Source: Ghiorsea bivora (GTDB taxonomy: Bacteria; Pseudomonadota; Zetaproteobacteria; Mariprofundales; Mariprofundaceae). Taken from it: a DNA stretch of 64,000 bases. The stretch lies in the NCBI RefSeq assembly GCF_000744415.1, contig NZ_JQLW01000005.1, positions 162,650 through 226,649 on the forward strand, given 5' to 3'. Below are positions 1 through 64,000 of the stretch, one piece after another. The translations under genes and the position numbers were made by a program. Positions within the stretch are counted from its first letter, which is position 1. Each line of letters begins with the position of its first letter. A model generated the notes under the pieces. The model worked only from the letters and a program-made list of their open reading frames with translations. It did no database searches and was not told the DNA's origin.

Positions 1-94
1 TAAGCTTGGACTTTTTTTCGGTTGTTTCGGTGACTAACATGCCCGCAAACTAAAAGGCTAAAGGCAATAGTGCAACGTATGGCTATGATGTATC

Positions 95-240
95 AATAAA
101 ACGGCCTACCCACAGAACCCTTTTCGCTTAAGTGGGTTATCGTACTCAGGCATTAGGCAACCCAACCAGTGGGCTTCACACAGCAAAAGTAACATCAAAC
201 CCCTACAGAGCTTATCGACTCAAGTGGGTAGGCCGCAAAA
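95..240 (-). ncRNA. candidate structured RNA (6S-like?)
   Basis: No protein gene is seen in positions 1-299. A 12-base perfect inverted repeat (102-113 with 224-235) closes a stem around about 110 bases. On the minus strand the stem is followed by TTTTATT, terminator-like. The 5' part of the minus strand reads CUUGAGUCGAUAAG, which resembles the CCUGAGCCGAUAUU segment of gammaproteobacterial 6S RNA, and a GAAGCC follows as in 6S. The base run ACCCACTT occurs twice on the minus strand, so an alternative hairpin near the 3' end can form instead of the closing stem. The strand and the 6S identity are inference; a cis-regulatory RNA is also possible. Confidence 0.35.
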
Positions 241-299
241 CCTATCGCCAAGTTTTATCATACGCAAAATCGTGGAAAAGTCAACCTTAAACGTAACAG

Positions 300-578
300 T
301 TAGTTCCTGAAATATACGACAATAAGGTGGTAGCCAAACTTGGATTTAATAGGGCCATGCACTTGTGATAAAGGCTTTTTAAAGACAACTTGCTCTACAG
401 CTTTCACCAGCTGCCCTTGAAATACTTCGCCCAAATCTCCACCTCGCTTGGCAGTAGGGCAAATAGAAAATTTTCGTGCTAACTTGGCAAAGTCTTCGCC
501 TTTATTCAACTTAATCTTAATAGAATCTGCTTCAGCTTTGTTTTTGACCAATATATGTTTTGCCATTGCACTTTTCAT
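300..578 (-). CDS. ppiC: peptidyl-prolyl cis-trans isomerase, parvulin type (PpiC)
   Basis: A 92-residue single-domain parvulin that should catalyse cis-trans isomerisation of prolyl bonds in the cytoplasm. It has no signal peptide and no extra domains. Length and motifs match E. coli PpiC (93 residues): HILVK near the N-terminus, LARKFSICPTAKRGGDLGE in the middle, and FGYHLIVV at the C-terminus carrying the usual F/H active-site residues. The ATG at 578 is chosen because AAGGAG lies about 7 bases upstream; an internal ATG (MAKHILV) is 12 bases further in. It stands alone, divergent from the histidine kinase gene. Confidence 0.9.
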   Translation of the reverse strand: MKSAMAKHILVKNKAEADSIKIKLNKGEDFAKLARKFSICPTAKRGGDLGEVFQGQLVKAVEQVVFKKPLSQVHGPIKSKFGYHLIVVYFRN

Positions 579-698
579 ACATGCTCCTTTTTGCTATATA
601 AATTAGCAAACCCTAAACCCATATTATAAAGGCAAGTGATTTTTTCTATGCGCAATGCTACGATTCGACAGGGTGGGATAGTAACTAATGGAGGGCCT

Positions 699-3347
699 AT
701 GGACACTATTAACACCACACAAGCCCTTAAAATCCGTAAAGAGCAAGTATATTTACTCTACAACTCCTCCTTCAAGGCTGCTATAGCCACAACTATAGCC
801 GCTTGCGTACTAACCTATATGCAATGGTCTTACATTACACATATCACCCTTATACTATGGTTAAGCCTTATAGCTGTCATTAGTATAGCTCGTATTGTTT
901 TTTACTTCGCATTTAAACAAAAACAACCTGCGGCTCAAGATATTAAATTTTGGGAAATGTCTTATACTTCCTTAACTATAGGTGCAGGTCTTGCTTGGGG
1001 GGCTGCAGGTATATTCTTGCTCCCCGAAAACAACTTTGAGTACCAAGCTGCTACGATTATTCTTTTAGCAGGTATGGCAGCAGGCGCTACCACTACCCAT
1101 TCCATATTACGTACACCTGTTTTTATTTTTCTTTTCTTAACCATGGTACCACTTACCATTAATTTACTTCTTGATTATACAAAGTTATCACTCTCCTCTG
1201 CTTTCATGTGCTCTCTTTATACGGTCTTTTTAGCCATCACCGCCAACAACCTTTATAAAACACATTTACAAAACATTACCCTACGTTTGCAAAGCGTGAC
1301 CCGTGAAAAATTCATGCGGGCGTCCCAAGATATGGTGCATCAAACATCCAAAATATTAGAGATGATTGCTAGGGGGGTGCCCGCAACTGAAGTATATAAT
1401 GCCGTCGCCCTGCTTTATGAAAGCAGACATCCTGGCATGCGCTGCTCATTATTAGAGCTAAAAGGAGATACACTCATTCACGGTGGTGCACCAAGTTTAC
1501 CCAAGCCCTATTGTGATGCCATCAACGGCTTAAAAAATGGGCCGAATATAGGTTCATGTGGCACATCAACCTATACCGGGGAACGTGTACTCGTGGAGGA
1601 TATTGCCACAGATCCTAAATGGGAAAACCTCAAGGATGTTGCTCTGCCCCACGGTATGCGCTGCTGTTGGTCTGAGCCAATCAAAAACAACAAAGGGAAG
1701 GTGTTGGGTGCATTTGGCATGTATTATAATCACCCCGCGCTACCCAATGAACTTGAACTGGCAGACTTAGAATCAGGCGCAAGGCTTGCCGGCATAGTCA
1801 TGGAGCGCCAGCAACATGAAGACCTGTTACAAAAGCTTTATGGTGCCTTTGAGCATACCCAAGATGCCATCATGATCTGTGATTTAGAAGCGAAATTGGA
1901 GTATGTGAACCCCGCTTTTGAAAAGATGACGGGGTATTCAGCGCAAGAAGCTGTCGGTCAGTATATCAAAATACTACGCAGCGACCAGCATCCACCAAGT
2001 TTTTATGAAAAACTAGAAGCCCAAGATCATGCTGGGCAACATTGGCAGGGTGAAATCATTATCAAACGCAAAGATGGTACTTTCCTTGAAGTTGAACGAA
2101 CAGTTTCCCCTATTTTTGATCAACATGGTGAAGCCATTTTCCTCGTTGCTATTCAACGCGACCTGACTGAGCACAAATTACTTGAAGCCAAGTTTTCACA
2201 AGCACAAAAAATGGAGGCTGTTGGTACACTTGTGGGTGGTATTGCCCATGATTTCAATAATATTTTGGCTGGCATCACAGGCAATTTATATTTATTACAA
2301 ATGCGTTATGCTCAAGATAGCGATGCCATGCAAAAATTAACGCGTATCGAACAGTTATCCGACCGCGCCACCAGTTTAATCCAGCAAATGTTAACTTTTG
2401 CCCGCAAAGACACAGTTAGCATGACAGACCTTAATCTTAACCAGTTGGTCACTGAAGTATTTGGTTTAATTCGCACCTCCATACCTAAAAATATCGAACT
2501 TAATCTTGATATAGAACAAAATACGACCTTTATTCATGGCGATACCACTCAAATTCACCAAGTATTACTGAACCTTGTCAATAATGCCCGTGATGCCGTG
2601 GAAAACAGCAGCCAACCATGCATTAATGTCACACTAGGTACTTATGATGTTGATGAAGATTTTGTGCAACAGCGACCTTATTTCAAGACTGGTCACTATG
2701 CTTTGTTAAGTATACAAGATAATGGCTGTGGCATACCCGATGAACACTTGGAACACCTCTTTGAACCCTTTTTCACCACCAAAGATGTCGGCAGAGGTAC
2801 AGGTTTGGGTTTATCCATGGTCTTTGGTGCTGTTAAACGCCACCAAGGTTTTGTTGAAGTGGCTAGCCATGAAAATCAGGGCACAACTTTCCATGTCTAC
2901 ATTCCTTTATTACAAAACAAAACAGCTCTGCCAAAAACTGAGAACAGCGACAAACTCACTACCAAAGGTCATGGTGAACTTATTTTATTGGTTGATGATG
3001 AAGCTATGATGCTTGAAATGGGCACCGATGTATTACAATCGCTGGGTTATCGCGTATTACAAGCATCAGATGGTTTAGAAGCTGTTGATATATTCACAGC
3101 CAATCAACACGACATTGCCTTGGTGATTACCGATATTGTGATGCCCCGCCTTGGTGGTATTGAAGCAGCCGAGCGTATTCGAAACATTCAAGCCAATAGC
3201 AAGATTATCTTTTCTTCAGGTTATGACCCCGACAGCACCTTGACCCAAAATATCCTTGCTAAGAATGAAATTATATTAAGTAAACCTTATCACATCAATG
3301 CCTTAAGCGAGGCGATTGCCAAGGCACTGCGTAACAAACAAAATTAA
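699..3347 (+). CDS. membrane hybrid sensor histidine kinase (GAF-PAS-HisKA-HATPase-REC)
   Basis: An 882-residue hybrid two-component sensor. In order: about six N-terminal membrane segments (roughly residues 25-205), a GAF domain (about 210-380), a PAS domain (about 385-500), a HisKA domain with the phospho-accepting His517 in GGIAHDFNN, an HATPase domain (N box NLVNNARDA, G1 DNGCGIP, F box FEPFFTTK, G2 GTGLGL) and a C-terminal receiver domain with Asp812 in ITDIVMP and the KPY lysine. The frame is open from GTG 636, but ATG 699 has GGAGG directly upstream and gives a normal kinase N-terminus, so it is preferred. No separate response regulator or output gene is adjacent, and the signal is unknown. 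Confidence 0.9.
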   Translation: MDTINTTQALKIRKEQVYLLYNSSFKAAIATTIAACVLTYMQWSYITHITLILWLSLIAVISIARIVFYFAFKQKQPAAQDIKFWEMSYTSLTIGAGLAWGAAGIFLLPENNFEYQAATIILLAGMAAGATTTHSILRTPVFIFLFLTMVPLTINLLLDYTKLSLSSAFMCSLYTVFLAITANNLYKTHLQNITLRLQSVTREKFMRASQDMVHQTSKILEMIARGVPATEVYNAVALLYESRHPGMRCSLLELKGDTLIHGGAPSLPKPYCDAINGLKNGPNIGSCGTSTYTGERVLVEDIATDPKWENLKDVALPHGMRCCWSEPIKNNKGKVLGAFGMYYNHPALPNELELADLESGARLAGIVMERQQHEDLLQKLYGAFEHTQDAIMICDLEAKLEYVNPAFEKMTGYSAQEAVGQYIKILRSDQHPPSFYEKLEAQDHAGQHWQGEIIIKRKDGTFLEVERTVSPIFDQHGEAIFLVAIQRDLTEHKLLEAKFSQAQKMEAVGTLVGGIAHDFNNILAGITGNLYLLQMRYAQDSDAMQKLTRIEQLSDRATSLIQQMLTFARKDTVSMTDLNLNQLVTEVFGLIRTSIPKNIELNLDIEQNTTFIHGDTTQIHQVLLNLVNNARDAVENSSQPCINVTLGTYDVDEDFVQQRPYFKTGHYALLSIQDNGCGIPDEHLEHLFEPFFTTKDVGRGTGLGLSMVFGAVKRHQGFVEVASHENQGTTFHVYIPLLQNKTALPKTENSDKLTTKGHGELILLVDDEAMMLEMGTDVLQSLGYRVLQASDGLEAVDIFTANQHDIALVITDIVMPRLGGIEAAERIRNIQANSKIIFSSGYDPDSTLTQNILAKNEIILSKPYHINALSEAIAKALRNKQN

Positions 3348-3353
3348 CTGTGG

Positions 3354-4946
3354 TTACACTACACCTTGAGACTTAAGGTATTCTTCATATGTACCATGAT
3401 AATCGGTAATACCATTTTCAGTAATTTCAATAATGCGTGTCGCCAATGATGATACAAATTCCCTATCATGAGACACAAAAATCAACGTACCTTCGTAACG
3501 CTCCAAAGCTGAGTTTAGCGACTCAATAAATTCCATATCCATGTGGTTGGTGGGCTCATCAAGCAACAATACATTGGGGTTTTGGAACATGAATTTACCA
3601 AATAACATCCGCCCTTTTTCACCACCGGACAATTGTTGAACACGTTTTTCAATATCTTGCTTGGAAAACAACATGCGTCCAAGGTTTCCACGGATTTCTT
3701 GCTCACCATGTTCATCTTTTTTCCACTGTGCCATCCAATCAAACACGGTTTCATTGTCTTTAAAGTCATGGGTATGGTCTTGGGCATAATAACCAATATT
3801 GGCATTTTCAGACCATTTGACCTCACCAGTATCCACAGTTAAATCACCCGCAAGGCAACGCAATAATGTTGTTTTACCAATACCATTGGCACCAATCACT
3901 GCCACCCGCTCCCCAACAGGCACCATCAAATCAAATTTCTTAATCACCTGCTGGTCATCAAAGCTTTTGCTCACACCTTTGAGCTCTAAAGCAATTTTAA
4001 ACAGCTTCTTATCTTGCGTAAAACGCATAAACGGCATCACACGACTGGATACTTTGACTTCATCCAGCTTAATTTTGTCCAATTTTTTAGCCCTAGATTG
4101 TGCTTGGGTTGCTTTGGATGCATTGGCAGAAAAACGGCGCACAAAAGCTTGCAGCTCTGCAATTTCATCTGCTTTTTTGGCATTGCTTTGCAATAGTTTC
4201 TCTTGCACCAAAGCTGCGGCTTCCATGTAATCGTCATAATTACCCGGATACAAACGAATCTCACCATAATCCACATCCGCCATATGCGTGCATACACTGT
4301 TTAAAAAGTGTCTATCATGCGAAATAATAATCATGGTTGCATTGCGCGATAAAATCACCGTTTCCAACCAGCGAATGGCATTAATATCCAAGTTGTTGGT
4401 CGGTTCATCAAGCAGAATAATTTCAGGGTCACCAAACAAGGCTTGGGCTAAAAGTACGCGCAACTTCAACCCCGGCGCAATAGACTTCATTTTCTCATCA
4501 TGCAATTCAATCGGCACATTCATACTCAACAACAAATCAGCCGCATTGGCATCCGCGCTATAGCCATCAAGCTCGGCAAACGCAGCTTCCAAATCACCCG
4601 CGCGCATCCCATCTTCTTCGCTCATTTCAGGCAGCGCATAAATCGCATCTTTTTCTTCTTTGATTTTCCACAGCTCTTCATAACCCATCATCACGGTATC
4701 AAGCACAGTATGTTCTTCAAAAGCAAAGTGATCTTGGCGCAATTTACCAATGCGCTGATGTTCCCCAATCTGCACAGAACCCGCCGTAGGCACCAAATCA
4801 CCACCCAAAATCTTCATAAATGTAGACTTACCGCAGCCATTGGCACCAATCAAGCCATAACGGTTATTGTCACTAAATTTGACCGTAACATTTTCAAACA
4901 AGGGCTTCTGCCCGAATTGCATTGTAATACCAGTTGTAGAAATCAT
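3354..4946 (-). CDS. ybiT: ABC-F family ATPase YbiT
   Basis: A soluble tandem-ATPase protein of 530 residues, the exact length of E. coli YbiT. ABC-F proteins bind the ribosome E site and relieve stalled translation; they do not transport. Two ATPase domains carry Walker [10 protein letters not shown] (about residue 37) and GANGIGKTT (about 350), Walker [11 protein letters not shown] and [10 protein letters not shown], and the linker between them is Lys/Ala-rich. The first signature motif is the variant APGLKLR, as is usual for YbiT, and the second is LSGGEKGR. It converges with the histidine kinase gene only 6 bases away, leaving little room for separate terminators. Confidence 0.9.
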
Positions 4947-5128
4947 TGTTTATAACCGTGAAACACATAAATTTAATCACTACATCGCACACATAATGAT
5001 TTTGAGGGGAAACGCAGGATAGGGTCGGATTAGAGATATACAAGGAAAGCCCACAATGTAAGATTTTTTACTGGCAAAACAACAGCTCAAACCCTAGTGT
5101 TGATCGCGTTGTTTATGAGGGGAGTTTC

Positions 5129-6028
5129 ATGTCAAAACAAGTTAAACCTTTTTTGAAGTGGGCAGGTGGTAAAACACAACTTCTTAGCGATATTCAGTCC
5201 CGCTTCCCTTTCCAAAAGCATGATAAGTTCACTTTTATTGAGCCGTTTGTAGGTAGTGGTGCTGTCCTTTTTTGGGTGCTCAACAACTTCCCTAATGTGA
5301 AAAAATGTGTCATCAATGATATCAACGCCGATCTTATCAATACCTACAATACCATCCGCAGTAATGTGGATGCCCTCATCAAGCAATTGGCAGTATGGGA
5401 AAAAGAATATCATCAGTTAGCTGAAAATATAGATGTAAAAAAAGAATACTACTATGCTAAGCGCGCAGCGTTTAACACAAAAAAAGAAAACAATCTTACC
5501 CAAGCAGCCTTGTTTATTTTCTTAAACAGAACATGTTTTAATGGTTTATATCGCGTAAACAGAAGTGGCGGGTTTAATGTGCCTATCGGCAGCTATAAAG
5601 CACCTAGGATTTGCGATGCGGAAAACCTGAAAAAAGTGAGCGAAGCACTACAAAGGGTAACTATTCTTCATGGTGACTTTGAAGAAACGGTTAAATATGC
5701 CGAAGAAAACACCATGTTTTATCTCGATCCGCCATACAAACCCCTTAGCGAATCATCTAGCTTCAATGCTTACGCTAAAGATGAATTTAACGACCGCGAG
5801 CAAGTCCGCCTAAGAGACTTCTGTAACACCTTGAATAACCATGGTCATGCTTGGATTTTAAGCAATTCTGATGTAAGCCAGATGGAAGAAAAAAACATGT
5901 TCTTTGATGATTTATATTCAGGTTATAAAATTAACCGAGTTTTGGCGAAACGATCTATCAACTCGAACTCGGCAAAGCGTGGCAGTATCCATGAGCTTCT
6001 TATTACGAATCAAGCGAGTGTCGCTTAA
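5129..6028 (+). CDS. DNA adenine methyltransferase, DpnM/Dam type (GATC)
   Basis: An alpha-class N6-adenine methyltransferase of the D12 family, 299 residues, expected to methylate GATC in duplex DNA and protect the host from the next gene's endonuclease. Seen: FLKWAGGKTQLL (8-19), the AdoMet motif EPFVGSGAV (38-46), NRTCFNGLYRVN in the middle, and the catalytic DPPY at 200-203. ATG 5129 has GAGGGGAG about 6 bases upstream. It is the first gene of a five-gene operon. GATC specificity is inferred from the family and from the adjoining DpnII-type nuclease. A GATC lies just upstream in GTTGATCGCG and might allow feedback, which is speculative. Confidence 0.92.
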   Translation: MSKQVKPFLKWAGGKTQLLSDIQSRFPFQKHDKFTFIEPFVGSGAVLFWVLNNFPNVKKCVINDINADLINTYNTIRSNVDALIKQLAVWEKEYHQLAENIDVKKEYYYAKRAAFNTKKENNLTQAALFIFLNRTCFNGLYRVNRSGGFNVPIGSYKAPRICDAENLKKVSEALQRVTILHGDFEETVKYAEENTMFYLDPPYKPLSESSSFNAYAKDEFNDREQVRLRDFCNTLNNHGHAWILSNSDVSQMEEKNMFFDDLYSGYKINRVLAKRSINSNSAKRGSIHELLITNQASVA

Positions 6029-6029
6029 G

Positions 6030-6962
6030 ATGAAGAAGTTAACGGAGTGGCTAAATCTTAAATCAGATGATGAACTCTTTGAATACTTTCAAAACACTTT
6101 AAAGCTTAAAGGCATCACCCAATGGGATTATTATGTGAATTGGGACAAAGTTTACCGTGGGGTTCTCCCATATGAAAAAGAGTTGAACTTATTGAATGTA
6201 TTGATTGGCAAAGATGATATTTTCACTGAACTCACAAGCTTAATTTTAGAATACCCTAAAGTTGTTAACGCAATCCCTCTCTTGCTAGCCATTCGTTTTA
6301 AAACAAAAAAAGCGCAAGAGTTTAACATTTTAATTGACCCCGTGAATTACCAATATGATAACTTTGACCTCTCTATTAAAGAACCAAACCAAGAAGAAGC
6401 GCAAAGTATTGCAACTTTCTTTATAAATTCAGGCTTAGGCAAGCTTGTCCAAGACAAAAAAGTGAAAAACCTTGTTGATTTTGCAACAGGTGTGGAAGTA
6501 GGGCTAGACAGCAATGGTCGTAAAAATAGAAGCGGGCACCAAATGGAAAATTTGGTGGAACGATATATTCAAGAAGCCTGCACTGAGCTGAGTCTTCCTT
6601 ACCTCAAAGAAGCAAATGCAAAAACCATCAAAGATGCTTGGGATATTGATATAGCCATAGATGAAGAAATACTGAAATCCTCAAGAAGAATGGACTTCGT
6701 TGTAAATAAACAAGGTAAGTTGTTCTTCTTTGAAGTGAACTTCTATAATGGTGGTGGTTCTAAGCTTAAATCAACAGCTACAGAATACATAAAAATGAAT
6801 GAGCATTGGAACAACCAAGGTATTGAATTTGTTTGGGTTACAGATGGTGCTGGCTGGGTTAAAACATTGCAGCCACTTCGCGAATATTTTGATACGGCTA
6901 AGTACTTATTAAACTTGGAAATGCTAAGAAATGAAATTATCCTTAAAGTTTTGAGGGACTAA
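6030..6962 (+). CDS. type II restriction endonuclease, DpnII/MboI family (GATC)
   Basis: A 310-residue restriction enzyme predicted to cut unmethylated GATC. The C-terminal half carries the family signature: DFVV with Asp222, then FEVNFYN with Glu235, then GGGSKLKSTATEY. The Asn two residues after the glutamate instead of Lys is normal for the DpnII family (ETNFY in DpnII). The frame is open from 5904, but ATG 6030 (MKKLTEWLN) is chosen: it begins one base after the methylase stop and the longer version would overlap that gene by 125 bases. Tight linkage suggests translational coupling, so that methylase is made first. Codon use is clearly AT-rich. Confidence 0.88.
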   Translation: MKKLTEWLNLKSDDELFEYFQNTLKLKGITQWDYYVNWDKVYRGVLPYEKELNLLNVLIGKDDIFTELTSLILEYPKVVNAIPLLLAIRFKTKKAQEFNILIDPVNYQYDNFDLSIKEPNQEEAQSIATFFINSGLGKLVQDKKVKNLVDFATGVEVGLDSNGRKNRSGHQMENLVERYIQEACTELSLPYLKEANAKTIKDAWDIDIAIDEEILKSSRRMDFVVNKQGKLFFFEVNFYNGGGSKLKSTATEYIKMNEHWNNQGIEFVWVTDGAGWVKTLQPLREYFDTAKYLLNLEMLRNEIILKVLRD

Positions 6963-6964
6963 TT

Positions 6965-7915
6965 ATGTCATATAAAGCAGAGCTAAAAAATATTCCAATT
7001 AAATCCTTGGATAGAAATCCTGAAAACCCAAGAATATTTTTTAGACAAGAAGAGTTGGAGCAGCTATTAGTCTCAATAAAAAAAATAGGGTTACAGGTTC
7101 CGATTTCAGTTTATCGTGATGATGATAATAAATTCATTATTATTGATGGTGAAAGACGCTGGAGAACCTTCTTAAAGTTAAACTACCCTTCCATTCCCGC
7201 TATTATACAAGAAAAGCCTTCTGAATTAGAAAACTTATTACTCATGTTTAATATTCATGGGCTCAGAGAACAATGGGATATTTTTACTATTGCCAATAAG
7301 ATTGAGCGTGTAATTGATCTAATAAGAACCAAGAAAGGTTCGGAACCTCTTGAACGAGAAATAAGTGCTGAAACAGGAATGACCTCTGGAGTTATCCGAC
7401 GTTGTAAACTAATTATTGCATTACCAATGAGGTTTAAGAATCTAATCAAGGAAGAGTTGCAAAAACCAAAAAAAGACCAGCTTTACTCTGAAGATTTCTT
7501 CCTTGAGATGGAGCAGTCATTAAGAAGTGTTACGAAAAGGTTCCCTCAAATATTATCAGAAGATAATATTGATAAAGTCCGAGATATTTTGATTGAAAAG
7601 TACATACGGAAAGATATTAAAAGTGTTACTGACTTCAGAAAATTGACCAAGATTGCAACTGCCATTGATGGCGAAGCTTATAGCCCTGAATTAATAGAAA
7701 AGGAATTGAACACAATATTTACTGATAATAGTGTTGGTATTATTGAAGTTTACAATGAGACCGTTCAATCTCACTATGAAGACAGGCTTATTTCAAATAA
7801 TATAAACTTGTTCTTTGCGAAACTTGATGCCTTGTCAGCAGAACAAATTCAAGACCCTCTACTGAAAGATGCTCTTCTTAAAATCCGAAATCGTATTAAT
7901 GACCTTTTACAATAA
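6965..7915 (+). CDS. ParB/Srx-fold domain protein inside the restriction operon
   Basis: A 316-residue protein with an N-terminal ParB-like domain (about 8-120): IPIKSLDRNPENPR, then DGERRWRTF containing the GERR motif (62-65) that binds nucleotide in ParB CTPases, then NIHGLREQWD where ParB has its third nucleotide-contacting motif. A helix-turn-helix-like stretch follows (EISAETGMTSGVIRRCKLI). The C-terminal part (about 160-316) is helical and not recognised. It starts 3 bases after the endonuclease gene. No parA partner or parS-like repeats are seen, so a chromosome-segregation role is unlikely; a regulatory or DNA-loading role in defence is inference. It is more AT-rich than flanking core genes. 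Confidence 0.75.
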   Translation: MSYKAELKNIPIKSLDRNPENPRIFFRQEELEQLLVSIKKIGLQVPISVYRDDDNKFIIIDGERRWRTFLKLNYPSIPAIIQEKPSELENLLLMFNIHGLREQWDIFTIANKIERVIDLIRTKKGSEPLEREISAETGMTSGVIRRCKLIIALPMRFKNLIKEELQKPKKDQLYSEDFFLEMEQSLRSVTKRFPQILSEDNIDKVRDILIEKYIRKDIKSVTDFRKLTKIATAIDGEAYSPELIEKELNTIFTDNSVGIIEVYNETVQSHYEDRLISNNINLFFAKLDALSAEQIQDPLLKDALLKIRNRINDLLQ

Positions 7916-7920
7916 CAGAT

Positions 7921-8766
7921 ATGAATACATATTTGTTATTAGAACCCGATTTGGCGGAAGTTGCAGAGGCATCAATAAAAAAAATTCAACAAAGGCTTGG
8001 TTGTAAAAAACCTAAAATAGAGGAGCCATTTGATCCCAACATAAATTACTGTCCAACAATTCATTGGAAAACTAAAACTCATATAGTTGTTTGTGATGTT
8101 GCCTCAAGTCCTTTTCCAGATTCAATTCGTGATTTCTATTCTGATGTTTCTGTAAAAGGTATAGCTGTAAAAGTTATTATTGCTTACCCTCTTGAGCGAC
8201 AGACTGACATCAAAAAATATGAAGCGGAGAAAAAGAAAGCCAAAGAGTATGGTATAGGTCTAATATCATTTGATTCTGGTGGTTTCGCCGCAATTGAAAA
8301 TTTAGGTGTCTCAATACCCTTACATTTATCACCAATTAGACTAAGTGATTATAAACAAAAAATTCGCCCTCTAATTGAAGAGGCATATGAAGCCTATATG
8401 ATTGATGGGAAGCCTGAGGTTGGACTTCAAAAGCTAGGGCAATCTATAGAAAATATCGTATTAAATTTAGCCTGTGAGGCTAAGAAAAAAGATAAGTTTA
8501 CCTTTAGTGGCTTTAATCCGCCAACATACATAGCTCAAAGCAAACTAATTGGGGAACTAATTAAAGAAAGTATTGTTGATGTTGGTGTTCTGGGGATGTG
8601 TAAATCGTTTTGTAAGGATCGCAATGCAGTTAGTCATAAGCCTAAGTCTCGCAAAGAAGCAATATCAATTGAAGAAAAAATGAAAGCCAACTTTAATATT
8701 GGCTTAAGAATTTTACTCGACTTACCTACAGCTTTGACTCAAAAACATTATAAGTTAAAGCCTTGA
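7921..8766 (+). CDS. uncharacterised protein with C-terminal R-x4-H (HEPN-like) motif
   Basis: 281 residues, no family recognised with confidence. Residues 45-135 alternate predicted strands and helices (HIVVCDVASS, VKVIIAYP, YGIGLISFD), like a nuclease-fold core but without an obvious PD-(D/E)xK set. The C-terminal part (about 145-270) is helical and contains CKDRNAVSHK, an R234-x4-H239 motif as found in HEPN RNases and abortive-infection proteins. It begins 5 bases after the ParB-like gene and ends 3 bases before the second methylase, so it is part of the operon. A role as a toxic RNase effector is inference; the motif alone can occur by chance. Confidence 0.6.
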   Translation: MNTYLLLEPDLAEVAEASIKKIQQRLGCKKPKIEEPFDPNINYCPTIHWKTKTHIVVCDVASSPFPDSIRDFYSDVSVKGIAVKVIIAYPLERQTDIKKYEAEKKKAKEYGIGLISFDSGGFAAIENLGVSIPLHLSPIRLSDYKQKIRPLIEEAYEAYMIDGKPEVGLQKLGQSIENIVLNLACEAKKKDKFTFSGFNPPTYIAQSKLIGELIKESIVDVGVLGMCKSFCKDRNAVSHKPKSRKEAISIEEKMKANFNIGLRILLDLPTALTQKHYKLKP

Positions 8767-8769
8767 TAA

Positions 8770-9660
8770 GTGATTCGTTCGTATTTTAAATCTAATGACC
8801 ATGCTTTTACTATACTAAAGAATGACTCTTTAAAAATTCTTCCAAAATTCAAGTTTGAATTTGATATGATTTTTGCAGATCCACCTTATTTTTTATCTAA
8901 TGATGGTTTAACAATAAAGAATGGAAAAATAGTTAGTGTAAACAAAGGAAAATGGGACAAATCGTTAGGTGCGAAAGAAATGAACAAGTTTAACCGAAGA
9001 TGGTTAAAACTTGCTCGAAATAAATTAAAAGATAATGGCACTATTTGGATTAGCGGCACAGCACATAATATTTTCAACATTGGGCAACTATTAACCGAAC
9101 TAGATTTCAAGGTTTTAAACATCATTACATGGGAAAAGACCAACCCACCACCAAACTTCTCATGTAGGTATTTCACGCATTCCACAGAATTTGTTATCTG
9201 GGCAAGGAAGCATGAAAAAGTGCCTCACTATTATAATTATAAGCTGATGAAAGAACTAAATGATGGCAAACAAATGAAAGATGTATGGCGCTTGCCTGCT
9301 ATTGCAAAATGGGAAAAGTCTTGTGGCAAACACCCCACGCAAAAACCATTGTCATTACTCACAAGAATCATTCTTGCATCCACGCAAAAAGGTGCTTGGA
9401 TTTTAGATCCTTTTGCAGGCAGCAGTACAACTGGTATCGCTGCAAACCTGCTTGGGCGTAGGTATTTGGGTATTGACCAAGAAGAAGCGTTTTTAGAAAT
9501 AAGTAAGGCTAGAAAACTTGAAATTGAGAACCCTGCTATTGCTGATTTATACCGTTCAAAAATTAGAGGGTTTATCGACAAGCGGCAGCTTTCAGAGTTT
9601 GTTGCAAATGAACCTGAAAGTGAATATTTAGTTCAGTCTCTTGATAAAATCATCAAGTAA
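8770..9660 (+). CDS. second DNA adenine methyltransferase, DpnA-like beta class
   Basis: A 296-residue beta-class N6-adenine methyltransferase: the catalytic motif comes first (FADPPYFLSNDG, D37-Y40) and the AdoMet motif last (DPFAGSSTTG from residue 213). DpnA of the DpnII system has this arrangement and methylates GATC also in single-stranded DNA; that function is inferred here. The start is GTG 8770, 3 bases after the previous stop; no ATG fits before the catalytic motif. In the classical locus dpnA sits between dpnM and the endonuclease gene; here it is last, after two extra genes. It converges on the tautomerase gene 3 bases away. Confidence 0.88.
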   Translation: MIRSYFKSNDHAFTILKNDSLKILPKFKFEFDMIFADPPYFLSNDGLTIKNGKIVSVNKGKWDKSLGAKEMNKFNRRWLKLARNKLKDNGTIWISGTAHNIFNIGQLLTELDFKVLNIITWEKTNPPPNFSCRYFTHSTEFVIWARKHEKVPHYYNYKLMKELNDGKQMKDVWRLPAIAKWEKSCGKHPTQKPLSLLTRIILASTQKGAWILDPFAGSSTTGIAANLLGRRYLGIDQEEAFLEISKARKLEIENPAIADLYRSKIRGFIDKRQLSEFVANEPESEYLVQSLDKIIK

Positions 9661-9663
9661 AAC

Positions 9664-10002
9664 CTAAAAAGTACCGCCGTTCCAGCCGAACATAACCCGC
9701 TCAGGTGCTGAAAATTCGATGTAAATGCGCGATGCATCAATGGATAGTGTTTCGCTCAAGAAATTGCAGATATGCTTGGATAAACTTGCCGTTTGACCAC
9801 TGGTTAAACCCAAGCTTTTAAGCTCAACATACGCCAATGGTTCGCTTGTACCTGCAAAACTCATGGCTTGCGCATCCGAGATATGAATCATAACATAACT
9901 TTCGGGTTTGCTTAATTCATTCGCCACCAAAGCCAATGCAGATGTTAGAAATGTTTCTTTATTTGCAACTTTCATATTGGTTTGAATACTTAAAACAGGC
10001 AT
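9664..10002 (-). CDS. MIF/phenylpyruvate tautomerase family protein
   Basis: A 112-residue protein of the macrophage migration inhibitory factor family. It has the family's catalytic Pro2 directly after the start methionine (MPVLSIQTN), a central MIHISDAQAMSFAG and a C-terminal IYIEFSAPERVMFGWNGGTF, all typical of bacterial MIF homologues. The expected activity is keto-enol tautomerisation of phenylpyruvate-like compounds as a cytoplasmic trimer; the physiological substrate is unknown. It is the last gene of a minus-strand run and follows folD by 3 bases, so the two are probably co-transcribed. Confidence 0.85.
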   Translation of the reverse strand: MPVLSIQTNMKVANKETFLTSALALVANELSKPESYVMIHISDAQAMSFAGTSEPLAYVELKSLGLTSGQTASLSKHICNFLSETLSIDASRIYIEFSAPERVMFGWNGGTF

Positions 10003-10005
10003 GGA

Positions 10006-10863
10006 TTAAACAAGCCCTACATGATTTTTAAATGCTGAAATCGTATTGGATAACAACATTGTAATCGTCATAGGACCAACACCACCCGGTACGGGCGTAA
10101 TCCAACCTGCATGTTTGGATGCAGCTTCAAAATCTACATCTCCTGTAAGTGAGCCGTCTTCCAACCTATGGATTCCCACATCAATCACAATCGCACCTTT
10201 CTTAATCCATTCACCTTGGATTAAACCTTGTTTACCCGCTGCGGCAACCACAATATCTGCACGTTCAATATGCGATTGAAGGTTTTCGGTAAACCGATGA
10301 CATACTGTAACCGTTGCCCCTGCAAGCAACAATTCCAAAGCCATAGGGCGACCCACGATGTTGGATGCCCCTACCACCACGGCTTCTTTGCCATGAAAGG
10401 ATATGCCTGTGGTCTCAATAAGTTTGATGCAACCATATGGTGTACATGAACGAAGCGCAGGCTGACGCACAGCCAAACAACCCACATTAAAAGGATGAAA
10501 ACCATCTACATCTTTATCTGCGTGAATGGTATTCAATACTTTATCAGCATGAATATGTTCAGGAAGCGGCAATTGAACCAAAATACCATCCACTTTAGGG
10601 TCGTTATTTAGCTCAGCAATCAACCCCAAAAGATGTTCTTGCGTGGTTGAAGCAGGCAATTTATGTGAAATGGAGGCAATACCTACTTCTTCACAAGCAA
10701 TTTCTTTGTTTTTCACATACACATGTGATGCAGGGTCATCCCCAACAAGAATCACTGCCAAACCAGGTGAGCGACCATGTTTTTGTGCCAAAGTGGTCAC
10801 ATCCATTTGCATATCCACTTTTAGTTTTGCAGCTAAAGCTTTACCATCAATAATTTGTGCCAT
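10006..10863 (-). CDS. folD: bifunctional methylenetetrahydrofolate dehydrogenase/cyclohydrolase FolD
   Basis: 285 residues, the normal FolD length. It interconverts 5,10-methylene- and 10-formyl-tetrahydrofolate with NADP+, supplying one-carbon units for purine and fMet synthesis. Seen: [14 protein letters not shown] with the active-site Lys-x-Lys-like region, [22 protein letters not shown], the nucleotide-binding [18 protein letters not shown] and the C-terminal [16 protein letters not shown]. It begins 2 bases after the ilvH stop, so ilvH-folD-tautomerase form one transcription unit. Confidence 0.95.
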
Positions 10864-10865
10864 GA

Positions 10866-11348
10866 TTAAACCACAAACCCCTTGCTACCACGGCGCATAC
10901 CCACTGGGCCTGTACGCGAAGCTTCAATAATATATTCTGCATCAATACTCACCAAAAAAGTATCCACTTCTTCAGGTGAACCCGTAAACTCAGCAATAAA
11001 ATAACTGTCTGCTTCATGGTCAATAATTTTAGCACCTGAAGTTTCAGCAGCTTTACGTAAACCCTTTACATCAATCACCTTCAACATCAACAAGCCGCGC
11101 TCAAGGTGCACCATATGTGAAATGTCTTCCACTTTGATCACAGGAATCAATTTGTTGAGCTGTTTCTTGATCTGCTCGATGATTCTTTCATCGCCACGTG
11201 TCACCAAAGTTAAGCGACTCACTGTTTCATCCAAGGTTGGCGCAACATTTAAGGTTTCGATATTGTAACCACGGGCTGAAAACAAACCTGCAATACGCGT
11301 AAGCACACCAAACTCATTTTCAACTAAAATTGTAATTGTATGTCTCAT
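10866..11348 (-). CDS. ilvH: acetolactate synthase small (regulatory) subunit
   Basis: A 160-residue ACT-domain regulatory subunit of acetohydroxyacid synthase, which gives the enzyme full activity and valine feedback sensitivity in branched-chain amino acid synthesis. The N-terminal ACT domain ([29 protein letters not shown]) and the C-terminal part (about 80-160, [11 protein letters not shown]) are complete. It lies downstream of the large-subunit gene but is separated from it by a 141-base palindromic repeat element instead of the usual few bases. Confidence 0.95.
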
Positions 11349-11361
11349 TTCATTTACCCAC

Positions 11362-11484
11362 GAAAATCAGGATTTTTGTTCGAGTGCAAGGCGAGTCAGC
11401 TTCGAGAAGCGGAGTGTATTTCAATAATACATGAGCATCACAGAAGCTGTCACAACGCTGAAATCGGGGAAAAAGACGATTTTC
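11362..11484. repeat. nested palindromic (MITE-like) element between ilvB and ilvH
   Basis: A roughly 123-base element with three nested inverted repeats: outer GAAAATC (11362-11368) with GATTTTC (11478-11484), middle CAGCTTC (11397-11403) with GAAGCTG (11443-11449), and inner TGTATT (11415-11420) with AATACA (11426-11431). It also contains GAGTGCAAGGCGAG and GAAGCGGAGTGTATT, wording resembling small palindromic intergenic repeats known in marine proteobacteria (from memory). Transcribed RNA would fold into a long branched hairpin between the two acetolactate synthase genes. No second full copy is seen in this window. Confidence 0.6.
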
Positions 11485-11489
11485 CTTCA

Positions 11490-13190
11490 TCATGCCAACA
11501 CCATCTCATTCAATGCAGCCCCTGCAGGCACCATTGGGAATACATTTTCTTCTTTTGCCACGGCAATATCAATAAACACAAAGCTTTCTTGACTACCAAA
11601 TGCCACTTCCAAGGCTTTGTCCAGTTCATCCAATGTATCCACTTTGATGCCCACACCACCATAAGCTTCTGCCAATTTGGCAAAATCAGGCAATGAATCA
11701 AAATAAGAATGTGAAAAACGTGATTCATGGAACATTTCTTGCCACTGACGCACCATGCCCATGTAGGCGTTGTTTAATAACACCACCACAATTTTTTGGC
11801 GATACTGATAAGCCGTTGCTAGCTCTTGGATACACATTTGAATCGAGGCATCACCTGTAAACACCACAATCGGTTCATTCGGTGCAGCCATGGCTGCACC
11901 GACCGCTGCGGGCAAACCATAACCCATCGTACCCAACCCACCTGAAGTTAAGAACTTATGCGGCTCTTTAAAGCCATAGTGCTGCGCAGCCCACATTTGA
12001 TGTTGCCCCACATCCGTGGTCACAATGGCATTACCCTTGGTAATATCATGCACTTTATGAATCACGGTTTGTGGTTTAATCGGTCCTTCTTCACTTTGTT
12101 CAAAACCTAATGAATCCTTAGCCCGCCACTCATCAATTTGTTGCCACCACAATTTCAATGCTTCCAAATCAGGCACACCACCTTGATGACTTAACTCATC
12201 AAGAAGCTGCTGCAATACAATACCCACATCACCCACAATAGGTAAATCCGCATCTACATTTTTAGAAATGGATGTTGGGTCAACATCGATATGAATAATC
12301 TTGGCATCGGGTGCAAAAGCATCCAAACGACCTGTAACCCGGTCATCAAAACGTGCACCAATGGACACCAATAAGTCGCAATGCGATACCGCCATATTGG
12401 CTTCATATGTACCATGCATACCCAACATACCCACGAAATGTTTATCATCAAACGGAATACCACCCAAACCCATCAAGGTATTGGTCACAGGTGCATTCAA
12501 CTGATGTGCTAAGGTTTTCAACAAGGCTGCAGAACCTTGCGCATTCATGATGCCGCCACCTGAATAAAGCATAGGACGTTTGGCCTCAAGCATGGCTTTA
12601 ATGGCTTTCTTAATTTGCCCCGCATGCCCTGATGTACGCGGTTGATACGAACGCATATTCACTTTTTCCGGCCATACAAAATCACACTTCGCGAAACCCA
12701 AGTCTTTAGGAATATCAACCACCACCGAACCGGGGCGACCTGTGGTTGCAATGTGGAAAGCTTGGCGAATGGTTAATGCCAAATCCTCAACATTTTTCAC
12801 CAAAAAATTGTGTTTGGTAGCCGAGCGCGTAATACCAATAATATCTGCTTCTTGGAATGCATCCGTACCAATCATGGGCAGCGGTACTTGCCCTGTGAAA
12901 CAAACATTGGGAATCGAGTCAGCATTGGAATCAGCAAGCCCTGTGATGGCATTGGTTGCGCCTGGTCCTGATGTGACCAAAGAAACACCACATTTGCCCG
13001 ATACACGCGCATAACCATTGGCTGCATGAAGTGCTGCTTGCTCATGACGCACAAGAATATGTTTAAAATGGCTTTGTTGGAAAATAGCATCGTAAATTGG
13101 CAACACCGCGCCACCAGGATAGCCAAAAATGACTTCCACGCCCTCGCGTTTCAAACATTCTACAAAAATTTCAGCGCCAGTCATTTGCAT
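11490..13190 (-). CDS. ilvB: acetolactate synthase large (catalytic) subunit
   Basis: A 566-residue thiamine-diphosphate enzyme that makes 2-acetolactate or 2-aceto-2-hydroxybutyrate, the first common step to Val, Leu and Ile. Seen: MTGAEIFVECLKREGVEVIFGYPGGAVLP with the catalytic glutamate region RHEQAALHAANGYAR, the central domain, and the diphosphate-binding VVFTGDASIQMCIQELATAYQY with NNAYMGMVRQWQ. ATG 13190 has AGGATG about 8 bases upstream. Because it is followed by the small subunit it could equally be named ilvI. Confidence 0.95.
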   Translation of the reverse strand: MQMTGAEIFVECLKREGVEVIFGYPGGAVLPIYDAIFQQSHFKHILVRHEQAALHAANGYARVSGKCGVSLVTSGPGATNAITGLADSNADSIPNVCFTGQVPLPMIGTDAFQEADIIGITRSATKHNFLVKNVEDLALTIRQAFHIATTGRPGSVVVDIPKDLGFAKCDFVWPEKVNMRSYQPRTSGHAGQIKKAIKAMLEAKRPMLYSGGGIMNAQGSAALLKTLAHQLNAPVTNTLMGLGGIPFDDKHFVGMLGMHGTYEANMAVSHCDLLVSIGARFDDRVTGRLDAFAPDAKIIHIDVDPTSISKNVDADLPIVGDVGIVLQQLLDELSHQGGVPDLEALKLWWQQIDEWRAKDSLGFEQSEEGPIKPQTVIHKVHDITKGNAIVTTDVGQHQMWAAQHYGFKEPHKFLTSGGLGTMGYGLPAAVGAAMAAPNEPIVVFTGDASIQMCIQELATAYQYRQKIVVVLLNNAYMGMVRQWQEMFHESRFSHSYFDSLPDFAKLAEAYGGVGIKVDTLDELDKALEVAFGSQESFVFIDIAVAKEENVFPMVPAGAALNEMVLA

Positions 13191-13228
13191 GAGAAATCAT
13201 CCTAAACCTAGTAATATCAAAGAGCGGC

Positions 13229-13256
13229 AAGCTAAAACTCTGCCGATTAGTGTCAA
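13229..13256 (-). promoter_or_regulatory. possible sigma-70 promoter of ilvB
   Basis: On the minus strand a perfect -35 TTGACA (13256-13251) is followed after 16 bases by TAGCTT (13234-13229), a weak -10. It lies about 40 bases upstream of the ilvB start in the only gap (13191-13277) that separates ilvB from anmK upstream. No leader peptide or attenuator is evident. Confidence 0.4.
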
Positions 13257-13277
13257 CGCCTTATAAATTCATGGTTT

Positions 13278-14435
13278 TTAAGTATTTACCACAACTTTTG
13301 CATTCTTGCCTAAAATAACCTGCCCACCACTGACATCATGTAACGCACCTGTCACTGCCGATAAAGTATTCACTTCACCCGCCAGCGTACGCTCTGCAAG
13401 CACCGCAAAAGCCACGGCTTCTACCGCTTCTACTGGCAGCCCAATATCCGTGGTGGTTTGCACTTGGGCAGGTGCAAGTTCTTCCCTAAGCTGCTGCATA
13501 AGATGTTTGTTAAACGCGCCACCGCCACAGATATACCAAGCATCAGGCTGCTCTGGAAGGTGCTGTAAGCTTGCCACAATACTTTGTACAGTGAATGCAC
13601 ATGCCGTTGCCATTTTGTCGGCATCAGGCATATCCACAGCCATAATTTGCTGCACAACATCTTCACCAAAATCTTCCCGACCTGTAGAACGCGGTGGTAT
13701 TTTTTTAAAGAAAACGTGTTGAAGTAAATCCTCCAACAAAGGTTGATAAATATCACCAGAGGCTGCCAATTCACCCCCTTTATCATAACAAAAGCGTGCG
13801 TCTGTCATGGTTTGCATTAAAGCATCCATCAACATATTACCTGGACCTGTATCAAAACCTAGAACCAATCCATTCGCGCCTAAATAGGTGATGTTGGCAA
13901 TGCCGCCGATATTGAGCACCGCAATATTTTTATTGGCTTGGGCAAACAATCGCTGATGCACAAAAGGCACCAACGGCGCACCTTGACCGCAAGCTGCAAT
14001 ATCTCGTTTTCTAAAATCAGATACCACTGTAATACCTGTTTTTTCAGCAATGGTTGCTGCGTCACCGATTTGCAGCGTAAATGGTAAACTGTTGTCTATA
14101 CCTTGCGGTCGATGACGTAGTGTTTGCCCATGCGAACCAATGGCAACAATTTGTTTGGGTTCTAAACCTGCTTTTTCAATCGCCTGTAAAGCCGCATCAG
14201 CAAAAGCAAAACCCAACGCTCTATCCAGCATGGCCATGGCATCAATTTCATCAAACCCTGGCTGATTTAAGCGCAAAATGGGTTCTTTGAGCTTGTCTTC
14301 AAGCGTACACGTTACAAAAGCCACAAGCTCAACATCATCACCAGCCATACTGACCACCGCTGCATCAATACCATCCAATGATGTGCCTGACATCAACCCC
14401 ACATAATACACTGTTTGTTGCCCAATTTTTGCCAT
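13278..14435 (-). CDS. anmK: anhydro-N-acetylmuramic acid kinase
   Basis: 385 residues, normal AnmK length. The enzyme opens and phosphorylates 1,6-anhydro-MurNAc from cell-wall turnover to MurNAc-6-phosphate in the cytoplasm. Seen: the phosphate-binding GLMSGTSLDGIDAAVV at the N-terminus, SHGQTLRH, DFRKRDIAACGQGAPLVP, NIGGIANITYLG, FDTGPGNMLMDA and ICGGGAFNKHLMQQL, all family hallmarks. It ends a minus-strand run and is 3 bases from the downstream end of the START-domain gene. Confidence 0.95.
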   Translation of the reverse strand: MAKIGQQTVYYVGLMSGTSLDGIDAAVVSMAGDDVELVAFVTCTLEDKLKEPILRLNQPGFDEIDAMAMLDRALGFAFADAALQAIEKAGLEPKQIVAIGSHGQTLRHRPQGIDNSLPFTLQIGDAATIAEKTGITVVSDFRKRDIAACGQGAPLVPFVHQRLFAQANKNIAVLNIGGIANITYLGANGLVLGFDTGPGNMLMDALMQTMTDARFCYDKGGELAASGDIYQPLLEDLLQHVFFKKIPPRSTGREDFGEDVVQQIMAVDMPDADKMATACAFTVQSIVASLQHLPEQPDAWYICGGGAFNKHLMQQLREELAPAQVQTTTDIGLPVEAVEAVAFAVLAERTLAGEVNTLSAVTGALHDVSGGQVILGKNAKVVVNT

Positions 14436-14438
14436 GTT

Positions 14439-15053
14439 TTATTTTTCTTCCGCCTTGGCTTTGGTATTTTCTAATAATTTCACCACAGTTTTTTCTGTTA
14501 AATAATCCACAAACCACCCCAAACCAAATGGCACATGCCCTGGGTCAGTCTTAGTATAATAATGCAACTGCGTTGTTTGCGTATCCATCACTTGCAAATA
14601 CCAATAACCCCTAGTGTCAGCAATCGTATGTTCAGGCTCCAAACCTTGCCAATCCAGTTGATGCCAAGCCATACGCCAGCTATTCGGTTGTTTATCATAA
14701 TCCAATTTTAAACGGTATTGTTTATGCACACCAAAAGGTAAATCCAAATAATAGTTCACCACAGCCCCAGTATCATCTTTGTTTAACACTTCTGTACGCG
14801 CAAGATTGGGCATAAAAGAAGGCAAATGCGCATAATCGGTAATCAGTGAAAAAACCTTCTCTGCAGGCGCTTGAATAAGCAAAAAAGCATGAATTTCCTT
14901 AACATAGCTATCTTTCACGGATGTAGCATGGATAATTAACGCACCCGTGCCCAATTGTTTAGCCTCTTTTTCGCTAAGTATGATACCTGTGGCATATGCA
15001 GTGGATACCAACAACAAAGAAAGACTCAAAAGCCAAATGTTTACCGCAGCCAA
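14439..15053 (-). CDS. periplasmic START/SRPBCC-domain protein
   Basis: A 204-residue protein with an N-terminal signal peptide (about 22 residues, hydrophobic LLSLSLLLVSTAYA) and one SRPBCC/START-like domain: HAFLLIQAPAEKVFSLITDYAHLPSFMPNLARTEVL at the front, and a long C-terminal helix after GLGWFVDYLTEKTVVKLLEN. Such domains bind hydrophobic ligands such as lipids; the ligand is unknown. The start is uncertain: TTG 15053 overlaps the end of the upstream gene by 13 bases, and no ATG precedes the signal peptide. The overlap suggests translational coupling. Confidence 0.75.
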   Translation of the reverse strand: MAAVNIWLLSLSLLLVSTAYATGIILSEKEAKQLGTGALIIHATSVKDSYVKEIHAFLLIQAPAEKVFSLITDYAHLPSFMPNLARTEVLNKDDTGAVVNYYLDLPFGVHKQYRLKLDYDKQPNSWRMAWHQLDWQGLEPEHTIADTRGYWYLQVMDTQTTQLHYYTKTDPGHVPFGLGWFVDYLTEKTVVKLLENTKAKAEEK

Positions 15054-15496
15054 TCAAGCACCATCAAACTCACACGCTCATCAGCCCAATTCAAATCACC
15101 CATATGTCGTTCCTTAATATTTCCATCGGCATCAATGACTAGGGTTGTCGGTAAACCACGCACCCCCAGCGCCATGGTATCACGTTGATTTCCCATATTA
15201 AGTGGCTGCTGAATGTTTTTCTGCGCATAAAATGCTGCTGCACCTGCTTGGTCAGCATCCAAAGAAATCATGACAACTTTTACATCAGGATGTTGCTGTA
15301 CCCAGTTGTTCATCTCGGGCATCTCGGAGCGACATGGTGGACACCAACTTGCCCAAAAATGAAGTATCACGGGTTTACCTTTATAACTATCCAGCTGCAC
15401 AGTTTCACCTTGTACATTGCGCCATTGGTATTCAACACTTTGCGCTGCCACAGGTGCAACCAACAACATCATCAAAATGATCCAAATATATTTCAT
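15041..15496 (-). CDS. TlpA/ResA-like periplasmic thiol-disulfide oxidoreductase
   Basis: A 151-residue thioredoxin-fold protein with a signal peptide (residues 1-19, ending PVAAQ). Active-site Cys52-Pro-Pro-Cys55 lies in FWASWCPPCRSEMPEM, the signature of TlpA/ResA-type reductases that keep periplasmic cysteines reduced, for example for cytochrome c maturation. A cis-Pro loop (RGLPTTLVIDADG) follows. No cytochrome maturation genes are nearby, so the substrate is unknown. It is co-directional with, and overlaps, the START-domain gene. Confidence 0.85.
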   Translation of the reverse strand: MKYIWIILMMLLVAPVAAQSVEYQWRNVQGETVQLDSYKGKPVILHFWASWCPPCRSEMPEMNNWVQQHPDVKVVMISLDADQAGAAAFYAQKNIQQPLNMGNQRDTMALGVRGLPTTLVIDADGNIKERHMGDLNWADERVSLMVLDWLR

Positions 15497-15553
15497 ATGT
15501 TCTCCGTGTTCTGTTTTGTATTTATGTCGAACACCACACCATAAACTTACAGT

Positions 15554-16270
15554 TTAACCACCAATTTCCTTACATGCAGACACAATTCTTGTCTCACATT
15601 CCGCCAAAATATCATTGCGTTTTTTCTCTTGCACATCTTCTGCAGAAATCGGCGGCAACACACGCAAAGTAATGGTTCCCTTGTGCTTAAACCATGAATC
15701 TTTAGGCCAACACGCACCCGCATTATGGGCAATGGGCAAAATAGCAACACCTGCTTTTTTCGCCAACACCACTGCCCCCGGTTTATATGTACCTGGCTGC
15801 CCTACAGGTCTGCGTGTACCTTCAGGAAAAATCACCACACAACGCCCAGATTTGAGTTGGGCAGTGCCTTTTTCATTCACTTGCCTCAAAGCATCGCGGG
15901 TGTTTGAACGCACAATCGGAATGGCATCAAGCGCATACAATGCCCAGCCAAAAAATGGAATATACATCAGTTCTTTTTTCAAAATCCATGCAAATGGCGG
16001 CAACACTACAGGCAATGTTGCGGTTTCCCATGTGGATTGGTGATTGGCAACAATCACACATGGCTCATCAGGAATATTTTCTTTCCCCTCAATCACCACT
16101 TTAATGCCATAAATCAATTTGAGCAGAAAGTTTCCTACCATACTCCACAAATAACCAACCTTCCAAGCCACATCACGCCCAAAAACACGCGCTAAAATAC
16201 ATGCTGTCGCAATGCTAACTGTGGCGATGATATAAAGGAAATAGAACAGGATAGCTTGAATATATTTCAT
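15554..16270 (-). CDS. plsC: 1-acyl-sn-glycerol-3-phosphate acyltransferase
   Basis: A 238-residue membrane acyltransferase that adds the second fatty acid to lysophosphatidate in phospholipid synthesis. A hydrophobic N-terminal segment (about 5-30) is followed by the catalytic NHQSTWET (H-x4-D/E type), a second block around PIVRSNTRDALRQ and FPEGTRRPVG, and a fourth block AILPIAHNAG. The ATG overlaps the gmhB stop by 4 bases, showing coupling in an envelope-synthesis unit. Confidence 0.92.
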   Translation of the reverse strand: MKYIQAILFYFLYIIATVSIATACILARVFGRDVAWKVGYLWSMVGNFLLKLIYGIKVVIEGKENIPDEPCVIVANHQSTWETATLPVVLPPFAWILKKELMYIPFFGWALYALDAIPIVRSNTRDALRQVNEKGTAQLKSGRCVVIFPEGTRRPVGQPGTYKPGAVVLAKKAGVAILPIAHNAGACWPKDSWFKHKGTITLRVLPPISAEDVQEKKRNDILAECETRIVSACKEIGG

Positions 16271-16833
16271 AGGGTTTTCTCCTCAATGAGCGTACCCACA
16301 GCTTCACCCAAGTTGGCAAACATTTGAATACTTGGCATCAATACCTTGGATTTTTCAAAAATTTTATCCGCATCCCCATAACCACTACTCACCAATATCG
16401 CATCAATACCTGCCGCATGCGCTGCTTGTACATCACGGTAAGAATCACCGACCATAACAACTGTCTTTTTATCTTGAATATCCAAAACTTGAAACGTATC
16501 CAACAGCATGCCCGGCAAAGGTTTACGGCACACACAGCCATCATCAGGGCCATGCGGACAATAAGCAATATAGTCAAAACGACCACCTACTTTTTCAGTT
16601 TCAGCAATCATTTTCGCCTGAATATCATCAAACGTTGTTTGCTTTATCATACCACGTCCAAGTGCCGATTGATTGCTACAAACAGTCACCTGCTTGCCCG
16701 CTGCTTTGAGCTTGGCAATGGCTTCAAGGCTACCCGGAATCGGCAACCATTGTTCTGGGCTTAAAATGTAGTCAGGAGAATCAAAATTGATAACACCATC
16801 GCGGTCTAACACTACGGTTTGAATATTGTTCAT
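16267..16833 (-). CDS. gmhB: D-glycero-beta-D-manno-heptose-1,7-bisphosphate 7-phosphatase
   Basis: A 188-residue HAD-superfamily phosphatase that removes the 7-phosphate from heptose bisphosphate on the way to ADP-heptose for the lipopolysaccharide inner core. Seen: nucleophile motif LDRDGVIN at the N-terminus, SNQSALGRG, the GmhB zinc loop CPHGPDDGCVCRKP and the late acidic motif VMVGDSYRDVQAA. Related histidinol-phosphatases share this fold, but length and zinc loop favour GmhB. The stop overlaps the plsC start. Confidence 0.9.
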   Translation of the reverse strand: MNNIQTVVLDRDGVINFDSPDYILSPEQWLPIPGSLEAIAKLKAAGKQVTVCSNQSALGRGMIKQTTFDDIQAKMIAETEKVGGRFDYIAYCPHGPDDGCVCRKPLPGMLLDTFQVLDIQDKKTVVMVGDSYRDVQAAHAAGIDAILVSSGYGDADKIFEKSKVLMPSIQMFANLGEAVGTLIEEKTL

Positions 16834-16868
16834 GGTGCAAACATACGCAAGAAGAGCAAAACTTAAAG

Positions 16869-17417
16869 TTATCGCAGTTTCACCACTGTTCGGGTTGTGA
16901 TTTTATACATTGTTGATGCCTTACCTATGGGTTGCTGCACGTTGGCTAATACGGTATGAATATATTGATGATAACGCATGCGAGACTGTAAATTCAGAGG
17001 CAAAACAGCACCGCCTTTGCGGTTAAAACTGCTCGACAGCATCAAACCACCACATAACTTGGCAAGTTGGCATGTTTGTTTATCACCATCCACACGTATC
17101 GCAATATACCCGCTTTGATAACATACTGGATTTAAACCTTTCTTGGCGCGAAAAACCAAAGTCACAGCCCCCGGCCATGCGCTTTTGGCAAGTTTTCTTA
17201 AACGGGGAGAAATATACACAGCTTGTTGAAGCGCGGTACTTATCGAGTCGGCAAGCAACAAAAATGGTGCCTTACGTTGCTTGAACCTTTGTGCCTTGCG
17301 CACAGCCTTTGTATGACTCACGTCTGCCGCAATGCCTGCCAAGGTTGATGTTTGATGCGCAATCAACCCACCTTGCCTTAAAGCTTTCGCCGCAAGGCGG
17401 GTCTGGTATGTCATCAT
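16869..17417 (-). CDS. tsaC: threonylcarbamoyl-AMP synthase, YrdC/TsaC family
   Basis: 182 residues, one YrdC domain. TsaC makes threonylcarbamoyl-AMP from Thr, bicarbonate and ATP for the t6A37 tRNA modification. Seen: LRQGGLIAHQTSTLAGIAAD at the N-terminus (family TeTvyGLa region, here degraded to TSTLAGIA), KAQRFKQRKAPFLLL, WPGAVTLVF and YIAIRVDGDKQTCQLAKLCGG with SSSFNRKGG. The first motif deviates from the usual one, so activity is not certain. It lies 7 bases downstream of purE. Confidence 0.75.
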   Translation of the reverse strand: MMTYQTRLAAKALRQGGLIAHQTSTLAGIAADVSHTKAVRKAQRFKQRKAPFLLLADSISTALQQAVYISPRLRKLAKSAWPGAVTLVFRAKKGLNPVCYQSGYIAIRVDGDKQTCQLAKLCGGLMLSSSFNRKGGAVLPLNLQSRMRYHQYIHTVLANVQQPIGKASTMYKITTRTVVKLR

Positions 17418-17423
17418 GCGTGA

Positions 17424-17900
17424 TTAATCGTCTGCTAAAATAGCTTCAGCTTGTTTTGCGCGATCAAAGCGAAGCTTGTGCGCCAAATCTTCATCGTTTT
17501 GTGCCAACATTTGCACAGCCAACAAACCCGCGTTTTTTGAACCATTGATACCCACAGTCGCCACAGGCATACCCGGCGGCATCATCACAGTTGAAAGCAA
17601 CGCATCTTCACCATTTAAAGCACCCGATGCAATCGGCACACCAATCACTGGTTTCACTGTTTTCGAGCAAACCACACCCGCCAAATGTGCTGCCATACCT
17701 GCCGCACAAATAAACACTTGGCAGCCCGCTTCTTCAGCTTCTTTAATGGCTTCCACAGTAGCTTCAGGTGTACGGTGTGCTGAACGCACCAATGTTTTAT
17801 ATGCCACACCAAACTCATCAAACACAGCTTCGGTTTTTTTCATTACAGGCATATCATTTTTACTACCCATCAAAATCAAAACTTGAATATTTTCCATCAT
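17424..17900 (-). CDS. purE: N5-carboxyaminoimidazole ribonucleotide mutase, class I PurE
   Basis: 158 residues. PurE moves the carboxyl group of N5-CAIR to give CAIR in purine biosynthesis. Seen: MGSKNDMPVMKKTEAVFDEFG, SAHRTPEATVEAIKEAEEAGCQVFICAAGMAAHLAGVV with the catalytic SAHR histidine, and GVPIASGALNGEDALLSTVMMPPGMPVATVGI. No purK follows; the usual partner must be elsewhere if present. The upstream gap (17901-17983) holds the divergent promoters of purE and mtnA. Confidence 0.95.
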   Translation of the reverse strand: MMENIQVLILMGSKNDMPVMKKTEAVFDEFGVAYKTLVRSAHRTPEATVEAIKEAEEAGCQVFICAAGMAAHLAGVVCSKTVKPVIGVPIASGALNGEDALLSTVMMPPGMPVATVGINGSKNAGLLAVQMLAQNDEDLAHKLRFDRAKQAEAILADD

Positions 17901-17983
17901 ATACCTCTTTAAATTTTTATTGATAGTAGCGCAGCATAGCCAAGTTCCCTTTAAATGCCTATTGTTGTGCTACAGGGGTAACA

Positions 17984-19063
17984 ATGAACGGACAATATCG
18001 TGCATTATGGTTAAATAAAGCGGATGATTTAGAAGTCATCGACCAACGTTATTTACCGTTTGCAAAGAACATTTGCGTGCTAAAAACTGCACATGATATT
18101 TGTGAAGCCATCAAAGATATGACGGTGCGTGGTGCAGGTGTGATTGGTAATGTGGCAGCATTTGGTGTGTTTCTGGCAGCCCGTGAATTTGAAGGTGATA
18201 AAACACAAATCAAGCAAGCTGCGATAAAAATTCGGGAGTCTAGACCCACTGCAGTGAATTTAATGTGGGCAGTGGATAGAATGTTACATGTGGTTGAACA
18301 CGCTGATGATGTGATTGCCGCCTGCAAAGCCGAAGCCATTGCTATCGCCGATAAAGATGTATTGAGAACACAAAAGATTGGGCAAATTGGCTGTGACATC
18401 ATTGAAGACATCATGGTAGATAAAAAGATAAACCAGTTTAATATCCTAACCCACTGCAATGCAGGTTGGTTAGCGATTGTTGATAGTGGCTCTGCCCTTG
18501 CACCCATCTATGAAGCACAAAAACGCGGCATCAATATCCATGTTTGGGTGGATGAAACTCGGCCTCGTAATCAAGGTGCAAGCTTAACATCGTGGGAGCT
18601 TTTAGATGCGGGTATTCAACATACCATTATTCCTGACAATACAGGCGGGCATTTGGTGCAACAAGGTTTGGTCGACATGGTGATTACGGGCGCAGACCGT
18701 GTGGCATTAAATGGTGATGCAGCGAACAAAATTGGTACATATCTTAAAGCACTGGCTGCCAAAGATAATGATGTACCCTTTTATATCGCACTGCCTATCA
18801 ACACTTTTGATTTTGATTGTAAAAATGGTGTGCAGGATATTGAAATCGAACAACGCAGTGAAGATGAAGTGCATATGATGCGAGGCTTGGATAATAAGGG
18901 TAACGTACAAACTATTCGCATCACCCCTGAACACAGTAAAACTGCCAATTATGGCTTTGATGTCACCCCCGCCCGCCTAATTACAGGTTTGATTACGGAA
19001 GCAGGTGTGATTGCGCCCAATCAAGAAGCGATTAGACAATTACAACCGTCATGCTCAACTTGA
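17984..19063 (+). CDS. mtnA: S-methyl-5-thioribose-1-phosphate isomerase
   Basis: 359 residues, an eIF2B-like fold enzyme converting methylthioribose-1-phosphate to methylthioribulose-1-phosphate in methionine salvage. Seen: TVRGAGVIG, HCNAGWLAIVDSGSALAP with the catalytic Cys, WVDETRPRNQGASLTSWEL, DNTGGHLVQQGLVDMVITGADRVALNGDAANKIGTY with the catalytic Asp of GADR, and the C-terminal NYGFDVTPARLITGLITE. The HCNAGWLA spelling differs from the common HCNTGALAT. The next plus-strand gene is a class II aldolase-like protein, which could be the following step. Confidence 0.92.
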   Translation: MNGQYRALWLNKADDLEVIDQRYLPFAKNICVLKTAHDICEAIKDMTVRGAGVIGNVAAFGVFLAAREFEGDKTQIKQAAIKIRESRPTAVNLMWAVDRMLHVVEHADDVIAACKAEAIAIADKDVLRTQKIGQIGCDIIEDIMVDKKINQFNILTHCNAGWLAIVDSGSALAPIYEAQKRGINIHVWVDETRPRNQGASLTSWELLDAGIQHTIIPDNTGGHLVQQGLVDMVITGADRVALNGDAANKIGTYLKALAAKDNDVPFYIALPINTFDFDCKNGVQDIEIEQRSEDEVHMMRGLDNKGNVQTIRITPEHSKTANYGFDVTPARLITGLITEAGVIAPNQEAIRQLQPSCST

Positions 19064-19084
19064 TTGGGCATCCATATCAAAATA

Positions 19085-19153
19085 AATGGATACCCGCCTG
19101 AAGGTGAATGGCAAAGCCAGAGAGACCACCCTGGGGTGGCGCGGGTATGACAC
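19085..19153. repeat. REP-like intergenic palindrome, copy A
   Basis: Between mtnA and the aldolase gene. TACCCGC (19091-19097) pairs with GCGGGTA (19141-19147), with an inner CCACC/GGTGG hairpin around CCACCCTGGGGTGG. The words AAGGTGAAT, AGAGAG and CCCTGGGG recur in the same order in the element at 43235-43366, so this is one dispersed repeat family. It resembles the common proteobacterial TGGATTCCC...GGGAATGAC intergenic palindromes. It may also act as a stem-loop 3' to mtnA. Confidence 0.6.
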
Positions 19154-19165
19154 AGGAAGGAAATA

Positions 19166-19774
19166 ATGATTGATGGCGTTATCAAATATCATGTATCACA
19201 CACGCAGATACCAAGCCCTGAATTTACCGCATTTCATGATTTAGAAGCGTTAAGGTGTCGCCTTTTTGCTTTGGGTTTGATTGGCGAAACACCCGACGGT
19301 ATTGGTTATGGCAATATATCTTTCCGCAACAACGGCGAGCGCAGTTTTACCATCACAGCCACACAAACAGGAAAACAACCTCACCTAAAACCCAACGCAT
19401 ACATTCATATAGTAAACTATGATTTCGGCACCTTCACCGTATTCTCAGAAGGTGAATTTAAACCCAGCAGCGAAGCATTAAGTCATGCTATGATTTACGA
19501 AATACACCCTGATATTCAGGCAGTTATTCATGTGCATTCCGCAGCCCTTTGGCAAATGATGATTAAACAAAAAATACTCGCTACTACGGCAGAATATGGC
19601 ACCGCAGAAATGGTACGGGAAATCGCAGCCCTCTATCAATCTCGCAACCCATTTAAATACAATGCTTTTGTCATGAAAGGGCATAAAGATGGCATCATTA
19701 CGTTTGGAAAAAATATCAAAGAAGCAGAGCTTAGGCTGTACCATTTGATACAAGAAACCTTAAATCAAATATAG
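19166..19774 (+). CDS. class II aldolase/adducin-family protein (MtnB-like?)
   Basis: 202 residues. The fold is indicated by GIGYGNISFR near the N-terminus, FTITATQTGKQPHL, the acidic SEGEFKPSSEALSHAMIYE, and IQAVIHVHS with the metal-binding His-x-His; a later histidine (MKGHKDGIITFG) completes the usual zinc set. Family members are aldolases, epimerases or dehydratases. Its position after mtnA suggests methylthioribulose-1-phosphate dehydratase (MtnB), but the sequence is not close enough to call. AAGGAA upstream of ATG 19166 is a fair ribosome site. Confidence 0.7.
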   Translation: MIDGVIKYHVSHTQIPSPEFTAFHDLEALRCRLFALGLIGETPDGIGYGNISFRNNGERSFTITATQTGKQPHLKPNAYIHIVNYDFGTFTVFSEGEFKPSSEALSHAMIYEIHPDIQAVIHVHSAALWQMMIKQKILATTAEYGTAEMVREIAALYQSRNPFKYNAFVMKGHKDGIITFGKNIKEAELRLYHLIQETLNQI

Positions 19775-19779
19775 GTTCT

Positions 19780-20529
19780 TTATCTAAAACTCGCCAACAA
19801 TGATGCGGTTATCAAGTGCCAACCATCTACCAGCACAAATAAAATAATTTTAAGTGGCAGTGAAATCATCACAGGCGGTAACATCATCATACCCATACTC
19901 ATCAATACCGATGCCACCACCAAATCCAATACCACAAACGGAATATAAATTAAAAAGCCGATTTCAAAGGCTGTTCTTAACTCGCTGATGACAAAGGCAG
20001 GAATCAATACATACATCGGTGTTTCTTCTGCTGTTGCAGGCTTTTCAATGTTTCCTGCATTGATGAATAAGATTAAATCATCTTCTCTGGTTTGTCGCAG
20101 CATGAATGCACGTAATGGATCAATCGCTTTTTCCATAGCTTCGGACTGCTTAATCTCTTTATTTAAATAAGGGGTTAGTGCTGTGCTATCAATCTGATTC
20201 CACACGGGCATCATGATAAACATGGTCATAAACAAAGATAAACCGACCAAAATTTGCGTGGGTGGACTTTGTTGCGTACCCAATGCCTGACGCAAGAAAG
20301 CGAATACGATTAAGATGCGGGTAAATGATGTCATCATCACCAAAATCGATGGGGCAAGCGCGAGAACGGTAAGCCCTGCGATAATTTTGAGACCTGTAAA
20401 CCATGAATCAGGATCTTCAGTCTCACCTAAGCTAATGGATAATGTGGGTACATCTGCAGCCGAAGCAAGGCTTGGCAATAAAAACACAAATAAGAATAAA
20501 ATACGTAATAACAATGAACTACGTATCAT
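19780..20529 (-). CDS. fliP: flagellar biosynthesis protein FliP
   Basis: A 249-residue membrane subunit of the flagellar type III export gate. It has a cleavable-type signal (ILFLFVFLLPSLASAA) and four membrane segments; PTQILVGLSLFMTMFIMMPVWN, LLPPVMISLPLKIILFVLVDGW and FVVLDLVVASVLMSMGM are FliP signatures. The frame is open from 20574, but ATG 20529 (MIRSSLLL) with GAGGTGG just upstream is chosen; it overlaps the fliO stop by 11 bases. fliQ, fliR and flhB are expected next in many genomes but are absent: the gene ends against the aldolase gene, so the cluster is split. Confidence 0.93.
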   Translation of the reverse strand: MIRSSLLLRILFLFVFLLPSLASAADVPTLSISLGETEDPDSWFTGLKIIAGLTVLALAPSILVMMTSFTRILIVFAFLRQALGTQQSPPTQILVGLSLFMTMFIMMPVWNQIDSTALTPYLNKEIKQSEAMEKAIDPLRAFMLRQTREDDLILFINAGNIEKPATAEETPMYVLIPAFVISELRTAFEIGFLIYIPFVVLDLVVASVLMSMGMMMLPPVMISLPLKIILFVLVDGWHLITASLLASFR

Positions 20530-20812
20530 TTCCCACCTCTTTCTCGGGTGAAATGTCTGCAATTTTGTGAACACCGCCTACACCTACACTCAAAAGGTAA
20601 CTTTGTTTACCATGTTTAATTTCAACCACGCTATTTTTACTGTCGATATGCAAACGTTGCACCACTTGCATCTTGCCTTCTTTCACAGGTACAACCTTGT
20701 CTTGAAAACGGCGCATTAGCCATACCAAGCCTGCAAAAATAGCTAATACCAATGCCAATGCACCTATGGATTGTGCCATCATGGCAGCAAAACTGGTCTC
20801 CTCTGTCATCAT
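20519..20812 (-). CDS. fliO: flagellar protein FliO
   Basis: A 97-residue membrane protein that helps assemble the FliP ring of the export gate. One membrane segment (about 14-34, IGALALVLAIFAGLVWLMRRF) is followed by a basic cytoplasmic domain with VVQRLHIDSKNSVVEIKHGKQSYLLSVG, the characteristic FliO C-terminus. It lies between fliN (0 bases upstream) and fliP (overlapping), the conserved order. Confidence 0.88.
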   Translation of the reverse strand: MMTEETSFAAMMAQSIGALALVLAIFAGLVWLMRRFQDKVVPVKEGKMQVVQRLHIDSKNSVVEIKHGKQSYLLSVGVGGVHKIADISPEKEVGNDT

Positions 20813-21127
20813 TTACGATAAACTCTGGATACGGTCGCCTTGTGGCACCACTTCCACCACACGCACCCCAATTTTACCATCCGCAGACACCACTTCACCT
20901 CGCGCAAACACACGCCCATTGGCTAAAATATCCACTTCCGCATTGGCTTCTTTTTTTAAGTCCAGCACCATACCTCGATGCAGCCTTGCCACCACATGCA
21001 ATGGTAATTGAATCCGCCCAAGCTCTACGCTCACATCCAAAGGAACATGCATAATGGCTTCAAGGTTTACCTTTTGCTCACTTCCTGTTGCGACATCAGG
21101 GTTTTGTATTTCTTCAACTTCTGGCAT
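20813..21127 (-). CDS. fliN: flagellar motor switch protein FliN
   Basis: A 104-residue C-ring protein. After a short acidic N-terminus comes one SpoA domain: IMHVPLDVSVELGRIQLPLHVVARLHRGMVLDLKKEANAEVDILANGRVFARGEVV, with the VDILANG signature and the C-terminal VRVVEV. It forms the base of the switch complex with FliM and takes part in export-apparatus docking. It directly follows fliM by 25 bases. Confidence 0.93.
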   Translation of the reverse strand: MPEVEEIQNPDVATGSEQKVNLEAIMHVPLDVSVELGRIQLPLHVVARLHRGMVLDLKKEANAEVDILANGRVFARGEVVSADGKIGVRVVEVVPQGDRIQSLS

Positions 21128-21152
21128 CGTATTCTCCTTCTACCACTTAAGC

Positions 21153-22178
21153 TTATGTATCTTGTGCCAACTGATTGGTCAGCTCTGCTGCTAATTGTCC
21201 ATCTTGACTACCCGGCATCGCTTCAAACATCGGTGTGGAACCCACCCAAAGCATGGCTGGCTCGTTAGCACTCTTTCGTAATGGTAAAAAATCTCCCTTA
21301 CGCAAGCCCAAAAATTGTTTGATACTTAATTTACACTGCCCAAGCTCTAAACGGACATTTAAAGGCACCTGCTCTATACTTTTTTGCAATTGCTGCTCCC
21401 ATTCAGGGTCTTTACCCAAGTCTTCAGACACTGATGTGCGTAAACTTTCTAAAACAGGCTCCAAAAAAGTGCGGGGATAATGTAAGTGTACAGAACCTTG
21501 CAAATCATCCGATATTTTAACACCAAACTTCACCGAAAAACATGGGTCGGTCACCGGCGCTACAGCCAAAAACTGTGGCTCAGTGTCCAACTTGGATAGA
21601 TGGTGTTTCATTTCAACAACAGGTTTCCACATATGTAACAATAGTTTTTCTAAACCTGTACCAATACGATTGGCTAAACTCTGCTCTACAGGAGTCAGAT
21701 CGTTGGCATCATCACCAAAGGACTCTCCCATACCACCCAACATGGCATCAATATACGAAATCACCAAAGGCAGCTCTATGGTCACCATCATTCGCCCAAA
21801 ACCATCCACTTCATACACAAAAAAGACTTGTTGTTTTTCTTTATTATCTTCAATGATCTCTTGATACAGGCGCTCATCAATACCTTCACTATTTAGCTCT
21901 ACATCACGTTGAAACGTTTCATCCCATTGTTCATTGAGTGATTCAGACATACGCTGCTGCAGATTAAAGAATAGCGGGTAGCGTTCTGGACCATTGTCCG
22001 ATTCCACCGATGCAAAATCAAAGTCTTCCACCACCTCAGGTTGAGGCACAGGTGGCAGGGTAGCCAATAAAGCATGCGCTTGCTCACTTGGTGCAACTGC
22101 CTGCATCAGCGCATCAATTTCCTCAGGCGCTAAAATTGGTTCTTTATCAGCCATTGCATCAGCTTTCTTTTCACTCAT
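21153..22178 (-). CDS. fliM: flagellar motor switch protein FliM
   Basis: A 341-residue C-ring protein. The N-terminal ILAPEEIDALMQAV resembles the CheY-P-binding/FliM start region, the middle domain shows GFGRMMVTIELPLVISYIDAMLGG (GGxG-like), and the C-terminal SpoA domain contains VPLNVRLELGQCKLSIKQFLGLRKGDFLPL. An insert of low similarity (SEGIDERLYQEIIEDNKEK) lies in between, so the protein is somewhat divergent. The start overlaps the fliL stop by 4 bases. Confidence 0.9.
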   Translation of the reverse strand: MSEKKADAMADKEPILAPEEIDALMQAVAPSEQAHALLATLPPVPQPEVVEDFDFASVESDNGPERYPLFFNLQQRMSESLNEQWDETFQRDVELNSEGIDERLYQEIIEDNKEKQQVFFVYEVDGFGRMMVTIELPLVISYIDAMLGGMGESFGDDANDLTPVEQSLANRIGTGLEKLLLHMWKPVVEMKHHLSKLDTEPQFLAVAPVTDPCFSVKFGVKISDDLQGSVHLHYPRTFLEPVLESLRTSVSEDLGKDPEWEQQLQKSIEQVPLNVRLELGQCKLSIKQFLGLRKGDFLPLRKSANEPAMLWVGSTPMFEAMPGSQDGQLAAELTNQLAQDT

Positions 22179-22699
22179 TGCGATACAAAATCTGTGAAGT
22201 ATAAATTTTTAATCGGTTTTCCACCCACCAAACGGTTCATGCGGTAAATCAAATCTTCTTTAAGATCATATTTACCTTGTGGCGTACGAATTTCGGCAAA
22301 TGTTTTACTCGAAAGCAGTGTGATCACCATATCATTGATTTTAATCATATTCTGTTCAACTTTGGCTTGTGCTTCAGGACTGCGTACTTCCAACTTGATT
22401 TTTGCTCTTAAAAAACGGCTCACATCTGTATCTGCCAAGTTAATCGTGATATCCGCAATATCCACAAAAATAGGTGGCGCATCAGGATTTTCATCTTCAG
22501 GCTCTGGAATCATAGTTTCTTCTGTTTGCGCTGGTGCCGCCTGCTCGGTTGCTGCAGGTATTTGTTCCATTGCCATCATTTTCCATGCAATAAAGCCACC
22601 GACAGCCAACACCAATATCAATAAAACCAAATTAATAATGGGTAGTAGTCCACCCGATGATTTCTTTTCTTCTGCTGCACCATCTTTTTTATCTGCCAT
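22175..22699 (-). CDS. fliL: flagellar basal-body protein FliL
   Basis: 174 residues: a short cytoplasmic tail, one membrane segment (about 18-40, LPIINLVLLILVLAVGGFIAWKM), a Glu/Pro/Ala-rich linker, and a periplasmic domain (DITINLADTDVSRFLRAKIKLEV ... LSSKTFAEIRTPQGKYDLKEDLIYRMNRLV ... NLYFTDFVSQ). FliL surrounds the stator units and supports torque. It sits between a motB-like gene and fliM. Confidence 0.92.
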   Translation of the reverse strand: MADKKDGAAEEKKSSGGLLPIINLVLLILVLAVGGFIAWKMMAMEQIPAATEQAAPAQTEETMIPEPEDENPDAPPIFVDIADITINLADTDVSRFLRAKIKLEVRSPEAQAKVEQNMIKINDMVITLLSSKTFAEIRTPQGKYDLKEDLIYRMNRLVGGKPIKNLYFTDFVSQ

Positions 22700-22718
22700 G
22701 GTTCAAACTCCTTACTTG

Positions 22719-23414
22719 TTACTTATATACCACGATATCAACACGCCGATTATGTTTTCGGCCTAAAATCGTGGCATCTGTCGAAATAGGTCGTGATGGT
22801 CCATAACCTGCCAGCGATAAACGTGATGGATTCACACCTTCTGCTTCTAAGATATGCAAGACTGATGCCGCTCTAGCCAAACTTAAGCTCCACAAGTCTG
22901 GATAACGGCTACCCGTCGCCATTCTATCATCGGTATGCCCATTCACACTGATACTACCTGGGGAGATAGCTAGCATCTTAGCAAGCCTTCTAAGTGCTTT
23001 AATGTTCTCAGCTTTTAGACGAGCAGAACCTTCTTCAAAAAGTGCTGCATCATCCATACGTAGGTATAAACGATTCTTTACAATCAAGGCACGTACATGG
23101 TGTTCCAAAGTACTATTCTTCAAAACAACGTTACTATTTTGACGCATCGCCAACATCAACTCACGTGGGCTTACAATACGTTGTAATTCCAAAGGACGAA
23201 TCAAGTTAATCTCCGTGCCCGCGCCTGCATTTAAAACGGAAACAGCAGATTCAAAATACGTTGAAATATCTTGTAGCCCTGTTTTATCCAAAGTGGACAT
23301 GGACACCAATAAAATAAAGAAGGTCAGCATTAAACTGATTAAATCTGCAAAGGTGGTCATCCATGCTTCGGGGTCTGCCAAAACCTCAGGTTCAAGTTTC
23401 TTTTTACGTGCCAT
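22719..23414 (-). CDS. MotB-like stator protein, canonical Asp24
   Basis: 231 residues: one N-terminal membrane segment with the proton/sodium-binding aspartate (Asp24 in AWMTTFADLISLMLTFFILL), a plug/linker region, and a C-terminal OmpA-like peptidoglycan-binding domain (ISVNGHTDDRMATGSRYPDLWSLSLARAASVLHILEAEGV and RKHNRRVDIVVYK). It starts 2 bases after another MotB-like gene, so the operon encodes two B-type stator subunits with one A-type subunit. Either may be the main partner of MotA; this one has the normal ion-binding residue. Confidence 0.85.
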   Translation of the reverse strand: MARKKKLEPEVLADPEAWMTTFADLISLMLTFFILLVSMSTLDKTGLQDISTYFESAVSVLNAGAGTEINLIRPLELQRIVSPRELMLAMRQNSNVVLKNSTLEHHVRALIVKNRLYLRMDDAALFEEGSARLKAENIKALRRLAKMLAISPGSISVNGHTDDRMATGSRYPDLWSLSLARAASVLHILEAEGVNPSRLSLAGYGPSRPISTDATILGRKHNRRVDIVVYK

Positions 23415-23416
23415 GA

Positions 23417-24196
23417 TTAAAAACTCTTACCTTGGGGTGCCACCACATGCCGCTGCGGAGAAACCAATTTTCCCGTGGATATGTGGCTTTCTGGGTTCAC
23501 GGTTACGGGTCTAAATTTAAGTTCTATCTCAACCCTTCTGCTCATGGCAGGGTTGCCAACAATCGGGTGTTTATCCCCCATGCCCGCCGCAATCATTCGT
23601 CCATTGGGTACACCACGCTCTGAAAATGCATGAAATAAACTCATAGCACGCGCCGCCGAAAGTTCCCAATTCGATGGGTATAATACACCTCGAACAGGGG
23701 TATCATCGGTATGCCCTTCAATACGAATTTCAATCACTTCAGGGCGCTTAAATACTTTGGCAAGTTTATCCATCAAAGGAAACATATCAGAGCTAATCTC
23801 TACTTGGCCCGGAGCAAAGACTATCGTCTCAGGAAAACGTATACGCACTTTATCTTGATCAAGAGGCAATACATGAATGGCATCACCCAAACCCAATTCC
23901 CTTGCCACCTCTGTCAATTCTTTGGCGGTTCGGCGTGGGGCACGGTTACCATCAACAATATCTCGTGCGGGCATAGATGGGCCATTACCTTCTGTTAAGT
24001 TTGCACCTTTAGGCAGCGGGCTAAAAGTGCCCGCCAATGAACCAATCGCTGCAAGCCTACGTTCATCCACAATCACCGCTATTGATGTCAGTAAGATAAA
24101 AAATGCCAGCATTTGCATCATTAACTCTAAAAATAATGCAGCACCAGGGTCTTTATCAGGTAAGACGGGGTCAGGTTTCTTTTGTCGTTTAGCCAT
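23417..24196 (-). CDS. second MotB-like protein, Glu in place of the ion-binding Asp
   Basis: 259 residues with the MotB plan: one membrane segment (about 20-42), a linker (NRAPRRTAKELTEVARELG) and an OmpA-like domain (EIRIEGHTDDTPVRGVLYPSNWELSAARAMSLFHAF ... MSRRVEIELKFRP). At position 24, where the neighbour has the essential Asp, this one has Glu (FLELMMQMLAFFILL). LafU/MotB-type proteins with Glu are unusual; Glu can bind protons but usually works less well. It directly follows motA (16 bases), the place where the true MotB partner is normally found. Confidence 0.85.
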   Translation of the reverse strand: MAKRQKKPDPVLPDKDPGAALFLELMMQMLAFFILLTSIAVIVDERRLAAIGSLAGTFSPLPKGANLTEGNGPSMPARDIVDGNRAPRRTAKELTEVARELGLGDAIHVLPLDQDKVRIRFPETIVFAPGQVEISSDMFPLMDKLAKVFKRPEVIEIRIEGHTDDTPVRGVLYPSNWELSAARAMSLFHAFSERGVPNGRMIAAGMGDKHPIVGNPAMSRRVEIELKFRPVTVNPESHISTGKLVSPQRHVVAPQGKSF

Positions 24197-24212
24197 AATG
24201 TGTTATGCCATA

Positions 24213-24971
24213 TCAATCAAATGCTGATGCGCGATCTTTAGGCGGCAAGAAGCCGTGTAACTTTTGTTCCATCACGCGTGGATTCTCACCTGCCACCAAG
24301 GACTGAATGCCCGCCAAAATAATTTCATGCACAAGTAACTCTTCTTTGCTGCGTGTTTTCAATTTGGATGCCATAGGCAAAAAGATAATATTTGCCATCA
24401 ATGCACCATAAAATGTGGTCAACAATGCCACCGCCATTGAAGGACCAATTGATGCTGGGTCTTCCATATTTGCAAGCATAAGCACCAAACCCACCAATGT
24501 ACCAATCATACCCATGGATGGTGCAAAGGTGCCCAGTGCGGTCATCATATCCGCACCGCGTAAATGCCGCTCACCCAATTTATCCATTTCCATATACAAA
24601 ATTTCTTCGATTTCCGTGGGTTCTTGCCCATCAATTGCCATTTGCAAACCTTTGGACATAAAGGGGTGGTCAATATCTCCCACCTTACTTTCCAAAGCTA
24701 AAATACCGTCTTTACGTACAATCTGTGCCAACTCTACAAACTCAGTGACTACCGATGGGCCATCAGCAGGTTTATTTAAAATGGTTTTAAGAATAATTTT
24801 GACTACACCAATACAGTTTGCCATGGGGTATGCCACCAGCAATACACCAAAAGTACCCCCAATCACAATAGCAATTGAATTGATATCAATAAAGCCTGCA
24901 ACCGCATCACCAATGGCAAACAATACCAAACCAAAGGCAACCACCATGCCGATTATCGTTGCAATATCCAC
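24213..24971 (-). CDS. motA: flagellar stator protein MotA/PomA type
   Basis: A 252-residue four-helix membrane protein forming the ion channel and torque unit with MotB: DIATIIGMVVAFGLVLFAIGDAVAGF, AIVIGGTFGVLLVAYP, the cytoplasmic loop, and the paired helices GMIGTLVGLVLMLANM and VALLTTFYGALMANIIFLPMASKL. Short length and GTFGVLL motif favour the PomA/Na+-type or Gram-positive-type branch, but the coupling ion is not certain. The frame is open from ATG 24992, but GTG 24971 (VDIATIIG) has a strong GGAGGTG six bases upstream and matches the family start. Confidence 0.92.
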   Translation of the reverse strand: MDIATIIGMVVAFGLVLFAIGDAVAGFIDINSIAIVIGGTFGVLLVAYPMANCIGVVKIILKTILNKPADGPSVVTEFVELAQIVRKDGILALESKVGDIDHPFMSKGLQMAIDGQEPTEIEEILYMEMDKLGERHLRGADMMTALGTFAPSMGMIGTLVGLVLMLANMEDPASIGPSMAVALLTTFYGALMANIIFLPMASKLKTRSKEELLVHEIILAGIQSLVAGENPRVMEQKLHGFLPPKDRASAFD

Positions 24972-25019
24972 GCTTTCACCTCCAAACAACATCTACATAT
25001 ATATGTACAATCAAGGTAT

Positions 25020-25037
25020 AAGCGAAAATCATGCCAA
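25020..25037 (-). promoter_or_regulatory. sigma-54 promoter of the motA-fliP operon
   Basis: The minus strand reads TTGGCATG-ATTT-TCGCTT, with GG and GC separated by exactly 10 bases as sigma-54 requires, close to the TTGGCACG-N4-TTGCT consensus. It lies about 50 bases upstream of the motA GTG, in the gap between motA and the divergent STAS gene. Sigma-54 control of flagellar operons is known in Vibrio and Pseudomonas type hierarchies. Confidence 0.65.
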
Positions 25038-25119
25038 CTCATCACACACACACTTAACCTTGAACTTTTTGTGGTTTATGATAATGTGATGGTATCTCTT
25101 TAATCATTAGGAGCTTAAG

Positions 25120-25506
25120 ATGAGCACATCACTACGACACGGTTTATCGGTTGGTATTGAACGCTTTAATGAACATATCTTTATCACGCTCAAAGCCGTA
25201 GGCACACTTACCCATGAAGACTATGAAATTATTACACCCATGATTGATGCAGCCATTGCAAAAGTAACAGAGCCTCATGTTAAAATGCTTATTGATGCGT
25301 CCGAAATGCAAGGTTGGGAGCTCAGAGCAGCTTGGGATGATTTTAAGCTTGGTTTAAAACACAACAATGACTTCAAAAAAATTGCTATCTACGGGCATAA
25401 AACATGGCAAGAAGCCATTGTAAAAATTGGTTCGTGGTTTGTTTCAGGAGAGGTTCAGTATTTTGAAAGACTTGATGATGCCGTAGCTTGGTTACAAGAA
25501 ACATAA
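25120..25506 (+). CDS. SpoIIAA-like (STAS-type) small protein
   Basis: 128 residues of the SpoIIAA-like family: GIERFNEHIFITLKAVGTLTHEDYEIITPMIDAAIAK, VKMLIDASEMQGWELRAAWDDFKLGLKHNNDFKKIAIYG, and a C-terminal FVSGEVQYFERLDDAVAWLQ. These proteins have a STAS/CRAL-TRIO-like fold; function is unknown, sometimes linked to stress or lipid binding. AGGAG lies 6-7 bases before ATG 25120. It appears monocistronic. Confidence 0.8.
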   Translation: MSTSLRHGLSVGIERFNEHIFITLKAVGTLTHEDYEIITPMIDAAIAKVTEPHVKMLIDASEMQGWELRAAWDDFKLGLKHNNDFKKIAIYGHKTWQEAIVKIGSWFVSGEVQYFERLDDAVAWLQET

Positions 25507-25554
25507 GACCTTAAACAAAAAATATGCTATCCTTACATTTTGCGAGGTTTGTTC

Positions 25555-25956
25555 ATGAATAAACTATTGGTGGTCTTTGCCGCAGGTTGTTTTGGTGCGC
25601 TAATGAATAGCTTGGTAGTATGGTTGTTTGGTAAATATGGTATTTCTGCCATGTTAGATGTAACAATTGCCCCACACTTAACCCCTGCATGGTTATACCC
25701 CCGCATTGTCTGGGGCGGCATTTGGGGCATCTTGTTTATACTCCCTTTTCTTGAAGAAAAATGGTTGTTCAAAGGTTTTTTACTAAGCTTGTTCCCTACG
25801 GCTGTACAACTCTTTTATATTTTCCCTGAAATTGCAGGCAAAGGTATGGCGGGCATGGATTTGGGCATGTTCACACCACTGCTGGTATTCTTTTTTAATT
25901 GGGTATGGGGTATTATGACTGCCTATGCCATAAAAGTTTCACCCGCTGCATATTAA
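25555..25956 (+). CDS. uncharacterised four-helix membrane protein
   Basis: 133 residues, not recognised. Four hydrophobic segments (about 3-22, 48-66, 73-93, 105-127) with short loops; the N-terminal one is glycine-rich (AAGCFGALMNSLVVWLFG). The frame extends to TTG 25540, but ATG 25555 with GCGAGG about 8 bases upstream is preferred. No partner gene gives a hint; the next gene is also a membrane protein, 53 bases on. Confidence 0.65.
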   Translation: MNKLLVVFAAGCFGALMNSLVVWLFGKYGISAMLDVTIAPHLTPAWLYPRIVWGGIWGILFILPFLEEKWLFKGFLLSLFPTAVQLFYIFPEIAGKGMAGMDLGMFTPLLVFFFNWVWGIMTAYAIKVSPAAY

Positions 25957-26009
25957 CCGCGCCATTATTCAATACGATTGGTCAGTCACGGTATTACGAG
26001 GCAAAAACA

Positions 26010-26690
26010 ATGAATAAAAACATTTTTCAATACCAAACATGGCACCTTTTATCACTCAGCGGCTTACTTTTCCTACTGGTCACATATATATCGAAAAAAC
26101 CACAAATACTTTCAGGTTCATACCTTAATATCAGTGCAAACACTTGGTTCTGGCTGGCAATTGCCGTTCCCATCATTCACCAAACCTATGTGATGCTGGT
26201 GTGGCGCTTTGAATTGTATCAACGCACATTCAGCCAACGTTGGGGTATTGCAAAAGCATTTAAGTATTACACCATTGGTTTTTCTATTCTATTCGGCAGC
26301 CGTTTAATCAGCATCATATTTGTAGCCGTAAGTACCCAAAATTCATGGAATATATCAGCAACATCAGCTTATGCCCTTGCTGCCATCATCACACCTTTAG
26401 TTATTTATTTGTTTTATTCAGTCAAAAAATATTTTACCATAGAAAGAGCCTACGGCATCGACCATTTCGACCCCGATTATGATGAACCTTATGTCAAACA
26501 AGGCATCTTTAAATACACGGATAATGGCATGTATGTCTTTGGTTTAATGATTCTTTATTTACCAGGTTTGCTGCTCTTCTCCAAAGCCGCTCTACTCGCT
26601 GCCTTATTTAACCATTTATATATTTGGGTTCATTATTACTGCACCGAGAAACCCGATATGCTAAAAATTTATGGAAAAACAGCCTCATAA
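26010..26690 (+). CDS. integral membrane protein, possible PEMT/ICMT-type methyltransferase
   Basis: 226 residues with about six membrane segments. The C-terminal part (GIFKYTDNGMYVFGLMILYLPGLLLFSKAALLAALFNHLYIWVHYYCTEKPDM) resembles the phospholipid/isoprenylcysteine methyltransferase module, in which a G-x-[FY]-x-x-x-R-N-P-like loop precedes a helix pair and an H-x-x-x-x-E segment. The usual arginine is not at the expected place, so activity is uncertain. The long frame starts at 25899 inside the previous gene; ATG 26010, preceded by ACGAGG, is preferred. Confidence 0.55.
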   Translation: MNKNIFQYQTWHLLSLSGLLFLLVTYISKKPQILSGSYLNISANTWFWLAIAVPIIHQTYVMLVWRFELYQRTFSQRWGIAKAFKYYTIGFSILFGSRLISIIFVAVSTQNSWNISATSAYALAAIITPLVIYLFYSVKKYFTIERAYGIDHFDPDYDEPYVKQGIFKYTDNGMYVFGLMILYLPGLLLFSKAALLAALFNHLYIWVHYYCTEKPDMLKIYGKTAS

Positions 26691-26700
26691 TAAACACGGC

Positions 26701-26934
26701 GAATTCAAGTCCCAAGTGCAACTCGAGTTAATTTAGTTTTTGTATTGAAAAACACTTCATGGGGTGTTTTGTACTCAGTGTTTTTCGAGGTCGATGATTT
26801 ATCCTGTGCATAATGAAGTCAATCTCTTGGTTTGATACGGTGTTAAACATGCGGTGTTTGGGTATGTACTGCCTCACTAAACCATTGGTATTTTCATTTA
26901 CCCCTCTTTCCCATGAGGCATAGGGGTTAGCAAA
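26701..26934 (-). pseudogene. IS30-family transposase, C-terminal remnant with right end
   Basis: On the minus strand the frame reads FANPYASWERGVNENTNG and continues through RQYIPKHRMFNTVSNQEID, RINHRPRKTLSTKHP to a stop at 26730-26728. This is the end of an IS30-family DDE transposase, with the catalytic Glu in WERG and the RPRK block. The following minus-strand TTGCACTTGGGACTTGAATTCG (26722-26701) looks like an IS30-type terminal inverted repeat. The N-terminal two thirds of the gene, including both catalytic Asp residues, are missing, so it is dead. Confidence 0.8.
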
Positions 26935-26939
26935 AAAAT

Positions 26940-27047
26940 GTCTGTTTTAAAGTCATAATGATAATAGCGCAAAACTTCACGCACCTGATCCATCAATTGC
27001 GGTATAAATGGACGAAATATGGATTTTCGATTGACTTTATCCTGATA
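26940..27047 (-). pseudogene. integron-type tyrosine recombinase, N-terminal remnant
   Basis: On the minus strand the frame reads KSIFRPFIPQLMDQVREVLR followed by YYHYDFKTD. The words PxLMDQVREVLRxxHY are the N-terminal SAM-like core-binding signature of integron integrases and related tyrosine recombinases. A stop codon lies just upstream of the fragment at about 27048-27050, no start codon is left, and the catalytic domain is absent. The fragment runs straight into the IS30 remnant in another frame, with a run of seven T at the join. Confidence 0.6.
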
Positions 27048-27133
27048 TTATGCAAAATTAATTTATACAGCCCTTATTTGAAACTTAATATCCAATAACT
27101 AGAAAATTAAGGGTGTGTACATAGGGGCAATAA

Positions 27134-27886
27134 ATGGAAAACCGAGTCCTCTTCTTACCAAGCAAACAACAAAAAAGAACTCTGGAAATACCGACCAAAA
27201 AAGACATCCTTATACGGATAACTGCTATTATTGCCTTGGTAGAGTTTGCCATCATGCTTGGTTTCGCGAACATGACGTTTGATATAGGAAGATACGCCAA
27301 AGCCATTCTGGATGTAGCTATACTAGTAATAGTATCCACGCCAATGATTTATATTTGGATCATAAAACCATACGTCGTTGCACGCGACAATGCTATGCAT
27401 CAAATTAACCATATAGCATCTCATGACCCGTTAACACAATTGGCAAATCGCCATTTGTTAAAAGAATATCTAGAAAAGTTGATATCCAAACATGCTAGAA
27501 GGGGATCGTATGGAGCAGTTCTATTTATAGATTTGGATGGATTTAAAGCAATAAACGACACTCATGGGCATGATGCAGGAGACGCTGTACTTATTGAAGT
27601 TGCTAAACGCTTAAATTCTTTTGTGAGAAATGAAGACATTGTCAGTCGTGTTGGCGGGGATGAATTCGTTGTTGCTTTAAGCGAAATCGGTACTGATGAA
27701 CAACTGGCACATAACGAAGCACTGGTGATCGCCGAAAACAATATTTCACTTCAAATTGATGCTAGTATTGGGGTGCGTTTTTTGACACCTGAAAGAATAA
27801 GTGTTGAGTCTGCTCTAAAAAATGCTGATACTGCAATGTATAGTGCTAAGCGAGCGGGAAAAGGTCATATTGCCGTTTATAAATAG
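27134..27886 (+). CDS. membrane GGDEF-domain protein (diguanylate cyclase)
   Basis: 250 residues: two membrane segments (about 28-46 and 58-80), then one GGDEF domain (about 95-250) with HDPLTQLANRHLL, FIDLDGFKAINDTHGHDAGD, the intact active site RVGGDEFVVA, and DASIGV. It should make cyclic di-GMP from GTP; there is no upstream I-site RxxD that I can identify with confidence. The stretch between GGDEF and DASIGV is about ten residues shorter than usual. It lies beside IS/integrase debris, and its codon use is mixed, so it may have been acquired. Confidence 0.85.
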   Translation: MENRVLFLPSKQQKRTLEIPTKKDILIRITAIIALVEFAIMLGFANMTFDIGRYAKAILDVAILVIVSTPMIYIWIIKPYVVARDNAMHQINHIASHDPLTQLANRHLLKEYLEKLISKHARRGSYGAVLFIDLDGFKAINDTHGHDAGDAVLIEVAKRLNSFVRNEDIVSRVGGDEFVVALSEIGTDEQLAHNEALVIAENNISLQIDASIGVRFLTPERISVESALKNADTAMYSAKRAGKGHIAVYK

Positions 27887-27970
27887 ATCCAATGCCTAAC
27901 AATCAGTTCCAATGGACGTTATATTAACGAAAATGAGCCGTGCTCTATTCTAAGGTGTCATTTAAGAAGC

Positions 27971-28780
27971 TTACCGCTTGCTGCGCACATCCAAATAATC
28001 TCGCAAGGCATCTCCCGCAAGGTTTGCACTCATCACAAGAAGAAACAGCATTAAACCTGGGTAAACAACCTGCATAGGCGCAACCAACATCAGTTGAGAG
28101 CCCTCTCGAATCATGGTACCCAATGATGCATCAGGCGGTTGAATGCCAATACCTAAAAATGAAAGCCCTGCCTCACCAATCATAACTGCGGCAATCCCAA
28201 AACTTGCTTCAATCAAAAGTGGTGCGGCGATATTGGGCAACAAATGTTTGGTTGCGATATGTATGGTATTTTGACCGCTAGCAATCGCTGCTTCAATGTA
28301 GGGTGCATGACGAAGGGATAACACTTGCGCGCGAGTTAACCGCGCAAAACCCACCCAGCCTACAGCCGCCAAAGCAATAATCAGTTTATCTACGCCTGGG
28401 CCAAGCACAGCCGCTAAAGCAATTGCTAATAAAATGCCTGGAAATGAAAGCACAATATCTACAAAACGCATCAACACACTGTCCACCCAGCCACCCAGCC
28501 AAGCCGCAATCATACCCACGCTGATACCAATAATGGCACAAAGTGTTATCACACTTATAGCCACGGAAAAAGAAAGGGTAACACCTTCAGCAAGCCTGCT
28601 TAAAATATCACGCCCCAACACATCCGTGCCCAACCAATGCGCTGTAGATGTACCTTGTAATACATCATGTAAATCTACGGCGTGACCATCCATATTTTGT
28701 AATGCAGCAATCAATAAAACCAAGGCGGGCAAAAACAAACAAGCGTAAACACTTTGGGGGATACCTTTGAATAAACTCAT
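27971..28780 (-). CDS. peptide/nickel-type ABC transporter permease (DppC/OppC family)
   Basis: 269 residues with an N-terminal membrane segment and five more. The family EAA motif is GQNTIHIATKHLLPNIAAPLL (about 165-185); the N-terminal HWLGTDVLGRDILSRLAEGVTLSFSVA is the DppC/OppC signature. It works with the neighbouring DppB-type permease to import an oligopeptide or similar solute. The ATG overlaps the stop of that gene by 4 bases. Neither an ATPase nor a substrate-binding protein is in the window. Confidence 0.88.
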   Translation of the reverse strand: MSLFKGIPQSVYACLFLPALVLLIAALQNMDGHAVDLHDVLQGTSTAHWLGTDVLGRDILSRLAEGVTLSFSVAISVITLCAIIGISVGMIAAWLGGWVDSVLMRFVDIVLSFPGILLAIALAAVLGPGVDKLIIALAAVGWVGFARLTRAQVLSLRHAPYIEAAIASGQNTIHIATKHLLPNIAAPLLIEASFGIAAVMIGEAGLSFLGIGIQPPDASLGTMIREGSQLMLVAPMQVVYPGLMLFLLVMSANLAGDALRDYLDVRSKR

Positions 28781-29703
28781 GATTGCTTACGCTGCCTTGG
28801 ATCTAACCACAAATTCAATAAATCTGCCAATAAATTTGCCAACACATAAAACAAAGCAATGATAAGCACACAACCTTGCACCAAAGGGTAATCACGACTT
28901 TGAATCGCCTCAATGGTCAACAAACCAAGTCCAGGCCAATCAAATACGGTTTCTGTAATCACCGCTCCACCAAGCACAGCACCCATTTGTAAAGCAAACA
29001 TGGTAACCACAGGAATCGCAGTCATACGCGCTGAATGTTTCCACCATAATGTCGTTTCTGATACACCCATGGCTCGTGCCGTACGAATAGCATCCGACTG
29101 CATGGATTCAAGCCAACTTGCCCTAGCCATACGTGATAACACGGCTGCCAATGCAGTGCCCATGGCAATGGTCGGCAATATAATACTACCCGATGCATCC
29201 ATACCCGACACTGGCAACCAGCCTAAAAATACAGAAAACACCAACATCAACATCGGCCCCAACCAAAAATTGGGAATCGACACCCCCAGCAAAGAAAATG
29301 TCATGGCCAATTTATCTTGTGGTTTATTCTGAAAGCGTGCAGCAATCATGCCCAAGGGAAGTGCTAGAATAATGGCAAGCAACAAGCTGGTTACGGCAAG
29401 CTGAGCTGTGGCAGGCAAACGTTCTGTGATCATTGTCCAAATATCGCGCTGGCTGATAATGGACTTACCCCAATCACCTTGGGTTAAGCCGCTAATATAA
29501 TCGATATATTGTGCATACAACGGCTCATCCAAATGCATACTGGCACGCAAAGCTTCTTTATCCGCAGCAAGCGCTGTTTCACCCAACAATGCATCGACAG
29601 GGTCGCCAGGCACTAGGTGCAACAAAAGAAAAACAAGCGTGACCACACCCAAAACCGTGGGTAATGATTCCAAAATACGAAACAAGATAAGCCTAGCCAA
29701 CAT
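28777..29703 (-). CDS. peptide/nickel-type ABC transporter permease (DppB/OppB family)
   Basis: 308 residues, six membrane segments. The N-terminal FRILESLPTVLGVVTLVFLLLHLVPGDPVDAL is the DppB/OppB hallmark, and ARAMGVSETTLWWKHSARMTAIPVVTMF carries the EAA loop that contacts the ATPase. It is the first gene of a two-gene unit with the DppC-type permease. With no binding protein or ATPase adjacent, the substrate cannot be named. Confidence 0.88.
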   Translation of the reverse strand: MLARLILFRILESLPTVLGVVTLVFLLLHLVPGDPVDALLGETALAADKEALRASMHLDEPLYAQYIDYISGLTQGDWGKSIISQRDIWTMITERLPATAQLAVTSLLLAIILALPLGMIAARFQNKPQDKLAMTFSLLGVSIPNFWLGPMLMLVFSVFLGWLPVSGMDASGSIILPTIAMGTALAAVLSRMARASWLESMQSDAIRTARAMGVSETTLWWKHSARMTAIPVVTMFALQMGAVLGGAVITETVFDWPGLGLLTIEAIQSRDYPLVQGCVLIIALFYVLANLLADLLNLWLDPRQRKQS

Positions 29704-29865
29704 AGCGTAAACGTATCTCTAAGCCTCAATTTTGTCATTATTTTATAAGCGTTTGCAGGATATTTCAGTGAAATGAGACAAAAGCCTTGATTTTGTTTAG
29801 GCTGCGCGGTCTTTTGATAGCTGTAATAAGCAAAAAAGATAGACCGATTTTGGAGAGCACAAGCC

Positions 29866-32652
29866 GTGGCAGACGATAAGAATCAAGACACATTCAATTA
29901 TAAAGACACCGTTTTCCTGCCGAAAACTGATTTCCCTATGCGCGGTAACTTGCCCGCAAACGAACCCAAACGCTTGAAAAAATGGGACGAAGCCAATCTT
30001 TACCAACAAATTCGCGACGCACGCAAAGATGCACCCAAATTCATCCTGCATGATGGTCCACCTTATGCCAACGGCTCCATTCATATCGGTCATGCAGTGA
30101 ATAAAGTGCTCAAAGATATTGTGGTTCGCTCGCGGACTATGATGGGGTTTGATGCGCCTTATGTGCCTGGCTGGGATTGTCATGGCTTGCCGATTGAACT
30201 GAAAGTCGAAGAAAAATTTAAGAAAAAGAAACGTAAAAAAGAAGACATTTCCGACAGTGAATTCAGAGCCGAATGCCGCGAATATGCCAAAGGTCAGATT
30301 GATATTCAGCGCGAAGAATTTAAACGTTTGGGTATCACTGGTGACTGGGAAAATCCTTATGTGACCATGGATTACAACTTTGAAGCCAATACGGTTCGTG
30401 AAATTGGTCGCTTCCTCGAAAATGGTGGTTTATACAAAGGTGCTAAACCTGTGCATTGGTGTGTTTCTTGCGCTACGGCTTTAGCAGAAGCTGAAGTAGA
30501 ACATGAGGACCATACTTCTTCATCTATCTTTGTGAAATTCAAAGCAGGTGAAGATTTAAGCGATATTGATGCAGCTTTAACCGCTAAAACTTCAGTTGTG
30601 ATTTGGACAACCACGCCGTGGACGATTCCTGCGAACTTAGCAGTCTCTGTTGGCCCTGACTTGGATTATGTTGCCAAAAAAGTAACCGATGCGGGTGAAT
30701 GCGAAAATATCAGCGTGGGTGAAATATTGATTTTAGCCGAAGGGCTTGCTGATGCTGTATTGGCTGAAATCGGCATCACCGCAGACACCGTGGCTCACTT
30801 TAAAGGCGCACAACTCGAGAATCGCAAATTCCGTCATCCCTATTTAGACCAAGATGCACCTATTTTAGTGGGTAGCCATGTCACACTTGAAGCGGGTACT
30901 GGCTGTGTACACACGGCTCCTGGTCATGGCCAAGAAGATTATGAAGTCGGTCTACGCTACGGACTTAAAGGCTTTAACCCAGTCGGTGATACAGGCATTT
31001 TTGAAGAAGGTACACCTGTGGTTGAAGGACAACACGTATATAAAGCCAATGCTATCATGGTTGAGCATTTGCAAAGCTGTGGCGCATTATTGGCAACCAA
31101 TCAAATTCGTCATTCGTACCCCCATTGCTGGCGTTGCCACAAACCTTTGATTTTCCGTGCCACACCGCAGTGGTTTATCAGCATGGATAAAAATGATTTA
31201 AGAAGTAAAGCCTTAGAAGCGATTAAATCAACCGAGTGGACACCTGCTTGGGGCGAAAATCGTATTCGCGGCATGGTTGAGCAGCGTCCTGATTGGTGTG
31301 TTTCTCGTCAAAGAAACTGGGGCGTTCCGATTACAGCCATCAAATGTTCATCGTGTGAAACACATTCAGTCACTACCCCTGAAGTGGTGGAAAGCATTGC
31401 CAAACAAGTTGAACAAGCAGGTGCAGATGTTTGGTTTGCCAAAGATGTTGCTGAATTCTTACCAGGTGGAGCAACATGCCCTGATTGTGGCGGTTCTGAA
31501 TTTGAAAAAGAAACCGATATTCTTGATGTTTGGTTTGATTCAGGCTCAACCCATGCTTGCGTTTTAGAACATAGGGATGAATTACAATCACCTGCCGATT
31601 TATACTTGGAAGGTTCTGACCAACATCGCGGTTGGTTCCAATCATCATTGCTTGAAAGCATTGGTACACGTGGTGTTGCGCCATTCAAAGCTGTATTGAC
31701 CCACGGTTTTGCAGTGGATAAAAACGGCAATAAAATGTCCAAGTCCAAGGGTAATGTGGTTGCACCACAAAAGCTCATTAATCAAATGGGTGCGGATATT
31801 TTGCGCCTGTGGATTGCCTCGGCTGATTATTCGGCAGATATTCGGGTGTCAGATGAAATCATGAAACAATTGGCAGAGTCTTATCGTCGGATTCGTAATA
31901 CGATTCGTTTCCTGTTGAGTAACTTGGAAAACTTTGATGCTTCGCAATCTATTCCTTTGGCTGAACGTAAACCTTTGGATTTATGGGCAATACATCGTTT
32001 GGCAGATGTGGCAAGCAAGGTAAACGCATCATATGAAAGCTATCAATTCCACCAAATTCACCAAGAAGTGCATAATTTCTGCTCGGTAGATTTGGGTGGT
32101 TTTTATTTGGATGTGATTAAAGATCGTTTGTACTGCGATGAAGCAGGTGCACATCAGCGTTTATCCGCACAAAGTACCTTGTATGACATCGCACATACCT
32201 TGGTGCGTCTGATTGCACCGATTGTGCCCATGACCGCCGAAGAAATTTGGGATTTCTTGCCCGGTGCAAACGATGAAAGCATTCATTTGCAAACCTTTAA
32301 CACCGTTGAAGATGTGAACATCGACACGGCTGCATGGGATAAGTTTTTCGCTATGCGTGAGTTGGTGAACACAGAAATGGATGTTGCCAAAAAAGATAAA
32401 ATTATCGGTTCATCGGTAGCAGCCAGTGTAACCATCCCTGATTTGGATATGGATTTCGCTCAAGCTGTAGGCGAAAGCTATGAGCAACTGTTGATTGTTG
32501 CCAAAGCACAAGCAGGCGATGCGCTGAACATCACAGCGGCAGAGGGCATCAAATGTCCGCGTTGTTATGTGGTGAGTACACCTGCACACCCAGAGCATGA
32601 AGTTCACCATCAACTTTGTAGCCGCTGTTTTGAAGTCATAAAAGACATTTGA
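29866..32652 (+). CDS. ileS: isoleucyl-tRNA synthetase
   Basis: 928 residues, a class I synthetase. The HIGH motif is in [20 protein letters not shown] (about residues 57-75), the editing domain has [15 protein letters not shown], the KMSKS motif is [11 protein letters not shown] (about 622-632), and the C-terminal zinc finger is CPRCYVV ... LCSRC, so it is the bacterial-type enzyme. The start is GTG 29866 with GGAG about 11 bases upstream. The usual follower lspA is missing: a Wadjet defence cluster follows within 41 bases of the stop. Confidence 0.96.
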
Positions 32653-32692
32653 ACATGCACAGCATACCCATGTGAAAGGCTAAAATAAGCAA

Positions 32693-34147
32693 ATGTTGGA
32701 ATCGCAAGCACTTACCCATGAGGTATTGGAATCACTAAGCAAGAGTCACCCCGCTTGGCGATTACTGCGTGCTGATTCAGCACCCTTGGTGATTAGCTTT
32801 TTACACCGTATCTTTATTGTGCCTAACCTGCGTGATATTGCCCAATCTGATTTACAAGAAGCATTGGAAGATGAACTTTTTGCGCTCAGAGAACGCCTTG
32901 GTACAGACTGTTATCCACGCCAAGGTTTAGAATACCTCAATGATTGGGCTGATAATGCACAAGGGTGGTTACGCAAATTTTATCCACCCAACTCGGATGA
33001 ACCGCATTATGATTTAACACCTGCTACAGAAAAAGGTATCCGCTGGTTAGCGGGTCTAACAGAGCGCCATTTTATTGGTACAGAATCGCGTTTGCTGACG
33101 CTATTTGATTTATTGCAACAAATTGCCGACGGCAGTGAAACTGACCCTAAGCGACGTATCGCTGAATTGCGTAAAAAACGCCGTGACATTGATAATGAAA
33201 TTAAACAAATACAAGCTGGCGAGCTTTCACTGCTGGATGAAACTGCACTCAAAGACCGCTTTCAACAGTTTGTAATGATGGCCAATGAATTATTAAGTGA
33301 TTTTCGTGAAGTAGAGCAAAACTTTCGCACACTGGATAGGCGTGTACGCGAACGTATTGTCCTATGGGAAGGAGGAAAAGGAGAGTTATTGCAAGATATT
33401 CTAAATGCCTGCGATGATATTTCCGATTCGGATCAAGGTAAAAGCTTTCGTGCCTTTTGGGATTTTTTAATGTCCAGCTCCCGTCAAGAAGAGCTCACAG
33501 CATTACTGGATAAAGTCATGGCATTACCCCCTATCGCAGAATCTAAGCCTAATACCCGCTTGCGTAGAGTCCACTATGACTGGTTAGAAGCGGGCGAACA
33601 TACCCAGCGCACAGTGGCTCAACTATCGGGGCAACTGCGCCGTTTTCTTGATGATAAAGCATGGTTAGAAAACAAACGCATCATAGAAATTCTACATCAT
33701 ATTAAAAGCAATGCTCGGGAAATTACTCACCAACCACCAAAAAATTGGAATATGAACATGGATGATGTAAAGCTAGATATTGTATTACCGATGGAAAGGC
33801 CTTTGTATCAACCACCTCTGCAAGCTGTGATAACATCACTAAGCTTGGAAATGGGAGATGAAGATACCGATGCTGAAGCTTTATTTTCACAAGTTGTGGT
33901 TGATAAAAACCACTTGAAACACACATTGGCACAAGCATTGTTGCAGCAATCTCAGGTGTCATTGGCTGAACTATTACAAACCCACCCCCTGCAGCATGGT
34001 TTAGCTGAACTGATGGTTTGGTTACAAATTGCCAGCGAGCAACCACGCTGCATGATTGATGAACAAAAAAGTGAAAAAGTACAATGGCGAACAATACAAG
34101 GTTTAGTTAAGCAAGCCACCCTACCGCATGTGTTATTTGTCCGATAA
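32693..34147 (+). CDS. jetA: Wadjet defence protein JetA (DUF3375)
   Basis: 484 residues. Helical and acidic with DUF3375 features: LSKSHPAWRLLRADSAPLVISFLHRIF at the N-terminus, KGIRWLAGLTERHFIGTESRLLTLFDLL, and long helices with ELRKKRRDIDNEIKQIQAGE, EVEQNFRTLDRRVRERI. JetA is the kleisin-like MukF counterpart of the Wadjet SMC complex, which senses and cleaves small circular DNA. The order after it is jetB, jetC, jetD, as in type I Wadjet. There is a 50-base gap and then a small ORF before jetB. Confidence 0.9.
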   Translation: MLESQALTHEVLESLSKSHPAWRLLRADSAPLVISFLHRIFIVPNLRDIAQSDLQEALEDELFALRERLGTDCYPRQGLEYLNDWADNAQGWLRKFYPPNSDEPHYDLTPATEKGIRWLAGLTERHFIGTESRLLTLFDLLQQIADGSETDPKRRIAELRKKRRDIDNEIKQIQAGELSLLDETALKDRFQQFVMMANELLSDFREVEQNFRTLDRRVRERIVLWEGGKGELLQDILNACDDISDSDQGKSFRAFWDFLMSSSRQEELTALLDKVMALPPIAESKPNTRLRRVHYDWLEAGEHTQRTVAQLSGQLRRFLDDKAWLENKRIIEILHHIKSNAREITHQPPKNWNMNMDDVKLDIVLPMERPLYQPPLQAVITSLSLEMGDEDTDAEALFSQVVVDKNHLKHTLAQALLQQSQVSLAELLQTHPLQHGLAELMVWLQIASEQPRCMIDEQKSEKVQWRTIQGLVKQATLPHVLFVR

Positions 34148-34197
34148 ACGTATATGTACAAAACTATATTCTCATACCTTGTTCAGAGGAGTATATT

Positions 34198-34305
34198 ATG
34201 CTTCATCATACCAATACATTAAAATATGCCTCTTTACCCGAACATCCATACCTATGGCATGCAATGTTAAACACAAACAGGATGGACTTATCCAGTCATG
34301 GATGA
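34198..34305 (+). CDS. small ORF between jetA and jetB
   Basis: 35 codons from ATG 34198 to TGA 34305 (MLHHTNTLKYASLPEHPYLW, then [15 protein letters not shown]). AGAGGAG lies about 7 bases upstream, the best ribosome site in the cluster. The end reads ATGGATGA, so the last 8 bases overlap the jetB start in another frame, which would couple translation of jetB to this ORF. The sequence is His-rich with no recognised domain or membrane segment. It may be a leader peptide that sets JetB levels or a real small protein; it may also be only an initiation relay. Confidence 0.45.
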   Translation: MLHHTNTLKYASLPEHPYLWHAMLNTNRMDLSSHG

Positions 34306-34909
34306 TTTAGAAATGCAAACCTCTTCCTCAAACCCACAGTTATCCGTGGTCGTGATTGCCTTGTGTAAAGGCATCATTGATAGGGAAACAGACCATTCAT
34401 TATGGCAAAGCCTGTTAACCCTACAGCAACCAGTTAGGGAATATGTCAAAACACTGGGCTTGGAAATGATTCTGGATGAGGCCGAGGGCTATGCCTTTTT
34501 ACGCACCCGTGAAGTTACAGCAGATGAAGTGCAACTACCGCGCTTGATTGCCCGACGACAGTTGTCATTTCATGTCAGTCTATTGCTTGCGCTATTGCGT
34601 GAAAAAATAGCAGAATCAGATGCTTCAGGGGGTGAGCTTAGGGTGATTGTATCCCGAGATGAAATATTAGAAATGATTCGGGTCTTTATGCCTGAGGGCA
34701 GCAATGAAGTGCGTTTGATTGACCAAGTCGATAGCTATATCAATCAAGTGGTCAAAATGGGCTTTGCTCGACACCTCAAAGGCTCTGAAAAAATGTTGGA
34801 GCTACATAGAATCATTAAATCATTTGTTGATGCACAGTGGCTGGCTGAGTTTGACCAACGATTGGAAGAATACCGTAAGCAGCTGATGCCCAAATCGGGA
34901 GATGCATAA
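34298..34909 (+). CDS. jetB: Wadjet defence protein JetB (DUF4194)
   Basis: 203 residues with DUF4194 features: [52 protein letters not shown], the winged-helix-like [17 protein letters not shown], and [30 protein letters not shown]. JetB is the MukE-like partner bridging JetA to the JetC ATPase. The stop and the jetC start overlap (A/ATG at 34909). The start overlaps a small upstream ORF. Confidence 0.9.
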
Positions 34910-37900
34910 TGGATCAGTTATTAAATTTAGATTTTGTGCAAGATGATACATTAACAGGGTTCCGCTTGCATCGTTTGGAAGTATTCAATTGGGGAACATT
35001 TGACAAAAAAGTTTGGTCATTTCACTTGCACGGTAAAAATGCCCTACTGACTGGCGATATTGGTTCTGGGAAATCAACATTGGTGGATGCTGTCACAACC
35101 TTACTGGTACCTGCCCATCGCATTGCTTATAATAAAGCCGCAGGTGCAACAGCCAAAGAACGAGACTTGCGTTCTTATGTGTTGGGTCACTATAAATCTG
35201 AGCAAAGCGAATCTGTCGGCACAGCCAAGCCCGTGGCACTGCGCAAGCATGATAGTTATTCTGTCATTCTGGGTGAGTTTTACAATGCTGGTTACGAACA
35301 AACTGTCACCTTGGCACAGGTATTCTGGTTTCGCCAACCGCAAGGGCAACCTGAGCGTTTTTATGTAGTTGCAGACAAGAGCCTATCTATCCAGCAGGAT
35401 TTTGGTGACTTTGGTTCAGAAATGGCAGGGCTACGCAAACGCTTAAAACAGCAAGGGGCAAATATTTTTGATGCTTTTCCTGCCTACGGTGCTTTTTTTC
35501 GTCGTCGTTTCGGCATTGACAATGAGCAAGCTTTGGAGCTTTTTCACCAAACTGTATCGATGAAATCGATTGGCAACCTGACTACATTTGTACGAGGACA
35601 CATGCTCGAGCCTTTTGATGTACAGTCGCGCATTGATGCTCTCATTGCTCATTTTGATGATTTAGATAGAGCGCACAAGGCTGTATTAACGGCAAAAAAA
35701 CAAATCAATTTGCTCACACCTTTGGTTGAACATTGCCATCAGCATACAGCCCTAGATCAAGAAAAAGCACTGCTAGACCAGTCGCGAAAAGCACTGCAGG
35801 CGTACTTTGCTGATATAAAATCTTCTTTATTACAACAACGTATGGAAAAACTCGATGCTGAGCTAGAACGTTTACAATTGCGGGTAGCCCAGCTTGATGA
35901 AAAAGTTGAAAAAGGACAACAAAAAGAACGTGAGCTGGAGCGTGCTATTGCCGACCAAGGTGGCGACCGAATTGCAGAGCTTGAGCAAAAAATAAAAGAA
36001 AAAGAATATGCAAAAGAGCGTTGCTTGCAACGCGGCAAACAATATGATAATTTGATTGCTCAATTGGATTTAGCAGCAGTTAAAGATGCGGATACATTTC
36101 TACAGCATCGTCAGCATTGTATCACAATGCAGCAAAGCCTTGAAAATGAAGAAGCACAAATCCAAAATAGCATCAATGAGTTAGCCGTCGACTTAGCTGC
36201 AGGCAAGCGTGATTATGAAGAGCAAGACCGTGAGCTGGAAAGCTTAAAACAACGCAAAAGCAATATTCCATCACAACAAATTGCTATTCGTCAGCGCTTA
36301 TGCCACGACCTTGACATTGATGCAGACCAGCTTCCTTTTGCTGGCGAATTGATTCAAGTGCGAGCTGATGAGCATGATTGGCAAGGTGTAGCAGAGCGGT
36401 TATTGCACAACTTTGCCATATCCATGCTTGTGGCAGACACATATTATTTACAAGTCGTAGAATGGGTGAATCAAAACCACCTCAAAGGGCGATTGGTGTT
36501 TTTTCGTGTACGTGACCACCAGCAACACCACCAAGTACAGCAAGCATCATCTCTTGTCCAAAAACTTGAAATCAAACCCGGATCCTTATTTTATCAATGG
36601 TTGCAACAAGAGCTAATCATTCGCTTTGATTATGCTTGTTGCACTGATATGAAGGTGTTCCGAAGGGAAAGCCGAGCTATCAGTATCACTGGGCAAATCA
36701 AAGCCAAAGGCGGAAGACATGAAAAAGATGACCGTCACCGCTTAAATGATAAGCGCAGATACGTATTGGGCTGGAGCAATAAGGAAAAGATTACGGTGTT
36801 GCAAGACCAAGCCAAGCAAATGAAAGCGTCACTGGCAACCATTGGCAATCAAATAACACAGTTACAACAAACCCTGAAAGGAAAACAAAAACGCTTATCA
36901 CTTTTAAATCAGCTCAAAGCCTATCTTGATTTTCAAGACATTGATTGGCGACCTTTAGCAAGTGAAATCACGGACTTGGTTAAAGAAAAAACCAAACTTG
37001 AAGCAGCTTCAGATCAATTGCGTCTCTTAACCAAGCAACGTGAAAAAGTATTGCAGGATTTAGAAAAAAACAAACAAGCTTTGTTAAAGCGGCGAGAAAA
37101 ATATGCCAAAACAGAACAAAAGCGTGAAGATACCGAACAATCCCGCCTTGCTTTGCTAGGCTTTCTCAAAAATGATCCTGAACCATTGGCTACTTTTAAA
37201 GATACCCTCGATGCTTTGGTGCAAGAGGTGTTGGGCAATGCTGTGCACACTGTCGAGTCGTGTGCAAATCATGAGCAACAACTGCGTATCAGCTTAAATA
37301 AACGTATTCTAAGCTTAGAAGGTAAGCTATCACGTTTGCGTGATAAGATTATCAAAACCATGACTGATTTCCATCAAGTTTACCCCTTGGTCAGTCAAGA
37401 AATGGATGTGGACTTACGCGCTGCCCATGAATATGAAAAACTACTATCCAGTCTCAATGCTGATGATTTACCACGCTTTGAAGAGCGTTTTAAAGCATTA
37501 TTGAATGAAAATACAATTCGTGAAATTGCCAATTTCCAAAGTCAGTTGCTGCGTGAACGCGAAACCATCAAAGAGCGCATTGCGCGTATCAATGATTCTT
37601 TGATGCAAATTGATTATGTAGAAGGTCGTTATATCACCTTATTGGCACAACCCGCTATCGATGCAGAAATTCAAGGGTTTCAACAAGACATGCGGACATG
37701 CACGGAAGGCACTGTGACAGGTTCAGAAAATAGTCAATACTCAGAAGATAAGTTTTTGCAGGTGCAAAAGATTATCTCACGTTTTCGTGGGCGTGAAGGG
37801 GAAACCGATGCCGATGCACGTTGGCTGCGCAAGGTTACCGATGTTCGCAACTGGTTCCGGTTTGCTGCTTCTGAACGCTGGCGTGAAGATGATACTGAAT

Positions 37901-38280
37901 ATGAGCATTATGCCGATTCAGGCGGCAAGTCGGGCGGACAAAAAGAAAAATTGGCTTATACCATCTTGGCTGCAAGCTTGGCTTATCAATTTGGGCTGGA
38001 GTGGAATGCTGTACGCTCCCGCTCTTTCCGCTTTGTGGTCATTGATGAAGCATTTGGTCGTGGCTCAGATGAGTCGGCAGAATATGGCTTGCGTCTGTTT
38101 ACACAACTTAATTTGCAATTATTGATTGTCACGCCTTTACAAAAAATACACATCATTGAGCCACATGTCCAACATGTGGGTTATGTAAGCAATGATGGTG
38201 GAACAAGCTCTAAGCTGCGCAACCTCAGCATAGAAACCTACCGTGAAGAAAAGAAAAAACGTGACGCGCATACCGTATGA
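34909..38280 (+). CDS. jetC: Wadjet SMC-like ATPase JetC
   Basis: 1123 residues, MukB/SMC-like. The N-terminal head has Walker [10 protein letters not shown] (49-57); two long coiled coils (about 270-450 and 650-870) flank a hinge region (about 470-620); the C-terminal head has the ABC signature [20 protein letters not shown] and Walker [15 protein letters not shown]. JetC drives DNA loop extrusion on plasmids, leading to cleavage by JetD. The jetD start overlaps its stop by 4 bases. All catalytic motifs are intact. Confidence 0.93.
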
Positions 38281-39485
38281 AATGGACAACAACTGCGGAA
38301 ATTAAAGCACAAGTTGAACGACGCTGGCAACGGGGTGATATATGCCGAGCACACGTGGGGCATGAAAGCACTTTTCCTTTATCCATCACATTAAGCAAGC
38401 CCTCGGCTAAAGTGATGTTGGAAGCATTTTCACAAATGCAAGATTGGGTCAAAAGCATACTTGCTTATGCCAATCAACATCAGCTCACTGTAGAGTGGCA
38501 TAACATCAACCACCGCATCTTAGGTCAGCAACGAATACCTGCTCGTTTACTCATCCAGGCCCCAGAGCAGGCGGCTCGTTTGATTGGTAAGTCTCAAACA
38601 CTCAAACAATATGACAGTTTAAACCATTTAACCTATAAACGCCTACTTACTATACAGCCATGGGTATTGGAGCATCCACTTAAAGTGCTTAAACTTGCTT
38701 CTGTATGGGATAAAATCTTAGATATATGTGTATGGATAATGGCACACCCACGCCCAAGAATCTATTTGCGGCAGGTGAATATTCCTAACATCGACAGCAA
38801 ATTTATTGAACAACATAAGCAAGTACTTACAGCACTCTTTGATATAATTTTACCAGCATTTGCTATTGATGATGATTATACAGGAACCGCTGGTTTTGCA
38901 CGGCGCTATGGTTTTTTAGAAAAACCTGCCATGCTTCGTGTGCGCCCACTGGATGTAAAGGTGGCTATTATTCATAGTGCCGCTAGCCAAGACATAATGC
39001 TCACTGCCAATGCCTTTGCTTCGCTAGACCCATCCATTGTGCAACAGATTAAGACAGTATTTATTGTCGAAAATGAAATCAATTACCTAGCCTTTCCCGA
39101 GCAAAAACAAGCCTTGCTTATTTTTGGGTCGGGTTATGGCTTTGAGGCCCTAAAAAAAGCTAGATGGTTGCAATATTGTAATTTGTATTATTGGGGAGAC
39201 ATAGATACCCATGGCTTTGCCATTTTAAACCAACTACGTACCATATATGCTCATACTCAATCTTTTCTGATGGATGAAGAAACCCTTTTGCGACATCAAT
39301 CATTTTGGGGAACTGAGCCAAAACAAAAGTGTGGCAACCTCAGCCTCTTGCATCCCGAAGAAAAAAGGCTTTATAATCAGCTATGCTCAAATACGCTATC
39401 GCAACATATCCGACTGGAACAAGAACGGATTGCTTTTTCTGATGTACTTGCTGCCATCCAAAGTTTAGCGCTTAACCCAAGCTGA
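38277..39485 (+). CDS. jetD: Wadjet nuclease subunit JetD (Toprim fold)
   Basis: 402 residues. The N-terminal half corresponds to DUF3322 ([20 protein letters not shown] ... [15 protein letters not shown]), and the C-terminal half to DUF2220, a topoisomerase VI-like Toprim domain: [14 protein letters not shown] with the catalytic Glu and [18 protein letters not shown] with the Asp-x-Asp. JetD cuts plasmid DNA once the JetABC motor has reeled it in. With it the system is complete. A 59-base gap to thiI ends the cluster. Confidence 0.92.
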
Positions 39486-39544
39486 GGATGTCTCTATACA
39501 TAAATATCATTTGTTATCCTCTCCGCTTAAACTAAGCTGCGCCA

Positions 39545-40702
39545 ATGAAGCTTATACTTATTCACTATGCAGAGCTGGCACTTAAAGGCAAAAATCGCCG
39601 TGAGTTTGTGCGCCAGCTTGCCAAAAACATCAAACAACTCATTGGCACAAGCAAAATTGATAAAGAACATAGCCGCATGTTGCTGTATGTAGAAGAAGTC
39701 ACGCCTGCCATGCTTGAGCATTTGGCATTGATTCCTGGTATCAGTAATTTTGCTGTCACTTTTGAATGTGAGTCCAATATTGAAGCCATGCAAGAAACCG
39801 CCAAAAAAGCGATTGAAGCCGAATTCCCGCATCCACAAGGAAAACGTTTTTCCGTGCGTTCGCGCCGCAGCTTTAAACGCTTCCCCATGATTAGCACGGA
39901 AATCAATTTTGAGGTGGGTGGATTCCTCAAAAATGCATTTGATTTAACCGTGGACATCAACAACCCTGAAATCACCGTTCACGTTGAAGTGAGTGAACAT
40001 GCTACCTTTATTTACACCAATAAACGTAAAGGTGCAGGTGGTTTGCCCGTTGGTTCATCAGGGCATGGCATTGTCTTGTTTTCAGGTGGCATTGATAGCC
40101 CAGTGGCTGCTTATATCATGATGAAACGTGGTATGCGTGTCACTTTGGTGCACCTGTATAACAGCAGCATCAACCGTGATTTCACCAAAATTGAGAATTT
40201 AGCCAAACAACTGTCTTTATACCAAGGGCGGGTGCAGTTGATCATGATTGATTTGGAAGAATTTCAACGTCATGCCATTGCTCTTGTTCCGCCCCGCTAT
40301 CGCATGATTATTTATAAGCGACACATGATTCGTAACGCAGGTATTATTGCCAATGAGATGAATGCCAAAGCTTTGGTCACGGGCGATTCTTTGGGGCAAG
40401 TGGCAAGCCAGACCCTTGAAAATATCCATGCCATTTATGATGCAGCAGATTTGCCGCTGCTTTCACCACTCATGGGTTATGATAAAGAAGAAATTATCAC
40501 CGTGGCACGAAAAGTTGGCACCTATGACATTTCTATTGAAGAATATTGCGATATTTGTTCGTATTTGATTGCCAAACACCCTGAAACCAAAGGAAAACGG
40601 GCAGAAGTTGCCGAATTTGAAGCTGAATTGCCCACCACAGGTTTGGACATGATCAAACAAGAACGTATCTTTTTTGCAGGAGCCAAGGTTGAACGAAAAT
40701 AA
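39545..40702 (+). CDS. thiI: tRNA 4-thiouridine synthetase ThiI (no rhodanese domain)
   Basis: 385 residues: N-terminal ferredoxin-like and THUMP domains (about 1-165) and a PP-loop ATPase domain with FSGGIDSPVAAYIMMKRG (about 178-195). It adenylates U8 of tRNA for sulfur transfer to make 4-thiouridine, and can support thiamin thiazole synthesis. The E. coli type C-terminal rhodanese domain is absent, as in many bacteria, so another sulfur carrier is needed. GDSLGQVASQTLENI and a C-terminal CDICSYLIAKHP are present. Confidence 0.92.
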   Translation: MKLILIHYAELALKGKNRREFVRQLAKNIKQLIGTSKIDKEHSRMLLYVEEVTPAMLEHLALIPGISNFAVTFECESNIEAMQETAKKAIEAEFPHPQGKRFSVRSRRSFKRFPMISTEINFEVGGFLKNAFDLTVDINNPEITVHVEVSEHATFIYTNKRKGAGGLPVGSSGHGIVLFSGGIDSPVAAYIMMKRGMRVTLVHLYNSSINRDFTKIENLAKQLSLYQGRVQLIMIDLEEFQRHAIALVPPRYRMIIYKRHMIRNAGIIANEMNAKALVTGDSLGQVASQTLENIHAIYDAADLPLLSPLMGYDKEEIITVARKVGTYDISIEEYCDICSYLIAKHPETKGKRAEVAEFEAELPTTGLDMIKQERIFFAGAKVERK

Positions 40703-41642
40703 TTCATCACTGTCGCATGTAAGTAGCAAACAAGCGCGTTTGATGCGCCTTGCAACCTATGCCTCTGCGACCGTGGCAATCATTTTAATTATTGCCAAAT
40801 TGATTGCTTGGATGTGGACAGATTCCATCACTATTTTAGCCACCCTGATTGACTCGTGTTTGGATGCTGCGGCTTCATTAATCACCCTGTTTGCCGTGCA
40901 TCACGCGCTACAGCCTGCGGATAGAGAACATCGCTTTGGACATGGTAAAGCAGAAGCTTTGGCAGGGCTTGGACAATCCATGTTTATTGCGGGTTCAGCC
41001 GCCTTCTTATTGCTTGAATCTATCAATCGTTTATTGCACCCCAAAGCATTGGAAGTATTAAATATGGGCATCGTCGTGATGCTAATTTCGATTGCTTTAA
41101 CCGCTGGTTTGATTGCATTCCAACAACATGTGGTCAAACAAACAGGTTCGACTGCTATTGCTGCTGATTCCGTACATTATAAAACGGATTTATTGGTCAA
41201 TGTTGGTGTAATTATCGCACTTTTACTTGCCATGTATGGCTGGCCAGGATTTGACCCCATCTTCGCCATTGCCATTGCTTTTTATATTTTACACAGTGCA
41301 TGGGACATTGCTTCAGGGGCCATTGATCAGCTCATGGATAAAGAGTTATCCGATGAAGATAGAGCAAACATCAAACAACTAGCGACCTCACACCCTGAAG
41401 TGAAAGGTATTCATGATTTGCGTACCCGCAAAGCAGGTTTGACCAATTTTATTCAATTTCATTTGGAATTGGATGGGCATTTAAGTTTGATGCAAGCCCA
41501 TACAATTGCCGATGAAGTAGAAGCGATTATCAAAGAAAAATGGACAGATGCTGAAGTCATCATCCACGAAGACCCGCATGGGCTTCAAGAAGCAACACCA
41601 AACTTCGCTCATCACAGCGATAACACGAAGGAAAACACATGA
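40689..41642 (+). CDS. cation diffusion facilitator (CDF) metal efflux protein, FieF-like
   Basis: About 317 residues, six membrane segments and a C-terminal cytoplasmic domain (about 215-300). Metal-site motifs DSCLDAAASLI (segment 2) and HYKTDLLVNV (segment 5) give the D-x3-D and H-x3-D pattern of zinc/iron exporters, and EHRFGHGKAEALA follows. The frame opens at TTG 40674; TTG 40689 is preferred because AGGAG lies 7 bases upstream. Either start overlaps the thiI end, so they are coupled. The exported metal (Zn, Fe, Cd) cannot be decided. Confidence 0.85.
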   Translation: MNENNSSLSHVSSKQARLMRLATYASATVAIILIIAKLIAWMWTDSITILATLIDSCLDAAASLITLFAVHHALQPADREHRFGHGKAEALAGLGQSMFIAGSAAFLLLESINRLLHPKALEVLNMGIVVMLISIALTAGLIAFQQHVVKQTGSTAIAADSVHYKTDLLVNVGVIIALLLAMYGWPGFDPIFAIAIAFYILHSAWDIASGAIDQLMDKELSDEDRANIKQLATSHPEVKGIHDLRTRKAGLTNFIQFHLELDGHLSLMQAHTIADEVEAIIKEKWTDAEVIIHEDPHGLQEATPNFAHHSDNTKENT

Positions 41643-43225
41643 TTTCAAGTTTGATTTCTAAAATTAAATCCGTTTTTAAAGGTAAACCTGAACAAGCGGC
41701 TGAAGTAAAAACACCCCACAAACCCAAGCGACCTGCTCGTAAACCCAAAGCACAAGCTTCACCACAAAAACAAAGCAAGAAACCACCACGTTCACATGCA
41801 AAACCAAGTCCGCAAACTAAAAAGGTTCACAAACCACATAATGAACGTATTCAAGCCAAACCCGCAGAACCCATCAAAGCTGATGATGACTGGGTAGCTG
41901 AAAAAGAAACCGAATTTACAGCTTTGGAGCTACCCAATGCTTTATTGCATGCCATTGATGACTTGGGTTACACCGAATTATCCGCTGTACAAAAAATTGC
42001 ATTCCCTATCACCATGGCAGGTAAAGATATTGCAGGGCAAGGCAGAACGGGTACAGGTAAAACAGCAACCTTTTTGATTACAGCCATCAAAAACATCATT
42101 GAAAACCCAGCCAAATCAGGACGCAAAACCAACCAACCACGGGTATTGGTGATTGCCCCCACCCGTGAGTTGGTGATTCAAATTGCCAGCGATGCCAAGA
42201 AACTCACCAAGTATACCAATATCAATGTACATGCTGTATTTGGTGGTGTGGATTATGAAAAACAACAGAAACCATTTGAAACAGGTGTAGAAATACTGAT
42301 TGGTACACCGGGTCGTTTGATTGATTTTCATAAAAAGCATTGTTATGACCTACAAGCTGTAGATGTCATGGTGCTTGATGAAGCTGACCGTATGTTTGAT
42401 TTAGGTTTTATTAAAGACCTTCGCTTCTTGCTCCGCCGTTTGCCCAAGTATAATGAGCGCCAATCATTGATGTTCTCTGCCACGCTTTCACATCGCGTGA
42501 TGGAATTAGCGTATGAACACATGAACAACCCTGAAAAAGTACAAGCGGAAACGGGTGATATCACTGCAGCAAGCATTGTCGAATCTATGTATCACACAGC
42601 GATGGATGAGAAACTTCCGCTATTGATTCACCTGCTCAAAAGCATGGATGTGCAACGCGGCATGGTGTTTATCAACGAAAAGCGTACGGGTGAAAAACTC
42701 GCAGCTGACCTCGCCAAACATGGGTTTAATGTAGGCATTATCTCAGGTGATGTTCAGCAGCGTAAACGTATGAAAATATTGGAAATGTTCACCAAAGGTG
42801 AGCTAAAATTATTGATTGCAACTGATGTAGCAAGTCGTGGCATTCATGTCGATGATATTACCCATGTTTTTAACTATGACTTGCCTGAAGATGCAGAATC
42901 GTATGTACACAGAATTGGGCGCACAGGTCGCGCTGGTGCTAATGGTGTTGCCATATCCTTTGCATGTGAACGTTATTGTTTTGAAGTACCTGCCATTGAG
43001 GCATACATCAAAAAATCCATTCCTGTCAAAGAAATCACGCCCGATATGATTAAACTTGAAAAACCAACCAACCCAACAGCCAAAGCTGAAGGTTTAAAAG
43101 CTGGCGATGCCGCAGAAAAACGCCCACGACAAGGTGGGAAAGGAGGAAACAATCGAGGTGGCAACAACCGAAGTGGAAACAGAAGCGGACAAAATCGCCG
43201 CCCACGTCGCCCTGCTAACAAATAA
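41639..43225 (+). CDS. rhlB: DEAD-box RNA helicase, RhlB-like
   Basis: 528 residues. A basic Lys/Pro-rich N-terminal tail of about 75 residues precedes the helicase core: Q motif region FTALELPNALLHAIDDLGYTELSAVQ, Walker A GRTGTGKT, PTRELV, VLDEADRMFDLGFIKDLRFLLRRLP with DEAD, SAT, and HRIGRTGRAG. The C-terminus is Gly/Asn/Arg-rich (GGNNRGGNNRSGNRSG). Motifs around DEAD and ACERYCFEVPAIEAYIKKSIPV match RhlB, the degradosome helicase. Its start overlaps the CDF gene stop by 4 bases. Confidence 0.85.
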   Translation: MISSLISKIKSVFKGKPEQAAEVKTPHKPKRPARKPKAQASPQKQSKKPPRSHAKPSPQTKKVHKPHNERIQAKPAEPIKADDDWVAEKETEFTALELPNALLHAIDDLGYTELSAVQKIAFPITMAGKDIAGQGRTGTGKTATFLITAIKNIIENPAKSGRKTNQPRVLVIAPTRELVIQIASDAKKLTKYTNINVHAVFGGVDYEKQQKPFETGVEILIGTPGRLIDFHKKHCYDLQAVDVMVLDEADRMFDLGFIKDLRFLLRRLPKYNERQSLMFSATLSHRVMELAYEHMNNPEKVQAETGDITAASIVESMYHTAMDEKLPLLIHLLKSMDVQRGMVFINEKRTGEKLAADLAKHGFNVGIISGDVQQRKRMKILEMFTKGELKLLIATDVASRGIHVDDITHVFNYDLPEDAESYVHRIGRTGRAGANGVAISFACERYCFEVPAIEAYIKKSIPVKEITPDMIKLEKPTNPTAKAEGLKAGDAAEKRPRQGGKGGNNRGGNNRSGNRSGQNRRPRRPANK

Positions 43226-43234
43226 AAATTGTTC

Positions 43235-43366
43235 GTCATTCCCTCGGCAAGGTGAATTGCGAAGCAAGAGAGAGTGCCCTGGGGTAAGATGGGAGCGAAG
43301 CAACGACTGCACAGGAGATTTATCCATCTTTACAGATGGTGGATGCCCATTTTCATGGGTATGACA
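43235..43366. repeat. REP-like intergenic palindrome, copy B
   Basis: Between rhlB and tyrS. It shares AAGGTGAAT, AGAGAG and CCCTGGGG, in order and spacing, with the element at 19085-19153, and ends in GGATGCCCATTTTCATGGGTATGAC, where ATGCCCA pairs with TGGGTAT. It starts with GTCATTCCCTCGG and carries an extra hairpin CCATCTTTACAGATGG (43324-43339). It is longer than copy A and probably a nested or composite version of the same dispersed family. Confidence 0.6.
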
Positions 43367-43382
43367 ATGAAAGAGGAAACAC

Positions 43383-44567
43383 ATGAACATTGAACAACAA
43401 ATGCAATTATTAAGCCGCGGCACTTTAGAAATTTTGCCCGCAGGCAGCTTGGAAGAAAAGCTTAAGCTTGCAGCCAAAGAAAAACGTCCACTTCGTATCA
43501 AAGCAGGTTTTGACCCGACTGCGCCCGATTTACATTTGGGGCATACCGTGCTTTTGGAAAAGCTGCGTCAGTTCCAACAATGCGGACACCAAGTCGTATT
43601 TTTGATTGGTGATTTCACTGGCATGATTGGTGATCCCACAGGCAAAAGTGCAACCCGCCCACCACTTACCCAAGAAGAGGTGTTGGAAAATGCGGAAACC
43701 TATAAACAGCAAGTCTTTAAAGTGCTTGATGAAAGCAAAACTGAAGTGCGTTTTAACTCCGAATGGTTGGGTAAAATGGGTGCTGCTGATTTGATTCAAA
43801 TTGCTGGTAAAGCAACCGTCGCTCGTATGCTTGAGCGTGATGACTTTGAAAAACGCTACAAAGGCGGGCAAGCCATTGCCATTCATGAGTTTTTGTACCC
43901 CTTGGTGCAAGGTTATGATTCAGTAGCTTTGGAAGCTGATGTGGAATTGGGGGGCAATGACCAGAAGTTTAATCTGCTTATGGGTCGCCAATTACAACAA
44001 GCTTATGATAAACCCACCCAGGTGATTTTAACCATGCCATTGCTTGAGGGTTTAGATGGCGTGAATAAAATGTCCAAGTCGTTGAACAACTATGTGGGCA
44101 TTCAAGAGCCTGCCAAAGAACAATTTGGTAAAATCATGTCTGCATCCGATGATTTGATGTATCGCTATTATGAATTGTTAACCGATGTGGACTTGGATGA
44201 AGTCAAAGCCAAACACCCAATGGAAGCCAAGAAACAATTGGCATCATTGATTGTTTCGCGTTTTCATGGTGAAGAAGCGGGCATTGCAGCAAGAGCAGGG
44301 TTTGAAAACCAGTTCGCCAAAAAAGAAATTCCTGATGATATTCCAGAAAAAAATATCACTGTGGCAGATGGTCAACTTTGGATAGTCAAAGCCTTGTCTG
44401 AGGGTGGTTTGACTGCATCCAACGGTGAAGCCATGCGTATGATTAAACAAGGTGCAGTATCGATAGATGGTGAAAAAGTTACGGACAAAGATACCCAGCT
44501 TGAAGCAGGCTCTTACTTGCTCAAAGTGGGTAAACGTAAGTTTCTACAACTGACGGTGAATGAATGA
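43383..44567 (+). CDS. tyrS: tyrosyl-tRNA synthetase
   Basis: 394 residues, class I synthetase. [23 protein letters not shown] contains the HIGH-type HLGH motif, the Tyr-binding part lies around [36 protein letters not shown], the KMSKS motif is [13 protein letters not shown], and the C-terminal part is an S4 RNA-binding domain. It is the HLGH (TyrZ/long-spacer) subtype. AGAGG lies about 8 bases before ATG 43383. The next gene overlaps its stop by 4 bases. Confidence 0.95.
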
Positions 44568-44995
44568 CAGCTCAAAAAATAGACACCGTTTGGCTGCTCC
44601 TATTTATCGCATGGTTGATTGCAATGGCATCAACACTAACCAGCTTATTTTTTAGTGAAATCATGCATTTGGAGCCTTGTGTCTTATGCTGGTATCAGCG
44701 TATTTGTATTTTCCCTTTATCCATTATTTTGATGGTTGGTTTGTTTCCTTTGGATAAATCAGTTCTGAAATACGCATTACCACTTGCTATGCTGGGTTTG
44801 GGGTTCACAATATATCATATCGCACTGTTTTATGGCTTTATTCCGGAAGGTTTGAAGCCATGCACCCAAGGCATACCTTGTGATGATGATAGTATGATTT
44901 TATTTGGCTTTTTGCCAATTCCACTGCTCTCTTTGGCTGCATTTTCTGCCATTATTGGGTTATTGCTTGTCGCTAAATCGAGATTAAACACATGA
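44564..44995 (+). CDS. DsbB/BdbC-type disulfide bond formation membrane protein
   Basis: 143 residues with four membrane segments. The first periplasmic loop carries C39-V-L-C42 ([10 protein letters not shown], the DsbB quinone-proximal signature), the second carries the pair CTQGIPC. It should reoxidise a DsbA-like partner by passing electrons to quinone. That partner is the next gene, overlapping by 4 bases. The short size fits the BdbC branch and not E. coli DsbB (176 residues). Confidence 0.88.
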
Positions 44996-45648
44996 ATCAA
45001 AAATCTATTCTTTTTATCACACTTGGTGCACTACTTATTGCATTTGGTGGTGCGGCTTATTGGTATAATGCCAAGCAAGCTGCTGAGAAAACAGCCTTAG
45101 CAAGCAACAACAGCGAAGCTTTAGAACAATTTCATTCGCCGCGCGTGGGTAGCCCTAGTGCAAAGGTCACTATTGTTGAGTTTATGGACCCAGCATGTGA
45201 AACATGCAGCGCGTTTCACGATGCCGTTAAAGCCACCATGAAACAATATCAAGGCAAAGTAAAATTAGTCATTCGTTATGCACCATTTCACCCTGGTTCG
45301 GATAAGGCGGTGGAAATTTTGGAAGCCTCTCGCAACTTGGGAAAATTTAATGATGTGTTGGATCTCATGTATGGCACCCAACATGGCTGGGCATCACATC
45401 ACAACCCGCAACCTGAATTGATTTGGGAATATTTGGCATATTACAAGTTTGATGTTGCTGCATTAAAGAAAAATGTAGATAGCGTAGCCACTGCTAAACT
45501 GATTGCTATTGATTTGGCGGATGCCAAAACCTTGGGAGTAAACAAAACACCAACCTTTTTTGTCAACGGCAAACCTCTACCAAGCTTTGGTTATGAGCAA
45601 TTTCAAAAGCTTGTGGCTGATGAAGTCGCAGCCGCTTACAACAAATAA
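44992..45648 (+). CDS. DsbA-like thioredoxin-fold thiol oxidase (BdbD-like), membrane anchored
   Basis: 218 residues. An N-terminal anchor (about 5-26, SILFITLGALLIAFGGAAYWY) is followed by a DsbA/thioredoxin-fold domain with active site C69-E-T-C72 (FMDPACETCSAFHD), not the usual CPHC, and the cis-Pro loop NKTPTFFVNGKPL. It should introduce disulfides into exported proteins and be reoxidised by the preceding DsbB-like protein. The variant CETC suggests a different redox potential or substrate, which is inference. Confidence 0.85.
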   Translation: MNQKSILFITLGALLIAFGGAAYWYNAKQAAEKTALASNNSEALEQFHSPRVGSPSAKVTIVEFMDPACETCSAFHDAVKATMKQYQGKVKLVIRYAPFHPGSDKAVEILEASRNLGKFNDVLDLMYGTQHGWASHHNPQPELIWEYLAYYKFDVAALKKNVDSVATAKLIAIDLADAKTLGVNKTPTFFVNGKPLPSFGYEQFQKLVADEVAAAYNK

Positions 45649-46716
45649 ATGCTACATCTCAAACGCCGTGGTTTTGATTTAGGTTGCATTCAAATACCTG
45701 AGAAAACTGCAATGCCTAGTTCTTCACAAGTGCAACAGGCTTGGCAAAACGATGCTGCCATCGTTTTACCCCAACTTTTGCGTAACGATTTAGAAAAATA
45801 TACTGAAAACATAAAAGAATCACATATTTTGATGCAAAATGTGCTAAGAACTTGTGATTTTGTTCCTTTTTTAGAACAAACCCCTTATGTAGAACGCATT
45901 CAACAAAACTTCTTTATCGTTGCCGCTTCCCCCGAAGAACATGATGAACAAGGCATTGAGAAGGTATATTTTGATGCTTTCGATCAAGATGAAGATGATG
46001 TGGTCGCTGAAGAATTATGGTGCAAGGCATCTTGGCTTTCTTTTCATGATGAAGATGCCTCACTTCGTTTTCGTTTTTCATGGGGTATGGAAGGTTATGA
46101 AGATGTATCAGCAGACCCACTCAAACAAGCGTGGGCAGGCAAACTTTGCGATGTTTTGTTTCCAGAATCACACATTATTACAAATAATGCGACTATTTTA
46201 AGTCATTTATCATCTATTTTAAGCAAAAAACCATCATTTGTGGAAAGAATCGTCTATTTTAATGCACCCAACGGTGGCGCACAATTCCATCATGATGTGG
46301 AACGCGGTCATGCAGGTGTTGTGTTTGCCCAACTCAGCGGCAGCACCTTTTGGTTAGCACTAGCCAAACCTAAATTGATGGATGAAATCATTAGCTTTGT
46401 AACCAACGCTAAAAACCAACAAGCCATAGCCTCTGTTTTGCCGCAAGAAAACGACCAACAAACACTCAAAACCCTTTGTCATAACCGCGAAGATTTAAGC
46501 TGTCATATGGAAGATCCTGACCACGAGCTTGTGGAAGCATTGATTGATAGGTGTCCTGAATTTATCGCTCACCTTGTCGCCCGCGGCCACAGCCACATAC
46601 TTCAAGCAGGTGATGTATTGCTATTACCGCAACGCGATTTAGATAACTGTGTTTGGCATTCGGTGTTCACCCTTGGCGATACCCCTGGCGAGGCTTTATC
46701 CTTCGCTGTTCGTTAA
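45649..46716 (+). CDS. cupin/JmjC-like oxygenase candidate
   Basis: 355 residues. The central part IVYFNAPNGGAQFHHDVERGHAGVVFAQLSGSTFWLALAKPK resembles the cupin core of Fe(II)/2-oxoglutarate oxygenases: the facial triad would be His214-x-Asp216 and His337 (NCVWHSVF), and a lysine follows in ALAKP. This is inference from motif order. The start is ATG 45649, immediately after the previous stop, with poor ribosome site; ATG 45712 is an alternative. The gene is linked to the DsbB/DsbA-like pair. Substrate unknown. Confidence 0.55.
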   Translation: MLHLKRRGFDLGCIQIPEKTAMPSSSQVQQAWQNDAAIVLPQLLRNDLEKYTENIKESHILMQNVLRTCDFVPFLEQTPYVERIQQNFFIVAASPEEHDEQGIEKVYFDAFDQDEDDVVAEELWCKASWLSFHDEDASLRFRFSWGMEGYEDVSADPLKQAWAGKLCDVLFPESHIITNNATILSHLSSILSKKPSFVERIVYFNAPNGGAQFHHDVERGHAGVVFAQLSGSTFWLALAKPKLMDEIISFVTNAKNQQAIASVLPQENDQQTLKTLCHNREDLSCHMEDPDHELVEALIDRCPEFIAHLVARGHSHILQAGDVLLLPQRDLDNCVWHSVFTLGDTPGEALSFAVR

Positions 46717-46844
46717 TTTCACCACAAAGCACAATCAACACTGCCCCCCTATTAACCCAAGGTAGAAATATCCGCTTTTGAATTTGTGATTTTAGCATGG
46801 ATGGTCGGAAGGTGGGCCCTTCATCGAATTTACAGTATTATAGG

Positions 46845-46871
46845 GGCTTAACCCGATTATAGAGTTAAGCC
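46845..46871. terminator. hairpin between convergent genes
   Basis: GGCTTAAC (46845-46852) pairs with GTTAAGCC (46864-46871) in the 180-base gap where the JmjC-like gene and tcdA converge. There is no T-run directly after it on either strand, so intrinsic termination is uncertain; it may only stabilise 3' ends. Nothing else is seen in 46717-46896. Confidence 0.4.
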
Positions 46872-46896
46872 GTATGCTTAGAAAAAAACTTAACCA

Positions 46897-47652
46897 TTAA
46901 GTGTCTGAAGTTTGATCTTTAAGCATTTGTTGAATGGCATAACCAGCTGTCATAAAGCCAAAGATATTTGGTAAATAGGAAATCGTACCATTGGTGGCGC
47001 GAGGACGAGCATTGGGTTCACCAGGAATGGGTTCGTGGGGTAAGGCATTGATGGCGGGTTCGGATGAGAAAACAACAGGGTAATTCAAATCACCCCCCAG
47101 CTTTCGCAAATGACCTCGCAATGCTCTGGCAAGACCGCAAGTATGTGTTTTCTTTAAAGTGGTAACTTCAGCTTTGGTGACATCAGTACGTCCACCTGCG
47201 CCAAGTGCTGTAATCACTGGGATATTGGCTTGTTGGCAGGCATAAACCAATGCTGCTTTGCAAACTATAGAATCAATGCAATCCAGTACATAATCAGGTT
47301 TATAAAATGCGAGTAATTCAGCTACATTTTCAGGGTGGATAAAATCATCATGAATATTAACGGTTGTATCAGGATTGATATTGGCAATGCGATCTGCGGC
47401 AATGGCTGTTTTTTTATCACCGATATTGGATTGCAGGGCAATCAACTGACGATTGAGATTGGATAAACCCACCACGTCATGGTCAAGCAAGGTAATTTTA
47501 CCCACGCCAATGCGCGCAATGGCTTCTGTGGCAGCACCACCTACACCGCCTAGTCCGATAATCAGTACATGTTTATTCATGAGGTTTTGTAACCCTTGTT
47601 CACCAATGAGGATATGGGTGCGTTCGTGTAGAATATTGGATGTTGGGCTCAT
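46897..47652 (-). CDS. tcdA: tRNA threonylcarbamoyladenosine dehydratase
   Basis: 251 residues, E1/ThiF-like fold. It cyclises t6A37 of tRNA to ct6A with ATP. Seen: HVLIIGLGGVGGAATEAIARIGVGKITLLDHDVVGLSNLNRQLIAL (nucleotide-binding loop, Asp and Arg finger), VLDCIDSIVCKAALV, and the family-specific LGAGGRTDVTKAEV with GLARALRGHLRKL. It overlaps the tatD-type gene stop by 4 bases. Confidence 0.92.
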   Translation of the reverse strand: MSPTSNILHERTHILIGEQGLQNLMNKHVLIIGLGGVGGAATEAIARIGVGKITLLDHDVVGLSNLNRQLIALQSNIGDKKTAIAADRIANINPDTTVNIHDDFIHPENVAELLAFYKPDYVLDCIDSIVCKAALVYACQQANIPVITALGAGGRTDVTKAEVTTLKKTHTCGLARALRGHLRKLGGDLNYPVVFSSEPAINALPHEPIPGEPNARPRATNGTISYLPNIFGFMTAGYAIQQMLKDQTSDT

Positions 47653-48395
47653 ATATTAAATAACTCCTGCGCATTTTGGCTACAAATGTTTAAAATTTCT
47701 TCGGGATGCTGTCGGCGTAGTTTAGCCATGATATTGGCAACTAACATCATTTCTTTGGGCTCATTACGCGCATGTTTGCCCAAACCATCCGGCGAATCGG
47801 TTTCCAATAAAATTGATGCTAGTGGTAACTGGGTAACCAAATCCTTTGTTTTGTGGGGGTTGGCACAAATAAGTCGAGTTCCAATAGCTATATGGAAGCC
47901 TAGTTGAATAAATATTCTTGCTTGTTGTAAACTACCCGAAAAGCCATGGATCACGCCGTATGTTTTTGGGTGCTTTTTCAAGCAAGAGGCAACTTTGTCT
48001 CCTGCTTTGACGCTATGAACAATTAACGGCAAATCGTGTTTTTCTGCCAGTGCTAATTGCGCCTCAAACCACCACAGTTGTTTATCTTGTTTGGGTTTGT
48101 TGGGCATAAAATCCAACCCACATTCACCAACAGCAATGGCATGATCCAACAAATCATCCAGTTGCTCTAAATGTGCCTCTTCATGCAAATCACAAAACCA
48201 AGGGTGTACACCATAAGCATGAAAGGTGTTGGGATGTTCTGCTTGAATGCGTTGTTGTTCTTCCCATTGGTGGAAACCAACACTAGGCACAATAAATTGT
48301 TGGATGCCAATATCATGGGCTTGTTGTAATACTTGGGGTAAATCATGGTTAAAACTCACATGATCAAGGTGGCAGTGGCTATCTATCCATGCCAT
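47649..48395 (-). CDS. TatD-family metal-dependent DNase
   Basis: 248 residues, an amidohydrolase-fold nuclease. MAWIDSHCHLDHV carries the His-x-His metal site; ECGLDFM, PLIVHSV and HGFSGSLQQAR give further metal ligands, and LLETDSPDGL the late Asp. Members are 3'-5' exonucleases or D-aminoacyl-tRNA deacylases; which applies is not clear. It sits 3 bases downstream of lgt and overlaps tcdA. Confidence 0.88.
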   Translation of the reverse strand: MAWIDSHCHLDHVSFNHDLPQVLQQAHDIGIQQFIVPSVGFHQWEEQQRIQAEHPNTFHAYGVHPWFCDLHEEAHLEQLDDLLDHAIAVGECGLDFMPNKPKQDKQLWWFEAQLALAEKHDLPLIVHSVKAGDKVASCLKKHPKTYGVIHGFSGSLQQARIFIQLGFHIAIGTRLICANPHKTKDLVTQLPLASILLETDSPDGLGKHARNEPKEMMLVANIMAKLRRQHPEEILNICSQNAQELFNI

Positions 48396-48398
48396 GTC

Positions 48399-49190
48399 TT
48401 ATCCCTTACGTTTTATCCAAACCAATACAGCAATACCTGCTACCACCATGGCAGATGATTGCAGCATACCCATGGTGATGTTGGCAAAGATGAAGCCGAG
48501 CTGTTCATCGGGTTCACGGTAGTTCTCACAAAATATACGTGCCGCGGCATAACCCAACAAAAATATGGCAATGCGTGTACCAACTGCCCAATCTCTTTTG
48601 CGGGTAAACCATAAAATGATAAAAAGCAGTAAACCTTCTAGTGCCATTTCGTAGAGCTGGCTAGGGTGACGCGGTAAATTACCTGCATGAGGGAAAATCA
48701 TTGCCCAAGGTACTTGAGCTGGGTCGGCAACACGTCCCCAAAGTTCACCATTGATAAAGTTGCCTATACGTCCAAAGGCAAGCCCAAGTGGTGCAACCAC
48801 GGCAAAGCGGTCAAGCAACTCTACATAGGGCAAACCAGCGCGTTTGCAGTATATATAACCCGCAAGCACCGAGCCTAAGAAACCACCATGAAAAGACATG
48901 CCGCCATTCCATACATAAAATACTTCGATGGGGTGTTCTAAATAATAAGAAGGGTTATAAAATAAGACATACCAAAGTCTGCCACCTAAAATCACGCCAA
49001 GAATCAGCCAAGTGAACAGATTTTCGAAACTTTCAGGGTGAATCATGGTTCCCCAAAGGTGTTGTTCTTTCAGTTGAACTTGCACCAGTTTCCAAGCTGA
49101 CATAAAAGCAAACACATACATCAAACCATACCAATGTATGGCAATTGGCCCCAGCTGCAGGGCAACAGGGTCAATTTGCGGGGCTAACAT
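48399..49190 (-). CDS. lgt: prolipoprotein diacylglyceryl transferase
   Basis: 263 residues, multi-pass membrane enzyme that adds diacylglycerol to the lipobox cysteine of lipoproteins, such as the NHL-repeat protein at 58379-59338. Signatures: AIHWYGLMY, GGRLWYVLFYNP, WNGGMSFHGGFLG with the essential His, and PLGLAFGRIGNFINGELWGR. The frame is open to 49247, but ATG 49190 starts 4 bases after the uppP stop and gives the normal N-terminus, so it is chosen. Confidence 0.94.
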   Translation of the reverse strand: MLAPQIDPVALQLGPIAIHWYGLMYVFAFMSAWKLVQVQLKEQHLWGTMIHPESFENLFTWLILGVILGGRLWYVLFYNPSYYLEHPIEVFYVWNGGMSFHGGFLGSVLAGYIYCKRAGLPYVELLDRFAVVAPLGLAFGRIGNFINGELWGRVADPAQVPWAMIFPHAGNLPRHPSQLYEMALEGLLLFIILWFTRKRDWAVGTRIAIFLLGYAAARIFCENYREPDEQLGFIFANITMGMLQSSAMVVAGIAVLVWIKRKG

Positions 49191-49194
49191 ACGA

Positions 49195-50013
49195 TTACCA
49201 TACCATCCATAGTAGCACACCACCCAAAATAATGCGATAGATGACAAAAGGCCCCATGCCTACACGGTCTAAAAACTTGAGGAAGTAGTGAATACAAATG
49301 TATGCAGAAACTGCTGAGATTACATAACCAAGAAGCAAGGCATCAAGGCTAGCTGCTTGATTGGGTTGCTCAATCCAATCTTTGATTTTTAAACCACCTG
49401 CCAAGAAAATCACGGGTATGGATAATAAAAAGGAAAACCTTGCTGCAGCTTCGCGTGTATAACCTAAAAACAAAGCGGCTGTCATGGTGATACCAGAGCG
49501 AGATGTGCCAGGAATTAATGCAACGGCTTGTGCCAAACCAACAATCATGGTGTCTTTAATGCCCCAAGCTTGTTCACCGCGTTCGCGTTTGCCCATTTTG
49601 TCTGCCGCCCACAGCAATAAACCAAAGACAATGGAAGCAATGCCTATGGTTTCTACTGAGCGTAAGTCATTTTCGATATAATCTTTTAGCGCTAAGCCAG
49701 CAATGCCCACGGGAATAGTGGCAAGCCCAATCATCCATGCCATTTGTCCATCGCGGTTGGCTGTCCAATCACGTTTTTTGATGGTTTCACCCATGCCGAG
49801 AATCATTTTAGCCAAGTCACTACGAAAATAATAGATGACTGCGGTTAACGTGCCCCAGTGCACCATGCAATCAAAAGCCAGACCTTGGTCTTGCCATGTG
49901 GATACAAGGGGAACCAATGCCAAATGTCCTGAGGATGAAATCGGTAGAAACTCAGTTAATCCTTGAATAAGCCCAAGAATGGCAGCTTGGAAGGCGCTTA
50001 AAGATTCACTCAT
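49195..50013 (-). CDS. uppP: undecaprenyl-diphosphatase UppP/BacA
   Basis: 272 residues with seven to eight membrane segments. It recycles undecaprenyl diphosphate to the lipid carrier for peptidoglycan and O-antigen. Seen: AILGLIQGLTEFLPISSSGHLAL (the E-rich motif) and LIPGTSRSGITMTAALFLGYTREAAARFSFLLSIPV (PGTSRSG motif). Loss or excess affects bacitracin sensitivity. It overlaps the DAHP synthase stop by 4 bases. Confidence 0.94.
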   Translation of the reverse strand: MSESLSAFQAAILGLIQGLTEFLPISSSGHLALVPLVSTWQDQGLAFDCMVHWGTLTAVIYYFRSDLAKMILGMGETIKKRDWTANRDGQMAWMIGLATIPVGIAGLALKDYIENDLRSVETIGIASIVFGLLLWAADKMGKRERGEQAWGIKDTMIVGLAQAVALIPGTSRSGITMTAALFLGYTREAAARFSFLLSIPVIFLAGGLKIKDWIEQPNQAASLDALLLGYVISAVSAYICIHYFLKFLDRVGMGPFVIYRIILGGVLLWMVW

Positions 50014-51095
50014 GCCTTGCGACGTTGTTGCACTGCTTGTGATAAAGTTTCTAACATGGGGGCAGTGTCATCCCATGAAATACAAGCATCGGTGATACTG
50101 ACACCATATTTGAGTGGTGTATCAGGAGTATTGTTTTGTCTACCTTCATTTAAGTGACTTTCAATCATCACACCTTTGATGTGTTGGTTGCCTTCGGCGA
50201 TTTGTGTGGATACATCTTTACCCACTTCAATTTGCCGCTTATGCTGCTTTAAAGAATTGGCATGACTAAAATCAATCATTACGCCTGAATCAATACCCGC
50301 TTGATCCAGTTTACTTACAGCAAGTGCAATACTTTCGGCATCATAATTGGGTTTATCATTGCCACCGCGAAGGATAATATGGCAATCCTCATTGCCACTG
50401 GTGGAGAAAATTGCTGATTTCCCTTCTTTGGTGAGTGATAAAAAATGATGGGGGTGTGATGCCGCACCGATAGCATCAATGGCAATACTAAAACCACCAT
50501 TGGTACTGTTTTTAAAACCCACTGGGCATGATAAACCTGATGCAAGCTCTCGGTGTCCTTGGCTTTCGGTTGTGCGTGCGCCAATTGCTCCCCAACTAAC
50601 CAAATCTGCAACATATTGGGGTGAAATTAAGTCTAAAAACTCAGTGCCTGCTGGTACACCCATATTGTTAATGTCTAATAACAGTTTACGAGCTTTGCGA
50701 ATACCTGTGTTAATATCAAATGAACCATCCAAGTGGGGGTCGTTAATCAAACCTTTCCAGCCCACCGTGGTGCGTGGTTTCTCAAAATATACACGCATGA
50801 CAATCAATAAGTCTTGTTCATATTGTTGACGTGCTTGTTGAATTAAGCTTGCATATTCAAGGGCTGCTTTGGTGTCGTGGATGGAGCATGGGCCGACAAT
50901 GACCAGTAACCGGTCATCTTCACCATGTAAAATGCGGTGAATGGCTTGGCGGGTAGCAAAAATTGTTTCTGCCGCCGCATCAGTGATTGGAAACTCTGAA
51001 TGAACTTCTAAGGGTGAGCTTACTTCACGTAAACCTGTAATACGAAGGTCATCGGTAAGATGGGATGCTGACACTTGAGCACTCTCCTTGAACAA
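50010..51095 (-). CDS. 3-deoxy-D-arabino-heptulosonate-7-phosphate (DAHP) synthase, class I
   Basis: 361 residues, AroF/G/H type. It condenses PEP and erythrose-4-phosphate, the first shikimate step. Seen: LLVIVGPCSIHDTKAALEYA, RVYFEKPRTTVGWKGLINDPHLDGSFDINTG, GAIGARTTESQGHRELASGLSCPVGFKN, and VMIDFSHANS with the metal ligands (Cys, His, Glu, Asp). The aromatic-amino-acid isoform cannot be told from sequence alone. It is preceded by the nrdJ control region, transcribed the other way. Confidence 0.93.
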   Translation of the reverse strand: MFKESAQVSASHLTDDLRITGLREVSSPLEVHSEFPITDAAAETIFATRQAIHRILHGEDDRLLVIVGPCSIHDTKAALEYASLIQQARQQYEQDLLIVMRVYFEKPRTTVGWKGLINDPHLDGSFDINTGIRKARKLLLDINNMGVPAGTEFLDLISPQYVADLVSWGAIGARTTESQGHRELASGLSCPVGFKNSTNGGFSIAIDAIGAASHPHHFLSLTKEGKSAIFSTSGNEDCHIILRGGNDKPNYDAESIALAVSKLDQAGIDSGVMIDFSHANSLKQHKRQIEVGKDVSTQIAEGNQHIKGVMIESHLNEGRQNNTPDTPLKYGVSITDACISWDDTAPMLETLSQAVQQRRKA

Positions 51096-51265
51096 AACAA
51101 ACTATTATATTGGGCGCATGATACTGTTTTTTTAATAAAATTCACGAGAACAGTTTTTGATAACTCTGAAGCAACCAACAGCGGTGAATATTGCCAAAAA
51201 TTTTACGCGCACGGTCGAGGTTTATAAACCTTATGAATATCCAATATTTACACATATTTTTTAAC

Positions 51266-51289
51266 TTATCCACAGCTTACTGTGCATAA
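51266..51289. promoter_or_regulatory. pair of inverted DnaA boxes upstream of nrdJ
   Basis: TTATCCACA at 51266-51274 is a perfect DnaA 9-mer, and TGTGCATAA at 51281-51289 is TTATGCACA on the other strand, 6 bases away. They lie in the 335-base gap between DAHP synthase and nrdJ, which is otherwise AT-rich and gene-free. DnaA control of ribonucleotide reductase genes is known in E. coli nrdAB. AT-rich 13-mers and a parA/dnaN context are absent, so this is not an origin. Confidence 0.6.
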
Positions 51290-51313
51290 GTTGTGGGCAA
51301 TATTTGTATAACA

Positions 51314-51361
51314 ACACAAGAGATTGTGTCTTGTGTTATTTCTAAACCCAACATATAGTGG
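51314..51361. promoter_or_regulatory. two NrdR boxes upstream of nrdJ
   Basis: ACACAAGAGATTGTGT (51314-51329) and ACCCAACATATAGTGG (51346-51361) resemble the NrdR-box consensus ACACwATATwTwGTGT. Each is 16 bases and they are separated by 16 bases, so the centres are 32 bases (three helical turns) apart, the spacing known for paired NrdR sites. They lie about 70 bases before the nrdJ start. NrdR represses ribonucleotide reductase genes when nucleotides are plentiful. Confidence 0.6.
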
Positions 51362-51430
51362 CGCACAGATAATGCAAAGATGAAGCGATTTTCATGTAAA
51401 ATTCACGTTTCAGCAAGGGGACAACATCTT

Positions 51431-53590
51431 ATGAGCCAAGTGCAACCGAAAGAACCACAGTCTATTAGCTCGGATTCAGGTATGGGTATTAATGAAGTAA
51501 CATTGCAGCCAGCCAGTGAAGATATTTGGGATAAAAAGTATCGATTAAAAGATAAAGATGGTAATGCAGTGGATGCCAATGTGGCAGACACTTATAAACG
51601 TGTTGCCAAAGCTTTGTCGGAAGTGGAAGATGAAGACAAACGTGAATTTTGGAGCAATCGCTTTACTTGGGCCTTGGCGAATGGTGCAATTCCAGCGGGT
51701 CGCATTATGTCCAATGCAGGTGCGGAAGCACATAAACCTGCAACATCAACGATTAACTGTACCGTTTCTGGTGTGATTCCTGATTCTATGGATGGTATTT
51801 TGACCATGGTCAAAGAAGCTGGTCTGACACTTAAGGCTGGTTGTGGCATTGGTTATGAGTTTTCTACATTGCGCCCTAAAGGTGCATATGTGTCAGGCGC
51901 AGGTGCATATACTTCTGGCCCATTATCTTTCATGGATATCTATGATAAAATGTGTTTCACCGTGTCATCGGCAGGTGGTCGTCGTGGCGCACAAATGGGT
52001 ACTTTTGATATTTCTCACCCAGACGTAACCGACTTTATCAAAGCCAAACGTGAAGATGGTCGCTTGCGTCAGTTTAACCTATCATGCTTGATTACCCGTG
52101 ACTTTATGCAGGCTGTTAAAGAAGATGCCGATTGGGACTTGGTATTTCCTGCGACCAAAGATGAACTAGCCAATGATGATATGCGCATTATTTTTAAACG
52201 TGTTGCCAATCCGCCTGAAAGTGCAGCGCAGGATGATCGTGGTTTTACCGCGTGTCGTGTGTATAAAACGATTAAAGCTCGCCGCCTGTGGGACGTGATT
52301 ATGTCTTCCACTTATGATTATGCTGAGCCAGGTTTTATTTTGATTGATGAAGTGAATGACCTGAACAACAACTGGTTTTGTGAAGATATTCGCGCCACCA
52401 ACCCTTGTGGTGAACAACCTTTGCCACCGTATGGTGCTTGTCTTTTGGGCTCAATCAACTTAACCAAATTTGTACGTGAACCTTTCACAGAAAACGCTTA
52501 TTTTGATTGGGATATGTACCGTGAAGTGGTATCGGTGTTTACCCGCATGTTGGACAATGTGGTGGACATCAATGGTTTGCCGCTTGAACAGCAACGCCAA
52601 GCAATTTTGGATAAACGCCGTCATGGTATGGGATTCTTAGGTCTTGGCTCAACGCTCACTATGTTGCGTACCAAATATGGTTCTGAAGATTCTTTGAAAT
52701 TCACTGAGAAAGTTGCTTATGAAATGGCAAAAACAGGTTTTGAAGTGGGTTTACAATTGGCAGAAGAAAAGGGTGCTGCGCCGATTATGGAACAAGACTT
52801 TGAAGTGACGAAGGATATGTTGTTTAAACGCCCTGAAATGGTGAAAGACGGCTTCAAAGTGGGTGATAAAGTCAAAGGCAAAGTGCTTTGGGCAAAATAT
52901 TCGCGATATATGCAAAAGTTTGCCGATTCAGGTGACCAAGAATTGTTGGATGGCTTGATTGAGAAGGGGTGTCGTTTTACCCATCATTCATCTATTGCGC
53001 CTACAGGCACGATTTCATTATCGCTTGCCAACAATGCATCCAATGGTATTGAACCATCTTTTGCCCATCATTATGCGCGTAACGTGATTAGAGAAGGTAA
53101 GAAGTCCAAAGAAAAAGTGGATGTTTTCTCTTATGAGTTATTGGCTTACCGTGAAATGGTAAATGCAGATGCTATGCCTTTTGGCACAGATGACGCGACC
53201 AAGCTGCCTGATTATTTTATCTCAGCTGATGCGGTGACACCAACACAACACGTGGATATTCAAGCTGCGGCACAAGTTTGGGTGGATTCGTCTATTTCTA
53301 AAACTGCGAATGTACCGACCGACTTCCCTTATGAAGACTTTAAAAATATTTACATGTACGCCTTTGATAAAGGTTTGAAGGGTTGTACTACTTTCCGTTT
53401 TAACCCTGAAGTGTTCCAGGGTGTGTTGGTCAAAGAAGAAGATTTGGAAAACACCACATACAAGTTCACTTTGGAAGATGGCACAGTGGTGGAAGCCAAA
53501 GGCAATGAAGAAATCGAATATGATGGTGAAATGCATACAGCAGCCAACTTATTTGATGCCCTCAAAGAAGGTTATTATGGCAAGTTTTAG
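51431..53590 (+). CDS. nrdJ: adenosylcobalamin-dependent ribonucleotide reductase, catalytic part (NrdJa)
   Basis: 719 residues, class II enzyme that reduces ribonucleotides to deoxyribonucleotides in or without oxygen. Seen: NCTVSGVIPDSMDGILTMVKEAGLTLKAGCGIGYEFS, SAGGRRGAQMGTFDISHPDV, NPCGEQPLPPYGACLLGSINL with the active-site Cys/Glu, and ASNGIEPSFAHHYARNVI. The frame is open from 51380; ATG 51431 (MSQVQPKEP) with AAGGGGA about 9 bases upstream is preferred. The protein stops after the barrel; the C-terminal TSCPD and zinc parts are encoded separately downstream. Confidence 0.93.
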   Translation: MSQVQPKEPQSISSDSGMGINEVTLQPASEDIWDKKYRLKDKDGNAVDANVADTYKRVAKALSEVEDEDKREFWSNRFTWALANGAIPAGRIMSNAGAEAHKPATSTINCTVSGVIPDSMDGILTMVKEAGLTLKAGCGIGYEFSTLRPKGAYVSGAGAYTSGPLSFMDIYDKMCFTVSSAGGRRGAQMGTFDISHPDVTDFIKAKREDGRLRQFNLSCLITRDFMQAVKEDADWDLVFPATKDELANDDMRIIFKRVANPPESAAQDDRGFTACRVYKTIKARRLWDVIMSSTYDYAEPGFILIDEVNDLNNNWFCEDIRATNPCGEQPLPPYGACLLGSINLTKFVREPFTENAYFDWDMYREVVSVFTRMLDNVVDINGLPLEQQRQAILDKRRHGMGFLGLGSTLTMLRTKYGSEDSLKFTEKVAYEMAKTGFEVGLQLAEEKGAAPIMEQDFEVTKDMLFKRPEMVKDGFKVGDKVKGKVLWAKYSRYMQKFADSGDQELLDGLIEKGCRFTHHSSIAPTGTISLSLANNASNGIEPSFAHHYARNVIREGKKSKEKVDVFSYELLAYREMVNADAMPFGTDDATKLPDYFISADAVTPTQHVDIQAAAQVWVDSSISKTANVPTDFPYEDFKNIYMYAFDKGLKGCTTFRFNPEVFQGVLVKEEDLENTTYKFTLEDGTVVEAKGNEEIEYDGEMHTAANLFDALKEGYYGKF

Positions 53591-53595
53591 TGCAT

Positions 53596-53847
53596 ATGAA
53601 GGCTAAGTTCTCACCTGAACTTAGGGTTCGTTGGGCGGAGTTAAAATTTCCGCCAATTAATCTGTGGGTGATGGCATCGTTGTCTTATGACAAACCATCG
53701 CAAGGGGAAACCGCCCACATACACCGGAGGCAACGCCCGGGGTTGAATGCAATTGTTCGTAAAACACAAGGCAAACAACCAAACGCGCTGCACAATTTGC
53801 ATAAACGGCTAGAATCATTGTTGGCTGTTCGTGGAGGAAAAGTATGA
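53596..53847 (+). CDS. small basic protein between nrdJa and nrdJb
   Basis: About 83 residues (or 85 from GTG 53590), unrecognised. It is Arg/Lys/Pro/Trp-rich (ELRVRWAELKFPPINLWVMAS ... HRRQRPGLNAIVRKTQGKQPNALHNLHKRLESLLAVRGGKV). It follows the nrdJa stop by 5 bases and overlaps nrdJb by 4 (ATGA), so it is translated as part of the operon. It has no cysteines for redox work and no membrane segment. A specific partner role in the reductase is only inference. Confidence 0.6.
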   Translation: MKAKFSPELRVRWAELKFPPINLWVMASLSYDKPSQGETAHIHRRQRPGLNAIVRKTQGKQPNALHNLHKRLESLLAVRGGKV

Positions 53848-54485
53848 GTATCAAGATTGAAAAGAAAATTACGGCTTATGAAGTTGCAAAACCTGAAGAT
53901 GAAACAACAAAACAGGATAATAATATAGCATCTATTGCACCGTTGTTGGAGCGTGATGAAGTTTTGGTGGGCAGCACTTACAAAATCAAAACGCCACACT
54001 CTGAACATGCCATGTATATCACCATCAATGATGTGGTGGTCAACCAAGGCGAAGAAAGTGAACACCGCCGCCCATTTGAAGTGTTTATCAACACCAAAAA
54101 CATGGAGCATTTCATGTGGATTGTCACCTTAACGCGTATTATTTCTGCGATTTTCCGCAAAGGTGGTGACATTACATTCCTCGTTGAAGAGCTGAAAGCT
54201 GTGTTCGACCCTAGAGGTGGTTACTACAAAAAAGGTGGTAAATACATGCCATCAATTGTCGCTGAAATTGGCGAAGTTATTCAAAAACACTTGGTCTCTA
54301 TCGGCATGATGGAAGGACAATTACAAACTGAAGAGTTGATTGCCAAACGCAAAGAAGCTGAGGAGAAATTAGGCAAAGAAGGCGTAGCCAACGGCGCACA
54401 ATGCGATAAGTGCTCAGCCATGGCGGTAGTGCGCTTAGACAATTGCAATTGCTGCCTAGAATGTGGCGATTCTAAGTGTGGATAG
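53844..54485 (+). CDS. ribonucleotide reductase C-terminal subunit NrdJb (TSCPD plus zinc ribbon)
   Basis: 213 residues. MYITINDVVVNQGEESEHRRPFEVFINTKNMEHFMWIVTLTRIISAIFRKGGDITFLVEELKAVFDP is the TSCPD domain normally fused to cobalamin-dependent reductases. The C-terminal CDKC ... CNCCLECGDSKCG is a cysteine-rich tail that in one-chain enzymes holds the shuttle cysteines or a zinc. Pseudomonas has the same split (NrdJa/NrdJb). It is followed by a terminator hairpin. Confidence 0.85.
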   Translation: MSIKIEKKITAYEVAKPEDETTKQDNNIASIAPLLERDEVLVGSTYKIKTPHSEHAMYITINDVVVNQGEESEHRRPFEVFINTKNMEHFMWIVTLTRIISAIFRKGGDITFLVEELKAVFDPRGGYYKKGGKYMPSIVAEIGEVIQKHLVSIGMMEGQLQTEELIAKRKEAEEKLGKEGVANGAQCDKCSAMAVVRLDNCNCCLECGDSKCG

Positions 54486-54540
54486 GGTGTTGAATCTGTA
54501 AAGATATTAAGTAGCATAAATTTAAAGTAAAAACTGACTT

Positions 54541-54577
54541 GGCTGTTATCTCAATGAGATAGCAGCCTTTTTTTATT
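54541..54577 (+). terminator. rho-independent terminator of the nrdJ operon
   Basis: GGCTG-TTATCTC AAT GAGATAG-CAGCC forms a stem of about 12 pairs, directly followed by seven T (54568-54574). It lies 56 bases after the nrdJb stop. Confidence 0.85.
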
Positions 54578-54864
54578 AGTAATAGTTAAAAGTCGTACTG
54601 AGAACGTTTGATAAGATACAAGAACTCTAAGATGTGGGGTTATTAATTTGAGGTATTAATATGTTAGGAGGGTTTTCTATGCAATAAAGGTGAAAGCGTA
54701 AAGATATACGGATTGAGGAAACCTGAAAGTTTACAAATCTTTAAACCGACAAACCGCCCAATTTGCAAAAGCTGTCAATCAGCATCCATTGTGACCTCCT
54801 CAAAAGTTGCCAAAATCAAGCTCGTGAATCTCCAACTGTCTGTTTAATGCTCTTCTTATGAACG
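54578..54864. other. gene-free stretch before the mercury island
   Basis: No protein or RNA gene is supported in this stretch. Its last part (from about 54780) may be degraded IS3-type transposase sequence, because the reading frame leading into the clear remnant can be followed back a few codons but carries stop codons. Confidence 0.5.
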
Positions 54865-54982
54865 TATAACAACGAACGACCTAATATGGCACTTGGTGGT
54901 ATAACGCCTAAGCAAAAGCTGGCGTTAGCTGCGTAACAGTTTTCTACTTATAAATGCAGACACTTATGGGTGGATTACCTCA
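54865..54982 (+). pseudogene. IS3-family transposase C-terminus and right end, left flank of island
   Basis: The plus strand encodes YNNERPNMALGGITPKQKLA and LAA before TAA at 54934-54936: the end of an IS3-group OrfB transposase (compare WxYNxERPHxAxGGxTP). The sequence after the stop, CACTTATGGGTGGATTACCTCA up to 54982, is the IS end. A 105-base stretch matches 61120-61225 in inverse orientation. The rest of the element is missing or decayed (a stop interrupts the frame just upstream at 54859-54861). Confidence 0.8.
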
Positions 54983-55065
54983 CCACATAAGGTTTTTTCA
55001 ATACGAAAACTAACTTAAGTTGCCTTGGGAATTGAATTCGCCTTTTGTTACAACTTGTAGTAGTT

Positions 55066-55506
55066 TTAATTGGCATGTTCTTTTTCCATTCTCGTAAAAT
55101 TAACCAAACAACAACGACCTGATGGGTTCCTAGATTCACACGCGCATAAACTCTCTTTTGTCTGTTTCACTACAAAGTCTTTTATGGCTTTCGCCGTTCC
55201 ATTATTCAATGCAGTTTGATACACAGGTTTAGATATAGCAAAACAATGGCAAAGCATGGTATATTTTTCAGACTGAAATTCGCGCAACTTTGATTTTGAA
55301 ATGATTGTAACTGCTGAAAAGTAACCTGTTGTACAATCTTGATTAGAGCAAAAGGCATAATCACCAGACACCATGTTTTGGTTGTCTGGGAACTGCACCT
55401 GATGCAACATCGTCTGCCTACCCACAGGAAAGCAGCTTTGTTTGCATGTAGGACAAACCTTTCTTCCCTTTTTGTTGGTCGTACTACAACAAGAACATGA
55501 CATCAT
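55066..55506 (-). CDS. CopZ-like iron-sulfur metallochaperone, no HMA domain
   Basis: 146 residues with at least 15 cysteines. An N-terminal CSCC and CPTC zinc-like site, FCSNQDCTTGYFS, and a C-terminal BFD-type [2Fe-2S] site (LCHCFAIS ... LCACESRNPSGRCCLVN) match the N-terminal part of Archaeoglobus CopZ, which carries zinc and [2Fe-2S] and reduces or binds metal. The HMA domain of that protein is absent. It follows merA by 10 bases at the end of the operon, so it may handle Hg or another thiophilic metal; this role is inference. Confidence 0.75.
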   Translation of the reverse strand: MMSCSCCSTTNKKGRKVCPTCKQSCFPVGRQTMLHQVQFPDNQNMVSGDYAFCSNQDCTTGYFSAVTIISKSKLREFQSEKYTMLCHCFAISKPVYQTALNNGTAKAIKDFVVKQTKESLCACESRNPSGRCCLVNFTRMEKEHAN

Positions 55507-55516
55507 TCATTTCCTC

Positions 55517-57186
<1,670 letters not shown>

Positions 57187-57199
57187 GCTGACTCCTTAT

Positions 57200-57313
57200 T
57201 TAATGACATGACGGGCAGTACATTACTAACCACATTATGGCTAAAACAACCCCAATACCGATGATGACATTCGGGACAATTGAGTTACCACCCTTTTTTT
57301 CTAACGGACGCAT
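57200..57313 (-). CDS. 37-residue single-span protein with C-terminal CPSCH
   Basis: From ATG 57313 to TAA 57200: MRPLEKKGGNSIVPNVIIGI, then GVVLAIMWLVMYCPSCH. It has a basic start, one membrane helix (about 14-31) and a terminal Cys-Pro-Ser-Cys-His. Its ATG overlaps the merP stop by one base (TAATG), and merF follows after 14 bases. Position and cysteines suggest a mercury-binding membrane peptide, not described to my knowledge. It is too short to prove by sequence alone. Confidence 0.65.
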   Translation of the reverse strand: MRPLEKKGGNSIVPNVIIGIGVVLAIMWLVMYCPSCH

Positions 57314-57606
57314 TATTTTTTACCCTTAATTGTAGCTGGATAACCGAGATCCGTAATAGCCTGAGCTATTGCTTGAGGTGACTGTTCACTATCTTCATAA
57401 GTAACTGAGGCAAGTGACGTATTAATATCAACAGAAGCTTCGTGTACGCCTTTCATTTGCAAGGCTCTATGTCTAACACTGATGGGACATGTACCACAGG
57501 TCATGCCTGAAACATGAATAGTAACAGTTTGTTCCTGCGCCAAACCATTTTGTGCAGATATGGCAACCAAAGAGCAAAGTGCAGTAAGTAATATCGTTTT
57601 TCGCAT
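57313..57606 (-). CDS. merP: periplasmic mercury-binding protein MerP
   Basis: 97 residues: signal peptide (ending AISAQNGLAQ), then one HMA domain with GMTCGTCPISVRHRAL (Cys-x-x-Cys that binds Hg(II)) and DLGYPATIKGKK at the end. It hands mercury to MerT or MerF. It starts 12 bases after merT, in the order merR-T-P-x-F-A. Confidence 0.93.
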   Translation of the reverse strand: MRKTILLTALCSLVAISAQNGLAQEQTVTIHVSGMTCGTCPISVRHRALQMKGVHEASVDINTSLASVTYEDSEQSPQAIAQAITDLGYPATIKGKK

Positions 57607-57618
57607 AAATAAATCTCC

Positions 57619-57954
57619 TTATTTTATGAGGTATGGAAGTAATGAAGGTGAGATCAAAAGAAACATTGCAATTCCGCCTAATACCCAAAGTAGAACAGGT
57701 TTTTTGGGTGGGCAACCCTTGGCGATACATACTTTTCTACCTTGCCAGTGATTCCACCCCGCCCACACAATCAGAGCTAGAGTAATCACAGCAAATAGAG
57801 GTCTGTATGGTTCCATAGCAATAAAGGCCGAGGCTGAACCCAATCCCAACATCACTACAATTAGAGGACCAATACAGCACGCAGATGCTAACCCTCCTGC
57901 TATAACTGCACCAATTAATGGTGTGTTTTCTTTTTTTGTTTCAGTATTACTCAC
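57619..57954 (-). CDS. merT: mercuric transport membrane protein MerT
   Basis: 111 residues, three membrane segments. The first segment has the Cys-Cys pair (LASACCIGPLIVVMLGLGSASAF), and the cytoplasmic loop has a second pair (KVCIAKGCPP), as in MerT. It imports Hg(II) from MerP for reduction. Its ATG overlaps the merR stop by 4 bases. Confidence 0.93.
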   Translation of the reverse strand: MSNTETKKENTPLIGAVIAGGLASACCIGPLIVVMLGLGSASAFIAMEPYRPLFAVITLALIVWAGWNHWQGRKVCIAKGCPPKKPVLLWVLGGIAMFLLISPSLLPYLIK

Positions 57955-58337
57955 TTAGATTCCTCCAACGATTTTAAAATAGGGCATGCTTCACTGTCTG
58001 CTGATTGCTCACATTTATCTGCCATTTCTAAAAGAACATCCTTCATCTGGGATAACTTGGTAATACGTTCTTCTAGCTCTTGGGCTTTTGCTTTGGCAAC
58101 AAGTTGCACCTGTTTACAATCACCTGACTGAAGACCAAGAAGCTGAGAAATTTCATTGAGGGTAAAACCAAGTTCTTTTGCTTGTACGATAAATTTTAAA
58201 CGAATGACATCATCTTCAGAATATTGTCGGTATCCTGATTGGGTTCTCGCGGGTCGTGGAAGTAGCTCACGTTGTTCATAATAGCGTACCGTGTCTATTG
58301 GCACACTTGTCCTTTTTGATAATTCACCAATCTTCAT
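57951..58337 (-). CDS. merR: mercury-responsive regulator MerR
   Basis: 128 residues: an N-terminal winged HTH (KIGELSKRTSVPIDTVRYYEQRELLPRP) and a dimerisation helix. Hg-binding cysteines C74, C109 and C118 have the exact 35- and 9-residue spacing of C82, C117 and C126 in Tn501 MerR. The frame is open to 58379, but ATG 58337 (MKIGEL) is used: the extra codons cover the mer promoter. merR is here the first gene of the operon with merT, so it regulates its own transcription too. Confidence 0.94.
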   Translation of the reverse strand: MKIGELSKRTSVPIDTVRYYEQRELLPRPARTQSGYRQYSEDDVIRLKFIVQAKELGFTLNEISQLLGLQSGDCKQVQLVAKAKAQELEERITKLSQMKDVLLEMADKCEQSADSEACPILKSLEESK

Positions 58338-58343
58338 AGGCGA

Positions 58344-58375
58344 ATGATAAGCCTTGGAGTATACTCCAGAGTCAA
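58344..58375 (-). promoter_or_regulatory. MerR-type promoter and operator of the mer operon
   Basis: Minus strand: -35 TTGACT (58375-58370), a 20-base spacer, -10 TATCAT (58349-58344). The perfect palindrome TGGAGTATACTCCA (58355-58368) lies in the spacer, as in MerR-family operators, where the regulator twists the long spacer. The -10 ends only 6 bases before the merR ATG, so the transcript may be leaderless or nearly so. It begins just after the stop of the NHL gene. Confidence 0.85.
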
Positions 58376-58378
58376 GCA

Positions 58379-59338
58379 TTAATTTGGGTTATGTAATAAG
58401 TATCTTTGGATACGGTGATTGCCCCAATCAGCTATATATACCTGCCCATCCTGATTTACTGCTACGCCAGTAGGTCCAGAGAGTTTATTCGATTGATTTT
58501 CTGTACCACCCCAAGCTTCAATGAAGTGGCCACTACGATCAAAGTGCTGAATTCGATTATTATAAAAGTCAGCCACAAAGAGGTTGCCATTTTTCCCGAC
58601 AGCAATTCCTGAGGTTACACGGAACCTTCCTCCCCATAGCCCTATGCCGCCAATACTTTGCAAAAAACTACCGCTCGCATCAAAGATTTGTACTCGATTG
58701 TTATAAGCATCCGATACATAAACACGGTCATCCAATCCAATAACGATGCGAGATGGATAGTAAAACTCGCCTTTATGCCCATCTGTAACAATAAAATTTA
58801 ATGCAGAACGGACCACATTGACTTTACCTTGTTTGCCCCATGTCCTAATAAAATGTCCATCAGGTGTAAACACCTGAATACGATGATGATATTGATCCAC
58901 CACATAAACCTGTCCAGCTCCATTTACAGCTACATCTACAGGAGATTCAAATTCGCCCAACTTATCACCAGCATTTCCCCATACCGTTAGTAAATCCCCG
59001 TTAGCATTAAACTGAAATATTTGATCCAAATCATAATCTGTGACCCATACTGTATTATGAAGACCTATGCCAATACCACTGGGTTTTTCAAACAAATCCT
59101 GACCAATAAACATGATAAACTCACCACTTTCAGTGAACTTTTGTACACGTTTATTACGAACATCGGTAACATAAACGAAACCCCTCTTATCCACCGCTAT
59201 ATCAAAAGGCTCATTGAATTGCCCACACCCATCACCCAAGCTTCCCCATACCTGAACATTAATAGGGTTATCGGTACTACAAGCACTAAATAATACTGTA
59301 ACAAATAATGCTAGAAAAACCTTTATTAAAATTTTCAC
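58379..59338 (-). CDS. NHL-repeat lipoprotein of the second mer-type operon
   Basis: 319 residues. Lipoprotein signal with lipobox (LFSAC, Cys20), then about six NHL beta-propeller repeats (for example GQVYVVDQYHHRIQVFTPDGHF, RVYVSDAYNNRVQIFDASGSF). It is probably anchored in the envelope and used for binding, for example of a partner protein. Starting ATG overlaps the stop of the HMA gene by 4 bases. NHL lipoproteins are not part of known mer operons, so the role in metal handling is only inferred from the context. There are no metal-binding cysteine pairs in the repeats. Confidence 0.85.
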   Translation of the reverse strand: MKILIKVFLALFVTVLFSACSTDNPINVQVWGSLGDGCGQFNEPFDIAVDKRGFVYVTDVRNKRVQKFTESGEFIMFIGQDLFEKPSGIGIGLHNTVWVTDYDLDQIFQFNANGDLLTVWGNAGDKLGEFESPVDVAVNGAGQVYVVDQYHHRIQVFTPDGHFIRTWGKQGKVNVVRSALNFIVTDGHKGEFYYPSRIVIGLDDRVYVSDAYNNRVQIFDASGSFLQSIGGIGLWGGRFRVTSGIAVGKNGNLFVADFYNNRIQHFDRSGHFIEAWGGTENQSNKLSGPTGVAVNQDGQVYIADWGNHRIQRYLLHNPN

Positions 59339-59640
59339 TGGCGAGTAATATCACGTGCTGTAAAACCTGCTTTTTTTACAGCTTGGCGTAGCGATTGATC
59401 AGTCACACCCATGTTTTCCTGTATTGTAATCGTTGCCTTGCCTGTTTTCATATCAATTTTGACAGCTTCAATACCTTCTATTTTTTTCAGGTTTTTTTCT
59501 AAACCATAGGCACAAAAAGGACAGGATAGACCATCAACTTGAATGGTCACCGTTTGCGCTTTAACTCCTTCCGCAAACAAGGTATTTAAAGACATGATTG
59601 ACAGAATAGTAATAACAAAAATTGATTGTAATATGCGCAT
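59335..59640 (-). CDS. periplasmic heavy-metal-associated (HMA) protein, MerP-like
   Basis: 101 residues: signal peptide (about 1-22, FVITILSIMSLNTLFAEG) and one HMA domain with DGLSCPFCAYGLEKNLKKIEGIEAVKIDMKTGKATITI. The metal site is Cys-Pro-Phe-Cys in place of MerP TCxxC. The frame is open to 59682, but AAGGAG lies 8 bases before ATG 59640, and that start is used. It lies between an outer-membrane protein gene and the NHL lipoprotein gene. Confidence 0.88.
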   Translation of the reverse strand: MRILQSIFVITILSIMSLNTLFAEGVKAQTVTIQVDGLSCPFCAYGLEKNLKKIEGIEAVKIDMKTGKATITIQENMGVTDQSLRQAVKKAGFTARDITRQ

Positions 59641-59651
59641 TTTATAACTCC

Positions 59652-60548
59652 TTAAAAATTCCAGCGAAAACCTGTTGTCCACACCAAGTCTGTTTCAAGT
59701 GTTGTACCATTTAATTGTTGCTTCACTGGTATTAAGACTGCTGTTTCCAATACATATCGGCTAGTAACATATTGTAAACCAGGAACTAGGTTCCAAGTAG
59801 TTCCACCACTGTCTACATTAGTCGCACCTGCAAGCTTATTCTTTCCATTCCAAATAAGGTTAGATTCAAGCACAGCATAAATAAAAGAAGGTACACCAAT
59901 ATTCTCTAATGAATGTGGCAATATTCGGTATTGAAAAGACCCATCTAACCTAGCTTCATCACCAAATTTAAAGTCGTATGCTTTAGTGTTTGCCTGATAA
60001 CTTGTTGCTACATCAAACTCCCAGTCCAACGTTTGTCTGGTAATGGCGATGCCTACAAAAGGATCCCAAGAACCTGACCCAGATTGTAAAGGACGTGGTA
60101 TCAAGCCAAAGGCATCTTGCTTATCATACCTGCCACTGGGTATTTTTATGCCTATGAAAGGTGCGATGCGGAACGTATCCCCTGGGCTATCCACTTGGTA
60201 AACAGTGTAACGTGCAAATAGTTTACTATCACCCAAGCCCTTCGTCTTGCGACGAATACGTTCCCCTCCCATTGTGGTATCCATGAGTTTATTTACGTTA
60301 GCCACTACGCCAAATAACGCTAATTTAGAACTCAGGCCATAAGCCAGAACCAGAGGCACGGCTGTAACTGTCAAATCTCGTTTTTGGGAAGTAACATCAC
60401 CAGTTTTGCGAATCAGTTTTAGTTGTGATCGAAGAATACCTACCCCTTCGGACACTGGCAGGGCACTATTAAACGTAATGGGACCAGCAGTAGCTACACC
60501 CACAAACGTAAACAAACTACTGAGCACCATAATCCATACAAACATCAT
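59652..60548 (-). CDS. outer-membrane beta-barrel protein (MetA-pathway/transporter-like family)
   Basis: 298 residues: signal peptide (ending VGVATAG), then alternating short strands and turns typical of a barrel, ending in the aromatic TTGFRWNF expected of an outer-membrane protein. LFARYTVYQVDSPGDTFRIAPFIGIKIPSGRYD and SGSGSWDPFVGIAITRQTLDWEFDVATSYQ resemble the family annotated as MetA-pathway of phenol degradation/putative transporter. Its start overlaps the second merR stop by 4 bases. A role in metal or vesicle handling is inference. Confidence 0.75.
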   Translation of the reverse strand: MMFVWIMVLSSLFTFVGVATAGPITFNSALPVSEGVGILRSQLKLIRKTGDVTSQKRDLTVTAVPLVLAYGLSSKLALFGVVANVNKLMDTTMGGERIRRKTKGLGDSKLFARYTVYQVDSPGDTFRIAPFIGIKIPSGRYDKQDAFGLIPRPLQSGSGSWDPFVGIAITRQTLDWEFDVATSYQANTKAYDFKFGDEARLDGSFQYRILPHSLENIGVPSFIYAVLESNLIWNGKNKLAGATNVDSGGTTWNLVPGLQYVTSRYVLETAVLIPVKQQLNGTTLETDLVWTTGFRWNF

Positions 60549-60949
60549 TTACTCCCTTTTAGACTATCCATAATTGGACACGCGTTCAGAGCTCCTTTTT
60601 TTGGGCATGCATTCACAAGAGGAAGCAATGCATCTTTCATACGTTGTAGGTCAAGAATTTTACTTTTAATCTTTTCAAGATGACTTAAAGCCATGGCACT
60701 AACCTCAGCACAACTTGAATTATGATCACCTTGTAACGCAAGAAGTGCTGCAATTTGTTTCAGAGTAAATCCAAGCTTCTGTGCACGTTTGATAAAGAAT
60801 ATTCTTTGTACCGATATATCATTGAACAAACGATAGCCATTAAAAGATCGGGAAGGTTCAGGAAGCAAACCACGACGTTCGTAATAAAGAACTGTTTGTG
60901 TATTTACCCCTGCTTCTTTAGCTGCCCAACCAATAGTTTTTTGCCTCAT
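60545..60949 (-). CDS. second MerR-family regulator with complete Hg-cysteine triad
   Basis: 134 residues. HTH KTIGWAAKEAGVNTQTVLYYERRGLLPEP and a long helix. C80, C115 and C124 have the same 35- and 9-residue spacing as the Hg triad of MerR (and of the other MerR here), and the tail ANACPIMDSLKGSK parallels EACPILKSLEESK. It should respond to Hg(II). GTGGAG lies 7 bases before ATG 60949. It heads the unit with the outer-membrane, HMA and NHL genes. Confidence 0.9.
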   Translation of the reverse strand: MRQKTIGWAAKEAGVNTQTVLYYERRGLLPEPSRSFNGYRLFNDISVQRIFFIKRAQKLGFTLKQIAALLALQGDHNSSCAEVSAMALSHLEKIKSKILDLQRMKDALLPLVNACPKKGALNACPIMDSLKGSK

Positions 60950-61066
60950 TCATGTACTCCACTTTTTATCTACTTATAGTGCTTTCCCATTATCAACAAG
61001 ATGATTCGAAAGCGGGTATTTTATTATCTCGAAAGGTTCTTTTATAGATATCATGTAATCTGCGAA

Positions 61067-61097
61067 AACTAAACCCATGACTATAGTATGGAGTCAA
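61067..61097 (-). promoter_or_regulatory. candidate MerR-type promoter of the second mer operon
   Basis: Minus strand -35 TTGACT (61097-61092), 19-base spacer, -10 TTAGTT (61072-61067). A dyad CCATGACTATAGTATGG (61075-61091, one bulge) sits in the spacer. It lies about 120 bases upstream of the second merR and between this and the IS remnant. The -10 is poor, which is normal for activated promoters. The rest of 60950-61066 shows no gene. Confidence 0.5.
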
Positions 61098-61119
61098 GCA
61101 TTCCCAAGGAGATTATTGT

Positions 61120-61310
61120 TGAGGTGGTAATCCACCCATAAGTGTCTGTATTTATAAGTAGTAAATCATTAAGCAGCTAACGCTTAGTTTTTGTTTAGGC
61201 GTTTACCACCAAGTGCCATGTTAGGTCTCTCATTGTTGTACGTCCATAACCAACGTGTTGTATGCCTCTGAACTTCTTCCACCTCACTAAAGATATATTG
61301 GTTAAGTCAG
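61120..61310 (-). pseudogene. IS3-family transposase C-terminus and right end, right flank of island
   Basis: The minus strand reads IFSEVEEVQRHTTRWLWTYN followed by NERPNMALGG and then loses frame (GGTAAACGCC against GGTATAACGCC in the other copy, a one-base loss). The inward end GGTAATCCACCCATAAGTGTCTG begins near 61126 and mirrors the other remnant. It keeps more of the gene upstream than the left copy. No other gene is seen in 61100-61357. Confidence 0.8.
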
Positions 61311-61357
61311 CGTACTTTAAGTAACCATATTCTTTTGAAAGTTACTGAACGGCGGGT

Positions 61358-61600
61358 TTATTGGGTTAACCAATCCTGCATTAAACTTTTGATTTTGGTT
61401 TGATATTTGATGCCTTCAAGCGCACTTTTTTGTTTAAAGGATTCCAACATTGGTTCAGGCACTTTGAGGCTAATCAATTTACTCTTTTTTGGTTTTTCTT
61501 GCATTTTCCGAAAAGTTTCTAGGAACTCTAAAACTTGTTCCGTAGTTATACCTTTGCATCGCTCTAAATATTCATCGCTAAAGTATTGAATGGGTCTCAT
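61358..61600 (-). CDS. CopG/BrnA-like small DNA-binding protein (possible antitoxin)
   Basis: 80 residues. The C-terminal half KLISLKVPEPMLESFKQKSALEGIKYQTKIKSLMQDWL resembles ribbon-helix-helix antitoxins of the CopG/BrnA type (strand then two helices). The start overlaps the nucleotidyltransferase stop by 4 bases (ATGA), so the pair is translated together. No partner toxin of a usual family is near, except the nucleotidyltransferase. Confidence 0.7.
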   Translation of the reverse strand: MRPIQYFSDEYLERCKGITTEQVLEFLETFRKMQEKPKKSKLISLKVPEPMLESFKQKSALEGIKYQTKIKSLMQDWLTQ

Positions 61601-62058
61601 TTTAACTTCTTAAGGGCAGCAATATCTTCTAAATCTTGAGGTCGGCCTGATTTTTTTTTCATTTGAATTAAATCATCAATAGCAAGCACTTGAATGTCCA
61701 AACCAAAACCTTGTTTGTTTACAGTATTCATTTTAATCAAGTCTTCAGTGATAATAATATCGACCATTTCCGCTGGGTTGTTTGGGTTTACAAAGGACCA
61801 AGCAACCATATTCCGATTGTTAATATACTCATCACGAAAGTGGAATACTTCATGAGCTTTAACTGGCAAACGAGCTTGTAATCCAATCGATATGAGTGCT
61901 TTTTCAGCATTGAGAAAGTTTTGTTCATCCACTTGAATGACCAAATCGACATCCATGGTGCCGCGAAATGCACCATGTAGCGCCACAGCATAACCACCTA
62001 CAAGAGCATAATTTACACTGTGTTTGCTTAATGATTGGATAAGCTTTTGGATAAACAT
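61597..62058 (-). CDS. nucleotidyltransferase-fold protein (MNT/AbiEii-like)
   Basis: 153 residues. VNYALVGGYAVALHGAFRGTMDVDLVI has the GG-x9-12-D-x-D core of the polymerase-beta-type nucleotidyltransferases (Gly21-Gly22, Asp36, Asp38), and a C-terminal DLIQMKKKSGRPQDLEDIAALKKL is typical of such proteins (GRPQDLEDI). It may transfer a nucleotide to a target or serve as half of a toxin-antitoxin pair with the small downstream gene. Which is the toxin is open. Confidence 0.75.
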   Translation of the reverse strand: MFIQKLIQSLSKHSVNYALVGGYAVALHGAFRGTMDVDLVIQVDEQNFLNAEKALISIGLQARLPVKAHEVFHFRDEYINNRNMVAWSFVNPNNPAEMVDIIITEDLIKMNTVNKQGFGLDIQVLAIDDLIQMKKKSGRPQDLEDIAALKKLK

Positions 62059-62210
62059 GAATAAAGTATATCTAAAGTATATATTATGTAAAGGTACTGT
62101 AACCTATTCTACTTCATACTGTATGTTTGTAGCTTTGGGCGGTGTCTTTGCTAGGGTTCGTCCCATTCAAAAATAAACCTAATGAATATTCTGATTCAAA
62201 AGAGAGACAT

Positions 62211-62492
62211 ATGGCAGAAACAGCGGACGAACTAACCATTGATTATGAAGAAAATGGTATTTTAACGACCAAACAAACGGATAAAATGATTTTGAGTAAA
62301 GGTGCATGGGTAACTATTTTGTTTAAGTACCAAACTTGGGACAAAACCAACCAAGAATACAGCACTGATAAGTATACGATTCGTCGTTTTCAAAAGCGTG
62401 ATGGTAAATATACACCGCGCTCAAAATTTAACATTACCAATGCCAAACAAGCCAAGTTGATTGTAGACACTTTACAGGATTGGATGAAATAA
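62211..62492 (+). CDS. small uncharacterised protein
   Basis: 93 residues from ATG 62211 (GAGAG 5 bases upstream); the frame is open from 62142 but that extension looks unlike a natural start. The sequence ELTIDYEENGILTTKQTDKMILSKGAWVTILFKYQTWD ... YTIRRFQKRDGKYTPRSKFNITNAKQAKLIVDTLQDWM is a beta-rich fold followed by a helix. Resemblance to PC4-like single-strand DNA-binding proteins is only by pattern. It is co-directional with arsC, 1 base apart. Confidence 0.6.
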   Translation: MAETADELTIDYEENGILTTKQTDKMILSKGAWVTILFKYQTWDKTNQEYSTDKYTIRRFQKRDGKYTPRSKFNITNAKQAKLIVDTLQDWMK

Positions 62493-62493
62493 A

Positions 62494-62910
62494 GTGAGTA
62501 AGCGCAAGGTGTTATTCTTATGTACGGGTAATGCCTGCCGCTCACAAATGGCAGAAGGTTGGCTCAAATATTTAGCAGGTGACATTTATGATGTGTATTC
62601 TGCGGGCATTGTCGCACATGGTAAAAATCCGCGGGCTATTGCTGCGATGAAGCAAGCTGGTGTTGATGTTAGTCAGCAAAAGTCTGAAGCATTAGACCCT
62701 GTACTTTTGGCAGACATTGACCTTTTGATTACAGTATGTGGCAATGCGGATGCAAGCTGTCCAACTGTGCCTGTAAGCTGTGAAAAACAACACTGGCCTT
62801 TTGATGATCCAGCAAAAGCAAGTGGTAGCGAAGAAGAAATCATGGCTGAATTTTATAAGGTGCGTGACAAAATTCGTCAGCAAATCCAAGTTTTCTTGCA
62901 AGGTGCATGA
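62494..62910 (+). CDS. arsC: thioredoxin-coupled arsenate reductase ArsC (low-molecular-weight phosphatase fold)
   Basis: 138 residues. The P-loop FLCTGNACRSQMAEG has catalytic Cys10; Cys82 and Cys89 (VCGNADASCP) match the Cys10/82/89 triad of the Staphylococcus type ArsC, which reduces arsenate to arsenite with thioredoxin. The start is GTG 62494. No ArsR or arsenite pump gene is adjacent, so arsenite export would need a distant transporter; a phosphatase role is less likely with all three cysteines kept. Confidence 0.9.
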   Translation: MSKRKVLFLCTGNACRSQMAEGWLKYLAGDIYDVYSAGIVAHGKNPRAIAAMKQAGVDVSQQKSEALDPVLLADIDLLITVCGNADASCPTVPVSCEKQHWPFDDPAKASGSEEEIMAEFYKVRDKIRQQIQVFLQGA

Positions 62911-62948
62911 CAATTGAAAGCCCAGCATAAATGGCTACAGGGGATGGT

Positions 62949-64000
62949 ATGAAAACAGCTTTTTTAAGGTTGATGAAAGGTATAGAAAATATTCGCTATG
63001 TTATGGTGAATATGCTTTTCTTGTTTTTAGTTGGCTTCTTGTTGTACACCTTGATGCAAGCGCAGCCAACCATGCCAGAACGGGCGATTTTACAGTTGGA
63101 TTTAAAAGGAGCTTTGGTTGAGCAGGTCAAACGCCCAAGTTTTGGTTTATCCGCGTTAACCAATCCTGAGCCGAAACAGGTGAAGGTGCATGATGTGGTG
63201 ATGGCGCTGGAAATGGCAGCCAAAGATGAGCGGATAAAAGGTGTGCGCCTTGATTTGAGCAAACTATCATCGGCTGCCTTGCCGCATTTGCAAGAAATTC
63301 GCCATGCTATTGAAACATTTAAGGCAAGTGGAAAACCTGTGATGGCGTATGCTGATAATTGGACGCAAGCACAGTATTATTTGGCGGCAGCAGCAAATGA
63401 TGTGTATTTGCATCCTATGGGGAATATTGCATTGCAGGGGTATGCTGTATACCGCAACTATATTAAAGATGCCTTGGATAAGTTGGGTGTAGATGTTCAT
63501 GTGTTTCGGGCGGGTAAATATAAGTCAGCCGCTGCACCTTTGATACAAAATGCCATGTCAGATGCAGAAAGAGAGGCCGATAGCCAATGGTTAAATACGC
63601 TTTGGGATGTATATAAAACAGATATTCAAAACATGCGAGGCATCAAAACGGCACGTTTACAGCAGGTCTTAGACACTCCCGTTGCGAGCATCAAGGCTTA
63701 TGATGGTGATCTGGGGAAATTCTTTATGGCAGAAGGCTGGGTGGATGGTTTACTTTATCCAGAGCAGGCAGATGCTAAATTACAAGCCAAAACAGGGCCA
63801 GCTGAACTGGTGGATTATAAGTCATATTTGATGGCGAATACCAGTTTACTACCATCGCAACCGCAAGATGTGGATAACTGGGTGGGTATCATTACGGGCA
63901 GTGGTCAGATTCTAAGTGGTGAACAACCTTCAGGTACCATTGGTAGTGATACCATGGTTGAGTTATTACAAACAGCACTTCATGACACGCGCATCAAAGC
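62949..64000 (+). CDS. sppA: signal peptide peptidase SppA, 67K type (partial, runs off window)
   Basis: At least 350 residues are in the window, and the frame is open to its end. A membrane anchor (about 17-36, VMVNMLFLFLVGFLLYTLM) is followed by the ClpP-like protease fold; the catalytic lysine is Lys192 in FRAGKYKSAAAP, which matches E. coli SppA Lys209. The nucleophile serine is expected in the second half, which is outside the window. It degrades signal peptides and membrane fragments after export. AGGGGATGG precedes ATG 62949. Confidence 0.9.
   Translation, partial: MKTAFLRLMKGIENIRYVMVNMLFLFLVGFLLYTLMQAQPTMPERAILQLDLKGALVEQVKRPSFGLSALTNPEPKQVKVHDVVMALEMAAKDERIKGVRLDLSKLSSAALPHLQEIRHAIETFKASGKPVMAYADNWTQAQYYLAAAANDVYLHPMGNIALQGYAVYRNYIKDALDKLGVDVHVFRAGKYKSAAAPLIQNAMSDAEREADSQWLNTLWDVYKTDIQNMRGIKTARLQQVLDTPVASIKAYDGDLGKFFMAEGWVDGLLYPEQADAKLQAKTGPAELVDYKSYLMANTSLLPSQPQDVDNWVGIITGSGQILSGEQPSGTIGSDTMVELLQTALHDTRIK

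Follow-up and report, generated by a model that had tools for sequence, protein, structure and literature searches.

A MerR-regulated outer-membrane channel, periplasmic HMA protein and NHL-repeat propeller ahead of a mer operon in Ghiorsea bivora: a candidate soft-metal module

In mer systems, passage of mercury across the outer membrane is usually attributed to diffusion or general porins, and we know of no mer operon with an outer-membrane channel or an NHL protein. Our literature search returned no paper joining a mer operon with an NHL repeat, or the PF13557 family with MerR and heavy metals. A large survey of mer genes leaves NHL proteins unmentioned and names the outer membrane in one figure legend only (PMC8261052). 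One mer gene, merG of plasmid pMR26 from Pseudomonas K-62, was proposed to alter cell permeability to phenylmercury; the portion of that source considered here describes no NHL protein or barrel, and merG is likened to the present genes by description alone (PMC3737084). As for channels, the solved COG4313 structure is a 12-stranded barrel with its N-terminus as a plug, for which hydrophobic substrates were argued. For Pput2725, passage of hydrophilic solutes was considered improbable, and characterized COG4313 channels are thought to import hydrophobic molecules (PMC4493636).

We analyzed a 64,000-nucleotide stretch (the window) of the genome of G. bivora, a marine iron oxidizer, in which a ten-gene block runs in constant direction on the minus strand down to position 55066. 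Its first four genes, merR2 and those for a barrel, an HMA and an NHL protein, are arranged head to tail, and merR1-T-P-F-A and a CopZ_Nterm gene come next. The earlier note had read the first four as a second MerR-controlled operon; the gene order was borne out, but not the separateness, since the strand runs on into merR1-T-P-F-A-copZ. The mer part comprises MerR1 (57951..58337; triad C-C-C, start corrected), MerT (57619..57954; PF02411, E 9.2e-14), MerP (57313..57606; PF00403, and 85.6 bits to TIGR02052, cut-off 92.55), MerF (56950..57186; NF033565, 100.4 bits, cut-off 50) and a mercuric reductase, MerA, with a C-terminal Cys pair and without the N-terminal HMA domain (55517..56950; TIGR02053, 558.4 bits, cut-off 454.45). 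The last gene encodes a 2Fe-2S metallochaperone of the CopZ_Nterm type (55066..55506; NF047645, 119.2 bits, cut-off 100), which recurs in zetaproteobacterial mer clusters (the window, L021, L023, L069, L070 and L080). The block thus shares a three-Cys MerR, a mer-type operator, MerT, MerP, MerF and MerA with mer operons of the Tn501/Tn21 type (merR-TP(C/F)A), but has an extra regulator and three envelope genes ahead of merR1. Relatives of these three genes adjoin CusCBA/CopA-type copper-silver resistance genes and CueR-like regulators in other Pseudomonadota, whereas the block in the window has neither an RND pump nor a P-type ATPase, and its barrel is not an RND outer-membrane factor.

The regulator at the head of the block, MerR2 (60545..60949, minus strand; PF09278/PF13411), has the full mercury triad, as the earlier note had said: all three metal-site cysteines are present, with a C-x8-C loop and the 9-residue spacing of MerR. 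Among NCBIfam models, MerR scored highest (TIGR02051, 129.6 bits), followed by CueR (109.7), ZntR (100.6) and CadR-PbrR (99.2), with the MerR score below the equivalog cut-off of 150.85. The closest solved relative of both MerR2 and MerR1 was 4ua1, which we take to be an Hg-MerR. Since PbrR has the same Cys triad, the triad does not prove mercury specificity, and together with the score below the cut-off it may, on sequence grounds, count against mercury sensing. The MerR2 promoter (61066..61097, minus strand; TTGACT-CCATACTATAGTCATGGGTT-TAGTTT) carries a mer-type dyad within a -35/-10 spacer lengthened to 20 bases. This layout is repeated 5' of merR2 in L064, L070 and L027/L067, and the operator matches merO of the Tn501-type mer operon in L124 (TTGACTCCGTACATGAGTACGGAAGTAAGGT). 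The pattern TTGACYCCRTACNNNNGTNNNGG, composed after seeing the site and its relatives, had one match in the window and none in 100 shuffles. Three loci in the class of G258 (L118, L119 and L120) have CCGTAC-N4-GTACGG-like operators, also matching the Tn501-type merO of L124, and their regulators lack the first Cys despite these mer-like operators.

The merR1 promoter/operator (58344..58375, minus strand; TTGACTCTGGAGTATACTCCAAGGCTTATCAT) is conserved in L021, L023, L024 and L080 and differs from the MerR2 operator; it resembles the ZntR-type dyad. The merR1 start codon lies about 6 bases past the -10 element, with a like layout in L021, L023 and L080. With the start lying about where transcription would begin, the merR1 message would likely be leaderless. 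The earlier note had listed start-stop overlaps at three junctions. Those of MerR2/barrel (60545-60548) and HMA/NHL (59335-59338) are true 4-base overlaps, and no other junction from merR2 to merR1 has one, the rest being start-codon artifacts. The apparent barrel/HMA overlap comes from an upstream GTG; in zetaproteobacterial relatives the gene begins at the counterpart of the ATG at 59640, and with this start, the gap is 11 bases. The NHL/merR1 overlap is likewise an artifact, because merR1 has its own promoter/operator at 58375-58344, and the ATG at 58337 is most likely the real start. Translational coupling of merR1 to the NHL gene was considered and dropped, as merR1 carries its own operator.

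The first structural gene encodes a protein with a signal peptide and a C-terminal RWNF (59652..60548, minus strand). A sequence search of the PDB gave no significant match for it, so that a fold search was needed. The AlphaFold model was barrel-like (pLDDT 86.2, pTM 0.80), and Foldseek against the PDB placed the COG4313 channel 4RL8 at the top (E 4.5e-11, TM 0.65/0.71), followed by FapF. The predicted beta-barrel fold agrees with that of 12-stranded 4RL8 at about 17% identity. Aligned members of the family begin with a signal sequence, share the conserved segment PITFNSALP and a P-[ST]-G motif, and end in Phe. The 4RL8 fold, the P-[ST]-G loop motif and the C-terminal Phe are shared with the COG4313/PF13557 channels Pput2725, TcpY and SphA, and a low-confidence N-terminal segment ahead of strand 1 in the window barrel adds to the likeness. 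While the window barrel has no Pfam match, 12 of 26 family members match PF13557 (best E 2.9e-14). The protein models as a COG4313-type outer-membrane channel, although the known channels go with aromatic or lipid degradation and this one is linked to metal resistance. Between merR2 and the barrel, L029 (4491-5345) and L079 (301-1158) have a further, divergent barrel (about 24-26% identical).

The second structural gene encodes a periplasmic HMA protein (59335..59640, minus strand, with the start corrected to the ATG; PF00403, E 2.4e-11). It has the HMA fold, CxxC and export in common with the MerP and CopZ metallochaperones. MerP has a motif of its own, in place of which this protein has CPFC, kept in all aligned relatives, and its score against TIGR02052 MerP (47.4 bits) is below the equivalog cut-off of 92.55. 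The third gene encodes an NHL-repeat beta-propeller (58379..59338, minus strand; PF01436, E 5.9e-44, repeats in 5 stretches), a predicted lipoprotein in Zetaproteobacteria. In the window its lipobox ends in Cys20 and reads FSAC; several relatives have LAAC, LSAC or LAGC instead, and homologues in many other Pseudomonadota have an N-terminal hydrophobic anchor and no clear lipobox. A metal-binding role for the propeller was ruled out, no Cys or His being conserved across the NHL family.

Of 78 Zetaproteobacteria genomes, 14 carry a barrel homologue; within the genus of the window the count is 1 of 16. Homologues also occur elsewhere in Pseudomonadota and in two Deltaproteobacteria MAGs. In the tree, the zetaproteobacterial barrels fall into a single well-supported group (100/99). 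A search of the class of G099 returned the starting genome only. Among plasmids, the barrel had a few weak matches, in Acidibrevibacterium and Marinobacter, which adjoin HMA genes, and the NHL protein had distant NHL proteins only. In the window, the ten-gene block is bracketed by inverted, truncated 3' ends of an IS3-type element, one on the left (54856..54979, plus strand) and one on the right (61126..61310, minus strand). They are 97% identical, and 87% identical over 186 bases, respectively, to an intact copy with OrfA and OrfB on contig 13 of the same genome (G000; L133 621-1708). From these brackets and the patchy occurrence, the block was probably acquired as one unit; the G+C content (0.405 versus 0.42) adds nothing to this case.

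We then compared the neighborhoods of 39 loci. Neighbors were named from BLAST matches to a small reference set, and some of these names were checked with Pfam and NCBIfam. Weak barrel matches of 360-400 aa and L116, which are other superfamily members, were left out of these counts, and all counts are minimum values because many contigs end inside the cluster. HMA lay beside the barrel at 26 loci or more and NHL at 22 or more, and one or both adjoin the barrel in most loci with enough flank. The co-occurrence beside merR that the earlier note had proposed to look for was found, with a MerR-family gene within about 4 kb of the barrel at no fewer than 29 loci. Mer-type transporter or MerP genes lay within 3 kb at 16 loci at least and merA within 10 kb at 9 or more. 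Copper- or heavy-metal-type efflux or oxidase genes lay within 10 kb at 17 loci or more. The arrangements include merP-F-A-copZ-merR2-barrel-HMA-NHL on a single strand (L069), merF-merA-HMA-barrel-NHL (L117), merR-T-(P)-F-copZ-barrel-HMA-NHL with no merA (L021 and L023), a module and a CusA/CzcA-family RND cluster in divergent orientation (L064 and L070) and a module between a copper-type P-ATPase and an RND cluster (L033). As a separate observation, L021, L023, L024 and L080 hold merT/merF-type operons without merA, and their genomes have no MerA over the cut-off.

True MerA, over the cut-off, occurred in 6 of 78 Zetaproteobacteria genomes, and the barrel in 6/6 of these (Fisher p = 1.2e-5). 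In the class of G385, MerA was found in 9 of 13 barrel genomes versus 47 of 261 others (Fisher p = 1.3e-4; p = 4.7e-5 without G485, a weak match and maybe a paralogue), and in the class of G258, in 3 of 6 versus 20 of 234 (Fisher p = 0.013). Stratified over the three classes, the association gave z = 7.2. These p-values overstate the case because genomes within a class share ancestry, although the direction was the same in all three. Barrel and MerA lay within about 30 kb in 12 of the 18 genomes with both (binomial 8e-15, assuming a 3% chance). Metal-rich habitats could link both gene sets without a shared function. Regulators near the zetaproteobacterial copies had the C-C-C mercury-type triad in 16 of 16 cases. 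At eight loci in the class of G385 (L104, L105, L107-L111 and L113), the loop of the regulator is short and its first triad position is taken by Arg or Lys; of these regulators, that of L104 was compared with the PDB and came out closest to CueR.

These contexts raise the possibility that the triplet is a copper/silver module hitchhiking with mer genes on metal-resistance islands, with mercury no substrate. The copper- or heavy-metal-type genes near 17/39 loci and the CueR-like regulators outside Zetaproteobacteria point that way. We consider it very improbable, given that the 16/16 zetaproteobacterial triad is absent from CueR, that MerR2 goes with a mer-type operator and that the module is present in every MerA-bearing zetaproteobacterium. 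The opposite extreme, a mercury-only module, is ruled out by the same copper-type contexts and CueR-like regulators. For the earlier note's outer-membrane mercury module, a mercury link thus stands in Zetaproteobacteria (triad, operator, mer continuation, L069 and the MerA association), but dedication to mercury does not. Non-mercury partners in most genomes, which that note had held to speak against a mercury role, were not what we saw: copper- or heavy-metal-type genes lay near 17 of 39 loci, and merA or mer transporters near 20. Taken together, the triplet is best read as a module of the outer membrane and periplasm for soft metals, which in Zetaproteobacteria is under mercury-type control. 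That it is a metal-resistance module is well supported.

We propose, at a little under even confidence, that the MerR2-controlled triplet is the outer-membrane/periplasm arm of metal resistance, with metal let out through the barrel. MerR2 would sense a soft metal, most likely Hg(II), on its mer-type operator and switch on the COG4313-type channel, the HMA metallochaperone (CPFC) and the membrane-anchored NHL propeller. The HMA protein would collect metal from periplasmic ligands, the propeller may keep the components assembled at the membrane, and metal, alone or complexed with a ligand, would exit the periplasm through the barrel. Periplasmic clearance of soft metals, with HMA as carrier and the barrel as outlet, is the most likely role and fits both copper-type and mercury-type contexts. 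Members of the family sit near RND pumps of the CusA/CzcA family, P-ATPases of the copper type and multicopper oxidases, and in other Pseudomonadota they occur with CueR-like regulators; the outward direction is favored because these copper-type systems export or oxidize rather than import. Against export, the triplet encodes no energy source. By analogy, import through MerT/MerF in mer systems, whose transporters are frequent neighbors, may also argue against it, as may the uptake of hydrophobic molecules suggested for known COG4313 channels.

A rival reading is an uptake arm, in which Hg(II), probably in a neutral complex, would enter through the barrel and be handed by HMA to MerT/MerF for reduction by MerA, sparing envelope thiols. 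Known COG4313 members are proposed uptake channels (PMC4493636), and merT/P/F share a strand with the triplet, or with its barrel where the contig ends there, in the window, L021, L023, L069 and L080. In several operons outside Zetaproteobacteria, a MerT-like protein adjoins HMA and the barrel. Yet there is no merA at the locus in L021, L023, L024 and L080, no MerA in the draft genomes G066, G073, G020 and G090 exceeds the cut-off, and CueR-like-regulated loci beside copper exporters would gain nothing from extra uptake. We regard uptake as rather unlikely. We hold it unlikely that the triplet serves envelope sequestration or thiol repair, with HMA and the propeller holding or shuttling metal and the barrel supplying a ligand or removing damaged, metal-modified compounds. 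The specificity of COG4313 for non-polar compounds (PMC4493636) would suit this, as would the Trx-like and DsbD/CcdA-like genes within 3.2 kb at 10 of 39 loci, but the window and most zetaproteobacterial loci are without Trx/CcdA.

The export reading apart, the barrel-HMA-NHL module is a recurrent combination of known protein families, apparently undescribed as such. Tentatively, it may be an undescribed kind of metal-resistance module that moves soft metals across the outer membrane by means of a channel, a dedicated metallochaperone in the periplasm and a propeller as scaffold, with specificity set by swapping the regulator, CueR-like in many other Pseudomonadota and MerR-type in Zetaproteobacteria. 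If so, no mer system before it would have had an outer-membrane component of its own, and mercury detoxification may include an outer-membrane arm so far undescribed. Because a mer-type operator here precedes genes for a channel and a metallochaperone, found in all MerA-bearing Zetaproteobacteria, the outer-membrane step becomes testable. That the structural genes stay the same while the regulator apparently alternates between a copper-type and a mercury-type one offers a natural experiment on metal specificity.

A few further features were seen around the surveyed loci. A Cys-rich exported protein of about 150 aa with no Pfam match lies by the neighboring RND clusters of L064 (8000-8452), L070 and L110 (6927-7379). 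In L120, an MFS-like gene and another ORF start near two mer-type operators (at 1907 and 3875), a hint that the regulon may be wider. The clusters of L104 (11629-13214), L107 (6407-7995) and L109 (6345-7948) contain a thioredoxin-like and DsbD_TM/ArsG-like pair, a possible periplasmic thiol-reducing partner.
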